From: Gemmatimonadota bacterium
Lineage (GTDB): Bacteria; Gemmatimonadota; Gemmatimonadetes; Gemmatimonadales; Gemmatimonadaceae
Reading direction: 5' to 3'
Assembly (NCBI GenBank): GCA_016191225.1
Contig: JACPPC010000001.1
Location: forward strand, 186,001-250,000
Length of the DNA stretch: 64,000 nucleotides
The translations under genes were made by a program, and so were the position numbers. Of the stretch, positions 1 to 64,000 are shown piece by piece. Under the pieces are notes generated by a model. That model saw only the letters and a list, made by a program, of their open reading frames with translations, ran no database searches and was not told the DNA's origin. How positions within the stretch are numbered: the first letter of the stretch is position 1; each line of letters begins with the position of its first letter.

Positions 1-171
1 GCGCGGGTGGATGACCTCGAAGTGCGGCGTGCGCAGCACCCGCCACGCGATCCCCGGCGGATTCTGCTGCGCGCCGGCGGTGGCGGCGGCGAGGCAGGAC
101 GCGACGCCGAGCGTGGCGACGAGAAGGTCACGGGCGCGGTGGGCGATCACGCCGGATGTTACGTTCCGCGC

Positions 172-948
172 ATGGCGCCCGCCACGCTTGCGCTGGCCGC
201 ATTGTTCGCGGCAGTGATCGGCCTCACCCTTGGCATGATCGGGGGCGGGGGCTCGATCCTGACCGTTCCCGTGTTCGTCTACGTGCTGGGGCTCCCCGCC
301 AAGCAGGCGATCGCGATGAGCCTGCCGGTGGTGGGCGCCACGAGCCTCGTTGGCGCCGCCGGCCACTGGCGCGTCGGGAACGTGCAGTGGCGCACCGCCC
401 TCGGGTTCGGCCTCGTGGCGATGGCAGGCTCGTTCGGCGGCGCCCGGCTGGCGCACCTGCTCGACGGCGCGGTGCAGCTCACCCTGCTCGGCGCCGTGAT
501 GCTGGGGGCGGCGGTGTCGATGCTGCGCTCGCGCGACGAGGCCGTGCCCCCGCGCGAGGGGGCGCCGCGCCGCATCGCCCTCGTGGCCGGCGCCGGGCTC
601 GGGGTCGGCGTGATGACGGGGCTCGTCGGCATCGGCGGCGGTTTCCTGATCGTGCCGGCGCTGGTGCTCCTCGTTGGCCTCCCCATGAAGCGGGCGGTGG
701 GCACCTCGCTCGTGGTGATCACCATGAACGCGGCGTCGGGGTTCGCGGGCTACGCCGGGACCACGACCATCGACTGGCGGGGGATGGGGGTGTTCACCGC
801 CCTCGCGATCGCCGGCGTGCTCGCGGGCACGCGCCTCGCCGCGCACGTTCCCGCCCGGCAGCTCAAGCGCCTCTTCGCGATCTTCCTCGTCGCGATCGCG
901 ACCTTTGTCCTCTACCAGAACCGCGGCGTCTTCCTCGGCACCCGCTGA
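172..948 (+). CDS. Sulfite exporter TauE/SafE family membrane protein
   Basis: Translation from internal ATG: MAPATLALAALFAAVIGLTLGMIGGGGSILTVPVFVYVLG; two GxxxGxGGGxxxVP repeats and TM segments typical of TauE/SafE. Confidence 0.9.
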   Translation: MAPATLALAALFAAVIGLTLGMIGGGGSILTVPVFVYVLGLPAKQAIAMSLPVVGATSLVGAAGHWRVGNVQWRTALGFGLVAMAGSFGGARLAHLLDGAVQLTLLGAVMLGAAVSMLRSRDEAVPPREGAPRRIALVAGAGLGVGVMTGLVGIGGGFLIVPALVLLVGLPMKRAVGTSLVVITMNAASGFAGYAGTTTIDWRGMGVFTALAIAGVLAGTRLAAHVPARQLKRLFAIFLVAIATFVLYQNRGVFLGTR

Positions 949-965
949 CCTCACCCCACCCGCCC

Positions 966-2387
966 ATGCTGCTCAGCCGCCACTTCGACGAACCGCTCGC
1001 GCAGGCCAGCTGGCTGGTGGGGTGCCAGGCCACCGGCACCGCGATCGTGATCGACCCCAACCGCGACGTGCAGGCATGCCTCGACGCCGCGCAGGCCGAC
1101 GGGCTGCGCATCACGCACGTGACCGAGACGCACATCCACGCCGACTTCGTGAGCGGCGCGCGCGAGCTCGCCCAGCGCGCCGGCGCCGAGCTCCTCCTCT
1201 CCGCCGAGGGGGGCGACGACTGGCAGTACGCCTTTCGCGGCGAGCCCAACGTGCGGCTCATTCGCGACGGCGACACGATCGCCGTCGGCAACGTGCGGCT
1301 CGACGTGCGGCACACCCCGGGACACACCCCCGAGCACCTCTGCTTCGTGCTCACCGACACACCGGCGGGACCGCAGCCGATGGGTGTCTTCACGGGCGAC
1401 TTCCTGTTCGTCGGCGACGTCGGCCGGCCGGACCTGCTCGAGCGGGCGGCGAAGGTCGCCGGCACGATGGAGGCCGGCGCCCACGCCCTCTTCGCCTCGC
1501 TGCAGCGATTCAAGTCGCTCCCCGACTGGCTGCAGGTCTGGCCCGGGCACGGCGCCGGCTCGGCGTGCGGCAAGGCGCTGGGGGCGGTGCCGAGCTCGAC
1601 GCTCGGCTACGAAAAGCTCGTCAACTGGGGGCTCGCCACCACCGACGAGGAGGCGTTCGTGCGCGAGGTGCTCGCCGGCCAGCCCGAGCCGCCGGCGTAC
1701 TTCGCCGAGATGAAGCGGATCAACCGCGACGGGCCACCGCCGCTCGGGACCCTCCCCGTGCCGCGCCCCCTGCCGGCCTTCGCCCTCGCCGACGCGCTGG
1801 CCGGCGGCGCGGCCGTGCTCGACCTGCGCCCCGCGGCCGCCTTTGCCGCGCACCACGTCCCCGGCACCACCTGCCTCCCGTACTCGCGCTCGTTCTCGAC
1901 CTACGCCGGCTCGGTGGTGCCGTTCGGGAGCGCGGTGTACCTGCTCGCCGCGGATGCGTCGGGCGACCAGGTGCGCCGCGCCGCACGCGACCTCGCGCTG
2001 ATCGGGTACGATCGTCTGGTGGGCGCCTTCGGGACCGACGCGCTCGAGGCCTGGGTGGCGGCCGGCGGTCCCATGGGCTCGATCCGGCAGTACACGCCGC
2101 GCGACGCCGCCGCCGTGGTCGGCAGCACCCACGCCGTGCTGGTCGACGTCCGCACGCGCCGCGAGTTCGCCGAGGGGCACCTGCCCGCCGCGCTCAACAT
2201 CCCGCTCGCCGAGCTCGTGGCGCGCGTCGCGGAGGTGCCGCGCGACCGGCCGCTGGTGGTGCAATGCCAGGGAGGCACGCGCTCGGCGATCGCCGCCAGC
2301 GTGCTGCGGGCGCGCGGCGCGAAGGCGGTCGGCAACCTCGAGGGGGGAATCGACGCCTGGCGTGCGGCGGGACTTCCCGTCGAGTAG
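966..2387 (+). CDS. MBL-fold metallo-hydrolase with C-terminal rhodanese domains (persulfide dioxygenase-like)
   Basis: THIHADFVSG zinc motif, HTPGHTPEH, then rhodanese-like VDVRTRREFAEGHLPAALNIPL and VVQCQGGTRSAIAASVL. Confidence 0.92.
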   Translation: MLLSRHFDEPLAQASWLVGCQATGTAIVIDPNRDVQACLDAAQADGLRITHVTETHIHADFVSGARELAQRAGAELLLSAEGGDDWQYAFRGEPNVRLIRDGDTIAVGNVRLDVRHTPGHTPEHLCFVLTDTPAGPQPMGVFTGDFLFVGDVGRPDLLERAAKVAGTMEAGAHALFASLQRFKSLPDWLQVWPGHGAGSACGKALGAVPSSTLGYEKLVNWGLATTDEEAFVREVLAGQPEPPAYFAEMKRINRDGPPPLGTLPVPRPLPAFALADALAGGAAVLDLRPAAAFAAHHVPGTTCLPYSRSFSTYAGSVVPFGSAVYLLAADASGDQVRRAARDLALIGYDRLVGAFGTDALEAWVAAGGPMGSIRQYTPRDAAAVVGSTHAVLVDVRTRREFAEGHLPAALNIPLAELVARVAEVPRDRPLVVQCQGGTRSAIAASVLRARGAKAVGNLEGGIDAWRAAGLPVE

Positions 2388-2480
2388 GGCGCGGCCACTC
2401 TTGCCGCCCCCCGTCCCGCGCCGTAGATAGACGAACCCGACATCCACTCCTACGCACTCGCGCCCCGCTCGGCCGCTCGC

Positions 2481-3929
2481 ATGCCGCCCACGATCGTCCA
2501 CCTGTCGGCCGAGTATTACCCGTTCGCGCGGACCGGCGGACTGGCCGAGGCGGTCAACGGACTCGCGAACGTGCAGGCCCGGCAGGGCAATCCGGTGGTC
2601 GTCTTCCTGCCACTCTACCGGTCGGTGCGCGAGCAGGCCCCCGACCTCGCCCCGCTCGGCCTCACCTACAGCGTGCACCTCGGCCCCTCGGTCGAGGAGG
2701 TGCGTTACTTTCGCGCGGTGAAGCAGGATGCCGGCCCACGGGTGGTGTTCATCGAGCACCCGCACTTCTTCAACCGGTCGGGGATCTACGGCGAGAGCGG
2801 CCGCGACTACGCCGACAACGCCGAGCGCTACGCCTTCTTCTGCCTCGCCGTGCTCGAGGCGATCCCGCGGCTCATCCAGGGGGAGGTGATCGTGCACGCG
2901 CACGACTGGCATACCGCCCCCGTCTTCGGCTACGCCCGCGCCTACGGCATCCATCGCGAGCGCTACGCCCGGGTGCCGATGGTCATGTCGGTGCACAACG
3001 GCGGCTACCAGGGGCACTTCCCCGCCGACGCGGTGCCGCGCCTCGGCATTCCCCCCGAGCTCTACACCTTCCGCCACGCGGAGTGGTACGGGCGGCTGAA
3101 CTTCCTCAAGATGGGGCTCACGAGCGCCGACTGCGCGGCCACGGTGTCGCCGAACCACGCCCGGGAGTTGCGCACTCCCGGCGGCGGCTTCGGGCTGCAG
3201 GACGTGTACCAGTGGATGGGCTCCCGGTTCACCGGGATCACCAACGGCATCGACCAGCGGATCTGGGACCCGGCCACCGACCCCCACATCGCCGCCACCT
3301 ACACGCGGGACACGCTGCACGAGAAGGTGCGCGACAAGACGGCGCTGCAGCGCACCTTCGGGCTCCCCCAGCGCAAGAAGGCACCCGTGTTCGGCATGGC
3401 CGCCCGGCTCGTCACGCAGAAGGGGATCGACATCATCCTCAGGAGCCACCGTGTCCAGGCCCTCGACGCGCAGTTCGTCTTCCTCGGCTCGGGCGAGCCG
3501 CAGTACGAGGAGGCGCTCTCCAGGCTCTCGTCGCGCCGCCCGCACAACGTCGCCGTGCAGCTCGCCTTCACCGACCTGCTGGAGCACAAGCTGGTCGCCG
3601 GCGCCGACATGCTGCTCATGCCGAGCCAGTACGAGCCCTGCGGGCTGACGCAGATGCGGGCGCAGCGATACGGCACCCTGCCGATCGCGCGCCGCGTCGG
3701 CGGCCTCGCCGACACGGTCTCCGACGACGTGACCGGCTTCCTGTTCGACGACTACCATGCCGCCGCCCTCGACTGGGCGATCGACCGCGCCCTCAAGCGC
3801 TATGCCGACGCCGACGGCTGGGCCCGCCGCATGCGAGCCGCGATGAGCCGCGACTTCGCCTGGGAGCGCTCGGCCGAGAAGTACGCCGCGCTCTACCGCC
3901 GTGCGACCGAGATCGCCTCACGGCGCTGA
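2481..3929 (+). CDS. glgA: Glycogen synthase (GT5)
   Basis: Full-length 482 aa; N-term PFARTGGLAEAVNGL, HAHDWHTA, C-term MPSQYEPCGLTQMRAQRYGTLPIARRVGGLADTV. Confidence 0.93.
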   Translation: MPPTIVHLSAEYYPFARTGGLAEAVNGLANVQARQGNPVVVFLPLYRSVREQAPDLAPLGLTYSVHLGPSVEEVRYFRAVKQDAGPRVVFIEHPHFFNRSGIYGESGRDYADNAERYAFFCLAVLEAIPRLIQGEVIVHAHDWHTAPVFGYARAYGIHRERYARVPMVMSVHNGGYQGHFPADAVPRLGIPPELYTFRHAEWYGRLNFLKMGLTSADCAATVSPNHARELRTPGGGFGLQDVYQWMGSRFTGITNGIDQRIWDPATDPHIAATYTRDTLHEKVRDKTALQRTFGLPQRKKAPVFGMAARLVTQKGIDIILRSHRVQALDAQFVFLGSGEPQYEEALSRLSSRRPHNVAVQLAFTDLLEHKLVAGADMLLMPSQYEPCGLTQMRAQRYGTLPIARRVGGLADTVSDDVTGFLFDDYHAAALDWAIDRALKRYADADGWARRMRAAMSRDFAWERSAEKYAALYRRATEIASRR

Positions 3930-3955
3930 TCCGTTCCCTCCCCACCGCAACCCCA

Positions 3956-5995
3956 ATGGCCCCCCTGTTCCTCGCTCCCGCCCTCGCCCTCCTCGCGCGC
4001 GCCCTGCTCGCGAGCGGCTCCCCCGCCGGCACGCCCGCGGCCGGCCGCGACACCACCGACTATGTGGTCTGGAACCACGGCCGGGTGGCCGGGGAGATGC
4101 GCGTCATCGCCAGTGGCGACTCGGCGATCGTGCGCTTTCGCTACCAGGACCGGCAGCGCGGGCCGCGCATCGAGACCCGCTACCGACTCTCCTCGGCCGG
4201 CGCCCTGCTCGGCCTCGAGCTGCGCGGCCTTGGCCCGCAGGTCGTCCCCGGCGAGACCGTCGAGAAGTACTGGGTCGACGGCGACCGTGCGCACTGGCTT
4301 GCGCCGGGCGACTCGGGCGCGGCGGCGGCGGGCGGGCACTACCTGCCAGGCGCGACGACCCCGTTCGACATCGCGCTGTTCGCGCGCACTGCGCTTCGCC
4401 AGCCGGGGCGCACCCTGCGCGTGGTCCCGGCCGGCAGCGCGAGGGTCAGCATCGCCGCCGAGACGACGGTGGCCTGGCGCGGCACGCCGGAGCGGATCCG
4501 CTGGGCGCAGGTGGATGCGGGCGAGGGGGCGCCCACCGGCGTCTGGCTGGACTCGCGCGACAACGTCTTCGCGAGCGAGGCCGGGTGGTTCATCACCGTG
4601 CGCGCGGGGGCCGAGGGGGTGCTCCCGGCGCTGCGCGCCATCGAGCGCGCCTGGCACGCGCAGAAGGCCGCCGCCCTGGCGCGGCAGCTCGCCCCGGCGC
4701 CCGCCAGCACGGTCGTGATCCGCAACGGCGACGTCTTCGACAGCGAGCGCGGCGTCCTGCGCCCGCGCACCACGGTGGTCGTCACCGGCGACCGGATCAC
4801 CGCCGTCGGCCCGGCCGACTCGATCCGCACGCCGGCGGGGGCGACGGTGATCGACGCCACCGGCCGCACGGTGCTGCCGGGAATGTGGGACATGCACACC
4901 CACCTGCACTTCACCGGCGAGACCGAGGCGCCGCTGATGCAGCTCGCCGCGGGGATCACCACCATTCGCGACGTCGCCGCGGACCTCGACGCCGCGGTGT
5001 CGCAGCGCGAGCGCGCCGACAAGGGGACGATGCTCTCGCCGCGCGTGATCCTCGCCGGGTTCCTGGAGGGACCGGGGGCGTGGGCGGGGCCGAGCGAGGT
5101 GCTGGTGCGCACCGAGGCCGAAGCGCGCGCCTGGATCGCCCGCTACGACTCGCTCGGCTACCGGCAGGTCAAGCTCTACAACCTGATCCATCCCGACCTC
5201 GTGCCGGCGATCGCCGAGGAGGCCCACAAGCGCGGCATGCGGCTGTCGGGGCACATCCCCCGCGGGCTCACCATGCCGGCGGCGATCGCCCTCGGCTACG
5301 ACGAGGTGCAGCACGCCGCGTTCCTCTTCTCGACTTTCTACCAGGACTCGCTCTACCTGCCGCGGATGCGGGCGTACTCGAACCTCGCCGCGGTCCTCGC
5401 GCCCACCTTCGACGTCGACGCGCCGCGGGTGACGGAGCTGATCGGCTACATGCGCGAGAAGGGGACGGTGTTCGACGGGACGTTCAACATCTGGCAGGAC
5501 CGCCGGAAGCCCCTCGCCGACGGCACCGACGCCGTGTACGGGCCCACGCTGTCGTGGCTGCCGCCGATCGCGAGGCGCCAGCTGACGCCCGGTGGCGCGC
5601 CGCCGGGGCCGCAGGAGCTGGCCCGGGCGCAGGCGGCCAGCGCGAACTACCGGCGCTACCTCAAGCGGCTGTACGACGCCGGCGTGACCCTCGTGGCGGG
5701 GACCGACAACACCGCCGGGCTCTCGTACCACGGGGAGCTGGAGATCTACGAGCGCGCCGGCATTCCCGCCGCGGCGGTGCTGCAGATCGCCACGATCGTC
5801 CCCGCGCGCGTGATGAAGGACGACCTGAACTACGGCAGCGTCGCCGTTGGCAAGGTGGCCGATCTGGCGATCGTGGCCGGCCGACCGACGGAGCGGGTGA
5901 CCGAGTTGCGCAAGATGGAGCGGGTGGTGCGCGCGGGGCGCGTGTACCGGACGGCGGACCTCTACGCGCAGGTGGGGATCACGCCGAAGTTCTGA
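3956..5995 (+). CDS. Secreted amidohydrolase-family protein
   Basis: Signal-like N-terminus; amidohydrolase motifs GRTVLPGMWDMHTHLHF, GTDNTAG, VGKVADLAIVAGRP. Confidence 0.88.
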   Translation: MAPLFLAPALALLARALLASGSPAGTPAAGRDTTDYVVWNHGRVAGEMRVIASGDSAIVRFRYQDRQRGPRIETRYRLSSAGALLGLELRGLGPQVVPGETVEKYWVDGDRAHWLAPGDSGAAAAGGHYLPGATTPFDIALFARTALRQPGRTLRVVPAGSARVSIAAETTVAWRGTPERIRWAQVDAGEGAPTGVWLDSRDNVFASEAGWFITVRAGAEGVLPALRAIERAWHAQKAAALARQLAPAPASTVVIRNGDVFDSERGVLRPRTTVVVTGDRITAVGPADSIRTPAGATVIDATGRTVLPGMWDMHTHLHFTGETEAPLMQLAAGITTIRDVAADLDAAVSQRERADKGTMLSPRVILAGFLEGPGAWAGPSEVLVRTEAEARAWIARYDSLGYRQVKLYNLIHPDLVPAIAEEAHKRGMRLSGHIPRGLTMPAAIALGYDEVQHAAFLFSTFYQDSLYLPRMRAYSNLAAVLAPTFDVDAPRVTELIGYMREKGTVFDGTFNIWQDRRKPLADGTDAVYGPTLSWLPPIARRQLTPGGAPPGPQELARAQAASANYRRYLKRLYDAGVTLVAGTDNTAGLSYHGELEIYERAGIPAAAVLQIATIVPARVMKDDLNYGSVAVGKVADLAIVAGRPTERVTELRKMERVVRAGRVYRTADLYAQVGITPKF

Positions 5996-6052
5996 CCCGT
6001 CGTCCCGAGCGGAGCGAAGGACCTGCTTCCGGCAGTTCCCGGCCGTCGCCCC

Positions 6053-6574
6053 TCATGAGGTCACTCGACTCCGGCCGCCTCGCTGCCGTCGCCCGGGACG
6101 GCCCCACGCCCGCTCCACCCTCGGCCCCACCCGCACCGGGAAGTTCACGCTGCGCGGGATGAAGCACTGCTCGTGCGCCGCGTGGTGCAGCGCGGTGGCG
6201 CGCGTCCCGTCGTCGGTGGCGCGGATCGACGCGACAGGCCGCAGCACGACCTCCGCGAACTGCCCCTCCCCGCCGGGTTCCTCGGCCATCGTCCCGGAGG
6301 CGGCGTCGGTATAGGCGCTCAACACGATCCCGGCCTCGCTCGCCAGGTGCAGGTACCAGAGCATGTGGCAGCTCGACAGCGACGCCACGAGCCGTTCCTC
6401 GGGGTTCCAGCGGGCCGGGTCGCCGCGAAACGCCGGGTCGGACGTGGCGGCGAGCACCGGCTTGCCGGGGACGGCCAGCTCGTGGTCGCGGCGGTAGGCC
6501 CGATAGCCCGAGGTCCCGGTGCCGGTGTTGCCGGTCCAGGTGAGGGTGGTGGCGGAGTGGTGGGGCTTGGGCAC
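6053..6574 (-). CDS. OsmC-family peroxiredoxin-like protein
   Basis: NPEERLVASLSSCHMLWYLHLA and HHAAHEQCFIPRSVN, both OsmC cysteine motifs; GTG start. Confidence 0.88.
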   Translation of the reverse strand: MPKPHHSATTLTWTGNTGTGTSGYRAYRRDHELAVPGKPVLAATSDPAFRGDPARWNPEERLVASLSSCHMLWYLHLASEAGIVLSAYTDAASGTMAEEPGGEGQFAEVVLRPVASIRATDDGTRATALHHAAHEQCFIPRSVNFPVRVGPRVERAWGRPGRRQRGGRSRVTS

Positions 6575-6655
6575 GAGCAGATCCTTCGCTGCGCTCAGGA
6601 AGGCGTCAGGGCGCTCAGGATGACGGCGGGTCGCCGGGGATGGCGACGGGAGCGC

Positions 6656-7786
6656 TCAGGCCGGCGCGGCCGCCACGGGATGGATCACGCCCTCGGCGGT
6701 TTCGCGAATGAGCTGGTCCACCACCGCCTCGAGCCCCCTCGTCCGCTCGAAGGTCGCGAGCTGCCGCATGGCGCTCGACCCGTGCTCGAGGATCGTGTAC
6801 GCATACTCGATCTCCTTGCGGGTGCCGAGCTCGTCCATGACGTCGCCGAGGAACCACTCGACCAGCTCGCGCACCAGCACCGGCGCCGGCAGCTCCTCCT
6901 TCTTGCCGAAGTCGATCAGCTTGCCCGTGAGCCCCCACCGCACCGCCCGCCATTTGTTCTCCTCGATCAGGTCGGCGGGGTAGATGCGGAAGGTCATGTT
7001 GTCGCGCCGCAGCTTCCACAGCTTGTAGACCACCGCCTGCAGGATCGCCGCCACGCAGACCGCCTCGTCCACCCGCGTGCAGACGTCGCAGTTGCGGAAC
7101 TCGAGGGTCGGGTACTTGTAGTGCGGGCGCACGTCCCACCAGATCTTGCTGCCGTCGGGGATCGAGCGCGTGCGCACGAGCGTGTCGACGAAGTTCGTGA
7201 AGTCGGCGTTGCTCGCGAAGACCCGCGGCACGCCGGTGCGCGGGAAGTTCTTGAAGACGATGCTGCGGTAGCTGTGCAGCCCGGTGTTGCGCCCCATCCA
7301 GAACGGCGAGCTGGCCGAGAGGCAGAGGAGGTGGGGCAGCACGTAGCGGCTGGCGTTCAGCGCGTCGATGCGGAACTCGGGGTCCTCGATCCCGATGTGC
7401 ACGTGGGTGCCGAAGATCAGCAGCCGGTGGGCGAGGTCCTGCAGGTCGTTCTTGACCCCCAGGTAGCGCTCGAGCGGGGTGATGTCCTGCTTCATCCAGC
7501 TCGAGATCGGGTGCGTGCCGGCCGCGGCGATCGCCAGGCCGCGGCTCTCGGCCGCCCTGATGATCGCCCGCCGGTGGCGCACCAGCTGCACCCGCAGCTC
7601 GGCGATCGTCTGGCAGGGCGGCGTGCCGATTTCCACCTGGCACTGGTGGAGCTCCGGCTTGATGTCCCTGATCAGCGGGTCCTCGGACCGCACGAGCTCG
7701 GTGAAGCCCGGGGTCAGCTCCCGGGTCTTCGGATCGATGATCTGGTACTCCTCCTCGATCCCGATCGTCAGCGACGGCGCCGTCAT
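6656..7786 (-). CDS. Carboxylate-amine ligase, glutamate-cysteine ligase family 2 (YbdK-like)
   Basis: LTIGIEEEYQIIDPKTREL, GTHVHIGIED, LEFRNCDVCTRVDEAV. Confidence 0.92.
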   Translation of the reverse strand: MTAPSLTIGIEEEYQIIDPKTRELTPGFTELVRSEDPLIRDIKPELHQCQVEIGTPPCQTIAELRVQLVRHRRAIIRAAESRGLAIAAAGTHPISSWMKQDITPLERYLGVKNDLQDLAHRLLIFGTHVHIGIEDPEFRIDALNASRYVLPHLLCLSASSPFWMGRNTGLHSYRSIVFKNFPRTGVPRVFASNADFTNFVDTLVRTRSIPDGSKIWWDVRPHYKYPTLEFRNCDVCTRVDEAVCVAAILQAVVYKLWKLRRDNMTFRIYPADLIEENKWRAVRWGLTGKLIDFGKKEELPAPVLVRELVEWFLGDVMDELGTRKEIEYAYTILEHGSSAMRQLATFERTRGLEAVVDQLIRETAEGVIHPVAAAPA

Positions 7787-7819
7787 GCCCCGCTCCCGCG
7801 GTGGGGGTCCGCTACGATA

Positions 7820-8599
7820 TCAGCCCTGCGCCCGCGCGTGCCAGTCCCGCGCGGCGTGCACGAACTCGCCGAACAGGTGCCGCTCGTGCGGATCCGACAT
7901 CTCCAGCATCTCGGGATGCCACTGCACGCCCACGAGGAAGTGGCTGTCCGCGCTCTCGACCCCCTCGATCAGCCCGTCGGGGGCGATCGCCGAGGCGACC
8001 AGCGCCGGCGCCAGCAGCTTGATCCCCTGGTGGTGCATGCTGTTCACGCGCACCACGTGCGACTCGAGCAGGTGCTGCATCCGCGATCCGGCGGCGATCT
8101 CGACCGGGTGCGCGAGATGGTCACGCTCGTAGCCCATGGTCGGGAAGTAGTCGTGCTTGATCGCGCCGTCGCGCTGGGCCGCGATGTCCTGGTACAGGGT
8201 GCCCCCCAGCGCCACGTTGATCACCTGCAGCCCGCGGCACAGCCCCAGCACCGGCTTGCGATCCGCGATCGCCCACCGCACCAGCTGCAGCTCCACGCGG
8301 TCACGGGCCGGGTCGAGGGCACCGCAGTGCTCCGTGGTCGCCTCCCCGTAGGATCCGGGGTCCATGTCCACCCCGCCCGGGATCAGGATCGCGTCGAGCC
8401 GGTCGTAGAGCTCGGCCAGCGTGTCGACGTCGTCGTCGTACAGCGGCACCATCACCGGCACCGCGCCGACGACCGACACCGCCATCATGTAGCGCTGGTT
8501 CATCACCCACGACTGGGGGAGCGCCACCGGGATATTGTCGATCGAGTGGAGGGTCTGCGTGGTCACGCCGATCGTCGGGCGACGGCCGTGCACGCTCAT
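7820..8599 (-). CDS. Class I glutamine amidotransferase / gamma-glutamyl hydrolase (PuuD-like)
   Basis: DAILIPGGVDMDP, LGLCRGLQVINVALGG (nucleophile Cys), VGVQWHPE. Confidence 0.9.
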   Translation of the reverse strand: MSVHGRRPTIGVTTQTLHSIDNIPVALPQSWVMNQRYMMAVSVVGAVPVMVPLYDDDVDTLAELYDRLDAILIPGGVDMDPGSYGEATTEHCGALDPARDRVELQLVRWAIADRKPVLGLCRGLQVINVALGGTLYQDIAAQRDGAIKHDYFPTMGYERDHLAHPVEIAAGSRMQHLLESHVVRVNSMHHQGIKLLAPALVASAIAPDGLIEGVESADSHFLVGVQWHPEMLEMSDPHERHLFGEFVHAARDWHARAQG

Positions 8600-8650
8600 G
8601 CGACGCGCCTCATGCGGGATTCCTCGGGGGGAAGTGCTCGTGCGGGCCCC

Positions 8651-10015
8651 TCACCGGGGCTCCACGATCAGGGTCGGGACAGTGGAGCCACCCCCCGCCG
8701 TGACGTTCACGAGGGTCGCGGTCGAGATCCGGGAGAGGCACCCGTCGGTCCAGGTGCCGTCGAAGCAGAACGGCGCGGTGTCCACGATCCGGTCGGCGAT
8801 CGCCAGGCGGCCGTCCACCGCGCTCGGGAAGGGCTCGCTCGGCAGGTGGATGCGCTCCTGCGCCACGTACGGCTCGGCGAGCGCCAGCTGCACCGCTGCC
8901 GCCCAGGCGCTGTCGTCCACCTCCCAGCCGAGCACGATCCCGGTGCCGCCGTACTCGTCGTTGGGCTTGAGCACGAGCCGCTCGCGGTTGGCCAGCACGT
9001 GCGCGATCAGGTCCACGGGCTTGCCGTCGTGCTCGGTGGTGCGCGCCTCCACCACCCGCGTCCACGGCACGTGGGCGCGGATCGCCGCCAGCTCGCCCCC
9101 CGAGAACAGGTGGGCGTTGCGCTCGTCGCCGAGCACCGCGAGCGACGCCTTCTTGTGCAGCATCTTGCAGCGAAAGCCATCCACGAGGCAGGCCGCCCGC
9201 TCGCGCACGGCGCGCACCACCGGCTGGTCGAGCCCCCCGCCCCGCTCCAGCAGCTCGCTGATCAGCACCCGCTTGTAGATGAGCGTCACCGCGTTCCCGT
9301 CGGCGTAGAAGGTCCCGCCGCGGTACTCGCAGTCGCGGGGGTCGGCGATCACGCACTCGATGCCGAGGGCCTCGAAGGCCTGCTTGTAGAGCACGAACTC
9401 GTGGTAGGTCGGCACTTCCTTCCAGTCGAGGATCGCCACCCGCGGCGCCTCGTGCGTCCCACGCCACTCGTGGAAACTCGACAGCAGCGTGTTGATCGTG
9501 TGGTGCCGCGCCGGGATCCCCCGCACCTGCCAGCGGCGCTGGAAGGCCCGCATCGCCGGCAGGGTCCGGAACAGGTCGAGCAGCACGTCGCCGTAGGCCG
9601 CGCCGGCGGGCGTCTCGGCGTTGTACTCCGTGAACCGCACGCTGGTCGCGTCCTCGGTGAAGAAGGCGTCGAGCCGCGACAGCGGACTCCCCTGCGGGAG
9701 GCCGTGGTCCTCGGCCACCAGCACTTCCTCCACCGCGGTGAGCCGGAACTGGGCGCGGAGGGCCGCGTCCTGCAGCGCGGCGCGGTAGAGCGTGTCGAAC
9801 GCCCGCAGCAGCGCGGTGGCGGCGGTGCGCATCACCCCGTGCTGCGACGGGGTGAGGAACCGCGGCCGCAGCACGTTGCAGAGCGGCCGGTCGCCGAACC
9901 AGAGGCCGCGCGCGGTGAGCTGCTCGCCCAGCCAGCCCCAGCTCTCGGCGGCCAGCTGGTCGTCGAGCAGCGCGTGGTAGGCGTCGATCGCGGTCGTGAG
10001 GGCGGGGCTGGTCAC
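8651..10015 (-). CDS. Circularly permuted ATP-grasp family protein
   Basis: RLVLKPNDEYGGTGIVLGW, YVAQERIHLPSEPF, FTEYNAETPAG; ATP-grasp type motifs in permuted arrangement. Confidence 0.75.
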   Translation of the reverse strand: MTSPALTTAIDAYHALLDDQLAAESWGWLGEQLTARGLWFGDRPLCNVLRPRFLTPSQHGVMRTAATALLRAFDTLYRAALQDAALRAQFRLTAVEEVLVAEDHGLPQGSPLSRLDAFFTEDATSVRFTEYNAETPAGAAYGDVLLDLFRTLPAMRAFQRRWQVRGIPARHHTINTLLSSFHEWRGTHEAPRVAILDWKEVPTYHEFVLYKQAFEALGIECVIADPRDCEYRGGTFYADGNAVTLIYKRVLISELLERGGGLDQPVVRAVRERAACLVDGFRCKMLHKKASLAVLGDERNAHLFSGGELAAIRAHVPWTRVVEARTTEHDGKPVDLIAHVLANRERLVLKPNDEYGGTGIVLGWEVDDSAWAAAVQLALAEPYVAQERIHLPSEPFPSAVDGRLAIADRIVDTAPFCFDGTWTDGCLSRISTATLVNVTAGGGSTVPTLIVEPR

Positions 10016-10058
10016 GACGCGCCCGGGTGCGCGGCGGCCGGCGTGGCGGGGCGCCCGC

Positions 10059-11048
10059 TCACGCCTTGCGGCTCACGCGGCCGGAGAGGAACTCGTTCCA
10101 GCGTTTCGGCTGCCCGGCCCCGGGGGCCTTGGCGAGGGCGATCAGCAGGTCCGCCATGTGCTCCACCGTCCAGTCGAAGTACGGCCGGGTGAGGGAGTTG
10201 ATGTCCATGTCGGGGGCCGGGTTCATGAAGTCGATCGCGTACGGCACGCCGTCCTTCACCGCCCACTCGATCGAGTTCATGTCGTAGCCGAGGGCCTGCA
10301 CGAGCCGGCGCGAGTCCTTGATCACCCGCTCCCGAACCCTCGGCGCGAGGAAGGTGTCGCTCACCAGGTACCTGCGCGCCTTGGGGTCGTACTGCATCGG
10401 CAGGATGTGCTCCTGCCCGATGCACATGCAGCGCACGAACTGCTCCCAGTGCACGAACTCCTGCACGATCATCGTCAGGAGCCCCGAGGTGTTGTAGTTC
10501 GCGACCAGTTCGTCGAGCGAGTGGCAGACGTACACCTCCTTCCACCCGCCGCCGTGCGCGTCCTTGAGGATGCACGGCATCCCCACGTGCGCGGCCACCG
10601 CCGCCCAGTCGAGCGGGAAGACGAGGTTGCGCAGCGACTCGTCGTGCTTGATCCCCGGCACGTACTCGCGGTTGGGGAGCACCACCGTCCTGGGCGACAT
10701 GAGCCCGAGCGACGTGGCCAGGGTGGCGCCGAAGAACTTGTCGTCCGCGCTCCACATGAACGGGTTGTTGACCACGGTCACGCCGCGCAGCGTCGCGTGC
10801 TTGAGCCAGGCGCGGTACATCCCCACTTCGTGCGAGATCCGGTCCACGACAACGCTGTAGCCGGTCAGCTCGTCCATCCCCGGCGCGCCGGTCGGGGCGC
10901 CGAGCTTCGGAAAGTCGCACACCACGCCCGCGTCGCGATCGTGGATCGCCTTGATCAGGGCGGGGGGCATCGACCACTCCCGACCGACCACGAGTCCGAC
11001 CTTCTTCACCTCCGCCATCCCGGGGCTCCCACGCAAGTTGGGGCGCAA
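10059..11048 (-). CDS. RimK-like ATP-grasp protein
   Basis: MPCILKDAHGGGWKEVYVC, LTMIVQEFVHWEQFVRCMCIG, VPYAIDFMNPAPDMDI. Confidence 0.8.
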   Translation of the reverse strand: MRPNLRGSPGMAEVKKVGLVVGREWSMPPALIKAIHDRDAGVVCDFPKLGAPTGAPGMDELTGYSVVVDRISHEVGMYRAWLKHATLRGVTVVNNPFMWSADDKFFGATLATSLGLMSPRTVVLPNREYVPGIKHDESLRNLVFPLDWAAVAAHVGMPCILKDAHGGGWKEVYVCHSLDELVANYNTSGLLTMIVQEFVHWEQFVRCMCIGQEHILPMQYDPKARRYLVSDTFLAPRVRERVIKDSRRLVQALGYDMNSIEWAVKDGVPYAIDFMNPAPDMDINSLTRPYFDWTVEHMADLLIALAKAPGAGQPKRWNEFLSGRVSRKA

Positions 11049-11140
11049 TCTACCCGCTCGCGCCTCCCCGTGTCATCCGGAGCGCGGCGACGGACCTGCC
11101 GCTCCCGGGCCGTCGGCGATTCCGCCCCGGGCGACATCCC

Positions 11141-12118
11141 TCACCCCGACGTTCCGTCCCCCCGGATCGCCCGCGGCAGCGGCGCGTCGTCGTCGCGGCG
11201 CATCGGGTGCGCCTCGTGCCCCGGCTCCGCCGCGGGCCCGGCCACCGGCGACGCGGGCCCCTCGTCGCGCACGACGCGGAACACGCCGCTCGGCCGCCCC
11301 GCCTCGGGCACCGGCCCGCCGAACAGGAACGGCAGCACCTTGCGAAACCGGCGCGCCCAGGCGCGCTCGGTGTGCCGCGCCCCGGCGTCCTCGTAGTACG
11401 ACAACGTCTCCCCGGGAACAAAACCGACCTGGCGGAGCAGGTCGCGCATCTGCCGCGTGTCCTCGAGGGCGTCGGGGCCCTCGTGCGTGCCGATGTCGAG
11501 GTGGATGCGCCCTCCCTCCACCGGCTCCGCCTCGCGCACGACGTCGAAGATGCGGCCGTCGGCGAACCAGAGCGCCGGCGAGATCACCCCCGCCGCGCCG
11601 AAGGTCCACGGCGAGCGCAGGAGCGCGTACAGCGAGATCAGCCCGCCCAGCGACGACCCCGCCAGCGCCGTGCATTCCGGCCCGCGCTCGGTGCGCAGCT
11701 TGCGGTCGATCAGCGGCTTCACCGTCTCGACCAGGAAGCCCAGGTAGCGGTCGCCGCCCCCCCCGCCGCGAATCACGTCCCGGTGCGGCGTGTACTCGTA
11801 CAGCCGCCGCGTCCCCATGTTCGGGATCGCGACCACGATCAGTTCCAGCCCCTTGCCGGCGTGGTGCGCCAGCGCCGCCCCCGCCTGCCAGTGGCCGGCG
11901 AAGCTCGTGTGCGGATCGAACACGTTCTGCCCGTCGTGCATGTACAGCACGGGATAGCGCCGATCCGGCTCCCGCTCGTAGCTCGGCGGCAGGTACACCA
12001 CGAGGTCGCGCCGGTTGCGCAGCTGCGGGCTCCAGAGGCCGGGGACGACCTTGAGCGTCGCCGGCACGTCGTGCCGGCGTTCCGACTGCGGAACGGGGTA
12101 GTCGGCCCACTTGCGCAT
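11141..12118 (-). CDS. Alpha/beta hydrolase-fold esterase (esterase D/enterochelin-esterase type)
   Basis: YPVLYMHDGQNVFD, CTALAGSSLGGLISLYALL nucleophile elbow, catalytic-like DAGARHTERAWARR. Confidence 0.87.
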   Translation of the reverse strand: MRKWADYPVPQSERRHDVPATLKVVPGLWSPQLRNRRDLVVYLPPSYEREPDRRYPVLYMHDGQNVFDPHTSFAGHWQAGAALAHHAGKGLELIVVAIPNMGTRRLYEYTPHRDVIRGGGGGDRYLGFLVETVKPLIDRKLRTERGPECTALAGSSLGGLISLYALLRSPWTFGAAGVISPALWFADGRIFDVVREAEPVEGGRIHLDIGTHEGPDALEDTRQMRDLLRQVGFVPGETLSYYEDAGARHTERAWARRFRKVLPFLFGGPVPEAGRPSGVFRVVRDEGPASPVAGPAAEPGHEAHPMRRDDDAPLPRAIRGDGTSG

Positions 12119-12205
12119 GCTGAAGGCTAGTCTCGGCGGCCCGGCGGGAAAAGCACGCCCGCCGGCCCAGTTGCGCGGCGGCGGCGTCCGCCATTCGTTT
12201 CCCGC

Positions 12206-13003
12206 ATGCTCGCTCCGATCCTCCTCGCCGCGGTCGCCGTCCTCTCCGTCCTGTCGGTCGCGCTCGGGGTGAACGTGCTTCGCCTGCAGCGCGCCAAGCG
12301 GCAGGGGGGACTGGGCAAGCCGTGGATCCTGCCGCGGGTCGGCGTCGAGGCGCTCGACCCCGTCTTCCGCATGGACGAGCTCGGCCCGACGCGCGCCACC
12401 GAGGTTCGCTACATCGGACGCGGCGTCCTCCCGGTGCTCGGCGGCACGAGCGACTACGAGACCTGGATCCTGTCCGTCCTCGCCACCCGGGCGACGGCGA
12501 TGTTCGAGTTCGGCACCTGCACCGGCAAGACCGCCTACCTGTGGGCGCGCAACCTTCCCCCCGGTGGGCGGGTCGTGACGCTGACCCTCTCGCCGGAGTC
12601 GATCCGGGAGTACGCGAACGCCTCGGGCGACGACCGCGCGGCCGTGGCGCACGCACTGGAGGAGTCGCGGTTCACGCGCTACCTGTACACGGGCACCGAT
12701 GTCGCGGACCGCATCACGCAGCTCTATGGCGACAGCAAGGCGTTCGACCCGGCGCCGTACGCGGCGCAGTTCGACGTCATCTTCATCGACGGCTCGCATG
12801 CCTACTCGTACGTGCACAGCGACACCGAGAAGGCCCTCCGGATGATCCGGCCCGGCGGCGTGATCCTCTGGCACGACTACACCGGCCCCGACGCGTCGCC
12901 GGACGTCTACCGCGCGCTCAACGAGCTCGCACCGCGCCTCGACCTGCGGCACATCAAGGGCACCACGCTGGTCTTCCACCGCGCCGCGGCGGGCCACGCA
13001 TGA
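12206..13003 (+). CDS. Class I SAM-dependent methyltransferase
   Basis: MFEFGTCTGKTAYLWARN, FDVIFIDGSHAYSYVHSDTEKALRMIRPGGVILWHDY. Confidence 0.85.
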   Translation: MLAPILLAAVAVLSVLSVALGVNVLRLQRAKRQGGLGKPWILPRVGVEALDPVFRMDELGPTRATEVRYIGRGVLPVLGGTSDYETWILSVLATRATAMFEFGTCTGKTAYLWARNLPPGGRVVTLTLSPESIREYANASGDDRAAVAHALEESRFTRYLYTGTDVADRITQLYGDSKAFDPAPYAAQFDVIFIDGSHAYSYVHSDTEKALRMIRPGGVILWHDYTGPDASPDVYRALNELAPRLDLRHIKGTTLVFHRAAAGHA

Positions 13004-13863
13004 GCGGCCGCGGCGCCCTCGCCGGCCTCGCGGCGGCATTCGTCGCCGCCGCCTGCGCCGATTCCTTCGCCGAGCACGTGCCGCTCGGCCCCGACGCGCG
13101 GATCACCGGCGCCCACTTCGAGCGCTCGGGCCAGGAGCCCTGCGCGCCCTGCAACCTCATCGTGCAGCTTGGCGTCGCCGAGGTTCGCGTCACCGGCGGC
13201 GCGGGCATCGCATTCGTGTCCGACGACAGCACCTCGGTGCTCTATACGGCGGTGGGCGGCGCGGGGGGCTTCAAGGGGCTCGGCGAGTCGCTGATGCGCT
13301 GGGACGCCGCCACCGGCAGGAGCGTCCGGCTCGCGTCCGAGTACTACGTGATCGAGCAGGTCAGCCCGTTCGCGCCCGACAGCGGGCGGCCCCTCGTGAT
13401 CGTGAGCATGCGCGAGTTCGGCTCGGGGGTGCGCCACCTGGGGATCGTCGACCCGCTGCGCGGCGAGGTCTTCCGGCTCGAGCGGGCCGCGGTCACGGCG
13501 ATCGACAGTGCGCACGTCGAGATCACCGAGTGGGGCATGGCGGCGAGCTGGAACATCGAGGCCCTCTCCGCCGACAATGGACTGCCGATGGCGCCGCCGT
13601 CGCGCCGGATCCGGTTTCCCCTCGACTCGCTGCGCACCATGCCCGTGCTCACCAACCGGTTCATGGTGTGGGATCCCGACGCCCAGGACGCGGCGCCGTA
13701 CCTGCCCTCCGTGATCGACGCCCGCGGCGCGGGCGACACCAGCTCCTTCCAGCTCGGGCCGCCGCCCAGGATGCCCGCCCTCGGCTCCGGCACGGTGAAG
13801 CGCATCCGCCCCGGCGCCGACTCGCCCGCGAAGCGCGACAGCACGCCGCCGCCGTCACCCTGA
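13000..13863 (+). CDS. Hypothetical secreted/lipoprotein
   Basis: ATGA overlap with upstream gene; N-term MSGRGALAGLAAAFVAAACADS signal/lipobox-like. Confidence 0.65.
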   Translation: MSGRGALAGLAAAFVAAACADSFAEHVPLGPDARITGAHFERSGQEPCAPCNLIVQLGVAEVRVTGGAGIAFVSDDSTSVLYTAVGGAGGFKGLGESLMRWDAATGRSVRLASEYYVIEQVSPFAPDSGRPLVIVSMREFGSGVRHLGIVDPLRGEVFRLERAAVTAIDSAHVEITEWGMAASWNIEALSADNGLPMAPPSRRIRFPLDSLRTMPVLTNRFMVWDPDAQDAAPYLPSVIDARGAGDTSSFQLGPPPRMPALGSGTVKRIRPGADSPAKRDSTPPPSP

Positions 13864-13887
13864 GCGCGGCAACGGCCCCGCCTCTCG

Positions 13888-14349
13888 CTACTTCACGATG
13901 TCCTTCTTCGTGCTGCCGATGATCTCGAGCAGCTCCTGCTTCTCGCGTGCCGCCACCTTGAACTTGTCAAGCGTCGCCACGAAGTGCCCGGCGAAGGCGT
14001 TCCACACCGGCTCCGTGACCTGCATCTCCTCGTGCGCGACCTTCATCGTGCGGCCGATGTAGTGGCACGGCCCGCCCGAGGCCTCGCACAGCTGGTCCAC
14101 GATCAGCTGCCGGATGCGCCTCTTGTCGCGCTCCTCGAGCCCCTTGAAGAACGGCGTGATCCCCGGGTCGGCGAGGATCCGCCCCAGAAAGTCGTCGGTG
14201 ACGGCCGCGATCGCGTTGTACCCGCCGAGGCGGTCGTACAGCGTCACGCCGTCGGCCGTCCCACCGCCCATGCGCCCCGCACAGGCCTGCGCGGCGACCA
14301 GCGCAAGCGCCGCCGCCCCGCGGCGCAACACCGTTCCGGTCATCGACAC
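13888..14349 (-). CDS. Group I truncated hemoglobin with N-terminal export signal
   Basis: TLYDRLGGYNAIAAVTDDFLGRILADPGITPFF, CHYIGRTMKVAHEEMQVTEPVWNAF; N-term VLRRGAAALALVAAQACAG. Confidence 0.88.
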   Translation of the reverse strand: MSMTGTVLRRGAAALALVAAQACAGRMGGGTADGVTLYDRLGGYNAIAAVTDDFLGRILADPGITPFFKGLEERDKRRIRQLIVDQLCEASGGPCHYIGRTMKVAHEEMQVTEPVWNAFAGHFVATLDKFKVAAREKQELLEIIGSTKKDIVK

Positions 14350-14398
14350 GATCTCCCGGCGCCCAGCGGCGCCCTGCGGCCAGTGAGGGGCATGCGCG

Positions 14399-14947
14399 CT
14401 AGTTCGGCGCCGGATAGACGGCGAATGCCTCGATCTCGATCAGCCAGTCCGGGCTCACCAGCTGCGCGACCCCGATCGTCGATCGCGACACCTTGGTCGG
14501 GTTCGCCGCGGTGCCGAAGAACTCGGCGTACGCGGCGAACCATCCCGCAAAGTCGAACTGGCCGCCCTTGTACTTGTCCGGCGCGACGTACACGCGCAGG
14601 TACACCACGTGCCTGAGCGACAGTCCCTTGGCCGCCAGTTGCGCCTCGAGGGCCTTGAGGATCGACCGCCCCTGCGCCTGCGTGTCCCCCCAGCGCTCGC
14701 GTGTCCCCTCGGCGGCCTGCGGGTTGGCCATCGACGGCACCGTGCCCGACGTCCACAGCCAGGCCCGGTTGGCCGGGATCGCGACATTGCTCGAAATCGG
14801 CGACGCCCCCGGCCCGACAAAGGTCACCTCCCCCGGTGCCTGCGCGGCGGCCGTGGCGGCGACGACCAGCGACAGCGCCCCCACGAGGGCGCGGCGCGCC
14901 GGGACGGCGAGGGCGGTCCATGCGGTATTGACGGTCCATTCGATCAC
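14399..14947 (-). CDS. RidA/YjgF-family protein with signal peptide
   Basis: WLWTSGTVPSMANPQAAEGT..DTQAQGRSILKALEAQLAAKGLSLRHVVYLRVYV..IEIEAFAV; hydrophobic N-terminus; likely GTG start. Confidence 0.82.
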   Translation of the reverse strand: MIEWTVNTAWTALAVPARRALVGALSLVVAATAAAQAPGEVTFVGPGASPISSNVAIPANRAWLWTSGTVPSMANPQAAEGTRERWGDTQAQGRSILKALEAQLAAKGLSLRHVVYLRVYVAPDKYKGGQFDFAGWFAAYAEFFGTAANPTKVSRSTIGVAQLVSPDWLIEIEAFAVYPAPN

Positions 14948-15050
14948 GGAACGATCCTCGGGTGAAACGGTGAAGGGCCGGCGTCGCGAGGGGCACCCTG
15001 CCGCTCGCGTGATACGACGCGACCGGCCAGGTCGGATTTCGAGATCGGAT

Positions 15051-16340
15051 TCATGCGTTGGCGGGCTCCGTGTCCTGGGCCACCCGGCCAGCCGGCGTCG
15101 CCGGGGCGCCGGCGGCACGCGCGTTGGCCGGTGTCACGCGGCGATGCTCCCCCGACGTGCGGGCCAGCGGGAGGAGCAGCCGGAACTCCGCCCCACCGCC
15201 CGGCGGGGCGATGTACACCAGGTCGCCTCCCTGCGCGCGGGCGAACTCGCGGGCGATCGCCAGGCCGAGCCCGACGCCGGGACTGTCCGGCAGCACCGAG
15301 CGGCCGCGCGCGAACGGCTCGAACACGCGGTCCCGCTCCTCGGCGGGAAGGCCCGGCCCCTGGTCGCGAACGCCGATCACCAGGCGCTCGTCGTCCTCGC
15401 GCGCGGCCCACAGCTCCACCGACGACGCCTCGGGGGCGTACTTGCCGGCGTTCTCGAGCAGGTTCGACACGATGCGCACCGACAGCACGAGGTCGAACTG
15501 CCCCGCCAGCACGCCGTCCCCCTCGATGCGCACCACCACGCTCCTCCCGCCCATCGCCGGCTCCGCGGCCCGGCGCGCCGCGTCGAGGAGGTCGTCGGCC
15601 GTGTTGAACTCGACGCGCGAGGGGAGGGCGCCCCCCTGGATGCGCGACCAGTCCAGCACGGCGTCCAGCAGCCGGCCGAGCCGGTCGGCCTCGCCCTCGA
15701 TCACCCTCGCGTCGTGGCTCGTGAGGCCGCCCGGACGCCCGGCGAGTGCCTTGATGGCGGTCAGCGGAGTGCGCAGGTCGTGCGACACCGATGCCAGCAG
15801 CGCGCCCTTCAGCCGGTCCGCCTCGCGCAACGCCTCGGCGTGCTGCGCCTCGAGGAGCAGGCGCTCCCGCTCGGCGGCCAGGCGCTCCACCTCGTAGGCG
15901 CGCTGGTTGGCGCGCTCCACCTCGCGCCGCCACCGGCTCACGAGCTCGCTGATCGCGAACGCCACCGTGCCGTAGGCCACCAGGATCAGCCAGTCGAACT
16001 CGCCGAAGTAGTGCGAGGCCATGTACGGCGGCATGATGCCGAAGTGAAACGCGGCGTAGCTCGCCAGCACGAGCAGGAGCCCCAGCGGTTGCCGCCCCCC
16101 CGCCGTCGCTCCCACCACCACCAGCAGGTAGGTCAGCGCCGCGTGCGACGGCCGGATCGTGGCGCTCTCGCTCAGGAACAGCAGCGTCGACACGCCGAAC
16201 AGCGCCGGCCAGAGCACCCACGCCAGCAGCTGCTCGCGCCCTGACGGCTTGACCGGAATGGCGGAAAGGTCGGCGGCCACGGTGCTTGACGGTAATCCCC
16301 GGCGCCCTCCCACGCCACGCGACCGCCGGCCCCCCTTCAA
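15051..16340 (-). CDS. Sensor histidine kinase with DUF4118 (KdpD-like) TM domain
   Basis: SVSHDLRTPLTAIKAL H-box, NLLENAGKYAP, GVGLGLAIAREFARAQGG; TM N-terminus. True start may be internal. Confidence 0.88.
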   Translation of the reverse strand: MKGGRRSRGVGGRRGLPSSTVAADLSAIPVKPSGREQLLAWVLWPALFGVSTLLFLSESATIRPSHAALTYLLVVVGATAGGRQPLGLLLVLASYAAFHFGIMPPYMASHYFGEFDWLILVAYGTVAFAISELVSRWRREVERANQRAYEVERLAAERERLLLEAQHAEALREADRLKGALLASVSHDLRTPLTAIKALAGRPGGLTSHDARVIEGEADRLGRLLDAVLDWSRIQGGALPSRVEFNTADDLLDAARRAAEPAMGGRSVVVRIEGDGVLAGQFDLVLSVRIVSNLLENAGKYAPEASSVELWAAREDDERLVIGVRDQGPGLPAEERDRVFEPFARGRSVLPDSPGVGLGLAIAREFARAQGGDLVYIAPPGGGAEFRLLLPLARTSGEHRRVTPANARAAGAPATPAGRVAQDTEPANA

Positions 16341-16448
16341 ACCCCGTGGCGGAAGTGGGTGTCCGAACCCTCAGCCCCGCCGGCGCCGCACGGCCTCCCT
16401 CGAGGGGCCATCCCCGCCGGCCTCGCCGCATCCCACCCCGAGGTTCGC

Positions 16449-17543
16449 ATGCCGCGCCCGTCCATCCTCCCCCTCCTCGCCCTCCTCGCCGCCCCGGCCC
16501 TCGAAGCCCAGTCGGCCGAGTCGATTGCGCTCAAGGGTGCCGACGTCGCGATCTACAACCTGGCCGGCGTGGTCCGCGTCGAGCGCGGCAGCGGGCGCGA
16601 CGTGAGCGTTGAGGTGCGCCGCGGAGGGAATGACGGCGCCAGGCTCAAGCTCGAGACGGGTGAAGTGCGCGGCCGCCAGGCGCTCCGCATCGTGTACGAC
16701 GCCGACCGAGTCGTGTACCCGAAGCTCGGCCGCTGGTCGAACACGACGATCAACGTGGCCAGCGACGGCACCTTCGGCGACAGCCGGCGCGACAGCGAGG
16801 ACCGGTGGAAGGGCTGGCGTCCGTGGGGTCGTGGCGACCGGGTGCGCATCTCGGGCAACGGCGACGGCATGGAGGCCTGGGCCGACCTCGTGGTGCGCGT
16901 GCCCCAGGGCGTCACCCTGCGCCTCCGGCACGCGGTGGGCGAGGTGCACGCCGACGGCACCGACGGGCGGCTCGACATCGACGTGGCAACGGCGGCCGTG
17001 GACGTGGCCAACACCAAGGGTGCACTGGTGGTCGACGCCGGCTCCGGTGCCGTGAGCGTGACCGGCTCGTCGGGGGAGATCTCGCTCGACCTCGGCTCGG
17101 GCTCCGCGCGCCTGTCGAAGCTCGCCGCCACCGACCTCGCCGTGGACGTCGGCTCGGGCGGGGTCACGGGCGACAACATCTCGGTGAGCGGCCGGTTCTC
17201 GCTCGACGCCGGGTCGGGGAGCTGCGAGCTGACGGCACTCGCCGCGCGCCGGTCCAGGATCGACGTCGGCAGCGGTGGCCTGCGGGCGGAGTTCGCGACC
17301 GACGTCGACGACCTCGACGTCGACGCCGGCTCGGGGTCGGTGACCCTCGGCTTCCCCGACTCGGTGGGCGCCGAAGTCGACATCGAGACGGGAAGCGGCG
17401 GGATCAGCTCCGACTTCGCCGTCCAGGTCAACCGCACCGACCGTCACCGGCTGGTCGGCACCGTGGGCGACGGCAAGGGGCGGATTCACGTCGGTGCCGG
17501 GAGCGGCGGCGTGCGGCTGCGGAAGCTCGGCAACACGAAGTAA
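16449..17543 (+). CDS. DUF4097-type beta-strand repeat secreted protein
   Basis: Signal peptide MPRPSILPLLALLAAPALEAQS, then repeated VDAGSGAVSVTGSSG / LDLGSGSARLS / VDVGSGGVTGDN repeats. Confidence 0.85.
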   Translation: MPRPSILPLLALLAAPALEAQSAESIALKGADVAIYNLAGVVRVERGSGRDVSVEVRRGGNDGARLKLETGEVRGRQALRIVYDADRVVYPKLGRWSNTTINVASDGTFGDSRRDSEDRWKGWRPWGRGDRVRISGNGDGMEAWADLVVRVPQGVTLRLRHAVGEVHADGTDGRLDIDVATAAVDVANTKGALVVDAGSGAVSVTGSSGEISLDLGSGSARLSKLAATDLAVDVGSGGVTGDNISVSGRFSLDAGSGSCELTALAARRSRIDVGSGGLRAEFATDVDDLDVDAGSGSVTLGFPDSVGAEVDIETGSGGISSDFAVQVNRTDRHRLVGTVGDGKGRIHVGAGSGGVRLRKLGNTK

Positions 17544-17566
17544 CCGCGCCGCCCGCCGCCGTCATC

Positions 17567-17705
17567 CTGCGCGCGGCGAAGGATCGTCTTCTTCGCCGTC
17601 TTCCTGCGCGCGGCGAAGGATCGTCTTCTTCGCCGTCTTCCTGCGCGCGGCGAAGGATCGGCTTCTTCGCCGTCTTCCTGCGCGCGGCGAAGGATCGGCT
17701 TCTCC
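17567..17705. repeat. 37-bp tandem repeat, about 3.7 copies (CTGCGCGCGGCGAAGGATCGKCTTCTTCGCCGTCTTC)
   Basis: Units at 17567-17603, 17604-17640, 17641-17677 and partial from 17678; internal CGGCGAAG..CTTCGCCG inverted repeat. Confidence 0.95.
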
Positions 17706-17744
17706 CAGGCTGGCCCTTCGCCTCGATCTGGGCGACCGGGGCGC

Positions 17745-18040
17745 CCTCCCGTCATCCAGCGCGAACGCTACCAGCGCGGCGACGTTGCCCGCCCCGGACA
17801 AGATCACCACGCACTGCGCGCCGTCGGTCGTGCGGCAGGTGACGGGGTTCGCCTCCCGCCCCCGCGCGCAGCGGGTGCGGCCAGCGCGTGGCGCCGGTGC
17901 GCGCGTCGCTGGCGCACGGCACCGTTCCGCCACCGGTGATGAACACGAGCCCGCCGTGCGGGACCGTCCACCTCGCGACCTTCCGGTCGCGGTCGATCGC
18001 GGTGAGCCTACCGTCCGTCGGCTTCACCAGGGGCGGGGCC
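17745..18040 (-). pseudogene. Remnant of PQQ-dependent dehydrogenase C-terminus
   Basis: PPLVKPTDGRLTAIDRDRKVARWTVPHG, GLVFITGGG..SDARTGATRW in one frame, continuing as ANPVTCRTTDGAQCVVILSGAGNVAALVAFALDDG in another; no intact N-terminal domain. Confidence 0.75.
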
Positions 18041-18246
18041 GCCGGCCGCGTGTGGTCGCCGCGCCACGGGTCGGTGCCGGCGGTGACGTCGATGTCGCTC
18101 GCTGGCAGGTCCGCCGGGGACGCGTCGCCGATCGGATCTCGCTCGCACCGGCGTGCCATCGCCAGGGAGTTCCACCGGAAACGCGTCGCCGGTCGTTCCC
18201 TTCGGCGTCCCCCGTCGGATCGTGAACTGCGCCCCGCGCGACGCGC

Positions 18247-19476
18247 TCAAAAGCTCACGCCGAGAAAGGCCCCGAATGTCGTCCCTCCCACCTCCGCGGG
18301 GCCGGCGGGGGCGGTCGCGACCTTGGGAAAGCTCCCGGAAAAACCGAAGCGGTGCTGCAGCTTGAGCTCGACGAACATGCCCGCCGAGAGGGGCTGCTGC
18401 CACGAGGCCAGCGCCCCCCACCCCGCGGCGGTGTTCGAGGCGGTGCCCTCGGCCACGAGGTCGGGGTTCTTGGTCTCGCGCCAGCGCATGGCACTCTGCA
18501 CGTACGACGGCCCCGCGGCGACCCGGAAGCGCGGCCATTCGTAGCCCACGTTCAGTCCGTAGGCCTTGCCACGATAGTTCATGATCGCCCGCCAGCCGAC
18601 CGTCTCGGCCGCGTCGTTGAAGGCGCGCGCCGTCCATTCGTAGTCGCTGAGGTCCGAGTAGCCCTCCAGTGACCAGCCCCCGATCACTCGCAGCCGCAAC
18701 GCGATGGCGCCCCAGGGGGCCTGCCCCGCCTCGGTCGGGTAACCGAGCTCCACCGGCCGAGCGGTGATCGTCGTCCCCGCAGTCCCGACCGTGGTGAACG
18801 ACCCGTCCGCGGGAACGGGGTCGGTCACGACATACCCCGACTGCTGCATCCTGGTCGCGAAGGCGGCGCGCGACGCGGCACGCTGGTACGAGACCAGTCC
18901 CGGCATGAACGACAGCAGCCAGCGCCGCTGCGGGAACTCGGCATTCGACCGGCTCGGGCAGAGGTCTTCCTTGGCTTCGACCTCGCTCTCCGGCGGGAAG
19001 AGGGCGAGCCGCACCAGCTGGTAGCGCTGGCCGTCGAAGGCCCACTTGGCGGCGTAGCGCGCCTGCTCCTCCTGCGTGCGCGCGCCACCGGCCGCGATCC
19101 GCACCGTCAGCATGCCGCCGTGCTCGTAGGCGCCGTCGGTGCAGACGGAGAAGATCGCGTCACGCATCGAGAAGCTCGGCGTCCCGTCCCGGTAGAGCCC
19201 GTTCATGAAGGTGAGCAGCGCCCGCGGCCCGACCACGCTGTCGGTGCCGCGCATCACGAGCGTGGCGCGCGAGTCGATCGCGCCGGCAAGGCCCTCCACC
19301 CTGCCCGTGCGCAGCACCGAGTCGAGGCGGGCCTTCTCGCGCTCCACCCCGGCCTGGATGCCGCGCTCGCCGGGCAGGATCACCTGGCTGCCGGAGTGCG
19401 GCGTGAGGGTGGCACAGCCGCCGCCCAGGACGGCCGACAGCAGCGGGGAAAGCGCGGGAACGAGGCGGAGACGCAT
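18247..19476 (-). CDS. Hypothetical lipoprotein/outer-membrane protein
   Basis: Signal MRLRLVPALSPLLSAVLGGGCATL, mostly beta-rich sequence, terminal Phe (FGAFLGVSF) as in outer-membrane barrels. Confidence 0.65.
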   Translation of the reverse strand: MRLRLVPALSPLLSAVLGGGCATLTPHSGSQVILPGERGIQAGVEREKARLDSVLRTGRVEGLAGAIDSRATLVMRGTDSVVGPRALLTFMNGLYRDGTPSFSMRDAIFSVCTDGAYEHGGMLTVRIAAGGARTQEEQARYAAKWAFDGQRYQLVRLALFPPESEVEAKEDLCPSRSNAEFPQRRWLLSFMPGLVSYQRAASRAAFATRMQQSGYVVTDPVPADGSFTTVGTAGTTITARPVELGYPTEAGQAPWGAIALRLRVIGGWSLEGYSDLSDYEWTARAFNDAAETVGWRAIMNYRGKAYGLNVGYEWPRFRVAAGPSYVQSAMRWRETKNPDLVAEGTASNTAAGWGALASWQQPLSAGMFVELKLQHRFGFSGSFPKVATAPAGPAEVGGTTFGAFLGVSF

Positions 19477-19606
19477 CCTCGACGAAAAGATACCGGCCGG
19501 GCGCGTCGCGGCCAGCGGGGGCGCCGGGGGGAGGCGGCGGTCGCCGCCGCGCGTACATTCTCCCCGGCACGCCTCGCCCTCGAATCCACCAGCCAGGAGC
19601 CCGCAG

Positions 19607-20350
19607 ATGAGCGACCCGTCCGCCTCTCCCGCCGACGCGCCCACTCCCGCCGAGACGGCCAGCGTCGTCGAGGACTTCCTCGACATCTTCTACGCCCCGG
19701 CGGCCGTGTTCGCGCGGCGCGCGAACGGGAACTTCTGGATCCCGATGCTGGTGGTGATGCTGATGACCGGGGCGATCTTCCTCGCCACGCGTGGGGTCAC
19801 CCGGCCGATCATGGACGCCGAGATGGCACGCGCCGAGGCGGCGCAGATGAAGAAGAATCCGCAGATCACCCCGGACCAGCTCGCGGTCGGTCGCAACATC
19901 CAGGAGAAGGTCGCCCCCGTCGGTGCGTTCCTCTTCCCGCCGATCGGCATCCTGCTCGTGGCGCTCACGCTCTGGCTGGTCGGCAAGATGTTCGGCGCCA
20001 CGCAGACGTGGAACGCGGCCCTCGTCGTCAGCTCCTACGCCTACATCCTGAAACCGGTGGAGGGATTCCTGAACGGGGCACAGGCGATGATGATGAACCC
20101 GGCGTCGCTCGACGGCCGGCTGCGCGTCTCGCTCGGGGTGGCGCGCTTCCTCGACCCCGCCACCACCTCGCCGGTGCTGCTGGCGGCGATCGGCCGGCTC
20201 GACCTGTTCACGATCTGGCTCACCGCGCTGCTGGCGATCGGCCTGTCCGTGACGGGCAGGATCAGCCGCCGCGACGGCGCGATCGCGGCCGTGATCGTCT
20301 GGATCATCGGGGCCCTCCCCGGGGTGATCGGCGCCCTGCTGCAGGGGTGA
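19607..20350 (+). CDS. Yip1-family membrane protein
   Basis: Multiple TM helices, FLDIFYAPAAVFARR N-terminal motif common in bacterial Yip1-domain proteins. Confidence 0.7.
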   Translation: MSDPSASPADAPTPAETASVVEDFLDIFYAPAAVFARRANGNFWIPMLVVMLMTGAIFLATRGVTRPIMDAEMARAEAAQMKKNPQITPDQLAVGRNIQEKVAPVGAFLFPPIGILLVALTLWLVGKMFGATQTWNAALVVSSYAYILKPVEGFLNGAQAMMMNPASLDGRLRVSLGVARFLDPATTSPVLLAAIGRLDLFTIWLTALLAIGLSVTGRISRRDGAIAAVIVWIIGALPGVIGALLQG

Positions 20351-20390
20351 GCAGCACCATGCCCTTTGGACGAAGCGCTAGATTGCCGCG

Positions 20391-20855
20391 ATGACCGCAC
20401 GAAAGAAATCCGGAAGCCGCCGCGGCGGGCGCGGCAAGCGCAAGTCGCCGTACTCGGCACGTCGGGAGCACGAGACCTCGCTCCCGACGAGCCGCAACGC
20501 CTACATCGAGACGCGCGAGTGGCTCCTCGCGCGCCACGGACCCCACTGCGCCTACTGCGGGCGCAAGGTCGCCAAGGCCACGATCACGCTCGACCACGTG
20601 GCCCCGCGGCGGGGCCTCACCGCGTACGACCGGCGCGACAACCTGGTGCTGTGCTGCAAGAGCTGCAACACCGCCAAGGCCGACTCCCCGATCCTCAAGT
20701 TCCTCCTCGCCAACCGCGACCGCGCCAGGAACATGGTGCGGTACGGCAAGCACCTCAGCCCGCTGCTGGTGAAGATGGCGCGTGACATGGCGGGCCCCGG
20801 GCCGCTGACCAAGAACCCGTTCAGCAAGGGCGACGACTCGCCGTACAGCGACTGA
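20391..20855 (+). CDS. HNH endonuclease family protein
   Basis: CAYCGRKVAKATITLDHVAPRRGL..NLVLCCKSCNTAKAD. Confidence 0.92.
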   Translation: MTARKKSGSRRGGRGKRKSPYSARREHETSLPTSRNAYIETREWLLARHGPHCAYCGRKVAKATITLDHVAPRRGLTAYDRRDNLVLCCKSCNTAKADSPILKFLLANRDRARNMVRYGKHLSPLLVKMARDMAGPGPLTKNPFSKGDDSPYSD

Positions 20856-20878
20856 GCCAGCCGGCGGCTCGCCGGGCG

Positions 20879-20914
20879 CGCCGGGGGCCGCCCCACTCGG
20901 CGCGGCCCCCGGCG
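20879..20914. terminator. Candidate bidirectional hairpin terminator between convergent genes
   Basis: Perfect 13-bp stem CGCCGGGGGCCGC / GCGGCCCCCGGCG, 10-nt loop; no T-tract. Confidence 0.6.
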
Positions 20915-20939
20915 TCGCATGACGGCGGCGGGGGGCCGC

Positions 20940-21767
20940 CTACCGCACCGTGTACCCCCGCCCCTCGAGACAGGCGACCTCCGCCCGCCGGTACTGTTCG
21001 GCCAGCGCCGCCGCCGCGGCATCGGCCGGCGGCGATGCACCCGGCTCGTATCCCGACGCCCCCGCCGCCCACTTCGCGCACTCGGCACGGTCGGTGAACA
21101 GCCGCTCCCGCGACTGCCCGTTCCTCGGGTACACCATCAGGTCCGTGCCGATCGGCGGCGACCACGGCTGCGACGAGTCCGCGGCGACCGTGCCGGCTGG
21201 CGGCGGCGACACGACGTACCCCGCTCCCTGCGGCGCGGGCGCGTAGTACACGCCGTTGGCGTAGTAGTACGGCACGCCCCCCACCCAGACCACGGTGTAC
21301 GACGGCGGCAGCACCGGGATCACCACGCCGGTCGGCGGCGCCACCACGACGTAGCGCGGACCGTACGGTCGGTACCAGACACCGGCATGGAAGTAGAACG
21401 GGCTCCCCCGCCAGAAGACGCCGATCCGCTCACGGGGAAGGCCGCCGACCACGAAGCCGCGGGCCGGGTAGAACACGTTGTGCCGGTACCGCGCATCGAA
21501 GCGCGCGTGTGGCGGCACGAATGCGGGCGCGGGCGGCGCCCAGCCCGGGGCACGCACCGGCTGCGGCGCGTGCGCGACGCGCGCACCGGGCCCTGCCAGT
21601 CCGCCACCACGGGGGATGTCCCGCGGGGCATCGTGGCCGCCACGCTGGCCGCCGTCCTCCCGGCCCCTTCGCTGCGCCGGAAGCGGTGAGGCGCTTCCAA
21701 TCACCATGCCGAGCGCGAGGACTCCGGCCACCACCGATCGACGGCTGCTCGTGCCGCGTGCACGCAT
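20940..21767 (-). CDS. DUF6515-like secreted hypothetical protein
   Basis: Signal peptide; FFYPARGFVVGGLP-like, YYYANGVYYAPAPQGAGYVVSPPPAG, then ECAKWAAGASGYEP..YRRAEVACLEGRGYTV. Confidence 0.72.
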   Translation of the reverse strand: MRARGTSSRRSVVAGVLALGMVIGSASPLPAQRRGREDGGQRGGHDAPRDIPRGGGLAGPGARVAHAPQPVRAPGWAPPAPAFVPPHARFDARYRHNVFYPARGFVVGGLPRERIGVFWRGSPFYFHAGVWYRPYGPRYVVVAPPTGVVIPVLPPSYTVVWVGGVPYYYANGVYYAPAPQGAGYVVSPPPAGTVAADSSQPWSPPIGTDLMVYPRNGQSRERLFTDRAECAKWAAGASGYEPGASPPADAAAAALAEQYRRAEVACLEGRGYTVR

Positions 21768-22069
21768 CTGAGGCCTCCCAGTGTGAATCGCCGGTGCGTC
21801 GCATCGTTCGCGCACTCGGGCGACCTGTTCACTGAGGCATACCGCGCGGCGGGGCGCAAGTTTCGTCGCGCGCCCCCACCCGTGACAGCGGTGTCGGGGA
21901 GGAACGATGGAACTTCTTGACGTTTCCGGTTCCGCTCGCCGGCGTGCGACGCGCGCGGGCCCATTGGCGACACCATCAGGAAGCCTGAGCCCCAGGCGGC
22001 GCCAGCCGGGCGATTCCGCCGCGAGCGCGTGGCAACGGCCGCGCCCCGGGCGCGGCGCGCGGGCCGCGA

Positions 22070-23077
22070 TCAGCGCCAGCCCGGCACCGGCGGCGAGGGT
22101 CCCCTCCGGCCCTGCTCGACGCTTCCCAGCGGGGAGGTCCAGTCGCGCAGGGCCGCGATGTCGGTGGGCGTCGTCCGGCAACAGCCGCCGACCAGCCGCG
22201 CCCCGGCCTCGACCCACTCTCGCGCCTGCGCCGCAAAGCCGCGGCCGTCGCGATCGCCGCGCCAGCCGTGCGACGCCGCGTCGTAGCGCTCCCCCGAGTT
22301 GGGATACGCGACGAGGGGCAGCGACGTGGCCGATCGCGCCTCGCGCAGCAGCGAGGGCACGTGGCGCGGCGCCGTGCAGTTCACGCCGATCGCGGCCACC
22401 TGCGGGTGTCCGTCGAGCAGCGCCGCCGCGTCGCGCATCGGCTCGCCCGACGACAGGCGCGTCCCGTCGCGGGCGCTGAAGCTGAACCAGGCGGTCATCC
22501 CCGGGTGCCGCTCGAGCACCACCAGCAGCGCCCGCGCCTCGGCGAGGCTGGGAATGGTCTCGCACGCCAGCAGGTCGGGCCCCGCAGCGACCAGCAGCGC
22601 CATGCGCGGCGCGTGGAACACCGCCAGCGGTCCCTCGCCGATGCCGTAGTCCCCATGGTACTCCGAACCGTCCGCGAGGTAGGCGCCGTACGGACCCACC
22701 GATGCCGCCACCAGCGGCCGGGAACGGCCCACGCGCACCCCCTCGTCGGCCCAGAAGGCGTCGCGCTCGTCACGGGCAAGCCGCACCGCGCTCGAGATCA
22801 CGCCTTCGGCGTCCGGCCGCGAGAGCCGGCGCAGCATCAGCCCCTGCACCGTCGCCTGGTAGCTCGCGGTGGTGATCACGTCCGCGCCCGCCTCGAGGTA
22901 GTCGCGGTGCACCGCGGCGACCAGCTCCGGCGCCTCGAGCAGCACCCTGGCCGACCCGAGCGGGTCGGCGAGGTCGGCGCCGCGGCGCTCCAGCTCCGTC
23001 GCGAGCGCGCCGTCGAGCACCACCACCTCCTGCTCCCGGAGCCGGGCGGCCAGGGGGCCGCGCGAGGCAAGGGTCAT
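22070..23077 (-). CDS. Homocysteine S-methyltransferase family protein
   Basis: VVLDGALATELERRG, AGADVITTASYQAT, GVNCTAPRHV, GARLVGGCCRTTPTDIAAL (Zn-binding GGCC). Confidence 0.92.
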   Translation of the reverse strand: MTLASRGPLAARLREQEVVVLDGALATELERRGADLADPLGSARVLLEAPELVAAVHRDYLEAGADVITTASYQATVQGLMLRRLSRPDAEGVISSAVRLARDERDAFWADEGVRVGRSRPLVAASVGPYGAYLADGSEYHGDYGIGEGPLAVFHAPRMALLVAAGPDLLACETIPSLAEARALLVVLERHPGMTAWFSFSARDGTRLSSGEPMRDAAALLDGHPQVAAIGVNCTAPRHVPSLLREARSATSLPLVAYPNSGERYDAASHGWRGDRDGRGFAAQAREWVEAGARLVGGCCRTTPTDIAALRDWTSPLGSVEQGRRGPSPPVPGWR

Positions 23078-23100
23078 GTCGCGCAAGTTATCGTTCGGCC

Positions 23101-23562
23101 ATGCGCGATGCCGGGCCGCCCTACCCGTTCGAGATCCGCCCCTCGGGGATCGAGGGGCTGGGCGCGTTCGCCACCGAGCGCATCGCCCCCGGCGTGCGAC
23201 TGATCGAGTACGCCGGCGAGCGCCTGACGCCGGCCGCCGCCGAGGCGCGATACCCCGACGCCGAAGGGGAGCGGCACCACACCTGCCTGTTCGCCATCGA
23301 CGACGAGGTCGTCATCGACGCCGCCGTGAATGGCAACGAGGCGCGCTTCATCAATCACTCGTGCGCCCCCAACTGCGACGCGGTGATCGACGCCGGCCGC
23401 ATCTGGATCGAGACCATCCACGACATCGAGCCGGGGGAGGAACTGGCGTACGACTACGCCTACGTGCTCACCGAACGCCACACGCCGGCCGCCAAGCGGC
23501 GGTACCCGTGCCACTGCGGCGCCGCGACTTGCCGCGGCACGATCCTGGCCCGCAAGCGGTAG
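23101..23562 (+). CDS. SET-domain protein-lysine methyltransferase
   Basis: IRPSGIEGLGAFATERIAPG, RFINHSCAPNCDA, GEELAYDYAY, CHCGAATCRGTI post-SET Cys motif. Confidence 0.92.
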   Translation: MRDAGPPYPFEIRPSGIEGLGAFATERIAPGVRLIEYAGERLTPAAAEARYPDAEGERHHTCLFAIDDEVVIDAAVNGNEARFINHSCAPNCDAVIDAGRIWIETIHDIEPGEELAYDYAYVLTERHTPAAKRRYPCHCGAATCRGTILARKR

Positions 23563-23564
23563 CC

Positions 23565-23593
23565 GCCGGGCCGCCCCGCAAGGGCGGCCCGGC
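23565..23593. terminator. Candidate bidirectional hairpin terminator between convergent genes
   Basis: Perfect 12-bp stem GCCGGGCCGCCC / GGGCGGCCCGGC with CGCAA loop; no T-tract. Confidence 0.6.
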
Positions 23594-23602
23594 CTCCGGC
23601 TC

Positions 23603-24262
23603 CTACCCGGCGAAGCAGTACGAGCAGCCCGCCTCCTGCGCCCGGCCGACGGCGAGCACTCCCGACGCCGCGATGTGCGACCCCGGCACCAATGCCGCCT
23701 TCCACTCGGCAAAGGCATCCTCGGCCTTCACGCCGATCGCCTTGCCGGCCATCCCGGAGATGATCGTGAGGGCCAAGTTGCAGACCACGACGGTCGCGCC
23801 CGCGGCAATCATCTTCTCCACCGACTGGGCGGGGTTCATCATGTCGCCCGGCCCGGAGTTGATGTAGAAATTGCGCACCGCGGGAGCCTTTGTGGCCGGG
23901 TCCATGATCCCCAGCATCGCGCCGACACCGTACTTCGACCAGATCGCGTCGGAGACGGCCATCGGCATGGCGAAGTGCCGCACGACGATCACCGCCCGGA
24001 CCTCCTTCGGGCCGAGGCCATACGCCTGCTTCATGGTGTTCAGGTAGTTGCCGGCGAACATCATCGGGAAGCCGGCGTTGTGCGCAGTGGCGTCGAACAC
24101 CTGCTTGTGCTTCGTCGCGGCCAGTCCGGACAGCCAGGGCTCGGAGCCGGCCTTGTCGGCCGCGGGCTCGGCGCGCGTGATCGCGGGAGCTGCCGCGAAG
24201 GCGAGCGCTGCGGCGCCGAGTCGTTCAATGAAAGTGCGTCGATTGTCGCCAAGGCTGGACAT
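23603..24262 (-). CDS. Exported DsrE-like/hypothetical protein
   Basis: N-term MSSLGDNRRTFIERLGAAALAFAAAPAI (RR + hydrophobic); VRAVIVVRHFAMPMAVSD, GATVVVCNLAL segment resembles DsrE-type folds. Confidence 0.65.
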   Translation of the reverse strand: MSSLGDNRRTFIERLGAAALAFAAAPAITRAEPAADKAGSEPWLSGLAATKHKQVFDATAHNAGFPMMFAGNYLNTMKQAYGLGPKEVRAVIVVRHFAMPMAVSDAIWSKYGVGAMLGIMDPATKAPAVRNFYINSGPGDMMNPAQSVEKMIAAGATVVVCNLALTIISGMAGKAIGVKAEDAFAEWKAALVPGSHIAASGVLAVGRAQEAGCSYCFAG

Positions 24263-24401
24263 CTGGGCCTCCGTGGTGGGATGGGTAGGCGGAGAACGTA
24301 GCTCGCCCTGCCGCCAGCGGCGAGCGCCCGTTGGGGGGGCGGCACCGGGACGTTGCGCGCACGTTCCCCGCCCCGATCTTTCCCCGCATGCGAGCCCCCC
24401 C

Positions 24402-24896
24402 ATGAGGCACTGGCTCCGTCGGCGCGTCTACGAGCCGCTGTTGGCGGCCCTCCGCGAGGGGGTCACCCCGGCCGGGCTCGCGCACTGCGTCGCGGTCGGC
24501 GCCATGATCGGCATCTTCCCCGCGATCGGGACCACCACGCTGCTGTGCACCGCCGCCGCGCTGGCCCTGCGGCTCAACATGGTGGTGATCCTCGCGGTGA
24601 ACTACCTCGTGTACCCGCTGCAGTTCGCGCTCCTCATTCCCTTCTTCCGCGCCGGTGAGTGGCTGTTCGGCGCCGAGCGCCTGTCGCTGTCCGCCGGCGA
24701 GGTGGTGGCCCTCGTGCGCGATACGCCGATCGTGGCGATCGACCGGTTGTGGACGGTGACCTGGCATGCCGCGGCGGCCTGGCTGGTGCTCACGCTGTTG
24801 ACGGTGCCCCTCATCCGCGCGGCGCTGACGCCGGCCTTTCGCCGCATGGCCCGCCTCGTGCCTCCCGCGCCGGGGGCGACTGGCAACGGCACCTGA
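24402..24896 (+). CDS. DUF2062 domain-containing membrane protein
   Basis: HCVAVGAMIGIFPAIGTTTLLCTAAALALRLN..VNYLVYPLQFALLIPFFRAGE. Confidence 0.85.
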   Translation: MRHWLRRRVYEPLLAALREGVTPAGLAHCVAVGAMIGIFPAIGTTTLLCTAAALALRLNMVVILAVNYLVYPLQFALLIPFFRAGEWLFGAERLSLSAGEVVALVRDTPIVAIDRLWTVTWHAAAAWLVLTLLTVPLIRAALTPAFRRMARLVPPAPGATGNGT

Positions 24897-24900
24897 GCGC

Positions 24901-24946
24901 GCCGTCGCTGCTCGCCGTCGCTGCTCGCCGTCGCTGCTCGCCGTCG
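24901..24946. repeat. 13-bp tandem repeat GCCGTCGCTGCTC, about 3.5 copies
   Basis: Direct reading: gccgtcgctgctc x3 plus gccgtcg, just downstream of the DUF2062 stop codon. Confidence 0.9.
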
Positions 24947-25271
24947 CACGCGCCGTGTGCAGCTCGTCCGGCTGCCGCACGTCCGGCTTCACGACACAAC
25001 GACGTCGACGTCGCCGGGAACCGTGCGTCGTCCTGCCGGCCGCGAGGTACGCGTCGCCGGCCAGCGGGCCCTGGTGCTCCGGGTGCTGCTCCGGGTCACC
25101 AGCGTCGCGCTCACCGGGTGCAGCTGCCTCCGCACCGGCGGCGAGGACTGTCGTGGCTCGCAGCCGCCCGCGCCGAAGTTCCTCCCCTGGCCTCCGGCGA
25201 GACTGTGCCCGCGCGCCGACGTGCAATGGCTGGCGCGCGCCTTCCCGTGGTGAGCGCCGGCCCCGCCGCGG

Positions 25272-26489
25272 CTACGCCAGCGTCGGCTTGATCACCGCCA
25301 GCGCCTTCTTCATCTCGGCCATCGTGCCCACCGAAATGCGCAGGTGCGTGTTGAGCGGGGGAAAGGCGCGGCCAACCGCCACGCCCTTGCCCAGCAGCTC
25401 CGTCTTGAAGGCCCTGGCGTCCTTGCGAATGTCGACCATCATGAAATTCGCGTCGCTGCCGAACACGGTGTAGCCGGCGTCCTCGAAGAACGTGCGGGTG
25501 TAGGCCCGCGCCTCGCGATTGAGCCTCTGCTCCCTGCCGATGTGCGCGGCGTCGGCGATCGCGGTGGTGGCGGCGGCGAGGGCCAGCTGGTTGACGTTCG
25601 AGCCGAGCAGCCACGGCTGCATGCGAGCGAGCGTCTCCTTGCGGCCGATCGCGTAGCCGGCGCGCAGCCCGGCCATGCCGAACACCTTGCTGAAGGTCCG
25701 CGTCACGAACACGCGCGGGTTGGCCAGCGCGAGTGGCACCGACGTCGCGTACGACGCGTCGGCCACGTACTCGTGGTAGGCCTCGTCCACCAGGATCGTC
25801 GTCTCGGGCGACGTGCGGTTCACCTGCTCCACGAACGACGTCACCGCCCCCTTGCCGTGCACGGTGGCGGTGGGGTTGTTCGGGTTGCAGAAGAAGACCA
25901 GCCCCGCCCCCCGCGCGCCGGCGACCATCGCGTCAAGGTCGAGCCGCAACTTGCCGTCCACCGGGGGCGCGATCACCGGCGAGCCGATGAACTTCGCAAA
26001 ATTCCCCGGTGCCTCGAAGGTCGGGTTGGGCGACACCAGCCCGTGCTCGGCGCTGGTGAAGGCCCGCACCGCGGCCCGCAGCAGCTCGCCCGAGCCGCAC
26101 CCGAGCATCACGTTCTCCGGCTTCACGCCGTGCACCTTGCAGATCGCGGCGACCAGCTCGTCCTCGCCACGCACCGGGTACCGGTTGGACTCGCTGAAGT
26201 GCGCCTTGATCGCCTCGAAGACGCGGGCGCCGGGGCCGTTGGGGTTCTCGTTGCTGTCGATCCGGATCATGCCCGGGCGCGCCGCCAGCAGCCGGTCGGC
26301 ACGGCGCGTCTCCAGCTGCTGTTGCGTCTGCTGCGCATCCTGCGGCAGCGCCGCGCCAAGCGCCTCGTAGCCGCGCCAGTTGGGTGCCAGGGGAAGTGCA
26401 AGGGCGCCGGCCGTGCCGGCACCCACGGAGGCGATGAACGAACGGCGGGAAACGGCCACGGTGGAGCTCCGGAGGGATTCGAGCGACAA
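25272..26489 (-). CDS. PLP-dependent aminotransferase (histidinol-phosphate aminotransferase-like) with Tat-type signal
   Basis: VSRRSFIASVGAGTAGALALPLAP; IRIDSNENPNGPG, GCGSGELLRAAV, FCNPNNPTATVHG, RTFSKVFGMAGLRAGYAIG. Confidence 0.9.
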   Translation of the reverse strand: MSLESLRSSTVAVSRRSFIASVGAGTAGALALPLAPNWRGYEALGAALPQDAQQTQQQLETRRADRLLAARPGMIRIDSNENPNGPGARVFEAIKAHFSESNRYPVRGEDELVAAICKVHGVKPENVMLGCGSGELLRAAVRAFTSAEHGLVSPNPTFEAPGNFAKFIGSPVIAPPVDGKLRLDLDAMVAGARGAGLVFFCNPNNPTATVHGKGAVTSFVEQVNRTSPETTILVDEAYHEYVADASYATSVPLALANPRVFVTRTFSKVFGMAGLRAGYAIGRKETLARMQPWLLGSNVNQLALAAATTAIADAAHIGREQRLNREARAYTRTFFEDAGYTVFGSDANFMMVDIRKDARAFKTELLGKGVAVGRAFPPLNTHLRISVGTMAEMKKALAVIKPTLA

Positions 26490-26534
26490 GATAGCGACGG
26501 GCGCGGGCGGGGGGCGAGCGGCGCTGCCGCCGTC

Positions 26535-28055
26535 TTAGCGGTGTTCCAGTCCCGGCACCCCGAACGCAAACCCGAGCGTGGCCTCGACCACGCGGCCGTC
26601 GAGCGGACCCTTGAGCGCGCGAATCCGCCCGACTCCCACGCGCGCCACGAGCGACGTCCCGATGTCGCAGCCGAGCCAGACCATCGGCTGCGCCACGATG
26701 CCGCTCCCGGTGTCGACTCCCCCGCCCCCCGCCGCACCCACGAGCAGCTCGGCGCCCCCGTGAAACGCGCCGGCGATGGGCAGGTGCGCGCCCGGCCCGA
26801 GCAGCCCCACGGTGTACGCCCCCGCGCCACCGCCGAGGGCGCTGCGCACCTGGCCCGTCAGGTACCACGACGGCGACACGAACCGGTTCACGCGCAGCAC
26901 CACCGCCTGCAGGTCACGCACCGAGCCGTCCTTGCGCACGGCATCGTATCCCTCCACGCCGCCGAACCACTCCATGCGCACCACCGGCACCGGCTCGCCC
27001 TCCCGCACGCGGCTGTCCACCGTCCAGTTGAGGGCCGCCGTGACGTGTGCCGCGCGGAAGTTTCCGTCGGGGGCCGCGGTGTACCCCTCGTCGAGCACGA
27101 GGGACAGGTCCCGGGTGAGTCGCGCCGCGGTGGTGAGCGAGCCGCGCAACAGGGGGCCGCCCCCGACCGCGATCCCGCCGCCGCCCCCGAGTCCAGCCGC
27201 GACGCGCCCGCCCAGGCTGAGCGGGCCGCCACCGACCTTCACGCCGAAACCGAGCGCCGCCAGCACCTCGGCGTAGCCGGCCACGCCACCACTCGCCGCC
27301 CCGGCGGCCTCGATCCCCCACAGCGTTCCCCCGGCCAGGTCCTGCTCCGCGCGCACACCGACCAGCCGAATCGTTCCCGGGAGCGCGGTGCCCGTCGTCG
27401 AGGCGGTGCCGGCGGCGGGCAGGTAGGCGCCGGCCACCGCCAGCACCCGGTCGAACCCGAGTCCGCCCGGCGACGTCGCGGACACGAACTCCCCCAGCCG
27501 GTCCCGGCCGACGTGCCGGAACGCCGTGCGCACGCTGAAGGTGGCGCCGAGCTGCCGACTGTCGATGTCGCCGTTCACGAAGCGCACACGCGACCACGAG
27601 AGCCCGGAGCTCATCGTGCCGAAGTCCCACATGAGGTCGAGGTGAGGGCGCAGCATCAACCCGTCGCCCACCGGCGCGGCACCCCCACCGCCACCGCCGG
27701 CGTAGACCCCGGCACCCACACTGAGCGCGCGGGCGATGGCGCGGCGCCAGGCGAGCTCACCACCGACCACGAACAGCCCCCCTCGCCGGCCGGTGAACGT
27801 GCCGTACACGGCCGGGCCAAGCGAGATCCCGGCGCCGAGGTCCACGAGGTAACTCGCGCCCGCGAGCCCCACCAACTCGGTGGCCGGCAGGGTCACCTGC
27901 TCGAAGCCGAATCGCACCTTCGCCGAGCGCGCGTTGACCGCCGGCGTGCCCGACTGGTCCTGTGCCTGCGCCCTGTGCGCGGCGCAGGCCCACAGCGCCA
28001 TCCCCAGCGCCGTCCCCAGCGTCGATCGCGCCGCCCTCGAATTCCCGCCCCCCAC
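26535..28055 (-). CDS. Hypothetical exported beta-rich (outer membrane-like) protein
   Basis: Signal MGGGNSRAARSTLGTALGMALWACAAHRAQA; repetitive beta/Gly-rich sequence. Confidence 0.6.
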   Translation of the reverse strand: MGGGNSRAARSTLGTALGMALWACAAHRAQAQDQSGTPAVNARSAKVRFGFEQVTLPATELVGLAGASYLVDLGAGISLGPAVYGTFTGRRGGLFVVGGELAWRRAIARALSVGAGVYAGGGGGGAAPVGDGLMLRPHLDLMWDFGTMSSGLSWSRVRFVNGDIDSRQLGATFSVRTAFRHVGRDRLGEFVSATSPGGLGFDRVLAVAGAYLPAAGTASTTGTALPGTIRLVGVRAEQDLAGGTLWGIEAAGAASGGVAGYAEVLAALGFGVKVGGGPLSLGGRVAAGLGGGGGIAVGGGPLLRGSLTTAARLTRDLSLVLDEGYTAAPDGNFRAAHVTAALNWTVDSRVREGEPVPVVRMEWFGGVEGYDAVRKDGSVRDLQAVVLRVNRFVSPSWYLTGQVRSALGGGAGAYTVGLLGPGAHLPIAGAFHGGAELLVGAAGGGGVDTGSGIVAQPMVWLGCDIGTSLVARVGVGRIRALKGPLDGRVVEATLGFAFGVPGLEHR

Positions 28056-28230
28056 CGCCGGCCCTCGCGTCGCGTGACAAACCCCGACGAAAGCTAAGAG
28101 GGCGCCTCATCGCTCGTGGGCGGAGTCAGCGTTGCCACGCGGCCGCGTTGCCGTTATCGTGGCAGCTCCCTCACCGGACTGGCCTATTCCGCATCGCCGA
28201 CGGCATCGCTCAGCGAGTGAGCCACCGCTC

Positions 28231-28821
28231 ATGGTCCCCGCGGCGTCGCCTCCCGTCGAGGAAGGGGAGGTGACCGAGGGCGCTGGCGCCCCTCGCGAAG
28301 GCTCGCGGCTCGGCCGCCTCCTCAGGCGAATGAAGTGGGTGCTCTACGGCGTGGCGCTGGCGATCTACCTGTTTCCGCCGCTGGACATGACGTCGAGCAT
28401 CCTGCCCATCCATGTGCGCGACATCCAGTGGCGCTTCCAGGCGACCACCTTCCTCGGCCAGTCGATGCTGACCCAGTGCATGGCGTACACGGCGGCCACC
28501 CTGCTCGCGCTGCTGGCCCGGCACCGGCTCGGCGTCTCGCTGGTTTCGCTCTTCGCCGTGCTGGAGGCCATGATACTCCTCCCGGTCACGGCGATCTTCC
28601 TGGCCGACTACTTCCAGATCCGGCCGGCGATCCCCGACGACCTGCGGCCGCGACTCCAGTTCGTGATGATCAAGACGACGTTCGAACTCCTCGCCGGCGG
28701 CACGCTGATGGCGCTGCTGGGCATGCACATGCGTGGCTCGACGGGCATCCAGATGCTGAAGTCGGAGCGCCGCCCGGCCGAAGGTGAACACCAGTACGCC
28801 GTGCCGGAGCAGCCCGAGTAG
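28231..28821 (+). CDS. Hypothetical 4-TM membrane protein
   Basis: Hydrophobic segments WVLYGVALAIYLFPPL, MAYTAATLLALLA, VSLFAVLEAMILLPVTAIFLADYF, TFELLAGGTLMALLGM. Confidence 0.6.
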   Translation: MVPAASPPVEEGEVTEGAGAPREGSRLGRLLRRMKWVLYGVALAIYLFPPLDMTSSILPIHVRDIQWRFQATTFLGQSMLTQCMAYTAATLLALLARHRLGVSLVSLFAVLEAMILLPVTAIFLADYFQIRPAIPDDLRPRLQFVMIKTTFELLAGGTLMALLGMHMRGSTGIQMLKSERRPAEGEHQYAVPEQPE

Positions 28822-28893
28822 CGGTCGACGGCGCCTGACCGCGACCGGCGGCAGGTTGGGCGCGCCATACGCGGCGTCGGCGGGAGGAAACGA

Positions 28894-28925
28894 GCGGGCC
28901 CCGGCGATGAATCGCCGGGGCCCGC
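28894..28925. terminator. Candidate bidirectional hairpin terminator between convergent genes
   Basis: Perfect inverted repeat GCGGGCCCCGGCGAT-GA-ATCGCCGGGGCCCGC; no T-tract. Confidence 0.65.
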
Positions 28926-28944
28926 GACGACCATCCAGCCGAGG

Positions 28945-29733
28945 TTACGCGAGAAACTCGCGGCGACGGCGAACGACCACGAGCAGCCCGGCCAAGCCGG
29001 TCGCGGCGAGAAGGATCGTCGCCGGCTCCGGCGTGACGGTCGTCGACCCCTCACAGCCGATCGTGGTGCCGGTGGGCGTGTCCACCGTGGTCGCGCTGTA
29101 GGACTCGCCGGTGAGCGACTGCACGTCGAGCTTCGTCGAGCAGTCCTTCGGCCCCACCTGGCCGTGGAGGGCGAACTCCATCGGCCGGCCCGCCTGCCAG
29201 CCCGTGGGGGCGCCCGGATAGGTCGTCACGCAAGTCGTCTTGCCCTTCCTGGTTGTGCACGTGTGGACCGGCGTGTAGTCCACGGGCAGGAAGGTGAAGT
29301 AGAACGTGGCCTGCTGTCCCGATGCGATGCCGGTATTGCCGTTGATGTTCACGCCCTCGAACCCGACGCCGAAGTTCTTGAGCTCGGTGATTCCCGTCGA
29401 GAAGGTCCAGCCGGAGCCGGCACCCAGCACCTTGGCGAGCGATGTCAGCCGGTAGGGAATGTTCTTGACGCCCAGCGCGGTGAATACCGAGGAGTAGCTG
29501 TTCGGGCCAAGCGATCCGGTGTTCTTCACGATCATCTCGATCAGCGTCTTGGGGCCGTCAGCCGGCACGAGCGTGATGTTGACCTTGCTGATGGTCACGT
29601 CGACGCAGGTGTTGAACACCGTTCCGCCGCACCCCGTCCACTGGAAGAACGTCTGGGCCGACGCGGATCGCGCCGGCGTGGCGAGCAACGCGGCAGCGCA
29701 GATCCAGGCGGCAAGTCGAACGAGTCTGGGCAT
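28945..29733 (-). CDS. PEP-CTERM sorting domain protein
   Basis: N-term signal and C-term VTPEPATILLAATGLAGLLVVVRRRREFLA. Confidence 0.92.
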   Translation of the reverse strand: MPRLVRLAAWICAAALLATPARSASAQTFFQWTGCGGTVFNTCVDVTISKVNITLVPADGPKTLIEMIVKNTGSLGPNSYSSVFTALGVKNIPYRLTSLAKVLGAGSGWTFSTGITELKNFGVGFEGVNINGNTGIASGQQATFYFTFLPVDYTPVHTCTTRKGKTTCVTTYPGAPTGWQAGRPMEFALHGQVGPKDCSTKLDVQSLTGESYSATTVDTPTGTTIGCEGSTTVTPEPATILLAATGLAGLLVVVRRRREFLA

Positions 29734-30413
29734 GTGTCGCGGCGGGGGCTGAAGGCCGAAAAAAAAACGGGCGTCGCGGGGATCGTGTCGGAACGAGCGC
29801 GTTTCTCCGACAGACGCATGTGCAAGAAGCGTTCCGGAGTGAAGAATGGCTCCCTGAGCCTAACTTGCGCCACAGCAACGCTTTATGCAACTAGGCCAGC
29901 CTCGACTCCACCGAAACCCGTCGAGTTGATGCGCCGACACAACACCTACACCCAACGGTTCGCCCCGCGGCGACCTCGGTGCTCGGCGCCGCAGACGCCG
30001 GCGATTCTGGCGGCCGGACCGCTTGCCGCGTCGGGTCCCAGCCGCCCCCCACCGCACCCGCGTTGCACTACCGCCGCATGCCGATCGAGGTCGAGTTCCC
30101 CGACGAGATGGGCTGCGACTCGATTCGGCACCATCTCGCCGAGAGCCACAGGCGAATCGGACTCGGCCGGCCGACCGCCCCCGACGACACCAGCAATCCG
30201 CTGGGTAACGAGGCGCCCCTTGCCGACCTGCTGGCGCCGAAATTCAGGGCGCTCGCCTTCGGGGTCGAATTCGGACCGACGCCGGTGCCGGGCATTCCCC
30301 ACTTCATCGACCGCTTGCGCGGCGACGGCTCCCGGCGCCCGCGCAGCCATGATGCTCGCGGTGCGCCCTGACGCCGGTGCGGGTTGCCGGCAGGGAGGGT
30401 CCGAAACGCCGGG

Positions 30414-32507
30414 CTACTCGCGGCTGGCGCCGCGCGACTCCCAGGAGAGGCCCGCGAAGACGCGGCGCCCCGTGAAGCCCGGCCATGACGGGCCGATCGA
30501 CTGGTCGAGGGCGTTGTCGACGCCGAGGCGCAGCGAGACCGCGGGCGCGAGGCGCACGGTGGTGCGCAGGCCGAGGCGGGTCAGCGCCGGTCGCCATTCG
30601 GTGATCGCGCCGGCGCTGCCCCGGGCGATGGCGGCGCGACCGGTGAGCTGGAGCGTGGCCCCAACCTGCACCCGGTCGAACGAAGTGGAGGCGGCGAGGT
30701 GGCCCGTATGGCGGGCCCGGCCCAGCAGCGGCGAGCCGGTGTCGTCGTCGAAGGCATCGAGGAAGGCGTAGCCAACCTCGAGCCGTGAGCGCCCCGCCGC
30801 CCAGCCCGCTTCCCATTCCACGCCGCGGGTCGTCCCGCGCCCGACATTCCGGTAGGTGTACGTGCCGCCGGCGTCGGGGGGGCCGAAGTCGATGAAGTCG
30901 CGAAAGCGGCTGTCGAAGGCGCTGACGCGACCGAAATACGAGCCGCCAACCCATTCGACACCGAGCGACGTGCTGGTCGACCGCTCGGGGCGCAGCGACG
31001 GGTTGCCGGCCACGGCGTACCCGGCCGCGGCGTTCACGAAGTCGAGGTACAGTTCCTTGAAGTCGGGGGCGCGGTACGCCGTTCCGATCGAGGCACGCAC
31101 GGCGAGCTCGGGAAGGGGACGCATCATGGCGGCGAGCCGCGGCGTCACCGCCGTGCCCCACTGCGCACTGCTGGACACGCGCACACCGGGCACGAGCGAG
31201 ACCCCGGCCACCGACCAGGTGCCCTGGGCGTATCCCTCGAGCCCGTCGAGGACGCGGGCCACGCCGGCCACGCGGTCCGCCGCGATCGCGTCGCGACGCA
31301 GCACCAGTCCCGCGTCGGCCAGGGCCCCGGCGAACGGCGCGCTACCGGTCAGCTCGAGTTGCACGACATCCTGCCGGTCGCGCTGCCCGCTGTCGGACAC
31401 TGGCGCGGTGCCGGTGCCGGCGCGCGACAGGTGGTCGAAGCGCGAGAACGAGAGGGTGGGCGTGAACTGGCGCGCTCCCTCCTGCCAGGCCAGGCTCACC
31501 TGCCCCGCGAGCTGCGTGTTGTCGGAGAAGCGAAAGAGCTGGCCGGTGCGATAGCGCTGCGACTCGCCCACCGCCAGCGCCGACGCCCGCAGCACCGTCC
31601 CCGGGCGCAGCGACCAGCGCAGGCTCGGCGCCGCATTCCAGCGCCGCGCAAAGGTGTCGTCGTCGCCGGCGATCCCCGGGGCCAGCGCTTCCCCGCGCAC
31701 GCCGGCATCGAGGGCGACGCCGACGTCGCCCCGCGTCCCCGAGGCCGAGGCGGAGAGCTCACGCCGCCCCTGCGTGCCGCCGGTCATGTCGACCGATGCC
31801 CGGGCGGCACGCGTCGGGCCGCGGGTGATGATGTTCACCACGCCGCCCATCGCCGCCGAGCCGTAGAGGGTGGATTGCGGTCCACGCACGACCTCGATCC
31901 GCTCGATCGCCGACGCCGGCAGCCGCGACAGGTCAAAGTTGCCGTTGAGCCGCCCCACGACGGGCTGGCCGTCCAGGAGGATCAGGACGCGCTGCGACCC
32001 CATGCCCTGCAGGTAGACCCCGGCCCCCGCGGGCACGCCACCCTCGAGCTGCACGCCGGTCGCCTGGACCAGCGCACCGGCGGCGTCGCTCGCACCCGAC
32101 TGCGCGATGTCCCGGCGCGACAGGATGGCGATCTCGGGAACGGCGTCCTTGAGCCGCTGCTCCCGCCGCGCGGCGGAGACGACCACGGCGTCGAGCGAGA
32201 TCGGCAGCGGATCGAGCCGGACATCCGTCGCGTCGCGCGGCCCCACCTCGCGGACCGCAAACCCGAGGCGCCGCACGCGCAGCCGCGCCGTCGCGGCGAC
32301 GCGGCGCATGGTGAACCGCCCGAGGGAGTCGGTCAGCGCGCGCGCGTTGCCGCCAAGCTCGGCGACTTCCGCCGCCGCGATCGGAGCGCCGGTCTCGGCA
32401 CTCACCACCCGCCCGGTCACGTCGGCGGGGGCCTGTGCCGCCACTCGCCCCGCCGCGGCCAGCGGTGCCAGCAGGGCCAGGAGCAACGCACGGTCCCCGG
32501 GGCGCAT
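30414..32507 (-). CDS. TonB-dependent receptor (vitamin/heme class) with N-terminal CarbopepD-like domain
   Basis: IAILSRRDIAQSGASDAAGALVQATGVQLEGGVPAGAGVYLQGMGSQRVLILLDGQPVVGR plug; beta-barrel with RPERSTSTSLGVEWV. Confidence 0.92.
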   Translation of the reverse strand: MRPGDRALLLALLAPLAAAGRVAAQAPADVTGRVVSAETGAPIAAAEVAELGGNARALTDSLGRFTMRRVAATARLRVRRLGFAVREVGPRDATDVRLDPLPISLDAVVVSAARREQRLKDAVPEIAILSRRDIAQSGASDAAGALVQATGVQLEGGVPAGAGVYLQGMGSQRVLILLDGQPVVGRLNGNFDLSRLPASAIERIEVVRGPQSTLYGSAAMGGVVNIITRGPTRAARASVDMTGGTQGRRELSASASGTRGDVGVALDAGVRGEALAPGIAGDDDTFARRWNAAPSLRWSLRPGTVLRASALAVGESQRYRTGQLFRFSDNTQLAGQVSLAWQEGARQFTPTLSFSRFDHLSRAGTGTAPVSDSGQRDRQDVVQLELTGSAPFAGALADAGLVLRRDAIAADRVAGVARVLDGLEGYAQGTWSVAGVSLVPGVRVSSSAQWGTAVTPRLAAMMRPLPELAVRASIGTAYRAPDFKELYLDFVNAAAGYAVAGNPSLRPERSTSTSLGVEWVGGSYFGRVSAFDSRFRDFIDFGPPDAGGTYTYRNVGRGTTRGVEWEAGWAAGRSRLEVGYAFLDAFDDDTGSPLLGRARHTGHLAASTSFDRVQVGATLQLTGRAAIARGSAGAITEWRPALTRLGLRTTVRLAPAVSLRLGVDNALDQSIGPSWPGFTGRRVFAGLSWESRGASRE

Positions 32508-32510
32508 CGA

Positions 32511-33575
32511 CTATCCGGCGATCTTCGCGTAGCGCACGGTGATGTTGCGCGGGGCGCCGGCGGCGCTGTAGTAGCTCGTGAGCTGGATCTTGAACACGCC
32601 GGCCGGCGTCTTGACGAGGTAGACGTTGAACATCGGCCAGATCTGGTTGTCGCTCCCCGTGATGTTGTAGCGATACCAGGGGTGCGCGGCGAAGACGCCG
32701 CTGAAGGTGTCGCCCCGATATGCCACCGCCGGGGCGCTCGCCGCGTACGTGGCGTCGATGCTCGCGAAGGCCGTGACCGCGTCGGGCACCGCCTTCACAC
32801 CCCCGCTGCCGCTCACGCCGCCGTTGGTGCGGATCGCCCAGCCGTCGAAGGCGATATCCCACGAGGCGACGGTGCCGAGTGCGTTGGCGGCCAGGTCGAA
32901 GTAGGCGACGGTGCCCGCGGCCACCGTCACCGTCTGCGCCAGCGTGGCGCCGAAGGCCGCGCCCGCCGACGGCTGGATCGCGAACTGGAAGCTCACCTGG
33001 CCCGGGGTCGCCGCCGTCGGCGCCGTGACGCCGGTGACCTGGAACTTGGCGAGGATCGTGGCCCCGCCGACGGACTTGCGGAGGATGAAGGTGCGCCCGG
33101 CCGTGACCGTGGCGCCGGCTCCCGCCGTGCCGGAGTACCAGCCGTTGATCGCCGGGTCGAGCAGGTCGGCCTGGAAGGCGCTCGCCGGGGGCACCGCAGC
33201 TGCCGTGACAGAGTCGGAGACCGGCAGCTGGTTCATGGCGGTGAACGCCTGCACCTGCGCCGTGGTCGCGGCTTCGTTGCGGCAGAGGCAGTAGCCGGTG
33301 ACGCCGCCGGGACCCGCGGCACCCCCATTGAGGGTGACCCCGGTGGCGAAGAAGCCGATGTCCCAGGCACTCGAGGTGGTGGGGCTCGCGACGCTCACCG
33401 GCTGCGCGATCGTGTCGAGCTTGAGGTAGGCGTACGCGGCCGAGGCGTCCACGGTGATGGTGCGGGTCACCGGCGCCGACGGTGCGAGGGCGGTGTCACC
33501 GCTGCAGGCGGCGAGGAGCAGGACTGCTGACGCGACGGCGAACTCAGCCGGCCGCGGGAAGCGCGTGGGCAACAT
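32511..33575 (-). CDS. HmuY-family heme-binding lipoprotein
   Basis: Lipobox VLLLAACSGD; YAYLKLDT..SSAWDIGFF..NGG and second SWDIAFDGWAIRTNGGVSGSG repeat; YRYNITGSDNQIWPMFNVYLVKT. Confidence 0.82.
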   Translation of the reverse strand: MLPTRFPRPAEFAVASAVLLLAACSGDTALAPSAPVTRTITVDASAAYAYLKLDTIAQPVSVASPTTSSAWDIGFFATGVTLNGGAAGPGGVTGYCLCRNEAATTAQVQAFTAMNQLPVSDSVTAAAVPPASAFQADLLDPAINGWYSGTAGAGATVTAGRTFILRKSVGGATILAKFQVTGVTAPTAATPGQVSFQFAIQPSAGAAFGATLAQTVTVAAGTVAYFDLAANALGTVASWDIAFDGWAIRTNGGVSGSGGVKAVPDAVTAFASIDATYAASAPAVAYRGDTFSGVFAAHPWYRYNITGSDNQIWPMFNVYLVKTPAGVFKIQLTSYYSAAGAPRNITVRYAKIAG

Positions 33576-34257
33576 TGGAGACTCCGCTGGAACGAGTGGT
33601 GATCGTGCGATAGCCGATGTACAGCAGGATGAGGCCGAGGAGCTCGGTCACGTAGAGCACCTCGGTGTGGCCAAACCGCGTGAAGGTCCCGCCGACGCCC
33701 GGGAGGAGCGATCCGACGGCGATGAAGGCATTGCCGGTGGCGCGGTACGCGCTTTCGCGCGACCGCGCATACCGGACCGCCGACCACACGGCGCCGCCGA
33801 CAAGGAAGACGAAGGCGTAGGTGTTGACGAACGGACTGAAGGCCCGCACCCATTGCCAGCCAAGAACGCGGCCCGTGAGGCGATGCGGCTCGACGAGGTC
33901 GAGTTGGAGCGGCGAGAGGACCACGCAGACCGAGGCGACGACGATCAGCGTCACCAGCGCGGCGGTCAGCCGATGCGCCGTGCGTCGGGAGAGCAGCAGG
34001 TACACGGTGCCTTGTGCCAGCGGCGCCCCGCCGAGCAGGGCGCCGCTGATGTACCAGAGCTTGAACAGCGCGGGGGTCCACCCGAAGAGCGTGACGGACG
34101 CCTCGGTCGCCGTGCCAAGCGCGTACGTGGCGGTGCCGGCCGCCCACCAGAGCAGGTGGGTACCGCCCTTCTGCCTCCAGCGTGTGAGCAGCGCACCGCT
34201 GAAGAGCACCGCCAGCACGGTCGTGACGATCGGGATGAACAACACCGGACTGCGCAT
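33544..34257 (-). CDS. Hypothetical multi-pass membrane protein of HmuY/TonB operon
   Basis: About 7 hydrophobic segments; overlaps HmuY CDS by 32 bp in another frame, same strand. Confidence 0.75.
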   Translation of the reverse strand: MRSPVLFIPIVTTVLAVLFSGALLTRWRQKGGTHLLWWAAGTATYALGTATEASVTLFGWTPALFKLWYISGALLGGAPLAQGTVYLLLSRRTAHRLTAALVTLIVVASVCVVLSPLQLDLVEPHRLTGRVLGWQWVRAFSPFVNTYAFVFLVGGAVWSAVRYARSRESAYRATGNAFIAVGSLLPGVGGTFTRFGHTEVLYVTELLGLILLYIGYRTITTRSSGVSNVAHALPAAG

Positions 34258-34305
34258 GCGGGGATGCTACCGGTGCCCTCCGGCGGTCGATATTCGAACT
34301 ACTAC

Positions 34306-34998
34306 CTAGGGGTCCTGGGCCCCGCCCGACGCGCCAAGGAGCCCCGACTCGATGGCCAGCCGCGTCAGCGCCGCTGCGGAGCGTATCCCCAGCTTGCGCA
34401 TGAGGTTATCCCGGTGCGCCTCAACCGTTCTCACGCTGATGCCGAGGGCGGCGGCGACTTCCTTGTTCGGCTGGCCCCCCGCGATCCGGGTCAGCACCTC
34501 GCGTTCGCGTGCCGTGAGCGACCCGATCGCCTGCGCGCCCCGCTCCGTGGCGACGGGGGCACCCTCGCGCAGCGCGGACGTGAGGCGTCCCGCCACTTCG
34601 GGGCTGAAGAAGCCGCCTCCCGCGTGCACCGCCCGGATGGCGGCGCGGAGGTCGGCCGGGGTCGTGTCCTTGCGCACGTATCCGTGCGCCCCCGCCCGCA
34701 CGGCCCGCAGCACGTACTCCGCTGCGTCGTGCACGCTCAGCATCAGGATCCGCACCGCAGGCGCGGCCTCGAGCAGCGGGCGCACGGCGTCGAGCCCGGA
34801 GCGTCCCGGCATGGTGATGTCGAGGAGGATCACGTCCGGCCGGTCGGACGCCACCCGTGCGATCGCCTCGTCCGCGTTCGCCGCCTCGGCCACGATCTCG
34901 AAGCCCTCCTCGGCTTCCAGCACGTGCCGGATGCCCTGCCGCACCACGGCGTGGTCGTCGACGATCAGCAGGCGGATCGGGCGCGGGGCGTCGCTCAT
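34306..34998 (-). CDS. NarL/LuxR-family response regulator
   Basis: RLLIVDDHAVVRQGI, DVILLDITMPGRSGL, C-term LTAREREVLTRIAGGQPNKEVAAALGISVRTVEAHRDNLMRKLG. Confidence 0.94.
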   Translation of the reverse strand: MSDAPRPIRLLIVDDHAVVRQGIRHVLEAEEGFEIVAEAANADEAIARVASDRPDVILLDITMPGRSGLDAVRPLLEAAPAVRILMLSVHDAAEYVLRAVRAGAHGYVRKDTTPADLRAAIRAVHAGGGFFSPEVAGRLTSALREGAPVATERGAQAIGSLTAREREVLTRIAGGQPNKEVAAALGISVRTVEAHRDNLMRKLGIRSAAALTRLAIESGLLGASGGAQDP

Positions 34999-36806
34999 GC
35001 GCCACTCACGGGAAGTCGCACCGAGACGCGTGCCCCGCCGCCCGGCGCGTTCGACGTCGCGAGGGTGCCACCGAGGGCCACGATGCGCTCGCGCATTCCG
35101 GCGAGCCCGAGGTGGCCCGCCCGCTCGAGGCCGTCGGTGCTGCCACGCGAGGGAAAGCCGCAGCCGTCGTCCACCACGTCGAGGGTCACCGCCAAGTCGC
35201 CCGCCGCGACCGAGACCCGGACGCCGTGCGCGCCGGCGTGCTGCGCCACGTTCGAGAGCGACTCCTGCAGTGCGCGAAAGAGCGCGAGCTCGGCGTCGGA
35301 CGAAAGGGGCGGGAGGGCGTCCGGCGCGTCGACGCGCACGGCGAGACCGGTCTGTCCGCCGACCTCGGAGGCGAGCGAGCGCAGCGCGGGAAGGAGCCCG
35401 AGGTCATCGAGCAGCGCGGGCCGCAGGTCGTTGGTGAGGTTGCGCAGGCTGCGGAGCCCGTCGTCCATCTGTCCCAGCATCTCGCCCAGCTGCTCCCGCA
35501 GCCGCGGCTCGGCCCGTTCCTGCATCACGCCGAGCTGCAGCTTCACGGCGGTGAGCAGCTGCGCCGTCTCGTCGTGCAGGTAGAGCGAGAGCCGGCGCCG
35601 TTCCTCCTCGTGCTGCTGCACCATCCGGCGCGACAGCCGCTCGAGGTCGCCGGTGCGCGCCGTGAGGGCCCGGTACAGCTCGGCGTTGCGCAGGGCCGCG
35701 CCGACCTGCTGGCCGAGGGCGACGAGGAAACCCGTGTCGAGCGCGGCGAACGGATCGCGGGCGTCGCCGACGACGACCAGCGCCCTCGTCACCCGCGCCT
35801 CGAGGAACACCGGCAGCACGGCCACGAAATCGAAGGCCCGCCCGCCGCGGCCGGGGCCGGGAGCGTGCCAGGCGGCGCCGACGCTCGGCTCGCCGCGCGT
35901 GATCGCCTGCGTGACCTCGGCGGCCTCGGCCGCGCCGAGCTCGCCGGTCCACGAGGCGCAGGCGCCGGCGCCCCGCAGCATCGCGACCCGGCCGTCCTCG
36001 ATCGCGTAGAGGACGCTTCCCTTCACCGTCGGCAGCGCGAGGGGCCGCGCGAGCAGCCGGTCGAGGTCATCCACGCCGGGATCGCGCTGCAGGTCGCCCG
36101 AGAGCGTGAGCAGGGCGCCGAGCCCGAGGCGCAGGTCGTCGAGGAGGAGCACGAGGATCCCCGCTCCCGTCACGAGCATGAAGAGGATGTCGAGGTAGTA
36201 GCCCCACGGATTCCAGGCGCCGCGCGCGCGCAGGAACGGGTAGTCGAGGTGGTGCAGGCCCCACAGCATCAGCGCGACGCCGAGCACGGCGGCGCCGCCC
36301 GAACCGACGCGGCGGTACCATGCCAGGAAGACCCAGCCCGTGCCGAGCGTCACGACGCTGAGAAAGAGGACGGCCGGGCCGGCGGCGAGGAAGAAGTTGT
36401 CGAGCCGGTAGATCGCCACGTACGACCAGGCGACGGGAAAGAGCATCGCCAGGGCATAGCGATTGCGCCACGGCACCGCGCGCGAGAACACGAGGGCCGC
36501 CCACAGGAGGGCGAGGGCGGTCCAGCCGGTGGCGACCTGGTGCCAGTAGAGCCAGACGCGGTCGGCGGTCGCGAGGAAGGTGACGATTGCCGCGATGCGC
36601 AGCAGGTACAGCAGCCAGGCGATCGCGAACCAGCCGAGGAAGGGCTTGCGATAGCGCCGGAAGAGGCCGGCGCAGAGCCCGGCCAGACAGAGCGTGATGA
36701 CGGCCTGCAGGAGCGCGGCATCGAGCTCGACGACAGCCGGCGAGGTCGCGTCTGGCAGCACGCTAGAGGCTCCGCAAGGCGGGGGGCCTGTGTGTGGGCG
36801 TCGCAA
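34995..36806 (-). CDS. Sensor histidine kinase (HisKA_3, GAF-like) with N-terminal TM region
   Basis: EEERRRLSLYLHDETAQLLTAVKLQLG (HisKA_3), LFRALQESLSNVAQHAGA, GLAGMRERIVALGG; overlaps the RR gene by 4 bp. Start may be GTG at 36761. Confidence 0.9.
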   Translation of the reverse strand: MRRPHTGPPPCGASSVLPDATSPAVVELDAALLQAVITLCLAGLCAGLFRRYRKPFLGWFAIAWLLYLLRIAAIVTFLATADRVWLYWHQVATGWTALALLWAALVFSRAVPWRNRYALAMLFPVAWSYVAIYRLDNFFLAAGPAVLFLSVVTLGTGWVFLAWYRRVGSGGAAVLGVALMLWGLHHLDYPFLRARGAWNPWGYYLDILFMLVTGAGILVLLLDDLRLGLGALLTLSGDLQRDPGVDDLDRLLARPLALPTVKGSVLYAIEDGRVAMLRGAGACASWTGELGAAEAAEVTQAITRGEPSVGAAWHAPGPGRGGRAFDFVAVLPVFLEARVTRALVVVGDARDPFAALDTGFLVALGQQVGAALRNAELYRALTARTGDLERLSRRMVQQHEEERRRLSLYLHDETAQLLTAVKLQLGVMQERAEPRLREQLGEMLGQMDDGLRSLRNLTNDLRPALLDDLGLLPALRSLASEVGGQTGLAVRVDAPDALPPLSSDAELALFRALQESLSNVAQHAGAHGVRVSVAAGDLAVTLDVVDDGCGFPSRGSTDGLERAGHLGLAGMRERIVALGGTLATSNAPGGGARVSVRLPVSGA

Positions 36807-36883
36807 CCACTCGGTCGGTCATGGAGAAAAGGTAGCACCGCTGAGCGACACGGATTGCGCTGTCGTTACATGAGTTACGCTTC

Positions 36884-36912
36884 TTGAAAATCATTCTCAT
36901 ATCGCTTATTGT
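36884..36912 (+). promoter_or_regulatory. Putative sigma70-like promoter TTGAAA-N17-TATTGT overlapping a Fur-box-like site
   Basis: TTGAAA 36884-36889, 17-bp spacer, TATTGT 36907-36912; TGAAAATCATTCTCA 36885-36899 matches the 7-1-7 Fur consensus TGATAATGATTATCA at 12/15. Confidence 0.65.
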
Positions 36913-37005
36913 CCTCCGTTCGCCGCGCCCTGATGCCGTGCCCAAGGGAGCACAATCACTTTACTCGCCGACGCGTCCTTGTCCATTCCTTCGCTTCGAC
37001 CCAAG

Positions 37006-37926
37006 ATGTTCGCCCTCCTCCTGACGGGTGTGTCGGCGTGCGCCGGCCGGCGCCTCGAACTCCCGACTCCTCCGGATGCCGCGCCAGCCGGCCTCGGCGT
37101 CATGGTGATGGCGCACGGCGGGTCGCCCGAATGGAATCGCGAGGTGCTCGGGGCCGTGTCGCCGCTGGCGGGCCGGTACCCGATCGAGGTCTCGTTTGGC
37201 ATGGCGGAGTCGAGCTCAATGCAGGCCGCGGTACGCCGGCTGGAGGCGCGTGGCGCGAGGCGCATCGTCGTCGTACGGCTGTTCATCTCCGGGCAGAGCT
37301 TCCTCGATCGCACCGAGCAGATCCTCGGCCTGCGCGCGGGAGCGACGCGCACGCCGCCACCGGAGCGGCACGCAGGCCTGTCGGGCCCCCACGAGCAGCA
37401 TGGCCCGGACATGCGCACCTGGCGCATCCAGTCCGCTTCGACCTTCGCCCTAAACACGAGCGGGCTGGCCGATGCAGACGAAGTGGGCACCGTCCTGCTC
37501 GATCGCGCCCGCGCGCTCAGCCGCGACCCGGTCCTCGAGGACGTCCTCATCCTCGCGCACGGCCCCGGCGACGACGCCGAGAACGCGCGCTGGATCGAGT
37601 CCATCGAGGCACGCGCCAGAGCCGTCCGGGAAGGCCTGCCGTTTCGCCGCGTGATGGTGATGACGCTGCGCGAGGATTGGCCTGACAAGCGTGCGGACGC
37701 CGAGGCGCGTGCCCGGGCCTTCGTCCAGCGAGCCGCTGCCGAGCGCGGTGTGGCCATTGTGCTTCCATTTCGCGTGCAGGGGTTCGGCCCGTACGCCGAA
37801 GTGCTGCGCGACCTCCCCTATCGTTCGGACGGACTGGGGTTGATCCCGCATCCAGTCGTCACGCAATGGATCGAGGCACAGATCCGCGTCCTGGAACGCA
37901 CACCGTTCCGCGCTCCGCTCCCCTGA
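37006..37926 (+). CDS. CbiX/sirohydrochlorin-chelatase-like lipoprotein (two-domain)
   Basis: GLGVMVMAHGGSPEWNREV and second-half DVLILAHGPGDDAENARW; N-term MFALLLTGVSACAGRR lipobox. Alternative ATG at 36979. Confidence 0.75.
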   Translation: MFALLLTGVSACAGRRLELPTPPDAAPAGLGVMVMAHGGSPEWNREVLGAVSPLAGRYPIEVSFGMAESSSMQAAVRRLEARGARRIVVVRLFISGQSFLDRTEQILGLRAGATRTPPPERHAGLSGPHEQHGPDMRTWRIQSASTFALNTSGLADADEVGTVLLDRARALSRDPVLEDVLILAHGPGDDAENARWIESIEARARAVREGLPFRRVMVMTLREDWPDKRADAEARARAFVQRAAAERGVAIVLPFRVQGFGPYAEVLRDLPYRSDGLGLIPHPVVTQWIEAQIRVLERTPFRAPLP

Positions 37927-37966
37927 TCCCGCGCCCGGGCCACGCTCGGCGGGGCGGGCCGCACCA

Positions 37967-40900
37967 TTACCTCGTCGTCGCGGAGCGCTTCTCGTCGCGG
38001 AGCTTCACTGGGCGCCCAAACTGCCACTGGTTGTGCTCGCGCTCCTTTTTCGGGATGCTGAGCATTCCCTTGAGCATCGGCATCAGCTCGCGCTGCGTGG
38101 GCGTGACGATCGAGTCCGCGATCTCGGGCTGCTCCCAGAAGATCTTCTGGTAGAGCTTCTCGCTCGCGTTGGCGCTGTCGAGGGCCGCCTTGGTCGCCAC
38201 GCCGTCGGCGAACTGCGAGAGGTACACGCCCAGCGGCACGAACACGGCGCGCACGCGGGCGGAGTAGGTGGAATCGGCCCGGCGCAGCGCGATGACCTGC
38301 GCGCGACTGAGGAACAGGGAGTCGCTCTCCTCCAGCATCGCCTTGTGGATGCTCGACGTGTTCGACAGGTAGAACGACGCCAGCGAGTCGGCGGACCGGC
38401 GCTCCCAGCGCGTCTCGACCTTCACCGGCTCGAGGGCCCGCCGCAGCTGCTGCAGGTCGTAGTCGGTGTGGAAGCGAAGCGTGAAGTCGATCGTGAGGCG
38501 GAAGGGCGCGCGGCTCAGCGTGCGCTCCGGGCGGGTCTCGGCGAAGCGCGGGTTGACGCTGTAGCGGAAGGCCTTCGACACCGAGTCGAAGCCGCGCGCC
38601 ACGAGCAGCACCGGGTCGGGTTGCGCGGGCGCTCCCCATCCCTGCAGGTGCTCGGCGCCGTTCACCAGCTGGTCCACGGCGCCCAGCACGTTGTCGAGGT
38701 ACACGGCGGCGGTGAAGCGGCGGGCGATGAAGCTCGGCAGCGGCGGGCGCCACTGCGCGTTGAGGGTCGCGGTCCAGGGGCCGCGGCAGCCGTTGCGGTC
38801 GGCGACGCGGCCGGCGAATGCCTGCACGCATTCCCGCGCCGTGGCCGAGCCGCCGGCGAGCAGGTCGCGCAACTGGCGCGCCAACGAGGTGTCGGCGGTG
38901 GCGCCGGCGTTCGGCACGAAGGCCCGGTCGCCGGAGCGGCCGTCGCCGTTCACGTCGCCCTGCACGACGGGGGTGAACGGCAGCCCCGACTGGGCACGCG
39001 CGGCGAAGGTCAGCGTGCCGGTATACTCGGTGTAGAAGCCCGCGGTGAGCACGAAGATGTGGCGCGCGTCGTTGGCCCCCGGCGCCCACTCGCGCACGCT
39101 GGGGTCGCCAAAGGCCGCGCCGTCGAAGCCGCGGTACTCGCGCCGCACCTCCTGCAGGGTGTAGGCGAGCGACGCATAGGCCGAGCCCGGCACGCCGCGC
39201 ATGCGGAACATGTCGGGCGCGACCGCGAAGGTGAGCTGGCCGCCGTAGCCGCGCAGGTCGCTCATGCGCACGCCCACACGTCCGAACGACGGCGAGCGGC
39301 GCGCCTCGGTGGCCGACACGGCGCCGCTCGCGGTGTCGATGGCCCGCGTGGAGACGTACACCGGGCGATTCCCCTCGCCGGCAAGGGCGAAGCGGCTCAC
39401 CCCTGCGAAGTTCGCGTCCACCGTGCCGGGCTGGTTGAGGTCGTACGAGGCCAGCCCGCTCACGCGCACGATCCACCGCCCGAGGTTGCTGTTCCAGTCG
39501 AGCGAGGCGCGCCAGCTGCGCGGCACGTCGTACGAGCGATCGATGATCGTGGCCGGGGGCGCCAGCTCCGTGAGCAGCCCGCCGCCGCCCACGCAGCTCG
39601 TGGGCACGGTGCCCGGGTCGGCGAGGAAGCCCGACCAGTCGGGGGCCGGCACCGCGCTCCCCACGCACGCCAGTTGCTGGGTGCTCCCGGCGAGCCCCGT
39701 GCGGGCACTCGCCTCGGCCAGCAGGTCGGGGCGCAGCAGGTCGCGAAATTCGCCGATGCCCCCGCGGATCACGCCGGTCGTGTTCCTATAGAAGCGGCCC
39801 ACCGGGTTCTGGCTCGAGCCGTTGCCGTTCTCCTTCTCGCGGCTGTACGTGTACGAGAAGCCGATGCGCGGACTCACGTGCAGCAGCGTGGGGGTCGTGC
39901 CGGTGCCGACCCCGAGGGCCGTGGCGAGGGCGGGGTTCGCCGCCGGCGACGTGCCGAAGCCTGCCGCCTCCAGCCGCGCGCCGTACAACAGGCTGAAGGT
40001 GCGCGAGGGGGCCCACTGGTGGGCGAAGGCGGCGGCCGCGTTCCACACCATCCCCGATCGGTCGGGCTGCGACAGGGTGCGCGAGAAGCTCGACGGCGTG
40101 CCGGCCGCGAGGTCACCGATCGAGTTGAAGGTGTACTGCCCGTACCGGTTCTGCAGGCCGCGCTGCTCGAGGCCGTCCGCGCGGGCCCAGCCGAGCACCT
40201 TGAACAGGTGCTTTCGCCCGCCGGCCGTCCAGAGCGTCTCGTTCGAGCCCTCGGCCAACCACCGCGACTCCTTCGCGGCGAGGTAGGCGCTGCCGCCGAT
40301 GCCAAGGGCCGCGAGGGCATCGCCGTCGATGGTGGTCGAGTTCACGAGCACGCTCGCCGCGGGGAGGGCAAGGTACGGCGTCGTCTCGGTGGACACCTGG
40401 CTGAATCCGACGCGCGTCTGGTTCAGCGTGCGGCGCCCGTCGCCGTAATAGTTGCCGGCCTGGAACTGCAGGCCCACGGTCTGGTCGCGGCGCTCGCCGC
40501 CGGCGGCGGGGGCGCTGAGCGGCGCGAAGCCCAGCGCGCCGTCGTGGACGAGGGAGAAGTAGCTGGTGAAGGTGCGGGTATCGAGGGTGTCGCGGGTGTC
40601 GTCGAGCCGGCCGAGCCAGGTGATGCCGTCGCGCTGGTGCTCCCCGGGGACGCGCACCCCCGAGAGCGGGATGCCGCGCGCGTTCGCGGTGGCGATCAGT
40701 CGCGCCGCCGAGTCGGGCGCCACGCCGGCGCGGATGAAGGTCGGCCCGTCGGCGCGCAGCAGGGTCGCGGGATCGCTGCTCGCGTTCGCCATCTCGAGCG
40801 AGACGTTGTAGGTGAGCGCGCGGCGGATCAGCTCGCCGTCGAGGCCGACGCTTCCCTTGAGCAGGCCGGTGCGGGCGCCAAGCGAACGGCCGACGGCGTC

Positions 40901-41743
40901 GGTGAACTGCATCGACGGCGAGTCGAGCGTGAGGAAGGCGTTGCGGCGCTGGTAGGTGCGGCTCCCGGGGGCGAGCACCACGTCCACGTTGGCGCCGGAG
41001 AAGCCGCCGCGCGTGGCATCGTAGGTGGCGCCGCTCACGCGCGTGTCGGTCTGCGCGGCGCGCGGGATCGACGACGCGGGCATCGCCATGCCGTTCAGCG
41101 TGGTGAGGTTCGACTCGGTCCCGGCGCCGAGCAACGAGGGGCCGCCCGCTCCCACGGTGATCCCGGGCATGGTGCCCATCAGCGCGTTCAGGTCCCCGGC
41201 CACCGACGGCGAGAGCTGGCCGTTCACCCCGTCGGCCCACTTCTCGTTGGCCCCCGTCTCGACCTGGTAGGGACTCACCTGGTCGCTGGCGCGCACGGGC
41301 TTGGCGGCGGTGACCTTGACCGCGGCCAGCGTGCTCAGGTCGGGCACGAGGGTGAAGTCCGCGACGAGGTCGTGGCTCCCCTCCTCGGCCTGCACGCGGC
41401 GGCGGGCGCTCTTGTAGCCGACCGCCGTCACGGCGACGAGGTAATCGCCGGTGCCGTTCTCGAAGGTGAGCGCCCAGCGACCCGACGAGTCGGTGGTCGT
41501 CTGCTTGACGGCCCGATCCGGCCCGCGCGTGACGAACACGGCCGCGCCCGCCATCGCAGCGGCCGAGTCGTTGACCACGCGACCACGCAGCCGGTCGGCG
41601 GGCGACTGGGCGCCAAGGGGCGCGGCGCTCGCGGCGAGGAGTGCCGCGACGAGCAGCCGGCGAGCGGTCGCGGAAGGGCATGCCGCCGTGACGATCCGGC
41701 GACCGGAGGACAGGATGCGGCGTCGAGTGCGATTCACGCACAC
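37967..41743 (-). CDS. Large TonB-dependent receptor (carboxypeptidase-regulatory-like, Oar type)
   Basis: RLRGRVVNDSAAAMAGAAVFVTRGPDRAVKQTTTDSSGRWALTFENGTGDYLVAVTAVGYK; plug-like LNALMGTMPGITV..LTTLNGM; 1258 aa. Confidence 0.88.
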   Translation of the reverse strand: MCVNRTRRRILSSGRRIVTAACPSATARRLLVAALLAASAAPLGAQSPADRLRGRVVNDSAAAMAGAAVFVTRGPDRAVKQTTTDSSGRWALTFENGTGDYLVAVTAVGYKSARRRVQAEEGSHDLVADFTLVPDLSTLAAVKVTAAKPVRASDQVSPYQVETGANEKWADGVNGQLSPSVAGDLNALMGTMPGITVGAGGPSLLGAGTESNLTTLNGMAMPASSIPRAAQTDTRVSGATYDATRGGFSGANVDVVLAPGSRTYQRRNAFLTLDSPSMQFTDAVGRSLGARTGLLKGSVGLDGELIRRALTYNVSLEMANASSDPATLLRADGPTFIRAGVAPDSAARLIATANARGIPLSGVRVPGEHQRDGITWLGRLDDTRDTLDTRTFTSYFSLVHDGALGFAPLSAPAAGGERRDQTVGLQFQAGNYYGDGRRTLNQTRVGFSQVSTETTPYLALPAASVLVNSTTIDGDALAALGIGGSAYLAAKESRWLAEGSNETLWTAGGRKHLFKVLGWARADGLEQRGLQNRYGQYTFNSIGDLAAGTPSSFSRTLSQPDRSGMVWNAAAAFAHQWAPSRTFSLLYGARLEAAGFGTSPAANPALATALGVGTGTTPTLLHVSPRIGFSYTYSREKENGNGSSQNPVGRFYRNTTGVIRGGIGEFRDLLRPDLLAEASARTGLAGSTQQLACVGSAVPAPDWSGFLADPGTVPTSCVGGGGLLTELAPPATIIDRSYDVPRSWRASLDWNSNLGRWIVRVSGLASYDLNQPGTVDANFAGVSRFALAGEGNRPVYVSTRAIDTASGAVSATEARRSPSFGRVGVRMSDLRGYGGQLTFAVAPDMFRMRGVPGSAYASLAYTLQEVRREYRGFDGAAFGDPSVREWAPGANDARHIFVLTAGFYTEYTGTLTFAARAQSGLPFTPVVQGDVNGDGRSGDRAFVPNAGATADTSLARQLRDLLAGGSATARECVQAFAGRVADRNGCRGPWTATLNAQWRPPLPSFIARRFTAAVYLDNVLGAVDQLVNGAEHLQGWGAPAQPDPVLLVARGFDSVSKAFRYSVNPRFAETRPERTLSRAPFRLTIDFTLRFHTDYDLQQLRRALEPVKVETRWERRSADSLASFYLSNTSSIHKAMLEESDSLFLSRAQVIALRRADSTYSARVRAVFVPLGVYLSQFADGVATKAALDSANASEKLYQKIFWEQPEIADSIVTPTQRELMPMLKGMLSIPKKEREHNQWQFGRPVKLRDEKRSATTR

Positions 41744-41803
41744 TCAGACAACCCGGGGCGCGTTCGGGTTGCCTGCAGGCGGCGCACATCCGCCCCGCGG
41801 CGG

Positions 41804-43201
41804 CTAGCGGGCCGTCGCGAGACTCCCGGTGACGAGCCGCAGCACGTCGCGCTGCAGCGAGAGGTTCACCTCGGCCTGCGCCGCCACCGCCCGGGCCTGC
41901 GTGAGCGACGCCTGCGCGCTCTGCAGGTCGATGAAGCTCGCCAAGCCCACGTCGAACCGCCCCTGCACCGCCTCGAATGCCTCCTGCGCGGCCGCGAGGC
42001 CCGCCACCGTGGTGCGCCGGAACTGGACCGCCGCGCGGTAGTCGCCCACCGCGCGCTCCACCTCGCCGATCACCCGCAGGCGGAGATCCTCCGCGAGCGC
42101 GCGCTCGCGGTCCGCGACCACACTGGCGCGCTCGATGTCGAACCGCGTGCGATTGCGGTCGAACAGCGGCCAGGCCAGGCCGAGCGAGAGCACCGCCACC
42201 CCCTGGTCGCCGAGTTGCGTGGCGATCGGGCGCTGGCCCCCGACGATCGTGCTCGCCCCGTTGACCCGTTCCCAGTCGAAGATCCGGGCGCTCGCCACGT
42301 AGTCGAGCCCCAGCACCACCCGCGGCATCGCCCCGCCGCGAGCGCCGCGCACCGCCTCGTCCGCCGCCTCCACGCGCGACCGCGCCGCGCCCAGGTCGGC
42401 ACGGTCCCCGAGGGCGCGCGCCGCGAGGGCCGTGGCATTCAGCAGGCTCTCGGCCAGCACCAGCGTGTCGGGGGCGGGGGGCACGATCGCAACCGCGCGG
42501 GCTGGATCGACGCGCAGGCGCACGAGCAGCGCGACGCGATCGTTGCGGGCCCGGTTCCGCGACTCGATCACCAGCCCCTCGTCGGCGCGGGTCTGCGCCC
42601 GCTGCCGGAACAGGTCCGGCGGCGCCCGGGTGCCGACGCGCACCTGCTCCTCGAGCTGTCCCTCGCGGGCCCGCGAGAGCGCGAGGTTCGCCTCGGCGAC
42701 CTCCACGAGCCGTTCGTCGAGGGTGAGCTGGGCGAAGGACTGCGTCACGTCGAAGACCGCCTGCTGGCGCGCGCGGTCGAGGGCGAACTGCGCCGCGCTG
42801 CGCGAGAGCTGCGCGCTGCGCAGCGTGGCAACGTCCTGGAAGCCGTTGAACAGGTTCACCGCCGAGGAGAGCTGCCAGGCGGCGCCAACGAACCGCGTGT
42901 CGGTGGGCACGGTGGCGGTGGACGAGAGGAGCGTCGTCCCCTGCTCGGCGAAACCGCCCGCGCCGGCTCCGAGGGCCGGCAGGAACCGTCCGCGCGCCTC
43001 GAGCAGTGCGCCGGCACTCTGGCGCACGTCGGCGGCGGCGAGCTGCACCGTAAGCGTGTTCTTCAATGCGAGGGCGATGCCGTCCTCGAGGGTGAGCCGG
43101 GTCGAGTCCGCCGTCGCACGCTGCGCACCGAGGGTGGGCGGGAAGACCGCATACGTCGAGAGCGCCAGCCCGATCGAGAGCCGGCCGAAGCGTCCGATCA
43201 C
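41804..43201 (-). CDS. TolC-family outer membrane efflux protein
   Basis: LTLEDGIALALKNTLTVQLAAADV; long helical repeats; FDVGLASFIDLQSAQASLTQARA; GTG start at 43201. Confidence 0.87.
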   Translation of the reverse strand: MIGRFGRLSIGLALSTYAVFPPTLGAQRATADSTRLTLEDGIALALKNTLTVQLAAADVRQSAGALLEARGRFLPALGAGAGGFAEQGTTLLSSTATVPTDTRFVGAAWQLSSAVNLFNGFQDVATLRSAQLSRSAAQFALDRARQQAVFDVTQSFAQLTLDERLVEVAEANLALSRAREGQLEEQVRVGTRAPPDLFRQRAQTRADEGLVIESRNRARNDRVALLVRLRVDPARAVAIVPPAPDTLVLAESLLNATALAARALGDRADLGAARSRVEAADEAVRGARGGAMPRVVLGLDYVASARIFDWERVNGASTIVGGQRPIATQLGDQGVAVLSLGLAWPLFDRNRTRFDIERASVVADRERALAEDLRLRVIGEVERAVGDYRAAVQFRRTTVAGLAAAQEAFEAVQGRFDVGLASFIDLQSAQASLTQARAVAAQAEVNLSLQRDVLRLVTGSLATAR

Positions 43202-44370
43202 GGCGTGCGCCCCGTCGCGGCCGGCCGAACCCGCGCCCCATCCACGGCCCACGCGCCGGGCCCCATCACCACCGGCGTCCCCGCCGCGACGCCGCTCGAC
43301 AGGGTGACCAGCTTGCCGTCGTTGGCCGCCACGTGCACCGCCTGCAACCGGATCGTGCTGTCCGGCGCGACCACGGCGACCATCGACTGGCCGTCGCGCG
43401 TGAGCAGCGCCTCCACCGGCACGGCGGGGAGCCGCGCCATCGGCACCTCGAGCTCGACCTGCACGAAGCCGCCGGGCACGATCGCCTGGTCGGCGTCGTC
43501 CACGTCCACCTCGGCCAGCATCTTGCGCGTGCGCGGGTCGAGCTCGCCCGAGACACGCGACACCTCGCTCAGGCGGCGGAATCCCGGGCGTTCGGCCACG
43601 CTCACCGTGGCCCGGATCCCCCGGTGCACGGCGGCGGCGTCGGCCTGGTCGAGGTAGACGTAGACGCGCAGGCGGCTCACCTGGGTCACCGTGCACACCG
43701 GCTGGGCGCTCGTCTGCGAGCTGGTGGCGCTCTGGACGAGGGCCCCCGCGTCGGCGAAGCGCTCGGTCACGGTGCCGTCGAAGGGGGCGCGCAGGGTCTC
43801 GTACTCGCGCTGCGCGGCAAGGGCCGACAGCCGTTCGCCGGCCACCGCCGCGTCGGTGATCGCCTGCTCCGCTTCCTGCGGCGACACGAGCTTCTTCTCG
43901 AGGAGGGTGCGCATGCGCGCGGCGACGGCAACCTTGTTGTCGTGCTCGGCCTTGGCGCCCTGCCAGGCGCGGTCGATCTCCGGCGACTCGATTTCGGCGA
44001 GCACCTGCCCGGCGTGCACCCGGTCGCCCTTGTCCACCTGCACGCTGCGCAGGTAGCCGCTCACCTTGGCGTACAGGGTGACACTGGCCCACGGCCGCGC
44101 CTCGCCGAGGAGAGAGAGGGTGCGGGCCGGGGGCGACACCGCGACCGTGGTCGTGCGCACGAGCGGTCCCCCGGCGACGTCCGCCACTCGCGCCCGCTCG
44201 TCGGCGGCCGCGCCATGCGACCGGCGCCAGGCGAGCCACGGCACGGTGGCCGTGAGCACGAGCGCCGCGACGACCGCGGCACGCGCGAGCCGGTGACCGG
44301 GGGCGAGGTCCGGAACGGCAGTGGCCCGGCCCGCGGGTCCCCCGCCCGGAAGGACGGTTGGATCGGTCAT
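43198..44370 (-). CDS. Efflux RND transporter periplasmic adaptor (HlyD family)
   Basis: VTLYAKVSGYLRSVQVDKGDRVHAGQVLAEIESPE; YETLRAPFDGTVTERFADAGALV; overlaps neighbours by 4 bp. Confidence 0.92.
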   Translation of the reverse strand: MTDPTVLPGGGPAGRATAVPDLAPGHRLARAAVVAALVLTATVPWLAWRRSHGAAADERARVADVAGGPLVRTTTVAVSPPARTLSLLGEARPWASVTLYAKVSGYLRSVQVDKGDRVHAGQVLAEIESPEIDRAWQGAKAEHDNKVAVAARMRTLLEKKLVSPQEAEQAITDAAVAGERLSALAAQREYETLRAPFDGTVTERFADAGALVQSATSSQTSAQPVCTVTQVSRLRVYVYLDQADAAAVHRGIRATVSVAERPGFRRLSEVSRVSGELDPRTRKMLAEVDVDDADQAIVPGGFVQVELEVPMARLPAVPVEALLTRDGQSMVAVVAPDSTIRLQAVHVAANDGKLVTLSSGVAAGTPVVMGPGAWAVDGARVRPAATGRTP

Positions 44371-47300
44371 GCCTCCTCCACGAATTCGAGTCCCTGTTCC
44401 TCGGCGCGGAACCGCGCGTCGAGCAGGTGCCGGGTCGGCATCGCCCGGCGCAGTGTCGCGTACACCACCGGCACCACGAGCAGCGTGATGGCCGTCGCGA
44501 CCACGAGGCCGCCGATCACGGCACGGCCAAGCGGCGCGTTCTGCTCGCCCCCTTCCCCGGCGCCGAGGGCCATCGGCACCATGCCGAGGATCATGGCGAG
44601 GGCGGTCATGAGCACGGGCCTGAGGCGCGTGCGGCCGGCCTCGATCGCCGCGGTGGCGGCATCCAGGCCGAGTTCCACCCGCTGGTCGTTGGCGAAGCTC
44701 ACGAGCAGGATCGAGTTGGAGACGGCGATGCCGACGGCCATCACCGTGCCCATGAGCGAGACCACGTTGATCGTCGTCCCGGTGAGCGCGAGGGCCCAGA
44801 GGATGCCGATGAGCGCGCCGGGCACCGCGACCATGACAATGAACGGGTCGAGCCAGGACTGGAACATGATGACCATGAGGAAGTAGACGAGCAGGATCGC
44901 GACCACCAGGCCGAGGGAGAGGCTGCGGAAGGCCTGCCGCATGACCTCGCCCTGCCCGCGCACCGCGATCGACATCCCCGCGGGGAGGGTGCCGAGGTCG
45001 GCGATCTTCCGGTCGATGCCGTCCACGACGCTGCCGAGGTCGCGCCCCTCGACGTTGGCCTCGACGTCGATCACGCGCTGCACGGTGTAGTGGTCGATCT
45101 CGTTCGGCGTCACGGCGCTCGAGACCTTGACCAGGTTACCGAGGGTCTGCGCCGGGGAGCGCGGCAGGTCCGTGGGCAGGCGCAGCCCCGCCGACTGCAC
45201 CAGCGCCGAGGGCGGCGTGACCGGCGTCGCGAGCAGGCTCTGCACGTCGTGCACCTGCTCCAGCGGCACCTTGACCGCCACGAGGTAGTTCACGCCGTTG
45301 GCGGGGTTGATGTAGAACGACGGCGCGACGAGGGCGCTCGACGAGAGCGAGACGAGCATGGCGTCGGCAATGTCGCGCTGCGTGAGCCCCACCGCCGACG
45401 CCCGCTGCCGGTCGACGTCGAGCTGCAGGGTGGGATAGTCGAGGATCTGCCGCACGTGCACGTCGGCGGCACCGGGCACGGTGCGGATCGCGTCCCGCAG
45501 GCGCGAGGCGATCGCGAGGCCGGCGGCGAGGTTCGTGGACTGGACCTGGATGTCGATCGGCGACGAGAGGCCGAAGTTGAGCACCTGGCTCACGATGTCG
45601 GCGGTCTGGAAGTAGGTGCCGACGCCGGGAAAGGCGGCCTGCAGGTCCTCGCGAATGCGCCGCACGTACTCCGCGGTGGGATGGTGGCCGGGGTTGAGGG
45701 CGATCAGCAACTCGGCGTCGGCGCCGCTCACGTTGTCGGTGGGCGTGAAGGCCATGGCGAGCGACGACGGCACGCCGATCATGGCGTTGATCGTGGACAG
45801 CTCCGCCTTCGGCACGACGCCGCGGATGTGCGCCTCGATGTCGGCCACGATCGCCTCGGTGCGCTCGATGCGCGTCCCGGCCGGGGCGCGCACGTGGAGC
45901 TTCATCAGCCCCGCGTCGGTGACCGGGAAGAAGTCGGTCCCCACGAGCGGCCCGAGCAGCAGCGTGACGGCGAGGATCGCGGCGGCGATGCCGAGGGTGC
46001 GGCGCGGGCGCGCCACGAGCCGGGTGAGGAGCCGACCGTGGGCGTCCTGGAACCGCGCGAACGCCGCGTCGCGCGCCCGGTTGAAGCGCAGCGAGAAGCG
46101 CGACAGCGGTGTCGCCGCCGCGGCCCCGGCCCCCTCGGCGTCGTGGCCATGCCCGTGGGCGCGCTCGCCGGCGAGGAGCATGCGGGCGAGGGTCTTCACG
46201 AGGGTACGCGACAGCAGCCAGGCGGCGAGCATCGCCACCACGACGGCCACCGCCATGGGGGTGAAGAGGAATCGCGCCGGCCCCTCGAGCAGCAGCACCG
46301 GAAAGAAGACGACGCAGATCGCGAGGGTCGCCATGATCACGGGAAGCGAGATCTGGGCGGCGCCGTCGAGGATCGACACGGTGAGCGGCTTCCCGAGGCT
46401 CCGGTTGCGGTGGATGTTCTCGACGGTGATGGTCGCCACGTCGACGAGGAGGCCGATCGAGAGCGACAGCCCGCCCAGCGTCATGACGTTGAAGCTGTTC
46501 CCCGTGAACCGGAGGCCGATGATGGCGCACGCGATCGCGAGCGGGATCGACGCCACCGCCACAAGGACCGAGCGCCAACTGCCGAGGAAGGCGAGGATCA
46601 TCAGGGCCACGAGGGCGGCCGAGACGAACCCCTCCTGCACGACGCTGCGCACGGCGGCCCGCACGAACACCGACTGGTCGAAGTCGAGGCGCACGTCGAG
46701 CCCCTCGGGGGCGACGGCACGGATCGCGGGGAGGAGGTCCTTGGTGGCCTCGACGACGGCGAGGGTCGAGGCGTCGCTCTTCTTGAGGATCGCGAGGTAG
46801 GCGGCGCGGCGCCCGTCCACGCGCACGATGTTGGTCTGGTCGGCGAAGCCGTCGGCGACCTCGGCGACGTCGCCAATCGTCACGGTCGCCCCGCCGACGA
46901 CCTTGATCGGGATCGCGGCGAACTCGGCCACCGCCGACGGGCTCGAGTTGAGGGCGACGTTGTACTCGCGATCGCCGAAGCGCGCGGTGCCGGCGGGAAT
47001 GAAGACGTTCGACGACTGGACGGCGTTCACGACATCCTCGGCCGACAGCCCCTTGGCGGTGAGCTGCGCCGGCCGGACGTCGACGGTGATCTCGCGGGTC
47101 TTGCCGCCGTACGGCGCCGGGGTCGAGAGGCCGGGGATCGTGAACAGGCGCAGGCGGAGGAAGTTCTGGCCGTAGTCGGCGATCTTCTCCTCGCCGAGCG
47201 TGCCGCTCGACATGGTGAGCTGCGCGACGGGAACGTTGGAGGCGTTGGACTGGATGATGTACGGCGGCTGGATGGCGCGGGGCATGCGCCGCAGCGAGGT

Positions 47301-47642
47301 GGACGAGGAGGAGGCGATCTGGGCGATCGCGTTGCCGATGTTGGTGCCGGGCTGGAAGTAGACCTTGAGCATCCCCATGCCGGGGATGGAGCGGGACTCG
47401 ATGCGCTCGATGCCGTCGACGACGGAGGAGAGGCCGCGCTCGCTGAGGAGCACGACGCGCTTCTCCATGTCCTCGGCGGAGAGGCCGGGGTAGGTCCAGA
47501 CGACGGCGACGACGGGGATGTCGATCGCGGGGAAGATGTCCACCAGCATGCTGCGCATGGCGAGGACACCCATGAGCAGGATCGTCGCGGCGGCGACCGC
47601 GACGGTGTACGGCTGCCGGAGGGCGAGGCGGACGAGCCACAT
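44367..47642 (-). CDS. Efflux RND transporter permease
   Basis: 1091 aa; PYTVAVAAATILLMGVLAMRSMLVDIFPAIDIPVVAVVWTYPGLSAEDME; 12-TM RND pattern. Confidence 0.94.
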   Translation of the reverse strand: MWLVRLALRQPYTVAVAAATILLMGVLAMRSMLVDIFPAIDIPVVAVVWTYPGLSAEDMEKRVVLLSERGLSSVVDGIERIESRSIPGMGMLKVYFQPGTNIGNAIAQIASSSSTSLRRMPRAIQPPYIIQSNASNVPVAQLTMSSGTLGEEKIADYGQNFLRLRLFTIPGLSTPAPYGGKTREITVDVRPAQLTAKGLSAEDVVNAVQSSNVFIPAGTARFGDREYNVALNSSPSAVAEFAAIPIKVVGGATVTIGDVAEVADGFADQTNIVRVDGRRAAYLAILKKSDASTLAVVEATKDLLPAIRAVAPEGLDVRLDFDQSVFVRAAVRSVVQEGFVSAALVALMILAFLGSWRSVLVAVASIPLAIACAIIGLRFTGNSFNVMTLGGLSLSIGLLVDVATITVENIHRNRSLGKPLTVSILDGAAQISLPVIMATLAICVVFFPVLLLEGPARFLFTPMAVAVVVAMLAAWLLSRTLVKTLARMLLAGERAHGHGHDAEGAGAAAATPLSRFSLRFNRARDAAFARFQDAHGRLLTRLVARPRRTLGIAAAILAVTLLLGPLVGTDFFPVTDAGLMKLHVRAPAGTRIERTEAIVADIEAHIRGVVPKAELSTINAMIGVPSSLAMAFTPTDNVSGADAELLIALNPGHHPTAEYVRRIREDLQAAFPGVGTYFQTADIVSQVLNFGLSSPIDIQVQSTNLAAGLAIASRLRDAIRTVPGAADVHVRQILDYPTLQLDVDRQRASAVGLTQRDIADAMLVSLSSSALVAPSFYINPANGVNYLVAVKVPLEQVHDVQSLLATPVTPPSALVQSAGLRLPTDLPRSPAQTLGNLVKVSSAVTPNEIDHYTVQRVIDVEANVEGRDLGSVVDGIDRKIADLGTLPAGMSIAVRGQGEVMRQAFRSLSLGLVVAILLVYFLMVIMFQSWLDPFIVMVAVPGALIGILWALALTGTTINVVSLMGTVMAVGIAVSNSILLVSFANDQRVELGLDAATAAIEAGRTRLRPVLMTALAMILGMVPMALGAGEGGEQNAPLGRAVIGGLVVATAITLLVVPVVYATLRRAMPTRHLLDARFRAEEQGLEFVEEA

Positions 47643-47698
47643 GGCGCGAAGGCTCGCGCGGCGTGGCGATTCCTGAAATAGATTGCGGTGGACTTAAT

Positions 47699-47715
47699 CA
47701 TAACGGGACGTTATG
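47699..47715. promoter_or_regulatory. Perfect inverted repeat CATAACG-GGA-CGTTATG overlapping LysR start codon (LTTR T-N11-A box)
   Basis: Direct reading 47699-47715; T at 47701 and A at 47713 give T-N11-A; in the intergenic region between divergent RND operon and LysR gene. Confidence 0.7.
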
Positions 47716-48630
47716 CCACTCAACCTGCACCTCGTCCGGTACTTCGCCGCCGTCGTCGGCCACGACGGCTTCGGCGCCGCCGCCCGCGCCCTCGGCGTCA
47801 GCCAGCCCGCCATCTCGCGCGGCGTGCGCGACCTCGAGCGGCAGCTCGGCATTCCCCTGCTCGTGCGCAGGCGGCGCGGCGTCGCCCTCTCCGACGGCGG
47901 GCGCGCCCTCTACGCCCACGCCCTCGCCATCCTCGACACCGAGCGCGCCGCCGAGGCGGCCCTCGACGACGTCCGCAGGCTCGACCGCGGCGCCCTGCTG
48001 ATCGCCGCCAGCCCGACGATCGCCGCCTACCTCCTCCCGCCGATCATCGGCGCCTTCGCCCGCCGCCATCCGGGCGTGGACGTGCACCTCGCCTCGGTCC
48101 CCACCCGCGGCGTCGTGCGCCGGCTCCTCGCCTACCACGTGGACATCGGCCTCGCCGAGGCCCCGGTGAGCGACCAGCGCCTGCGGGTCGTCCCGTGGCA
48201 GGCCGACGAGATGGTGGCGGTCGCGGCGCCGGGGCATGCGCTGGCGTCGCGCGCGCGCCTGACGCCGGCCATCCTCGCGGAGGAGCTGCTGGTGCTGCGC
48301 GAGCCGGCCTCGCTCACGCGCGACGTCGTGCTCGCGGCCTTCCGGCGCGCGGGGGCGCATCCGCGCCGCATCATGAGCGTGGAGGGGATCGAGCCGATCA
48401 AGCAGCTCGTCGCCCACGGCACGGGCTTCTCGATCCTCTCGCGCCACGCGATCGCCGACCAGGTCGCGCTCGGCCGCCTCGTGATCCTCCCCGTGCCTGG
48501 ACTCGAGGTGCGACGCACCTTCAACCGGCTGCAGCTGCCGCAGCGCACCGCCAGCCCGGCGGCGCGGGCGTTCAACCTGTTGCTCGACCGGGCGGCGGAC
48601 CGGGGCGGCCGGCGCGCGCGCAAGGCGTAG
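47713..48630 (+). CDS. LysR-family transcriptional regulator
   Basis: HLVRYFAAVVGHDGFGAAARALGVSQPAISRGVRDLERQLGIPLLVRRRRGV HTH, substrate-binding domain. Confidence 0.93.
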   Translation: MPLNLHLVRYFAAVVGHDGFGAAARALGVSQPAISRGVRDLERQLGIPLLVRRRRGVALSDGGRALYAHALAILDTERAAEAALDDVRRLDRGALLIAASPTIAAYLLPPIIGAFARRHPGVDVHLASVPTRGVVRRLLAYHVDIGLAEAPVSDQRLRVVPWQADEMVAVAAPGHALASRARLTPAILAEELLVLREPASLTRDVVLAAFRRAGAHPRRIMSVEGIEPIKQLVAHGTGFSILSRHAIADQVALGRLVILPVPGLEVRRTFNRLQLPQRTASPAARAFNLLLDRAADRGGRRARKA

Positions 48631-48773
48631 GACAGCCGATGCACCGGGCCGTGCCGCGAGTGCGAGCCGTGCGGTCGCGGTGGCGCACCGCCGTGCCTTG
48701 AACCACCTCCACGCCGCCGCGAGATTCCCCGGCAGGCAGGCCAACCGCAGCCGTTGCGATTCCAGGTGACCGT

Positions 48774-49748
48774 GTGAGCAAGAAGGGACGCAGGAGGAAC
48801 CGCCAGGCGGCCGTCGCCGCGCCGGCGGCTCCCCCCGCCAGGAAACTCTCGCGTCGCGCGACGATCGTGGCGACGGCGGTCGGCCTCGCCGCGCTCGGCG
48901 TCGTCGCGTGGGCGATCCGGCCCGCCCCGCCGGCACCGTCGCCGGAGCAGCACGCCGCCGGGCTGCTGGCGAAATGCACCGCCCCCGGCGCCAAGCCCGA
49001 TGCCTGCGTGCAGGCGGACCTCGAGCAGGTGCTGCGCACCGAAGGCCAGCAGGCCGCCTTCGCGGTGCTCACGCTGGTGTCGTCGTCGCCGGCGCTCGCC
49101 GGTTACGACCACGCGCTCGCGCACCACATGGGGCGCCTGTCGTACACCGTCATCGGCGACCCGGCGAAGGGAGCGGCGTCCGGCGCGCAGAACAGCATGG
49201 CCGGGATGGCCGGGATGGAGGGAATGGACCACGGCGCGCCCTCGCAGCCCCGGCTGCACCCCGACGACCTGCTGTACCCCTGCAACCAGGTCGAGGGCAA
49301 GGAAGCGCAGATCGGCTGCTGGCAGATGCAGCCCTTTGCCGTGCTGATGCAGACCGGGAACTCGTTCGAGAAGGCCTTCTGGGCCTGCTCGAAGTCCGGG
49401 GAGTTCGCCGTCATGTGCGAGGAGGGGATCGGGCAGGCGGCGGGCTCGCGCAGCCGGATCGATCGCAAGCCTCCCGAGTCGTACTGCTCCGTGTCGACGG
49501 ACCGCACCGCGGCGCGGCACTGCATGGTGGGCGCGGTGAAGGACCTGATCATGAATGCCCTCGACGTTGCCCCGGGGATCAAGCTCTGCCGCGGGGCCGA
49601 TGCCGACTTCGCGAAGGACTGCTACGCGGCGGTGGGGATCATGCACGCGGGGATCGAGGGGCGGCCGCAGGCGCGGTTGTTCAACTGCTCCGGGGTGCCC
49701 GACGCATACCGCAACGCCTGTGCGAGGGTTGGGCCGCAGAAATCGTGA
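48774..49748 (+). CDS. Hypothetical exported/membrane-anchored Cys-rich protein with Met/His motif
   Basis: TM anchor ATIVATAVGLAALGVVAWAI; 12 Cys; MAGMAGMEGMDHG. Confidence 0.7.
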   Translation: MSKKGRRRNRQAAVAAPAAPPARKLSRRATIVATAVGLAALGVVAWAIRPAPPAPSPEQHAAGLLAKCTAPGAKPDACVQADLEQVLRTEGQQAAFAVLTLVSSSPALAGYDHALAHHMGRLSYTVIGDPAKGAASGAQNSMAGMAGMEGMDHGAPSQPRLHPDDLLYPCNQVEGKEAQIGCWQMQPFAVLMQTGNSFEKAFWACSKSGEFAVMCEEGIGQAAGSRSRIDRKPPESYCSVSTDRTAARHCMVGAVKDLIMNALDVAPGIKLCRGADADFAKDCYAAVGIMHAGIEGRPQARLFNCSGVPDAYRNACARVGPQKS

Positions 49749-49779
49749 CGGCCGCCGACGCCCGGGTCACGCTGCGGCC

Positions 49780-51462
49780 ATGCGATTGAGGCACGCCCGC
49801 GCCGTACTGCTGGCGTTCACGCTCTGCGGGGTGTGCCAGGCCGCGCGCCTGCCGGCGCAGGGGCCGCTCGTGATCACCAACGCGAGGGTCGTCACGCTGG
49901 ACTCCGCGCATCCCGACGCGGGCGCGATCGCCTTCGCCGGCGGGCGCATTGCGGCCCTCGGCGACAGCGCCCTCGCCCGGCGGGCGACCTCGCGCGTGAT
50001 CGACGCGCACGGGGCCACCGTCGTCCCGGCCTTCACCGACCACCACGCGCACCTGCTCAACATCGGACTCTGGCTGCTCAACGACGCCAGGCGCGAGCAG
50101 CTGTTCGTGGACGTGAGCACGGTGCGATCGCTCGACGAGCTCGCGCAACGCCTGCGCGACCGCGCGCGCCTCACGCCGGCGGGAGGCTGGGTCCTCGGCG
50201 CCGGGTGGAGCCAGGCCAGCTGGGGCACGCAGGCGCTGCCGGCGGCCGACGTGCTGACGAATGCGGTGCCCGATCATCCGGTGTTCCTCGCCCGCACCGA
50301 CGGCCATGCCGGCTGGGCGAACGCGGCCGCCCTCGGGCTCGCCGGCATTCGCGGCAGCACCGGCCTGCTGCTCGAGGGCGCGAACGACGCGCTCACGGCG
50401 CGCATTCCGTCACTCCCGGATCGCGACATCCGCCGCGCCTTTCGGCTCGCCGCGGAGGCGCTGGCGGCGCGCGGCGTGGTGGAGGTGTACGACGCCGGCG
50501 CCCTCGCCTTTCCCGGCGTGGTGGGGCTCAACGCGGACCACGCCCGCTTCGTACGCCTGCTGCGCACCGAGGACGCCGCTCGTCCCCTGCCCCTGCGCGT
50601 GAACCTGATGGTGCCGGCGCCGAGTGCCCTCGCCGACTCGCTGCTGCGCCATCCCGGCAACCGGCGGCTCTCGCCGCGAATCCGCATCACGCACCTCAAG
50701 CTGTTCGCGGACGGCGCGCTGGGGAGTCGCGGCGCGGCGCTCACGCACCCGTATGCGGACGACTCGACCACGCGCGGCGTGGCGCGGATGACGGCCGCGG
50801 AGATCGGTGCCCTCGCGCTGCGCGCCGTGGACGCGGGGCTGGGCGTGGCGACGCACGCGATCGGCGACGAGGCCGTGAAGCGCGCGCTCGACGCCTACGA
50901 CGCCGTGATCGCGGCGCGACCCGCGGTGGCGCACGGCCGCCTGCGCATCGAGCATTTCTCCTATGCCCGCGACGAGGACTTCGCCCGGGCGGCGCGGCTG
51001 GGCGTCGCCCTGTCGATCCAGTCCAACTTCAACTCCGCGGTCGAGGACGCGCCGCCGTTCGGCGCGATGCGCGTGGGCGCCGCCGCCGAGCCGCGGGTCT
51101 ACGCGTGGGACCGGCTCCATCGACTCGGCGCGCTGCTCGTGGAGGGCTCGGACTATTTCGCGCGGCCCCTCGAGCCGCTGGCGGGCTTCGCCGCGGCGCT
51201 CACGCGCAGGAATGCGATCGGCCCATCGCGCGCCGACGCCGACGCGCGGCTGCGGGCGCTCGCGATGCAGGCGGCACGCCTGACGCCCAATGGCGAGCGA
51301 CTCGACCCCGCGTTGCGCGTGGGGGCGCCGGCCGACGTCGTGCTGCTCAGCGACAATCCCCTCACCGCGCCGCGGGAGTCGCTCGCGGGGGTGACCGTTC
51401 GGATGACGTTGGCAGGCGGGCGCGACACGCATGCCGCGCCGCCGCGGGTGCGCGCGCCATGA
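49780..51462 (+). CDS. YtcJ-like secreted amidohydrolase
   Basis: TVVPAFTDHHAHLLNIG, LKLFADGALGSRGAALTHPY, ATHAIGDEAVKRALDAY, EGSDYFARPLEPL. Confidence 0.9.
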   Translation: MRLRHARAVLLAFTLCGVCQAARLPAQGPLVITNARVVTLDSAHPDAGAIAFAGGRIAALGDSALARRATSRVIDAHGATVVPAFTDHHAHLLNIGLWLLNDARREQLFVDVSTVRSLDELAQRLRDRARLTPAGGWVLGAGWSQASWGTQALPAADVLTNAVPDHPVFLARTDGHAGWANAAALGLAGIRGSTGLLLEGANDALTARIPSLPDRDIRRAFRLAAEALAARGVVEVYDAGALAFPGVVGLNADHARFVRLLRTEDAARPLPLRVNLMVPAPSALADSLLRHPGNRRLSPRIRITHLKLFADGALGSRGAALTHPYADDSTTRGVARMTAAEIGALALRAVDAGLGVATHAIGDEAVKRALDAYDAVIAARPAVAHGRLRIEHFSYARDEDFARAARLGVALSIQSNFNSAVEDAPPFGAMRVGAAAEPRVYAWDRLHRLGALLVEGSDYFARPLEPLAGFAAALTRRNAIGPSRADADARLRALAMQAARLTPNGERLDPALRVGAPADVVLLSDNPLTAPRESLAGVTVRMTLAGGRDTHAAPPRVRAP

Positions 51463-51872
51463 CCATCCCCGAGCCGACGCCGTACGACCTCCTGGGCGGC
51501 GAGGCCGGCGTGCGCGCGCTCGTGGACCGGTTTTACGACCTGATGGATTCGTCGCCGGAGGCGGCGCACGTGCGTGCCCTCCACGCCGCCTCGCTCAAGC
51601 AGTCGCGCGAGAAGCTGTACCTGTTCCTCAGCGGCTGGGTGGGCGGGCCGCCGCTGTACGTGGAGCGCTTCGGCCACCCACGGCTGCGAGCGCGGCACCT
51701 CCCGTTCGCGATCGGCACGCGGGAGCGCGACGAGTGGCTCTGGTGCATGGACCGCGCGCTCACGGCGCAGGCGATGCCGGACGACCTGCGCGAGTCGCTG
51801 CGCGCGGCGCTGCACGGCCTCGCCGACCACATGCGGAATGCGGGCGACCCGGCGGCGTCGTCCGGACCGTGA
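51459..51872 (+). CDS. Group II truncated hemoglobin
   Basis: YDLLGGEAGVRALVDRFYDLMDSSPEA, LYLFLSGWVGGPPLYVERFGHPRLRARHLPFAIG, EWLWCM; ATGA overlap with upstream amidohydrolase. Confidence 0.9.
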   Translation: MTIPEPTPYDLLGGEAGVRALVDRFYDLMDSSPEAAHVRALHAASLKQSREKLYLFLSGWVGGPPLYVERFGHPRLRARHLPFAIGTRERDEWLWCMDRALTAQAMPDDLRESLRAALHGLADHMRNAGDPAASSGP

Positions 51873-51901
51873 TCCGGCGACCGCGGCCGGCCGGGCGCGG
51901 G

Positions 51902-52165
51902 CTACTTGAGGTAGGCGCGGACGATCTCGGCGACTTCGTCCGAGTCGGGATTCGGCCCCTTGGCGGACAGCCCGTGCTCGCGGATGTGCTCGGCGAGCAC
52001 TTCGGCCATCAGCGCGCTCATGGCACCACGCGTGGCGGCGATGAGCCGCAGCACGTCGGCGCATTCCTCGTCGGCGGCGAGGGCCCGCTCGACCGCTTGC
52101 GCCTGCCCGACGACGCGACGGATTCGGGCGAGCAGCTTGGTCTTGTCTCGAATGGCGTGGCCCAA
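51902..52165 (-). CDS. Metal-sensing DUF156 transcriptional repressor (RcnR-like)
   Basis: MGHAIRDKTKLLARIRRVVGQAQAVERALAADEECADVLRLIAATRGAMSALMAEVLAEHIREH; H3, C35, H60, H64 by direct counting. Confidence 0.92.
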   Translation of the reverse strand: MGHAIRDKTKLLARIRRVVGQAQAVERALAADEECADVLRLIAATRGAMSALMAEVLAEHIREHGLSAKGPNPDSDEVAEIVRAYLK

Positions 52166-52227
52166 CGGCAGCTCGGCGAGGGAGGATCGTCAAGGTAGGC
52201 CGGGCCGGGCGGCCGAGCCAGCGCGCG

Positions 52228-52313
52228 GGTATACACTACCGGGTATGGCATATGCTGTACAGCGCAGCATCGAGCATACCCCCCTTGACGCAGGCCGCCG
52301 GTACCCGTATGGT
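52228..52313. promoter_or_regulatory. Candidate RcnR/CsoR-type operator region with promoter TTGACG-N17-TATGGT
   Basis: GGGTATG (52241-52247) inverted with CATACCC (52275-52281) preceding a C-tract; TTGACG 52285-52290 and TATGGT 52308-52313 toward the Nramp gene. Confidence 0.5.
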
Positions 52314-52522
52314 TGCTGGCTTCGCGACCCACCACGACCGCCGCCGGCCGCGGGAGGAGCGCCAGCGAGGTCGCGTTGCTCGCCGAGTGCTGCGACCGGG
52401 CGCATCTTGGAAACCATGTGGAGCTCGGGCCGGACGCGCAACTCATCGGGCACGCGGGCTGCAACCGCGACCGGGGACCGGTGGCGGCTCTGTCGATGCG
52501 ACTCAACGTCCTGACCTGACCC

Positions 52523-53866
52523 ATGTACTGGATCAGCAAGCTCATTCACCAGTTCTCGCGCCTGAAGCGGCGCTGGCTGGTCCTGTTCGCCGTGCTCGGG
52601 CCGGGCATCATCACGATGGTCGCGGACAACGATGCCGGCGGCATCTCGACGTACGCCCAGACCGGCGCGCGAACGGGCTTCAACATGCTGTGGGCGTTCC
52701 TGCTCCTCGTGCCGATGGCGTACTTCGTGCAGGAGATGACGGTCCGGCTGGGGGCCGTGACGAAGCGCGGGCACGCCGAGGCGATCTTCGACGGCTTCGG
52801 CCCCGTCTGGGGCTGGTTCTCGGTCTTCGACCTCGTGCTCATCAACTGGCTGACGCTGGTGACCGAGTACATCGGCATGACCCAGGCCCTGCGGCTGTTC
52901 AACATCCCGGAGTGGGTCACCTTCGGTGGCGTGACGGCACTGCTGATGGCCATCGTCATCACCGGCAAGTACTGGACGTTCGAGAAGATCACGCTCGTCT
53001 TCTGCCTGTTCAACATGGTGTACATCCCCGCCGCGTTCTGGGCGATGCACACGGGCAACGTGGCCGGCGGCTGGACGGCGGTGGGTCGCGGCTTCTACGC
53101 CCCGCACTTCACCCTCAACGATGCCCTGACGCCGGCCGCGCTGATGACCCTGGTGATGGCCAACATCGGGACCACGATCACGCCGTGGCAGATCTTCTTC
53201 CAGCAGTCGGCGGTGGTCGACAAGGGGATGGACATCAAGGACATCGCCTTCGGCAAGATCGACACCCTGTTCGGCGCCCTGCTCACCTGCATCGTCGCGG
53301 CCTTCATCATCATCGCCACCGCGGCGATGTTCCACCACAACCCGTCGGGGCCGATCGACATCGAGTCGGCGGCGCTGGCGGCGGCGCGGATGCCCGAGGT
53401 GCTCCCGGGCGAGCACCTCGGGGTCTACGCCAAGGGGCTGTTCGCCATCGGCCTGTTCGACGCCGGGCTGCTCGGCGCGCTCTGCATCTCGCTCTCGACC
53501 AGCTGGGCGCTGGGCGAGGTGTTCGGCTGGGCGCACTCGCTCAACCGGAGCGTGCGCGAGGCCCCCTGGTTCTATGTCGCCTACCTGCTGATGCTCCTCT
53601 CGGCGGGCGTCGTGTCGCTGGTGGCCGGCGCGCAACTGCAGGACGCGATCACGATCTTCGTGCAGGTCGTCGCGGTCACGCTGCTCCCCGCCGCCCTCGT
53701 CTTCCTGATCCTGCTGCTGAACGACAAGGCGCTGATGGGCGAGCACGTCAACACCAGGACGCAGAACGTGGCCAACTGGGCGATCACGATCCTCGTGATC
53801 GTCGTATCCTCCGCCTTCGGGATCTCGGTGCTCTTCCCTTCCTTCTTCGGCGCCGGCGCCAACTGA
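52523..53866 (+). CDS. Nramp-family metal ion transporter (non-canonical)
   Basis: GPGIITMVADNDAGGISTYAQTGARTGFNMLW and TM6 GTTITPWQIFFQQSA; about 11 TM helices; MPH and DPGN motifs not conserved. Confidence 0.88.
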   Translation: MYWISKLIHQFSRLKRRWLVLFAVLGPGIITMVADNDAGGISTYAQTGARTGFNMLWAFLLLVPMAYFVQEMTVRLGAVTKRGHAEAIFDGFGPVWGWFSVFDLVLINWLTLVTEYIGMTQALRLFNIPEWVTFGGVTALLMAIVITGKYWTFEKITLVFCLFNMVYIPAAFWAMHTGNVAGGWTAVGRGFYAPHFTLNDALTPAALMTLVMANIGTTITPWQIFFQQSAVVDKGMDIKDIAFGKIDTLFGALLTCIVAAFIIIATAAMFHHNPSGPIDIESAALAAARMPEVLPGEHLGVYAKGLFAIGLFDAGLLGALCISLSTSWALGEVFGWAHSLNRSVREAPWFYVAYLLMLLSAGVVSLVAGAQLQDAITIFVQVVAVTLLPAALVFLILLLNDKALMGEHVNTRTQNVANWAITILVIVVSSAFGISVLFPSFFGAGAN

Positions 53867-53870
53867 CCCC

Positions 53871-55133
53871 GTGACGAACCCGCCCCCGCCCGCCGCCGCG
53901 GCCCCGCCGCTCCCGGACTACCAGCTGCTCTTCTTCTCCGAGCTGCTGGAACACAAGGTCTGCCAGACGCGGGAGGAGTTCCGCATCGGCAAGCTGACCG
54001 ACCTCGTGGTGCGCCTCAGCGAGCCGTACCCGGAGGCCGTTGGCATCCTCATCAGCCACGGCTGGGGGAAGCCCACCGAGTTCATTCCGTGGGACCGCGT
54101 CGTCCGCATCGAGCGCGGCGCGATCTTCGTCCACCCGCCGGCGAGCGGCGAGCGGTACCCGCCGTTCGTCGACCAACCCGGCTGGATGCTGCTCAACGAG
54201 CACCTGATGGGGCGCACGATCCTCGACCTCGACGGGCGCCGCGTCGAGGTGGTCAACGACGTCCAGCTGCTGCAGAGTCGCGGGCGGATGCTGATCGCCC
54301 ACGTGGATGCCTCGTTCAACGGCTTCCTGCGCAAGTGGCACCTGGGCTGGATCGGCCTCCAGAAGGACCAGCTCATCTCGTGGCGCCACGTCCAGCCCCT
54401 CTCGATCGAGGACGCCACCGCCACCGACAAGGTCTCGCTCTCGGTCACCCGCCAGCAGATCCACGAGCTGCCCAGTGAAGACCTCGCCGATGCCCTCGAG
54501 GAATTGTCCGGGAAGGAACAGCAGGCGATGTTCTCGGCGCTGGCCACCGACAAGGCCGCCGAGACGCTGCTCGACGCCGAGCCGCGCGCGCAGCGGCAGA
54601 TCGTCGAGGACCTCGCGCCGGAGCGCGCCCGCGCGATCCTGTCGGAGATGACCGTCGCCCAGCTCGCCGACTTGCTCTCGGCGCTGCCGTGGGACGACCG
54701 AATCGACCTGCTGGCCCTCCTCCCGCGCGAGCTGGCGGAGCGGACGCGGTCCATCCTCGCCTCGGAGGAAACCCGGGCCGGCTCCCTGATCTCGCAGCGA
54801 TTCGTCGCGCTGGCGGAGGAGACGTCGGTCGGCGACGCCCTGGCGCACCTGCGCCGGTCGCCGCCCGACAAGGAGGCGATCAGCTACCTGTATGTCGTGC
54901 GCGGGGCCGAGCGCGTGCTGACCGGCGTGGTGGACCTGCGCGAGATGGTGCTTGCGCCGGAGTCGGCGACCCTGGCGGAGCTGATGGCGACACCGCCCGT
55001 GTCGGCCGACGAGCAGCTGCTCAAGGAGGATCTCGTCGACCTGTTCGCCAAGTACCAGTACCGGATGCTCCCGGTGGTCGATGCCGGCGACCGGCTCCTG
55101 GGCGTCGTCGGCTACAAGGACATCATGCGATGA
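53871..55133 (+). CDS. MgtE intracellular N-domain / CBS-domain protein with N-terminal PRC-barrel-like region, no TM domain
   Basis: LPSEDLADALEELSGKEQQAMFSAL (MgtE-N), CBS: VVRGAERVLTGVVDLREMVLA, YQYRMLPVVDAGDRLLGVVGYKDIM. Confidence 0.85.
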   Translation: MTNPPPPAAAAPPLPDYQLLFFSELLEHKVCQTREEFRIGKLTDLVVRLSEPYPEAVGILISHGWGKPTEFIPWDRVVRIERGAIFVHPPASGERYPPFVDQPGWMLLNEHLMGRTILDLDGRRVEVVNDVQLLQSRGRMLIAHVDASFNGFLRKWHLGWIGLQKDQLISWRHVQPLSIEDATATDKVSLSVTRQQIHELPSEDLADALEELSGKEQQAMFSALATDKAAETLLDAEPRAQRQIVEDLAPERARAILSEMTVAQLADLLSALPWDDRIDLLALLPRELAERTRSILASEETRAGSLISQRFVALAEETSVGDALAHLRRSPPDKEAISYLYVVRGAERVLTGVVDLREMVLAPESATLAELMATPPVSADEQLLKEDLVDLFAKYQYRMLPVVDAGDRLLGVVGYKDIMR

Positions 55134-55300
55134 GCACGCCTCCACGCATCGAAATCCGGAGCCACGATGCCGCGCGTTGAGATGTCCCGAGGGGTGCGGC
55201 TGGCGCTGCTGTTGCTGCGCATCTACCTCGTCGGGATGCTGGCGCTGATCCTGCTCAAGTTCCTTCGAAGTGTCGGATAGTTCGCGTCGGATGGGTCGCG

Positions 55301-56680
55301 TCAGCGGACCCGCGACTCCATGATCGTCGCCGGGGCAAGCGCCATCCCCCCACGGATCACCTGCCGGATGCGGCGCGTGTTCCGGATGTCGGCCAGCGGA
55401 TCGGCGTCGAGGAGCACGAGGTCGGCGAGTTTCCCCTGCTCCACCGCGCCAAGGTTGGCGTCCTGCCCCAGGATCGTCGCGTTCTCCAGCGTCGCCGAGG
55501 CGAGCACGTCGGCCGCGCCCATCCCCGACTCGACCAGCAACTCGAGTTCATGGTGCAACGCCGCACCGGGCGTCACCTGCGGCTCGGCCGAATCGGTGCC
55601 GGCGAGGATCCGCACCCCCGAGCGATGGAGCAGCCCCACCAGTTCCTGGTAGCGACCGAAAGTCCGCCAGCGGATGGCGAGGGGCCCGGCGCTGAAGTCC
55701 TTGAGGCGCCGCGGATTGTCGGCCAGCCAGTAGTCGCGCAGGCGCTTGGGCACGAGGCCGTTGTCCGGGTGCTCGATCACCGCGGGTACGTCGACGAAGA
55801 ACAGCGTTCCCCAGAAGACCATCAGCGTCGGGTCGATCGCCACGTTGTGCGCAACGACATGGTCCACGAGGCGCTTGGTGGCGTCGGAGGCGGGATCGAA
55901 CGAGTGCCGGTCGTCGGGCGTGGCACGGGCGAAGTCGGCGATGGTGTAGATGTGTTCGAGCGAGTCGATGCCGTCGGTGGCCGCGTCGGCCGGGGCATAG
56001 CGCTCGAGGTGCCCGGCGACGACCAGCCCGCGCTGGTGCGCCTCCTCGATGATCCGGCGGCCGACCGGCCGCTCGACGCCGACGTAGATCTTGAGCGTCG
56101 TCACCTGCCACCTGGCCATCTGCGCCACGAAGTCGGGCACCTGCGCGGGGTCGGTCAGGCTCCAGCCGACGTCGGGATGGTCGATCGCCGCGCCGTCGAT
56201 CAGGTAGCTCGCACTGAAGATTCGCGGCGCGATGCCGGCGTGGCTCGCGGCGTACCGCTGCAACAGCGCCTGCGCCGGCACGTTGTCGCCGGTGCTGCGG
56301 ACCGACGTCACGCCGTGCGCCAGGAACAGGGGGAGGATGTCGTCGCCGGTGACGCCGGCCTGGAAGAGCACGTGGGTGAGGTGCACGTGGGCGTCGATCA
56401 GCCCCGGAATCAGGTACCGGCCGCGGCCGTCGATCGTGCGTGCGCCCGGCGGCGCCTTGAGCCCGGCCGCCGGCCCGATCGCAGAGACCCGATCTCCGGT
56501 CACCACGACGGTCTCGTGCGGCCGCAGGCGGCGGGTGCGGGCGTCGAACACCGTCGTGTCGACGATGGCCAGCTGGCCCGCAGGGACCGCGTGGTCGCCG
56601 AGCCAGCGCGTCAATGGAAGCGCGACCCCCGCGGCAGCGGCAGTCCTGACGAAGTCGCGACGGGCGATCGGTCCCGGCAT
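55301..56680 (-). CDS. Amidohydrolase-family protein with Tat-like signal
   Basis: MPGPIARRDFVRTAAAAGVALPL; RYLIPGLIDAHVHLTHV; LAGTDSAEPQVTPGAALHHELELLVESGM; GKLADLVLLDADP. Confidence 0.9.
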   Translation of the reverse strand: MPGPIARRDFVRTAAAAGVALPLTRWLGDHAVPAGQLAIVDTTVFDARTRRLRPHETVVVTGDRVSAIGPAAGLKAPPGARTIDGRGRYLIPGLIDAHVHLTHVLFQAGVTGDDILPLFLAHGVTSVRSTGDNVPAQALLQRYAASHAGIAPRIFSASYLIDGAAIDHPDVGWSLTDPAQVPDFVAQMARWQVTTLKIYVGVERPVGRRIIEEAHQRGLVVAGHLERYAPADAATDGIDSLEHIYTIADFARATPDDRHSFDPASDATKRLVDHVVAHNVAIDPTLMVFWGTLFFVDVPAVIEHPDNGLVPKRLRDYWLADNPRRLKDFSAGPLAIRWRTFGRYQELVGLLHRSGVRILAGTDSAEPQVTPGAALHHELELLVESGMGAADVLASATLENATILGQDANLGAVEQGKLADLVLLDADPLADIRNTRRIRQVIRGGMALAPATIMESRVR

Positions 56681-56690
56681 GGCGGCGAAG

Positions 56691-57872
56691 TTACCGCGCG
56701 CGCCGGCCCTTCCAATAGTGTCGCGCCGCCCACGGCCGACGGTCGCGCCGGCCCGGCGAGGCCGCCTCGACCCGCACCGTCCACGCCGCGAGCGCTGCCC
56801 GGGCCTCGGCCCACGCCTGCGCGGCGCCGTCCCCGTCGCCCGCGAGCCATCGCGCTTCGAGCGCGTCGCGCTCGGCGACGAACAGCGGCGCCAGGCGCGC
56901 GGGATCCTTCATCACGCGTCGATGCAGTCGCTCGTGCGCCCACCAGAGGCTGTCGTCGGGCTCGGTGCCCGGCACGGGCCCGACGTCGATCGGTTCGCCG
57001 ACGCGCACCGGCTTGAACACCGACAGGCACGGGGCGCTCGTGCCGGTCACGAAGTGCCGCGCGCCGCCGGGGGTGACCTCGGCGACCCACGACCCGGTCG
57101 TCTGTGAGGCCGCGACCAGCCCACCGGCGTGCATGCACGGCACGTCCATCGCGCCGGTGAATGCGCCATACCGCGGCCAGCGTTCCGGCCCGTGATCGCG
57201 CAGTGCCGCGATCATCGCCGGCACGCGCTCCGCCCGCGACGCGCTCGCCAGGGTCCGCGCCTGACGCGCGCGACAGGCCGACACGCGCGTTCGCAGCAGG
57301 TCACCATGCGCCTCGGCGAAGCCTGGAATCGTGAGGCCGTTGGAGATCGTGCGCGCGCCGGTCACCTGCTCGGTGGCGACGGCGCGGCCGGCGGTCTCCA
57401 CGATCCATCCCTCGCGGGCGTCGGCAACGGCGAAGCTCGAGAAGTAGCGAAAGCCGGTGTCCTCGTAGCCGCAGCGCCCGCCCTGCCCGTGGCGCTCGTT
57501 GAGGCTGGTGATCGCCTGCACCGCCTCGCGCGCGCTTGTCGCGCGCTCGAGGGCGAGGCGCAGCAGGTCCATCCCGGTGAGCCCGCCCTCGACCGGAACG
57601 CGCTCCCTGGTGAACACCGCCTCGTTGCCGATCACGACGCCGTGCTCGTTGGCACCGATCTCGGCGCCCCACATCCAGACTGGGCGGCTGATCACGGTCG
57701 CGTGGGTGCGCGGCGCCTGCGCGATCGCGATGTGCGTGCAGCGCACCTCGCTCCCCGGCGCATGCGCGGCGGCCGCGTGCCACTCGACCACCTGCGGCTC
57801 GTCCGCCTCGCGATCGGAGTTCTTGGCGAAGAGCACGCGGTCGGGGAGGACCCGCAGCAACGTGTCACACAC
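56691..57872 (-). CDS. Peptidase C69/secernin-like hydrolase
   Basis: N-terminal nucleophile MCDTLLRVLPDRVLFAKNSDREADEPQVVEW; WGAEIGANEHGVVIGNEAVFT; EGWIVETAGRAVATEQV. Confidence 0.87.
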   Translation of the reverse strand: MCDTLLRVLPDRVLFAKNSDREADEPQVVEWHAAAAHAPGSEVRCTHIAIAQAPRTHATVISRPVWMWGAEIGANEHGVVIGNEAVFTRERVPVEGGLTGMDLLRLALERATSAREAVQAITSLNERHGQGGRCGYEDTGFRYFSSFAVADAREGWIVETAGRAVATEQVTGARTISNGLTIPGFAEAHGDLLRTRVSACRARQARTLASASRAERVPAMIAALRDHGPERWPRYGAFTGAMDVPCMHAGGLVAASQTTGSWVAEVTPGGARHFVTGTSAPCLSVFKPVRVGEPIDVGPVPGTEPDDSLWWAHERLHRRVMKDPARLAPLFVAERDALEARWLAGDGDGAAQAWAEARAALAAWTVRVEAASPGRRDRRPWAARHYWKGRRAR

Positions 57873-57901
57873 CTACGCGGTCTCCGCCGGGCGGCGGCGC
57901 C

Positions 57902-59449
57902 TCACGCGAGACTCGCTTTCACGTGCGCCGCCGCCACGCACGCGAACGCCATGATCGTCAGGCTCGGGTCGACACTCGGCGCGGTGGGAAAGACACTCGG
58001 GTCGGCGACGAACAGGTTGTCCGTTCCGTGCACGCGATGGTCCATTCCCACGACACTGGTGCGCGCGTCGGCCCCCATGCGCGCGCCGCCGGCCGGGTGC
58101 GGGGCCGCGAAGACGAAGTTTCCCGGCGCGATGGCCAGCGACCGCACCGCGCGCTCGATCTCGCCGACTTTCGTGATCCGGGTGTCGCGCTGGTCACCGA
58201 ACAGCACTTCCTTGGCGCCGACGGTGAGCAGCAGTCGCGCCTGCTTGGCGAAGGCGTCGCGGATGCGAAGCTCGTTGCCACCGCCGAGGGGCACCTGGTA
58301 TCGCGCCCGGTCGCCGTCGAGCGAGACGCTCCCCTCCTCCACGTCGTCGATCCAGCTGATCGCGCCGCCGAGCTTGCGCAGCTTCGTCATCAGCGCGCGA
58401 TGCGACGCCCCAGTGCCCGGCAGCACCGCCGCCAGCTCGGCGGGCTGCAGCTGGTTGGCCATCAGCAGGTAGCCCCCTTCCGCGTAGCGATCGCCGTCCA
58501 TCGTCGCGAGGCGAAAGTGGTCGATCCCCCAGGCGGCGGGGATGTTGCGGAACATCACGATCTCCTCGTCGAAGATCGCGTGCGTCATCGGGCACGGGTT
58601 GCAGTACGTGTGCTCGCCCACGGCCGGGAGCCGCGCCTTGAAGCCGTTCCGGAGCAGGAACACCGGCGAGCCGTAGCCGCCCGCCGCGAGGACGAGCGCC
58701 TTCGCCTGCACGCGCACGCTGCGGCCGTTGGGCATGCCCGTGCCGCGATCGAGCACCGCGGCGGCGAGCGTTGAGACCTTGCCGCCGGTCATCTCGAGTG
58801 CGCGTGCCTCGGTGTCCGCGTACACGCGTGCGCCGGCGGCCACCGCGCGCGGGAGGTGCGTCACGAGCTGGCTCTGCTTGGCGTCGTAGGCGCACCCCTG
58901 CTGGCAGTAGCCGCTGCCGATGCATCCCTTGCGGGCCTGCGGCACGGGCGCGCCGCGCCAGCCGAGCCGCCCGGCGCCGAGCTTGAGCAGCTGGTTCATG
59001 CGATTGTAGTAGCGCGGCTCGGCTTCGTGCACGCTCAGGTCTCGCTCCAGGGCGTCGAAGTGCGGCGCGAGGTCGGCTTCGCCGTGCCCCGTGAGGCCGT
59101 ACTCCTGCGCCCAGTGCGCCAGGCGGTCGGGGGGCGTGCGATAGCTGTCGGCCCAGTAGTGCACGCTCGCGCCGCCCACGTTGTTGCCGTAGAGGCGCTG
59201 CACCGAGCCGTCGTCGGACATGTCGAGGCCGCGCCCGCCATCGACCTTGGCGAGCATGTTGTCCTCGCGCTGGTCGAAGTCCTCCTTGGTGTACGCGCCC
59301 CCGCGCTCCAGAAAGACAACGTCCTTCCCCGCCTCGGCCAGTCGCACGCCCAGCGTGGCGCCGCCGCAGCCCGTGCCGATGACGCAGACGTCGCATTGCT
59401 CCACGACGTCGGCGGCGATCTCGCGGTAGCCGAGCACGCGCCCCGTCAT
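57902..59449 (-). CDS. GMC-family oxidoreductase
   Basis: CDVCVIGTGCGGATLGVRLAEAGKDVVFLERGG; PHPAGGARMGADARTSVVGMDHRVHGTDNLFVADPSVFPTAPSVDPSLTIMA. Confidence 0.93.
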   Translation of the reverse strand: MTGRVLGYREIAADVVEQCDVCVIGTGCGGATLGVRLAEAGKDVVFLERGGAYTKEDFDQREDNMLAKVDGGRGLDMSDDGSVQRLYGNNVGGASVHYWADSYRTPPDRLAHWAQEYGLTGHGEADLAPHFDALERDLSVHEAEPRYYNRMNQLLKLGAGRLGWRGAPVPQARKGCIGSGYCQQGCAYDAKQSQLVTHLPRAVAAGARVYADTEARALEMTGGKVSTLAAAVLDRGTGMPNGRSVRVQAKALVLAAGGYGSPVFLLRNGFKARLPAVGEHTYCNPCPMTHAIFDEEIVMFRNIPAAWGIDHFRLATMDGDRYAEGGYLLMANQLQPAELAAVLPGTGASHRALMTKLRKLGGAISWIDDVEEGSVSLDGDRARYQVPLGGGNELRIRDAFAKQARLLLTVGAKEVLFGDQRDTRITKVGEIERAVRSLAIAPGNFVFAAPHPAGGARMGADARTSVVGMDHRVHGTDNLFVADPSVFPTAPSVDPSLTIMAFACVAAAHVKASLA

Positions 59450-60036
59450 GACGCGCTCCCCTGCCGCACGAGCGCCTGGTAGGCGGCTCGCGAGTCCGGC
59501 GGCTTGGGGATGGCGACGAATGGCCCGTCGTAGCCGATGCCCTTCCAGGTCTCGGTGCGGGCGTAGTAGAAGAGGTACGCCATCTCCTTGAGGGCGAAGG
59601 CGACCTGCTGCAGGGCGCCGGGTCTCGCGCGGAGCAGCGCCTCGATGTAGGCGAGCCGGGCCTCGGCGCCGAGCGCCGTGAAGCGGCTGCCGAAGCCGTC
59701 GAGCAGGGTCGCGTGCTCGAGGAGCTGCAGCCCGTTCTTCATGTCACCGCGCATGGGCGCGGCGGCGGACCACATCTCCTCGTCGATGCGCTGGTGCACG
59801 CCGAGTGCGACGCCGGACGGAAACGCGCCGCTGGCCGGAATGAGCGCGTCGACGAAGGCCTTCACCACGGCGAATTCCTTGGGGCTCAGCGCGATCGGCG
59901 TGTCGCCCGGAGCGAGCTGCGATCCGTAGCCGCCGGCAAGCCAGCGCAGGGCCGTGCCGCCCGCGGCGACGGCGAGGGCGCCGCCGAGGCCGAGCTTGAG
60001 GAGGCGACGGCGGCGAGGGTCGGCGGAGGGCTTCAT
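59446..60036 (-). CDS. Gluconate 2-dehydrogenase subunit 3-family protein
   Basis: DPRRRRLLKLGLGGALAVAAGG (Tat-like); LSPKEFAVVKAFVDALIPASGAFPSG..; overlaps the GMC gene by 4 bp. Confidence 0.87.
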   Translation of the reverse strand: MKPSADPRRRRLLKLGLGGALAVAAGGTALRWLAGGYGSQLAPGDTPIALSPKEFAVVKAFVDALIPASGAFPSGVALGVHQRIDEEMWSAAAPMRGDMKNGLQLLEHATLLDGFGSRFTALGAEARLAYIEALLRARPGALQQVAFALKEMAYLFYYARTETWKGIGYDGPFVAIPKPPDSRAAYQALVRQGSAS

Positions 60037-61039
60037 GGTTTCCCGATCACTGGTCCTTTCGCCGCGCGGCCCGAGGTTCGGAATCCGGCCCGCGATGCGG
60101 CCCGATGGTGCTACGAACGATACCGCCGGCGGCCGCGTTCGAAAGCCCGGCCAATCGCACACGCAATTGGCGGCCCTCGATGTCCTCGACTCCGACGGTG
60201 ATATTCGGGCCCGCACACCGAGGACGCATCGTAGCCAGGGGGCACAGGCACCGCGTCGGGTTGGCGGGACTCCGGGGCTCCCGAGCGTCGGTTCCGGTTG
60301 CGGTGGCGACAGCTTCGCAAGGTTGTCGGCGGGCACTTCGCCCCGACCGCCACCCACGGCCAAGCCGCGTTCCATTGGTGAATCAACCGCGCAAATCGAA
60401 ATGGAGCCGGAGCGACATCCCCTGGCATGCGACGGCGCCTCGGCGCGGGCGGCAGTCGGGAGCCGCCGCCGAGAGAGCCTGCCGTACTCCGCCGCGGGGC
60501 GCCAGCCCCCGCGGCGCTCATCCCCTCGCCCGCCCATCCTCCGGCAACCGATGCGGCAGGGCCAGTTCATGCACGGATACTTGTCAGGTCGGAGGTGTCC
60601 GCACGCGCTGTCCGATCGTCGAGCGTGCCGCTGGCACCAATCGTCCCACCGCGCGCACAGGGGATGTCCGATGATGGCCAACCCCCGCGATGCAAGTCGC
60701 CCGAAGAGGCGCGACGCCGAGGTCCGGGTGACGGTCGCGGGATCGATGATCTCTGCCGAGTTCACCGCCGGACGCGGCGAGCCGGCGCCTCCGACAAGGG
60801 TGAGTCGCTGTCCGGCTCCTCCGCTGCTGCATCCCGACACGGCTCCCGGCGGCGACGGGAGTTGCGACCCTGCCCGCAACGCCGGATCGAATCGCGACAT
60901 CGTGTCGCACTCCCACCTCCGGTGAACACGCCGCCTACTCCGCCGATTGACGTGGCCCCGGTTCTCCGGACAGCCGGCTCCGCAGACAGGCGGACTCCCC
61001 GAGGGGTCCTTCGCTCCCTCTCCCGGAGACCTCATCTCC

Positions 61040-61760
61040 CGTCGTCCCCGTCGCAATCACTCCCGCGCCTTCACGGCCAGGGTCGCCGTCGCCGCGTTGC
61101 ATGGCGAGGCCAGCATGCGGGAGCTGGCCAGCCGCTTCGGGCTCCACCGCTGTAATACTGGTGCGTGGCGCGAGCAACCGCTCGCCGGCGCCGAGGTGTT
61201 CAGGGCCGGAGGGAAGGCCGCCGGCCCGCCCATCGGTGTCGCGGCCATGCACGCCGTGATCCGCGCGGTCACCCGGGAAGACAATTCGCGTTTCGAGCAG
61301 TCGCTCGCCAATGGCGGCTGGCCGAGCGCAGGACGATGACCGATTCGACGCACGCGCTTTCGATCACCCGCGGGCGGCGGCTCCGCAGATCAGCCGAGGC
61401 TTGGCCTGCAACGTCCCGACGCCCACCGCCGGGGCGGACCTCGCGTCGATTCGCCGCCTCGACGAAGTGCGCCTGGCATGCCGTGCTTTGGCGCGCGCGG
61501 GCCGCGCCGCGTGCTCCAGTCGGAGCTCCCCGGCGTCGGCCGGCGAGGGATCGCGACCCACCCGCGGCGCATGGCGACCCCCGCGATCGTCCCGCAGCCG
61601 CGCACGAGCCGGTGCCGCGGAGGCATCCGGTCTTCCCGTGCCTGCCGCGCCACCTCGACGTCACGCGGCCGACTCACGTCTGCGGCATGGACTTCACGGG
61701 CATCTCCATGGTGCGCGGCCTCGTGCCCCTCGCCGCCGCACCGGACTCGGCGATGCCCGC
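61040..61760 (+). mobile_element. Decayed IS3-family insertion sequence (OrfA fragment plus frameshifted OrfB fragments)
   Basis: OrfA-like RRNHSRAFTARVAVAALHGEASMRELASRFGLHRCNTGAWREQPLAGAEVFRAG; OrfB-like FGARGPRRVLQSELPGV..RRMATPAIVPQPRTS and HLDVTRPTHVCGMDFTGISMVRGLVPLAA in different frames. Confidence 0.8.
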
Positions 61761-61898
61761 GGCGGCCATTGCCAACCCGGCGGGTCGCCTCCCCCCGCTC
61801 GCGTGCCCACCGGGAGGCGATGTCCGGTTGCCCCGCGTGGCGCCTGTCGCTAGCATCTTTGCATCCCAACGGCTCCCCCGACCGCCGATCCCCACCGC

Positions 61899-62300
61899 GT
61901 GCCCCGTTCTCCTCGCCTTCACCGCCTGGCCACGATCCTCCTCACGGCGATCGCCTTCATGGCGAGCCGCGCGGAAGTGCTGTTGCCGGACATTCACGAC
62001 GGCGATGCTGCTGCCGTGCAGGCGATTGACGACGGGGGCGGGACGAGCGACGCAACCGGGCTGCGTGTCCCGGGCGCGGCGTCCGAGTCGCGTCTTCCAG
62101 GTCGGGCGCCCGTTCCACGCACGCCCCGTCCTCACCACGGGCCGCACATCGACCATTGCGGTCACGGCCACGGCGTGGCCCGTCCCCCGGCCATGACCCC
62201 GTCGGCGACACCGCCCGCGCACGCCGGAACGCCGGCGGCGGCGCCCGCGCGACCGATGAGCGTGGAGCAGCCCCCCCGGCTCCGACCGCCGATTCTGTAA
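61899..62300 (+). CDS. Small secreted His-rich protein at the head of a metal-efflux operon
   Basis: Hydrophobic N-term LATILLTAIAFMASRA; HHGPHIDHCGHGHG; precedes the CzcC-like gene. GTG start. Confidence 0.5.
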   Translation: MPRSPRLHRLATILLTAIAFMASRAEVLLPDIHDGDAAAVQAIDDGGGTSDATGLRVPGAASESRLPGRAPVPRTPRPHHGPHIDHCGHGHGVARPPAMTPSATPPAHAGTPAAAPARPMSVEQPPRLRPPIL

Positions 62301-62516
62301 GACCTCGCCGTGACTCCCCGCCCGCGCACTCCTCCGGGCGAAGGGTGAGTCACGGCGGCGCTCGCGCGCGGCACCGGGTGCGCGCGACGATGCGCCCATC
62401 CCCTCAATCGGCCGGTCGCGGTAGCGTCGCACGCGCGCGTGCCGAAACGGCACGACTTCTCGTCAGCGCTCGGGCGCAACCCGAGCGCCGAGCGCAATGG
62501 ATGCCATGGAGGCACT

Positions 62517-63855
62517 GTGTACGTCTGTCTTTCCCGCGTGTTTGCACGGGCCGTGATCACGGCGATCGCGGCCGGGCGACTGGTCGCCCAGCCGCCCGCA
62601 CCCGCCATGCGGACCGCCGAACCCGACACGCTTCGGCTCACTGTCGAGGATGCACGCGCGCTGGCGCAGCGACAGAACCCCGATCTCGCCGTCGCCAGCC
62701 TCGACGTCGCGATCGCGCAGGGGCAGCTCCGGCAGGCGCGAGCCATCCGGGCGAATCCGTTCCTCGACGTCCTCGCCGGCGGACCTGGTGGGACCGGTCC
62801 CGAACTCTCGCTCGCACAGGAAGTGGAAGTCGCCGGCCAGCGCGGGCTCCGCACGGCGGCCGCCGAAGCGGAACTGACCCGAACGCGGTTCACGACCGCC
62901 GACCGGACGCGACTCGTGATCCACGCGGTCGATCGAGCCTTCTATACAGGTGTTCGCCGCCAGTCGCCGCGCCGAACTGTCGCGCGACGTGCTGGCGCTG
63001 AATGAGCGCCTGAGCGACGTGGCTCGCCGCCAGCTGCGCGAGGGCGAGATCAGCAAGCTGGACTTCAACCTCGCGGTCATCGAACTCGGCCGCTCGCGAG
63101 CCCGGACCGTGGGAGCGGCGCGGGATCGAGACGACGCGGACCTGGAATTGCGCCGCCTGCTCGGGCTCGATCGACGTGCCGTCATCCAGCCGATCGTGGA
63201 CAGCGCGCATCGGCACCTGGCGCTCGACTCCACGGGAGCCGTCGTGCCAGGGGCGGGAGCGCTGGCCGCCGGCGGACGCTCGGTCGATGCGCTCACGGCG
63301 AGCGCGATCACGCGGCGACCCGACCTGCTGGCCCGCGATGCCGCGGTGGCGCGTGCCGCTGCCGAGGTCAGCCTGGCGGGTCGGGAGGCATTCCCCAATC
63401 TGATCGCACGACTGACCACCGAGGGCGCCGTGACGGGCGGCAGCACGGTGCCCCGGGTGGGCATCGGACTCGCGGTGCCGATCCTCAACCGCAACGGCGG
63501 TGCGATCGACGCCCGGGGCGCCGCCCACCGGCAGCTGCAGCGTGACCGCGCGAGCACGGTGCAGCGCATTCGTGCCGAAGTGGAGGCGGCCGTCCGGGCC
63601 TACGTCGCGGCGACCACGGAAGTCGAGCTCCTGGAATCGACCGTGCTCCTCCCCGCTCGCGAGAACCGGCAGCTCCTCGAGGCCGCCTACCGCGAGGGAA
63701 AGGTCGGCCTCCCGGTCCTGCTCCTCATTCGCAATCAGGTCATCGACGCGGAGCAGGCGTATTGGTCGGCCTGGCTCGCCGAGCGGGAGGCGCTGGCGGC
63801 GCTGGCCGCGGCCACCGGCGAGAATGCTTCCACGCCCTCCGGAGCCCGGCCATGA
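62517..63855 (+). pseudogene. CzcC-like TolC-family outer membrane protein, frameshifted
   Basis: Frame 1 LRLTVEDARALAQRQNPDLAVASLDVAIAQGQLRQA..VDRAFYT then frame 2 VFAASRRAELSRDVLALNERLSDVARRQLREGEISKLDF..; frame change at ~62943-62950. Confidence 0.82.
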
Positions 63856-64000
63856 AGCCGATTCCGCGCAAGCGAGCGCTCGTCGCGGGCGGCGCGCTCC
63901 TCCTTGTCGCCCTTGCCGTCCTCACATACCGCTCGACCGGTTCGCCCGCGGCGGTACCACCGTCCAACGCCGGCTCGCCGCCCAGCGCCGGGGACACGGT
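63852..64000 (+). CDS. Start of probable HlyD/CzcB-like RND periplasmic adaptor (truncated by window end)
   Basis: MKPIPRKRALVAGGALLLVALAVLTYRSTGSPAAVPPSNAGSPPSAGDTV; ATGA overlap with CzcC-like gene. Confidence 0.55.
   Translation, partial: MKPIPRKRALVAGGALLLVALAVLTYRSTGSPAAVPPSNAGSPPSAGDT

Follow-up and report, generated by a model that had tools for sequence, protein, structure and literature searches.

RcnR and DmeR, the characterised HCHH regulators of the CsoR/RcnR (DUF156) family, turn on metal exporters. In Escherichia coli, the Ni/Co-responsive RcnR is partnered with the exporter RcnA and uses an operator of the form TACT-G6-N-AGTA, and DmeR is paired with the CDF exporter DmeF. FrmR operators consist of ATAC/GTAT half-sites around a 9-bp GC-rich tract, and the formaldehyde bridge of this protein needs Pro2 and Cys35 (PMC5146963). 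On the transport side, the NRMT signature is DxxG in helix 1 and TxxA/T in helix 6 (PMC8806188). NrmT genes have been described with an MgtE-like partner gene; the NrmT gene of Clostridium acetobutylicum is controlled by an M-box, and the NrmT of Acidobacterium capsulatum, which has no riboswitch, was mainly a Mn2+ transporter when tested (PMC4072509). Here, we describe a locus in which an HCHH-type DUF156 repressor gene faces an NRMT-type importer gene. No paper on such a pairing of repressor and Mg/Mn importer was found in the open-access literature searched, and it appears to be a previously undescribed variation on known regulation, with a putative function.

The window (the whole 64-kb stretch of DNA that was analysed) contains the following features at this locus:

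51459-51872: truncated-hemoglobin gene (PF01152), converging on the DUF156 repressor gene
51902-52165, minus strand: DUF156 (CsoR/RcnR family) repressor gene (PF02583), 87 aa, TTG start
52231-52246, no strand: site A, candidate operator ATAC-ACTACCGG-GTAT, identified as the sole such site in 64 kb and by its matrix score
52233-52261, minus strand: putative repressor-gene promoter TGTACA-N17-TAGTGT, a weak consensus match (7/12)
52275-52284, no strand: site B, possible half-operator CATACCCCCC, abutting the transporter -35
52285-52313, plus strand: sigma-70-like promoter TTGACG-N17-TATGGT of the transporter operon
52346-52519, plus strand: OprB-family porin relic, the last ~55 codons, found by tblastn with relatives' porins
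52523-53866, plus strand: NRMT-type Nramp-family transporter gene (PF01566), 447 aa, with DAGG in TM1 and TTIT in TM6
53871-55133, plus strand: gene for a PRC-barrel, MgtE_N and two CBS domains, 420 aa, the conserved transporter partner

The divergent DUF156-Nramp arrangement proposed in an initial annotation of this DNA was thus borne out by both domain matches (PF02583 at 51902-52165 on the minus strand; PF01566 at 52523-53866), with the repressor gene alone on its own strand.

The repressor matched Pfam PF02583 (DUF156/Trns_repr_metal) at 67.3 bits, well above the cut-off of 22.8. Its likely start is the TTG at 52165, because a TGA is found in frame nine codons before it and neither ATG nor GTG occurs in between. 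The initial annotation had recognised in this protein the H3/C35/H60/H64 ligand set of E. coli RcnR; all four residues are present, and none of them varies among 18 homologues of the same bacterial family. The repressor also carries E34 and E63, so that the full set of Co(II) ligand residues of RcnR is kept (PMC7055735). An AlphaFold monomer model (pLDDT 87.6) consists of three helices (residues 8-30, 35-64, and 73-86), with C35 opening helix 2 and H60 and H64 closing it, and its best PDB match was FrmR (5lbm).

The HCHH type therefore holds, but orthology to RcnR does not. The repressor scored 64.4 bits against the RcnR equivalog model (NCBIfam NF011613; cut-off 138), and in a tree of 54 sequences, built on few columns and with many forks unresolved, it fell inside a well-supported clade whose other members adjoin P1B heavy-metal ATPases, with RcnR and FrmR placed elsewhere. 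Together, the score and the separate clade rule out an RcnR orthologue. The curated FrmR model gave 77.7 bits, short of its cut-off of 133 yet above the repressor's own RcnR score. Within the tree, the window repressor paired with a protein from the relative G041 (77% identity); its nearest plasmid homologue (Jiella pelagia, 54%) lies in a dmeRF operon. The best-supported label, from these comparisons, is an HCHH-type metal sensor akin to RcnR and DmeR but orthologous to neither. The locus resembles rcnR-rcnA in its ligands, in its divergent arrangement and in the apo-repressor logic expected of it; however, the partner is an importer rather than an exporter, and the candidate operator is ATAC-N8-GTAT rather than TACT-G6-N-AGTA. 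The HCHH fingerprint is likewise shared with DmeR, but the window locus has no CDF exporter and its repressor gene does not share a strand with a partner gene. As a separate observation, P1B ATPases beside HCHH repressors (L134-L138, L177, and L178) carry GAC where the CPC/SPC transmembrane motif is expected.

The motif ATACN8-9GTAT occurs once in the 64 kb, at site A (0.02 copies expected), and closely resembles the operators published for FrmR. Members of the CsoR/RcnR family are expected to bind a GC tract between A/T inverted repeats, and a candidate site of this kind is present here and at related loci: ATAC-N8/9-GTAT sites were found upstream of the repressor gene in 28 of 50 related loci (33 sites versus 0.56 expected), although the 50 do not represent as many independent events, several from Acidobacteriota having a common gene order. 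A matrix derived from N8 sites at the other loci scored site A at 18.5 bits and the next best site in the window at 7.8. As a control, two M-box/MgtA loci without the repressor also had no operator. Direct alignment of the intergenic regions of the window and L133 failed to align the operators; the elements are common to both, but the flanks are not. Site A, which overlaps the putative -10 of the repressor gene itself, is 46 bases upstream of the transporter -35. In all 7 loci compared, the operator is centred between 62 and 82 bases upstream of the start predicted for the transporter promoter.

The initial annotation had drawn attention instead to GGGTATG...CATACCC inverted elements. These are present (52241-52247 and 52275-52281), but the 41-bp imperfect inverted repeat that they form (13/17 paired; P = 0.08) is not significant alone and was rejected as an operator, being no better than chance; the better-supported candidate, site A, had gone unnamed. 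Site B was rejected as a full operator at -1.1 bits under the same N8-site matrix, and the repeat with the C-tract may at best constitute a half-site. The C-tract itself (ATACCCCCC, 52276-52284) occurs nowhere else in the window (0.12 expected) and, as had been noted, stands next to TTGACG-N17-TATGGT (52285-52313), the sole promoter-like match in 52100-52600, where none was expected. The shared promoter region also contains the perfect palindromes GCTGTACAGC (52255-52264) and CATATG (52249-52255), which could be sites of another regulator.

The importer is an Nramp-family protein as annotated, but the MntH frame, in which MntR or Fur control would be usual, was wrong. Among solved structures, the Mg2+/Mn2+ transporter EleNRMT is its nearest relative (7qia; E = 6.6e-60), and MntH proteins matched at only ~1e-9. 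The NRMT signature is present as DAGG and TTIT. A PRC + MgtE_N + CBS gene lies directly after the transporter gene in 77 of 80 relatives from many phyla, the contigs of the remaining 3 ending too early to judge. Similarity, signature and partner gene together rule out an MntH-like identity and point to an NRMT-type (Mg2+/Mn2+) protein, for which both Mg2+ and Mn2+ are possible cargo. Transporter class and MgtE_N partner are thus those of the M-box-controlled NrmT of C. acetobutylicum (PMC4072509), but the window has a DUF156 repressor in place of the M-box. Among 18 other genomes carrying the NRMT-CBS pair, the DUF156 family was not found, bar one partial weak match; the DUF156-NRMT-CBS combination was seen only in the window genome, and close NRMT-CBS relatives are without DUF156.

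Between promoter and transporter lies a trace of an additional gene. A small open reading frame at 52313-52519 was rejected as a translated gene and is better read as the OprB-family porin relic, which matched relatives' porins at E = 6e-11 over the whole window (tblastn) and has its stop codon 3 bases ahead of the transporter ATG; the window genome contains no other porin match of this type. The M-box (RF00380) is absent from the window leader and from the whole window genome, and a search of Rfam at E up to 1 returned no riboswitch in the leader, the sole match being a chance snoRNA-like one. The locus of the relative G041 runs from repressor through operator, M-box riboswitch and intact OprB porin to NRMT, and the M-box is present in the nearest relative's locus, L133. 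Holophagaceae and others likewise have a porin gene followed by NRMT. We read the window locus as the probable descendant of a repressor/porin/NRMT operon minus the riboswitch and most of the porin, and the order in which riboswitch and porin were lost can be only conjectured. Short 3' relics of OprB-type porins just upstream of NRMT were observed at L151 (4242-4439) and L154 (4008-4145) as well as in the window (52346-52519), and relics in three lineages may point to repeated porin loss. In six Holophagaceae loci (L083, L086, L087, L089, L091, and L095), the porin, NRMT and PRC-MgtE_N-CBS genes are consecutive.

A survey of DUF156-Nramp pairs, suggested by the initial annotation as a check, showed that such pairs recur across repressor loci. 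The repressor lies beside NRMT or Nramp in the window and at L133, L134, L145, L161, L176, L180, L181, and L203; beside MgtE at L142, L143, and L161; and beside MgtA at L139, L148, L149, L170, L171, and L187. Gemmatimonadota repressors adjoin Nramp/NRMT, MgtE, MgtA and porins, and also heavy-metal pumps. At five repressor loci an M-box stands upstream of the Mg transporter gene set. The 179 genomes of the family contain five M-boxes, 3/5 of them next to the repressor, and two more repressor-adjacent M-boxes occur in a neighbouring family; a rough binomial test of this adjacency gave P of about 1e-10, with rounded genome sizes and assumed gene counts underlying the enrichment P values. An OprB porin is a common divergent neighbour of the repressor in Acidobacteriota, and no M-box was found at the repressor loci there, which restricts the riboswitch link to the Gemmatimonadota loci seen. 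One member of the survey, L176 on a Burkholderia contaminans plasmid, adjoins a mercury resistance cluster; it is a dmeRF operon near which an NRAMP-family gene runs divergently.

These data suggest a divergent metal-homeostasis locus in which a Co/Ni-responsive repressor relieves Mg2+/Mn2+ uptake, a model that, taken as a whole, we consider evenly balanced between right and wrong. The apo-DUF156 tetramer would bind ATAC-N8-GTAT at 52231-52246, and perhaps also a half-site on the -35, repressing its own gene and holding down the promoter of NRMT and its MgtE_N/CBS partner. If the analogy with RcnR and DmeR holds, the repressor should be released by Co2+ or Ni2+, and Ni/Co is a plausible effector: the ion would fill the N-amine/H3/E34/C35/E63/H64 site, the protein would leave the DNA, and import of Mg2+ (or Mn2+) would rise and outcompete the toxic ion. 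The corresponding transcript of the nearest relative also carries a Mg2+ riboswitch and a porin gene, both gone in the window except for the 3' end of the porin. Because of its sign, release by Co/Ni fits a protective rise in Mg2+/Mn2+ import and not feedback on the imported ion. We counted in favor of the model the ligands, the operator and its geometry in seven loci, the links to Mg/Mn importers, the M-boxes and the porin relic, and against it the operator upstream of the -35, the combination seen in one genome, the P1B-linked sister clade and the Mn2+-type NrmT.

Since site A covers the repressor's putative -10, autorepression is the safer part of this model. Control of the transporter is less certain because the operator lies upstream of its -35, not on it; it may need DNA wrapping, use site B on the -35, follow another mode, or be absent, and, given an operator at about -62 to -82, the repressor could even affect this promoter by some means beyond simple blocking. 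At the extreme, DUF156 might control only its own gene here (and an efflux pump elsewhere), with the transporter a passenger of rearrangement, expressed constitutively from TTGACG-N17-TATGGT. The placement of site A fits this reading, as do the close NRMT-CBS relatives without DUF156 and the loss in the window of the relative's porin and riboswitch. We nevertheless consider it unlikely, if worth keeping in view, given that the same geometry and the Mg/Mn-importer pairing recur in several separate repressor clades and that the operator is missing from M-box loci where the repressor is missing.

The effector might also differ. The link of the sister clade to P1B ATPases means that it could be another ion handled by such pumps, and the repressor could sense Mn2+, Zn2+, Fe2+ or another signal as an uptake regulator of NRMT's own ion. 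Relatives of the repressor show links to transporters of Mg, Mn and heavy metals and to porins alike, and FrmR E64H answers Zn and Co, so this type of site is not strictly specific to Co/Ni (PMC5146963). We regard own-ion regulation as quite improbable, however, because the characterised HCHH members respond to Ni/Co (PMC7055735), metal binding frees the DNA in the CsoR/RcnR family, opposite to what feedback on import of that metal would need, and a Cys-containing site is poorly suited to Mg2+. Sensing of formaldehyde is far more remote. FrmR gave the best family score and the nearest solved structure, and fold and half-sites with a GC-rich centre are shared with it; in contrast, Pro2, which the methylene bridge requires (PMC5146963), is replaced by Gly2 in the window repressor, at a position unconserved in homologues, residue 64 is His rather than Thr or Glu, and no formaldehyde dehydrogenase gene was recognised beside the repressor. 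The missing Pro2 led us to reject FrmR-type sensing.

Returning to the Co/Ni-responsive model, its extension beyond the window is more tentative, falling somewhat short of an even chance: RcnR-type repressors may have been recruited several times to Mg2+ import (NRMT, MgtE, and MgtA, with OprB porins), in series with or replacing a Mg2+ riboswitch, so that Co/Ni stress would raise Mg2+ uptake. If true, the recurring link to Mg2+/Mn2+ importers, some on an M-box transcript, would amount to two-signal control of magnesium uptake and would tie cobalt/nickel stress to magnesium supply. Recurrence of the repressor near magnesium uptake genes of related bacteria suggests that cells may increase magnesium import on the arrival of toxic metals. 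The locus offers a testable operator and raises a possible role of OprB-type porins in the uptake of divalent cations that can be tested as well. Finally, at three MgtA/M-box loci, a small membrane-anchored protein is possibly encoded between operator and repressor (L148, 1995-2400; L170, 3327-3780; L171, 2808-3265).

Follow-up and report, generated by a model that had tools for sequence, protein, structure and literature searches.

The locus raises the question of which metal is imported by an Nramp-family transporter with a non-canonical metal site, and how many genes its system comprises. In the window, i.e. the whole stretch of 64,000 nucleotides of a Gemmatimonadota contig that was analysed, the transporter gene is directly followed by a gene resembling the cytosolic part of an MgtE channel, and the earlier note had read the two as a two-protein uptake system for Mg2+ or other divalent metals with a separate Mg-sensing gate. 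Our analysis suggests, with moderate confidence, that the operon encodes a probable three-component importer of Mg2+, and likely also of Mn2+, on the NRMT branch of the SLC11/Nramp family. Its features are as follows.

52285..52313, + strand: sigma-70-like promoter pattern TTGACG-17-TATGGT pointing toward the operon (a consensus match alone; the sole one in the region, 1 found against 0.1 expected)
52523..53866, + strand: NRMT-type Nramp transporter, 447 aa (Pfam Nramp, 1.1e-68; best PDB match EleNRMT, 7qia, E=6.6e-60)
52622..52642, + strand: TM1 metal-site motif ADNDAGG (DxxG), an NRMT signature (PMC8806188)
53168..53191, + strand: TM6 metal-site motif GTTITPWQ (TxxT, His replaced by Trp), an NRMT signature (PMC8806188)
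53871..55133, + strand: cytosolic regulator-like protein, 420 aa, with two beta (PRC-type) units, an MgtE_N helical domain and a CBS pair (Pfam; MgtE cytosolic domain, E=9e-28; AlphaFold model)
53937..54143, + strand: PRC-barrel domain of the regulator (Pfam PF05239, residues 23-91, 7.9e-8)
54471..54761, + strand: MgtE_N domain of the regulator (Pfam PF03448, residues 201-297, 4.5e-16)
54777..55127, + strand: CBS pair of the regulator (Pfam PF00571, two stretches, 5.3e-15; model residues 303-419)
55167..55280, + strand: single-TM microprotein, 37 aa (MPRVEMSRGVRLALLLLRIYLVGMLALILLKFLRSVG), third gene of the operon (profile match 1.2e-15; conserved beside the NRMT gene; under purifying selection)

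The transporter almost certainly belongs to the NRMT branch and lies outside the canonical Slc11 clades. It matches the Pfam Nramp model with 232 bits (cut-off 29.8) and does not reach the cut-offs of any of the MntH models. EleNRMT is its closest solved structure, the remaining Nramps matching at about 1e-10 or weaker, and is also the closest by fold for one modelled relative. The two motifs read as the earlier note had given them, A34-D-N-D-A-G-G40 in TM1 and G216-T-T-I-T-P-W-Q223 in TM6, and contain the DxxG-TxxA/T signature assigned to NRMTs in PMC8806188 as D37-A-G-G40 and T217-T-I-T220; together with the EleNRMT match, this agrees with the note's assignment to the Nramp-related Mg2+ transporters. 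The canonical MntH encoded in the same genome (L001) has GYMDPGNW and GATVMPHN at these places. Compared with it, the Asn of TM1 is replaced, and in TM6 the Met has become Thr220, the His Trp222 and a second His Gln227, so the metal-selecting Met and His have indeed given way to Thr and Trp. Neither the DPGN of TM1 nor the A/CxxM and His of TM6 found in canonical Nramp/MntH proteins is present in the window transporter, and both proton-pathway His residues of TM6 are likewise replaced in EleNRMT, by Trp and Asn. The metal-site motifs are invariant across 7/7 orthologues at 65-82% identity, which argues that they are not due to chance. The phylogeny that had been proposed as a check was run by maximum likelihood with midpoint rooting and contains some long branches; in it all NRMTs that bear the microprotein, including those fused to it, form one clade (support 96/95) with the window transporter inside and the EleNRMT types outside. 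Two more Nramp outgroup classes occur in the order of the window, with the motifs SDDDPAGI/GTTLAPWG (L012-L016) and ADDDPSGI/GTTISPYL (L017-L032), and have neither a regulator nor a microprotein nearby. In one Methanosarcina MAG (L099:1346-2623) the NRMT frame is interrupted by stop codons while the microprotein and regulator frames are intact.

The second gene starts with GTG at 53871, after a gap of 4 nt (53867-53870), and ends at 55133. Its Pfam domains are a PRC barrel, MgtE_N and CBS, and no MgtE channel domain (PF01769) is found by Pfam in the protein, so both the spacing and the architecture are those described before. The AlphaFold model, computed as a single chain, consists of two beta units, helices in the MgtE_N part and the CBS pair; its pLDDT of 86.7 and pTM of 0.45 mean that the domains are well defined and their relative placement is not. 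The best Foldseek match of this model is 2yvy (3.3e-18). Five acids of the MgtE sensor, taken from the list of sites in PMC5882242, were checked. E59, D95 and D247 have their counterparts in E231, D267 and D417 of the regulator, positions that hold an acid in 36, 34 and 39 of 40 relatives, respectively, while the equivalents of D91 and D226 are lost here and in most relatives; the equivalent of D250 falls at the extreme end. Hence the protein resembles the cytosolic domain of the MgtE channel (2yvy, 2zy9) in its MgtE_N and CBS fold and in three acids, but it is detached from any channel, has PRC units added at its N-terminus, lacks two of the acids and terminates where the plug helix would start. 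Mg2+ sensing by the regulator is plausible on this comparison of residues.

The transporter and the regulator alone would be a new member of a published system. Most NrmT genes adjoin a homologue of the MgtE cytosolic domain, as reported by Shin et al. (2014, PMC4072509), who suggested regulation by feedback and also saw M-boxes on operons of this kind; the linkage of the two genes is thus borne out, and the pair as such is not novel. The window operon shares with that system, including ACP2976/ACP2977 of A. capsulatum, the same two adjacent families and the idea of cytosolic feedback, and differs in that one common extra gene, not two, is described in that paper. In A. capsulatum the regulator lies upstream, and such an arrangement comes without the microprotein in the Acidobacteriaceae that we examined. 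EleNRMT and the C. acetobutylicum transporters CA_C0685 and CA_C3329 are like it in the DxxG-TxxA/T signature, the loss of the proton-pathway His, the fold and the adjoining MgtE-like cytosolic gene. However, in the EleNRMT type the regulator is upstream in 26/30 loci, with a short downstream match alone in the other 4, and there is no microprotein, whereas the window type has a downstream regulator together with the microprotein.

This third conserved gene is new here, having been missed by the earlier note and by the family libraries. It came to light because the gap between the NRMT and regulator genes, ~180-250 nt wide in many relatives, was looked into and holds a conserved small ORF. In the window the ORF has 37 codons and begins 34 nt after the regulator stop. 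No model of Pfam or NCBIfam matches five members of the family at E up to 10. We regard it as a real gene with near certainty. The ratio pN/pS is 0.06-0.42 in 18/18 close pairs, indicating purifying selection, and clear ribosome-binding-like sequences precede the ATG in low-GC members; these observations, with the phylogenetic profile given below, rule out the mere translation of GC-rich DNA.

The microprotein follows the window-type NRMT genes closely. With few exceptions its profile matches a single ORF at each NRMT locus, which shares the strand of the NRMT or the regulator gene and adjoins it. We use loose class labels coined in this analysis: tier 1a for the order NRMT-regulator-microprotein, which includes the window; tier 1b for NRMT-microprotein-regulator, which includes Methanothrix, Methanosarcina and Thermoplasmata contigs; and tier 2 for NRMT-microprotein without a nearby regulator. 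A relative of the microprotein lies beside 102/103 window-type NRMT genes, from many bacterial phyla and archaea, and beside 0/67 other Nramp-family genes. By class the counts are 26/26 (tier 1a), 43/43 (tier 1b) and 20/21 (tier 2, the exception being L122), leaving out contigs that end too early and with two near-identical plasmid copies among the 43. The profile was iterated on the first locus set, and its order-wide alignment includes the window row and L011 from the order, so two further searches are the stronger tests. Among held-out Acidobacteriaceae the microprotein lies beside 13/13 window-type NRMTs (L164-L176) and 0/16 NRMTs of the other type (L177-L192), 9/16 of which have a regulator detected upstream within a short flank. 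Across the whole genomes of 121 members of the order it is found in exactly 9, those with a window-type NRMT, in one copy each and adjoining the NRMT gene. It is found in 0/30 EleNRMT-type loci, where two stray matches (E 0.83 and 0.94) are not of the microprotein kind, and in 0/21 Nramp outgroup loci (L012-L032). Some loci come from related genomes, and hence the counts are not fully independent; they do span many phyla. The class without a regulator (L105-L121, L125, L126, L164-L176) occurs in Acidithiobacillus, Acidiphilium, Alicyclobacillus, Acidobacteriaceae and various MAGs. One locus (L052:3694-3798) has a second, diverged microprotein-like ORF (E=2e-7) ~1 kb past the first and without an NRMT of its own, by duplication or as an assembly effect.

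Our data indicate that the microprotein very probably associates with the transporter. A segment homologous to it forms the C-terminus of seven NRMTs encoded on plasmids, those of Mycolicibacterium, Burkholderia, Leifsonia, Streptomyces, Paraburkholderia, Ralstonia and Alicyclobacillus. These segments are weak with a simple profile (0.71 for L127); they were recognised by motif and then compared profile to profile, with a probability of 93-95% and E-values of 5e-8 to 2e-7. The controls, windows slid along the same transporter and its TM11-12 region, reach 3.6% at most. Since natural fusions of it to the transporter exist in some bacteria, the microprotein is probably a third subunit. The mean charge of its flanks is +3.0 on the N-terminal and +0.4 on the C-terminal side, the former being higher in 83/87 members, which predicts a cytosolic N-terminus; an extra helix before the fused segment, seen by hydropathy in most of the seven fused NRMTs, fits this orientation. 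We considered the microprotein as an ordinary TM12 and rejected this, since the fused forms mostly have both TM12 and the microprotein helix and the predicted orientation is N-in. In another locus (L094) the NRMT and the microprotein lie in one frame with a stop codon between them. The AlphaFold model of this read-through chain, from an alignment with 19 naturally paired rows, has a pLDDT of 89.8 and a pTM of 0.88, with a disordered linker (pLDDT 47-65) and microprotein helices at 74-87, and is consistent with docking of the microprotein on the NRMT. A literature search for a small NRMT partner found none. An analogy, not a homology, is offered by SGLT2-MAP17, a LeuT-fold transporter with a single-TM auxiliary protein (PMC10803289), which is eukaryotic, carries Na+ and glucose and is unrelated in sequence.

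We propose the following mechanism. The NRMT would be the ion carrier, and its DxxG/TxxT site, together with the missing proton-pathway His, may allow uptake of partly hydrated Mg2+ uncoupled from H+, as in EleNRMT, whose transport is not coupled to H+ (PMC8806188). The PRC-MgtE_N-CBS protein would be a soluble partner that probably reports the Mg2+ (and perhaps nucleotide) status to the NRMT and reduces its activity under Mg2+-replete conditions; we favour such feedback slightly. The microprotein would be a membrane protein whose basic N-terminus faces the cytosol; its helix, with a conserved L-R-x-Y segment, may pack against the NRMT, and it could be a small subunit on which NRMTs of this class depend for folding, stability or regulation. 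In this light the two-protein system of the earlier note holds as regards the linkage of its two genes and is probably incomplete in the branch of the window, because the third gene is linked to the NRMT as tightly as the regulator, and in more of the clade.

Mg2+ is probably a main substrate, judging from the genomic context. An M-box riboswitch (133-142 bits, cut-off 44) lies upstream of the operon on the same strand in three relatives (L058, L061 and L093), of which the first two have NRMTs 62% identical to that of the window. No M-box is found in nine other loci of the same search or in 24 further tier-1b loci, and the window has neither an M-box nor any other Rfam element, so a riboswitch was rejected for this copy. 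Four loci have a gene of an Mg2+ P-type ATPase (TIGR01524, mgtA) close by, just downstream of the operon in L047, L094 and L095 and upstream of it in L066, and mgtC is nearby in L059, L083, L126, L127, L196 and other plasmid copies. The genome of the window also encodes CorA and MgtE besides its canonical MntH, and no MgtA above the cut-off; with CorA and MgtE present, the NRMT system is not its only Mg2+ importer. Taken together, the M-boxes, mgtA and mgtC in relatives and the MntH/CorA/MgtE set of the genome make Mg2+ the best guess and Mn2+ a likely second substrate, and the preference for Mg2+ over Mn2+ or Fe2+ expressed in the earlier note is backed by this context in relatives.

The operon could instead import Mn2+ or another transition metal; the MgtE-like partner would then respond to a different ion, which is what Shin et al. 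put forward for A. capsulatum. The NrmT pair of that species rescued better for Mn2+ than for Mg2+, with full rescue of the Mn2+ mutant and Mg2+ rescue just at low millimolar concentrations (PMC4072509), Mn2+ is carried by EleNRMT too (PMC8806188), plasmid copies are located in heavy-metal islands, and a CsoR/RcnR-type repressor is encoded divergently from the operon in the window. We nevertheless consider this unlikely, as M-boxes precede the operon in three relatives, mgtA and mgtC recur as neighbours, the genome encodes a separate, canonical MntH for Mn2+, and the arrangement in A. capsulatum, with its regulator upstream, fits the other class. The regulator might be a nucleotide-linked CBS protein or a metal buffer without influence on NRMT gating. 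Co-expression of the A. capsulatum partner brought no gain in Mg2+ rescue in the sole published test (PMC4072509), and the loss of the D91 and D226 equivalents and of a following plug helix points the same way. Against this stand the linkage of the regulator to the NRMT in both gene orders and across classes, and the retained MgtE_N-CBS core with its three acids, D417 being acidic in 39/40 sequences; we regard a role without gating as somewhat unlikely and keep to a possible gating partner.

The microprotein, for its part, might be an independent regulator (e.g. of MgtA, protein turnover or a sensor kinase) that travels in the operon without being an NRMT subunit. MgtS, MgtR and MntS are very short enterobacterial proteins tied to Mg2+ or Mn2+ transport and homeostasis, and the Mg2+ stress response includes small single-TM proteins that act on other targets, which counts for this possibility, as does the varying position of the microprotein, after the regulator in tier 1a and between the two genes in tier 1b. 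Compared by description and not by sequence, the microprotein shares the very short length and the tie to Mg2+/Mn2+ transport with these proteins, but its family ranges over many phyla, with archaea among its carriers, and goes with a single class of transporter. It persists without the regulator in tier 2, always adjoining the NRMT, is fused to the NRMT in seven plasmid genes and never occurs without a window-type NRMT among the 121 genomes. An independent role is thus quite improbable, and we retain the microprotein as a likely NRMT subunit.

Nramp transporters are regarded as stand-alone carriers, and EleNRMT has reportedly been studied by itself. With the third gene, the operon represents an NRMT branch with a probable dedicated single-helix subunit. 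The wider proposition is that a large Mg2+-transporting Nramp branch of bacteria and archaea is multi-subunit, with an obligate single-helix subunit of 37-70 aa and a detached, sometimes dispensable MgtE-type sensor as gating subunit; we see the case for it as evenly balanced. If it is true, the branch of the window would be, to our knowledge, the first class of Nramps to have a small membrane subunit dedicated to it, and assays of the transporter only may misjudge activity or selectivity. The full gene set makes the role of the MgtE-like partner testable, and the microprotein adds a protein family overlooked by standard annotation.

Several observations concern the neighbourhood of the operon and its plasmid copies. 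A C6 tract lies at 52279-52284, just upstream of the promoter-like pattern. The divergent gene at 51902-52165 (- strand) encodes a CsoR-family repressor (FrmR and RcnR models, 7e-22 and 1e-17) with His3, Cys35, His60 and His64 (read by eye), which we take to be an RcnR-like Ni/Co pattern. We rejected it as a conserved part of the operon because none of the other orthologous loci in the order has it; repressors of a similar kind are encoded near the NRMT in L040, L098, L103, L126 and L128, though not in the orthologues closest to the window. Convergent with it, an ORF at ~51480-51872 (+ strand) resembles, by eye, a group II truncated haemoglobin. The NRMT-microprotein-regulator operon is also found on conjugative plasmids of Citrobacter freundii (pPSV, IncHI1B; L123) and Serratia marcescens (IncHI2A; L124). 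The plasmid copies were not taken as a sign of mere cargo, most members being on MAG contigs of many phyla. Both plasmid operons adjoin genes of a heavy-metal P-type ATPase, an ArsR-type regulator and a CDF exporter, and on pPSV pco and rcnA genes also lie within 12 kb of the NRMT operon.
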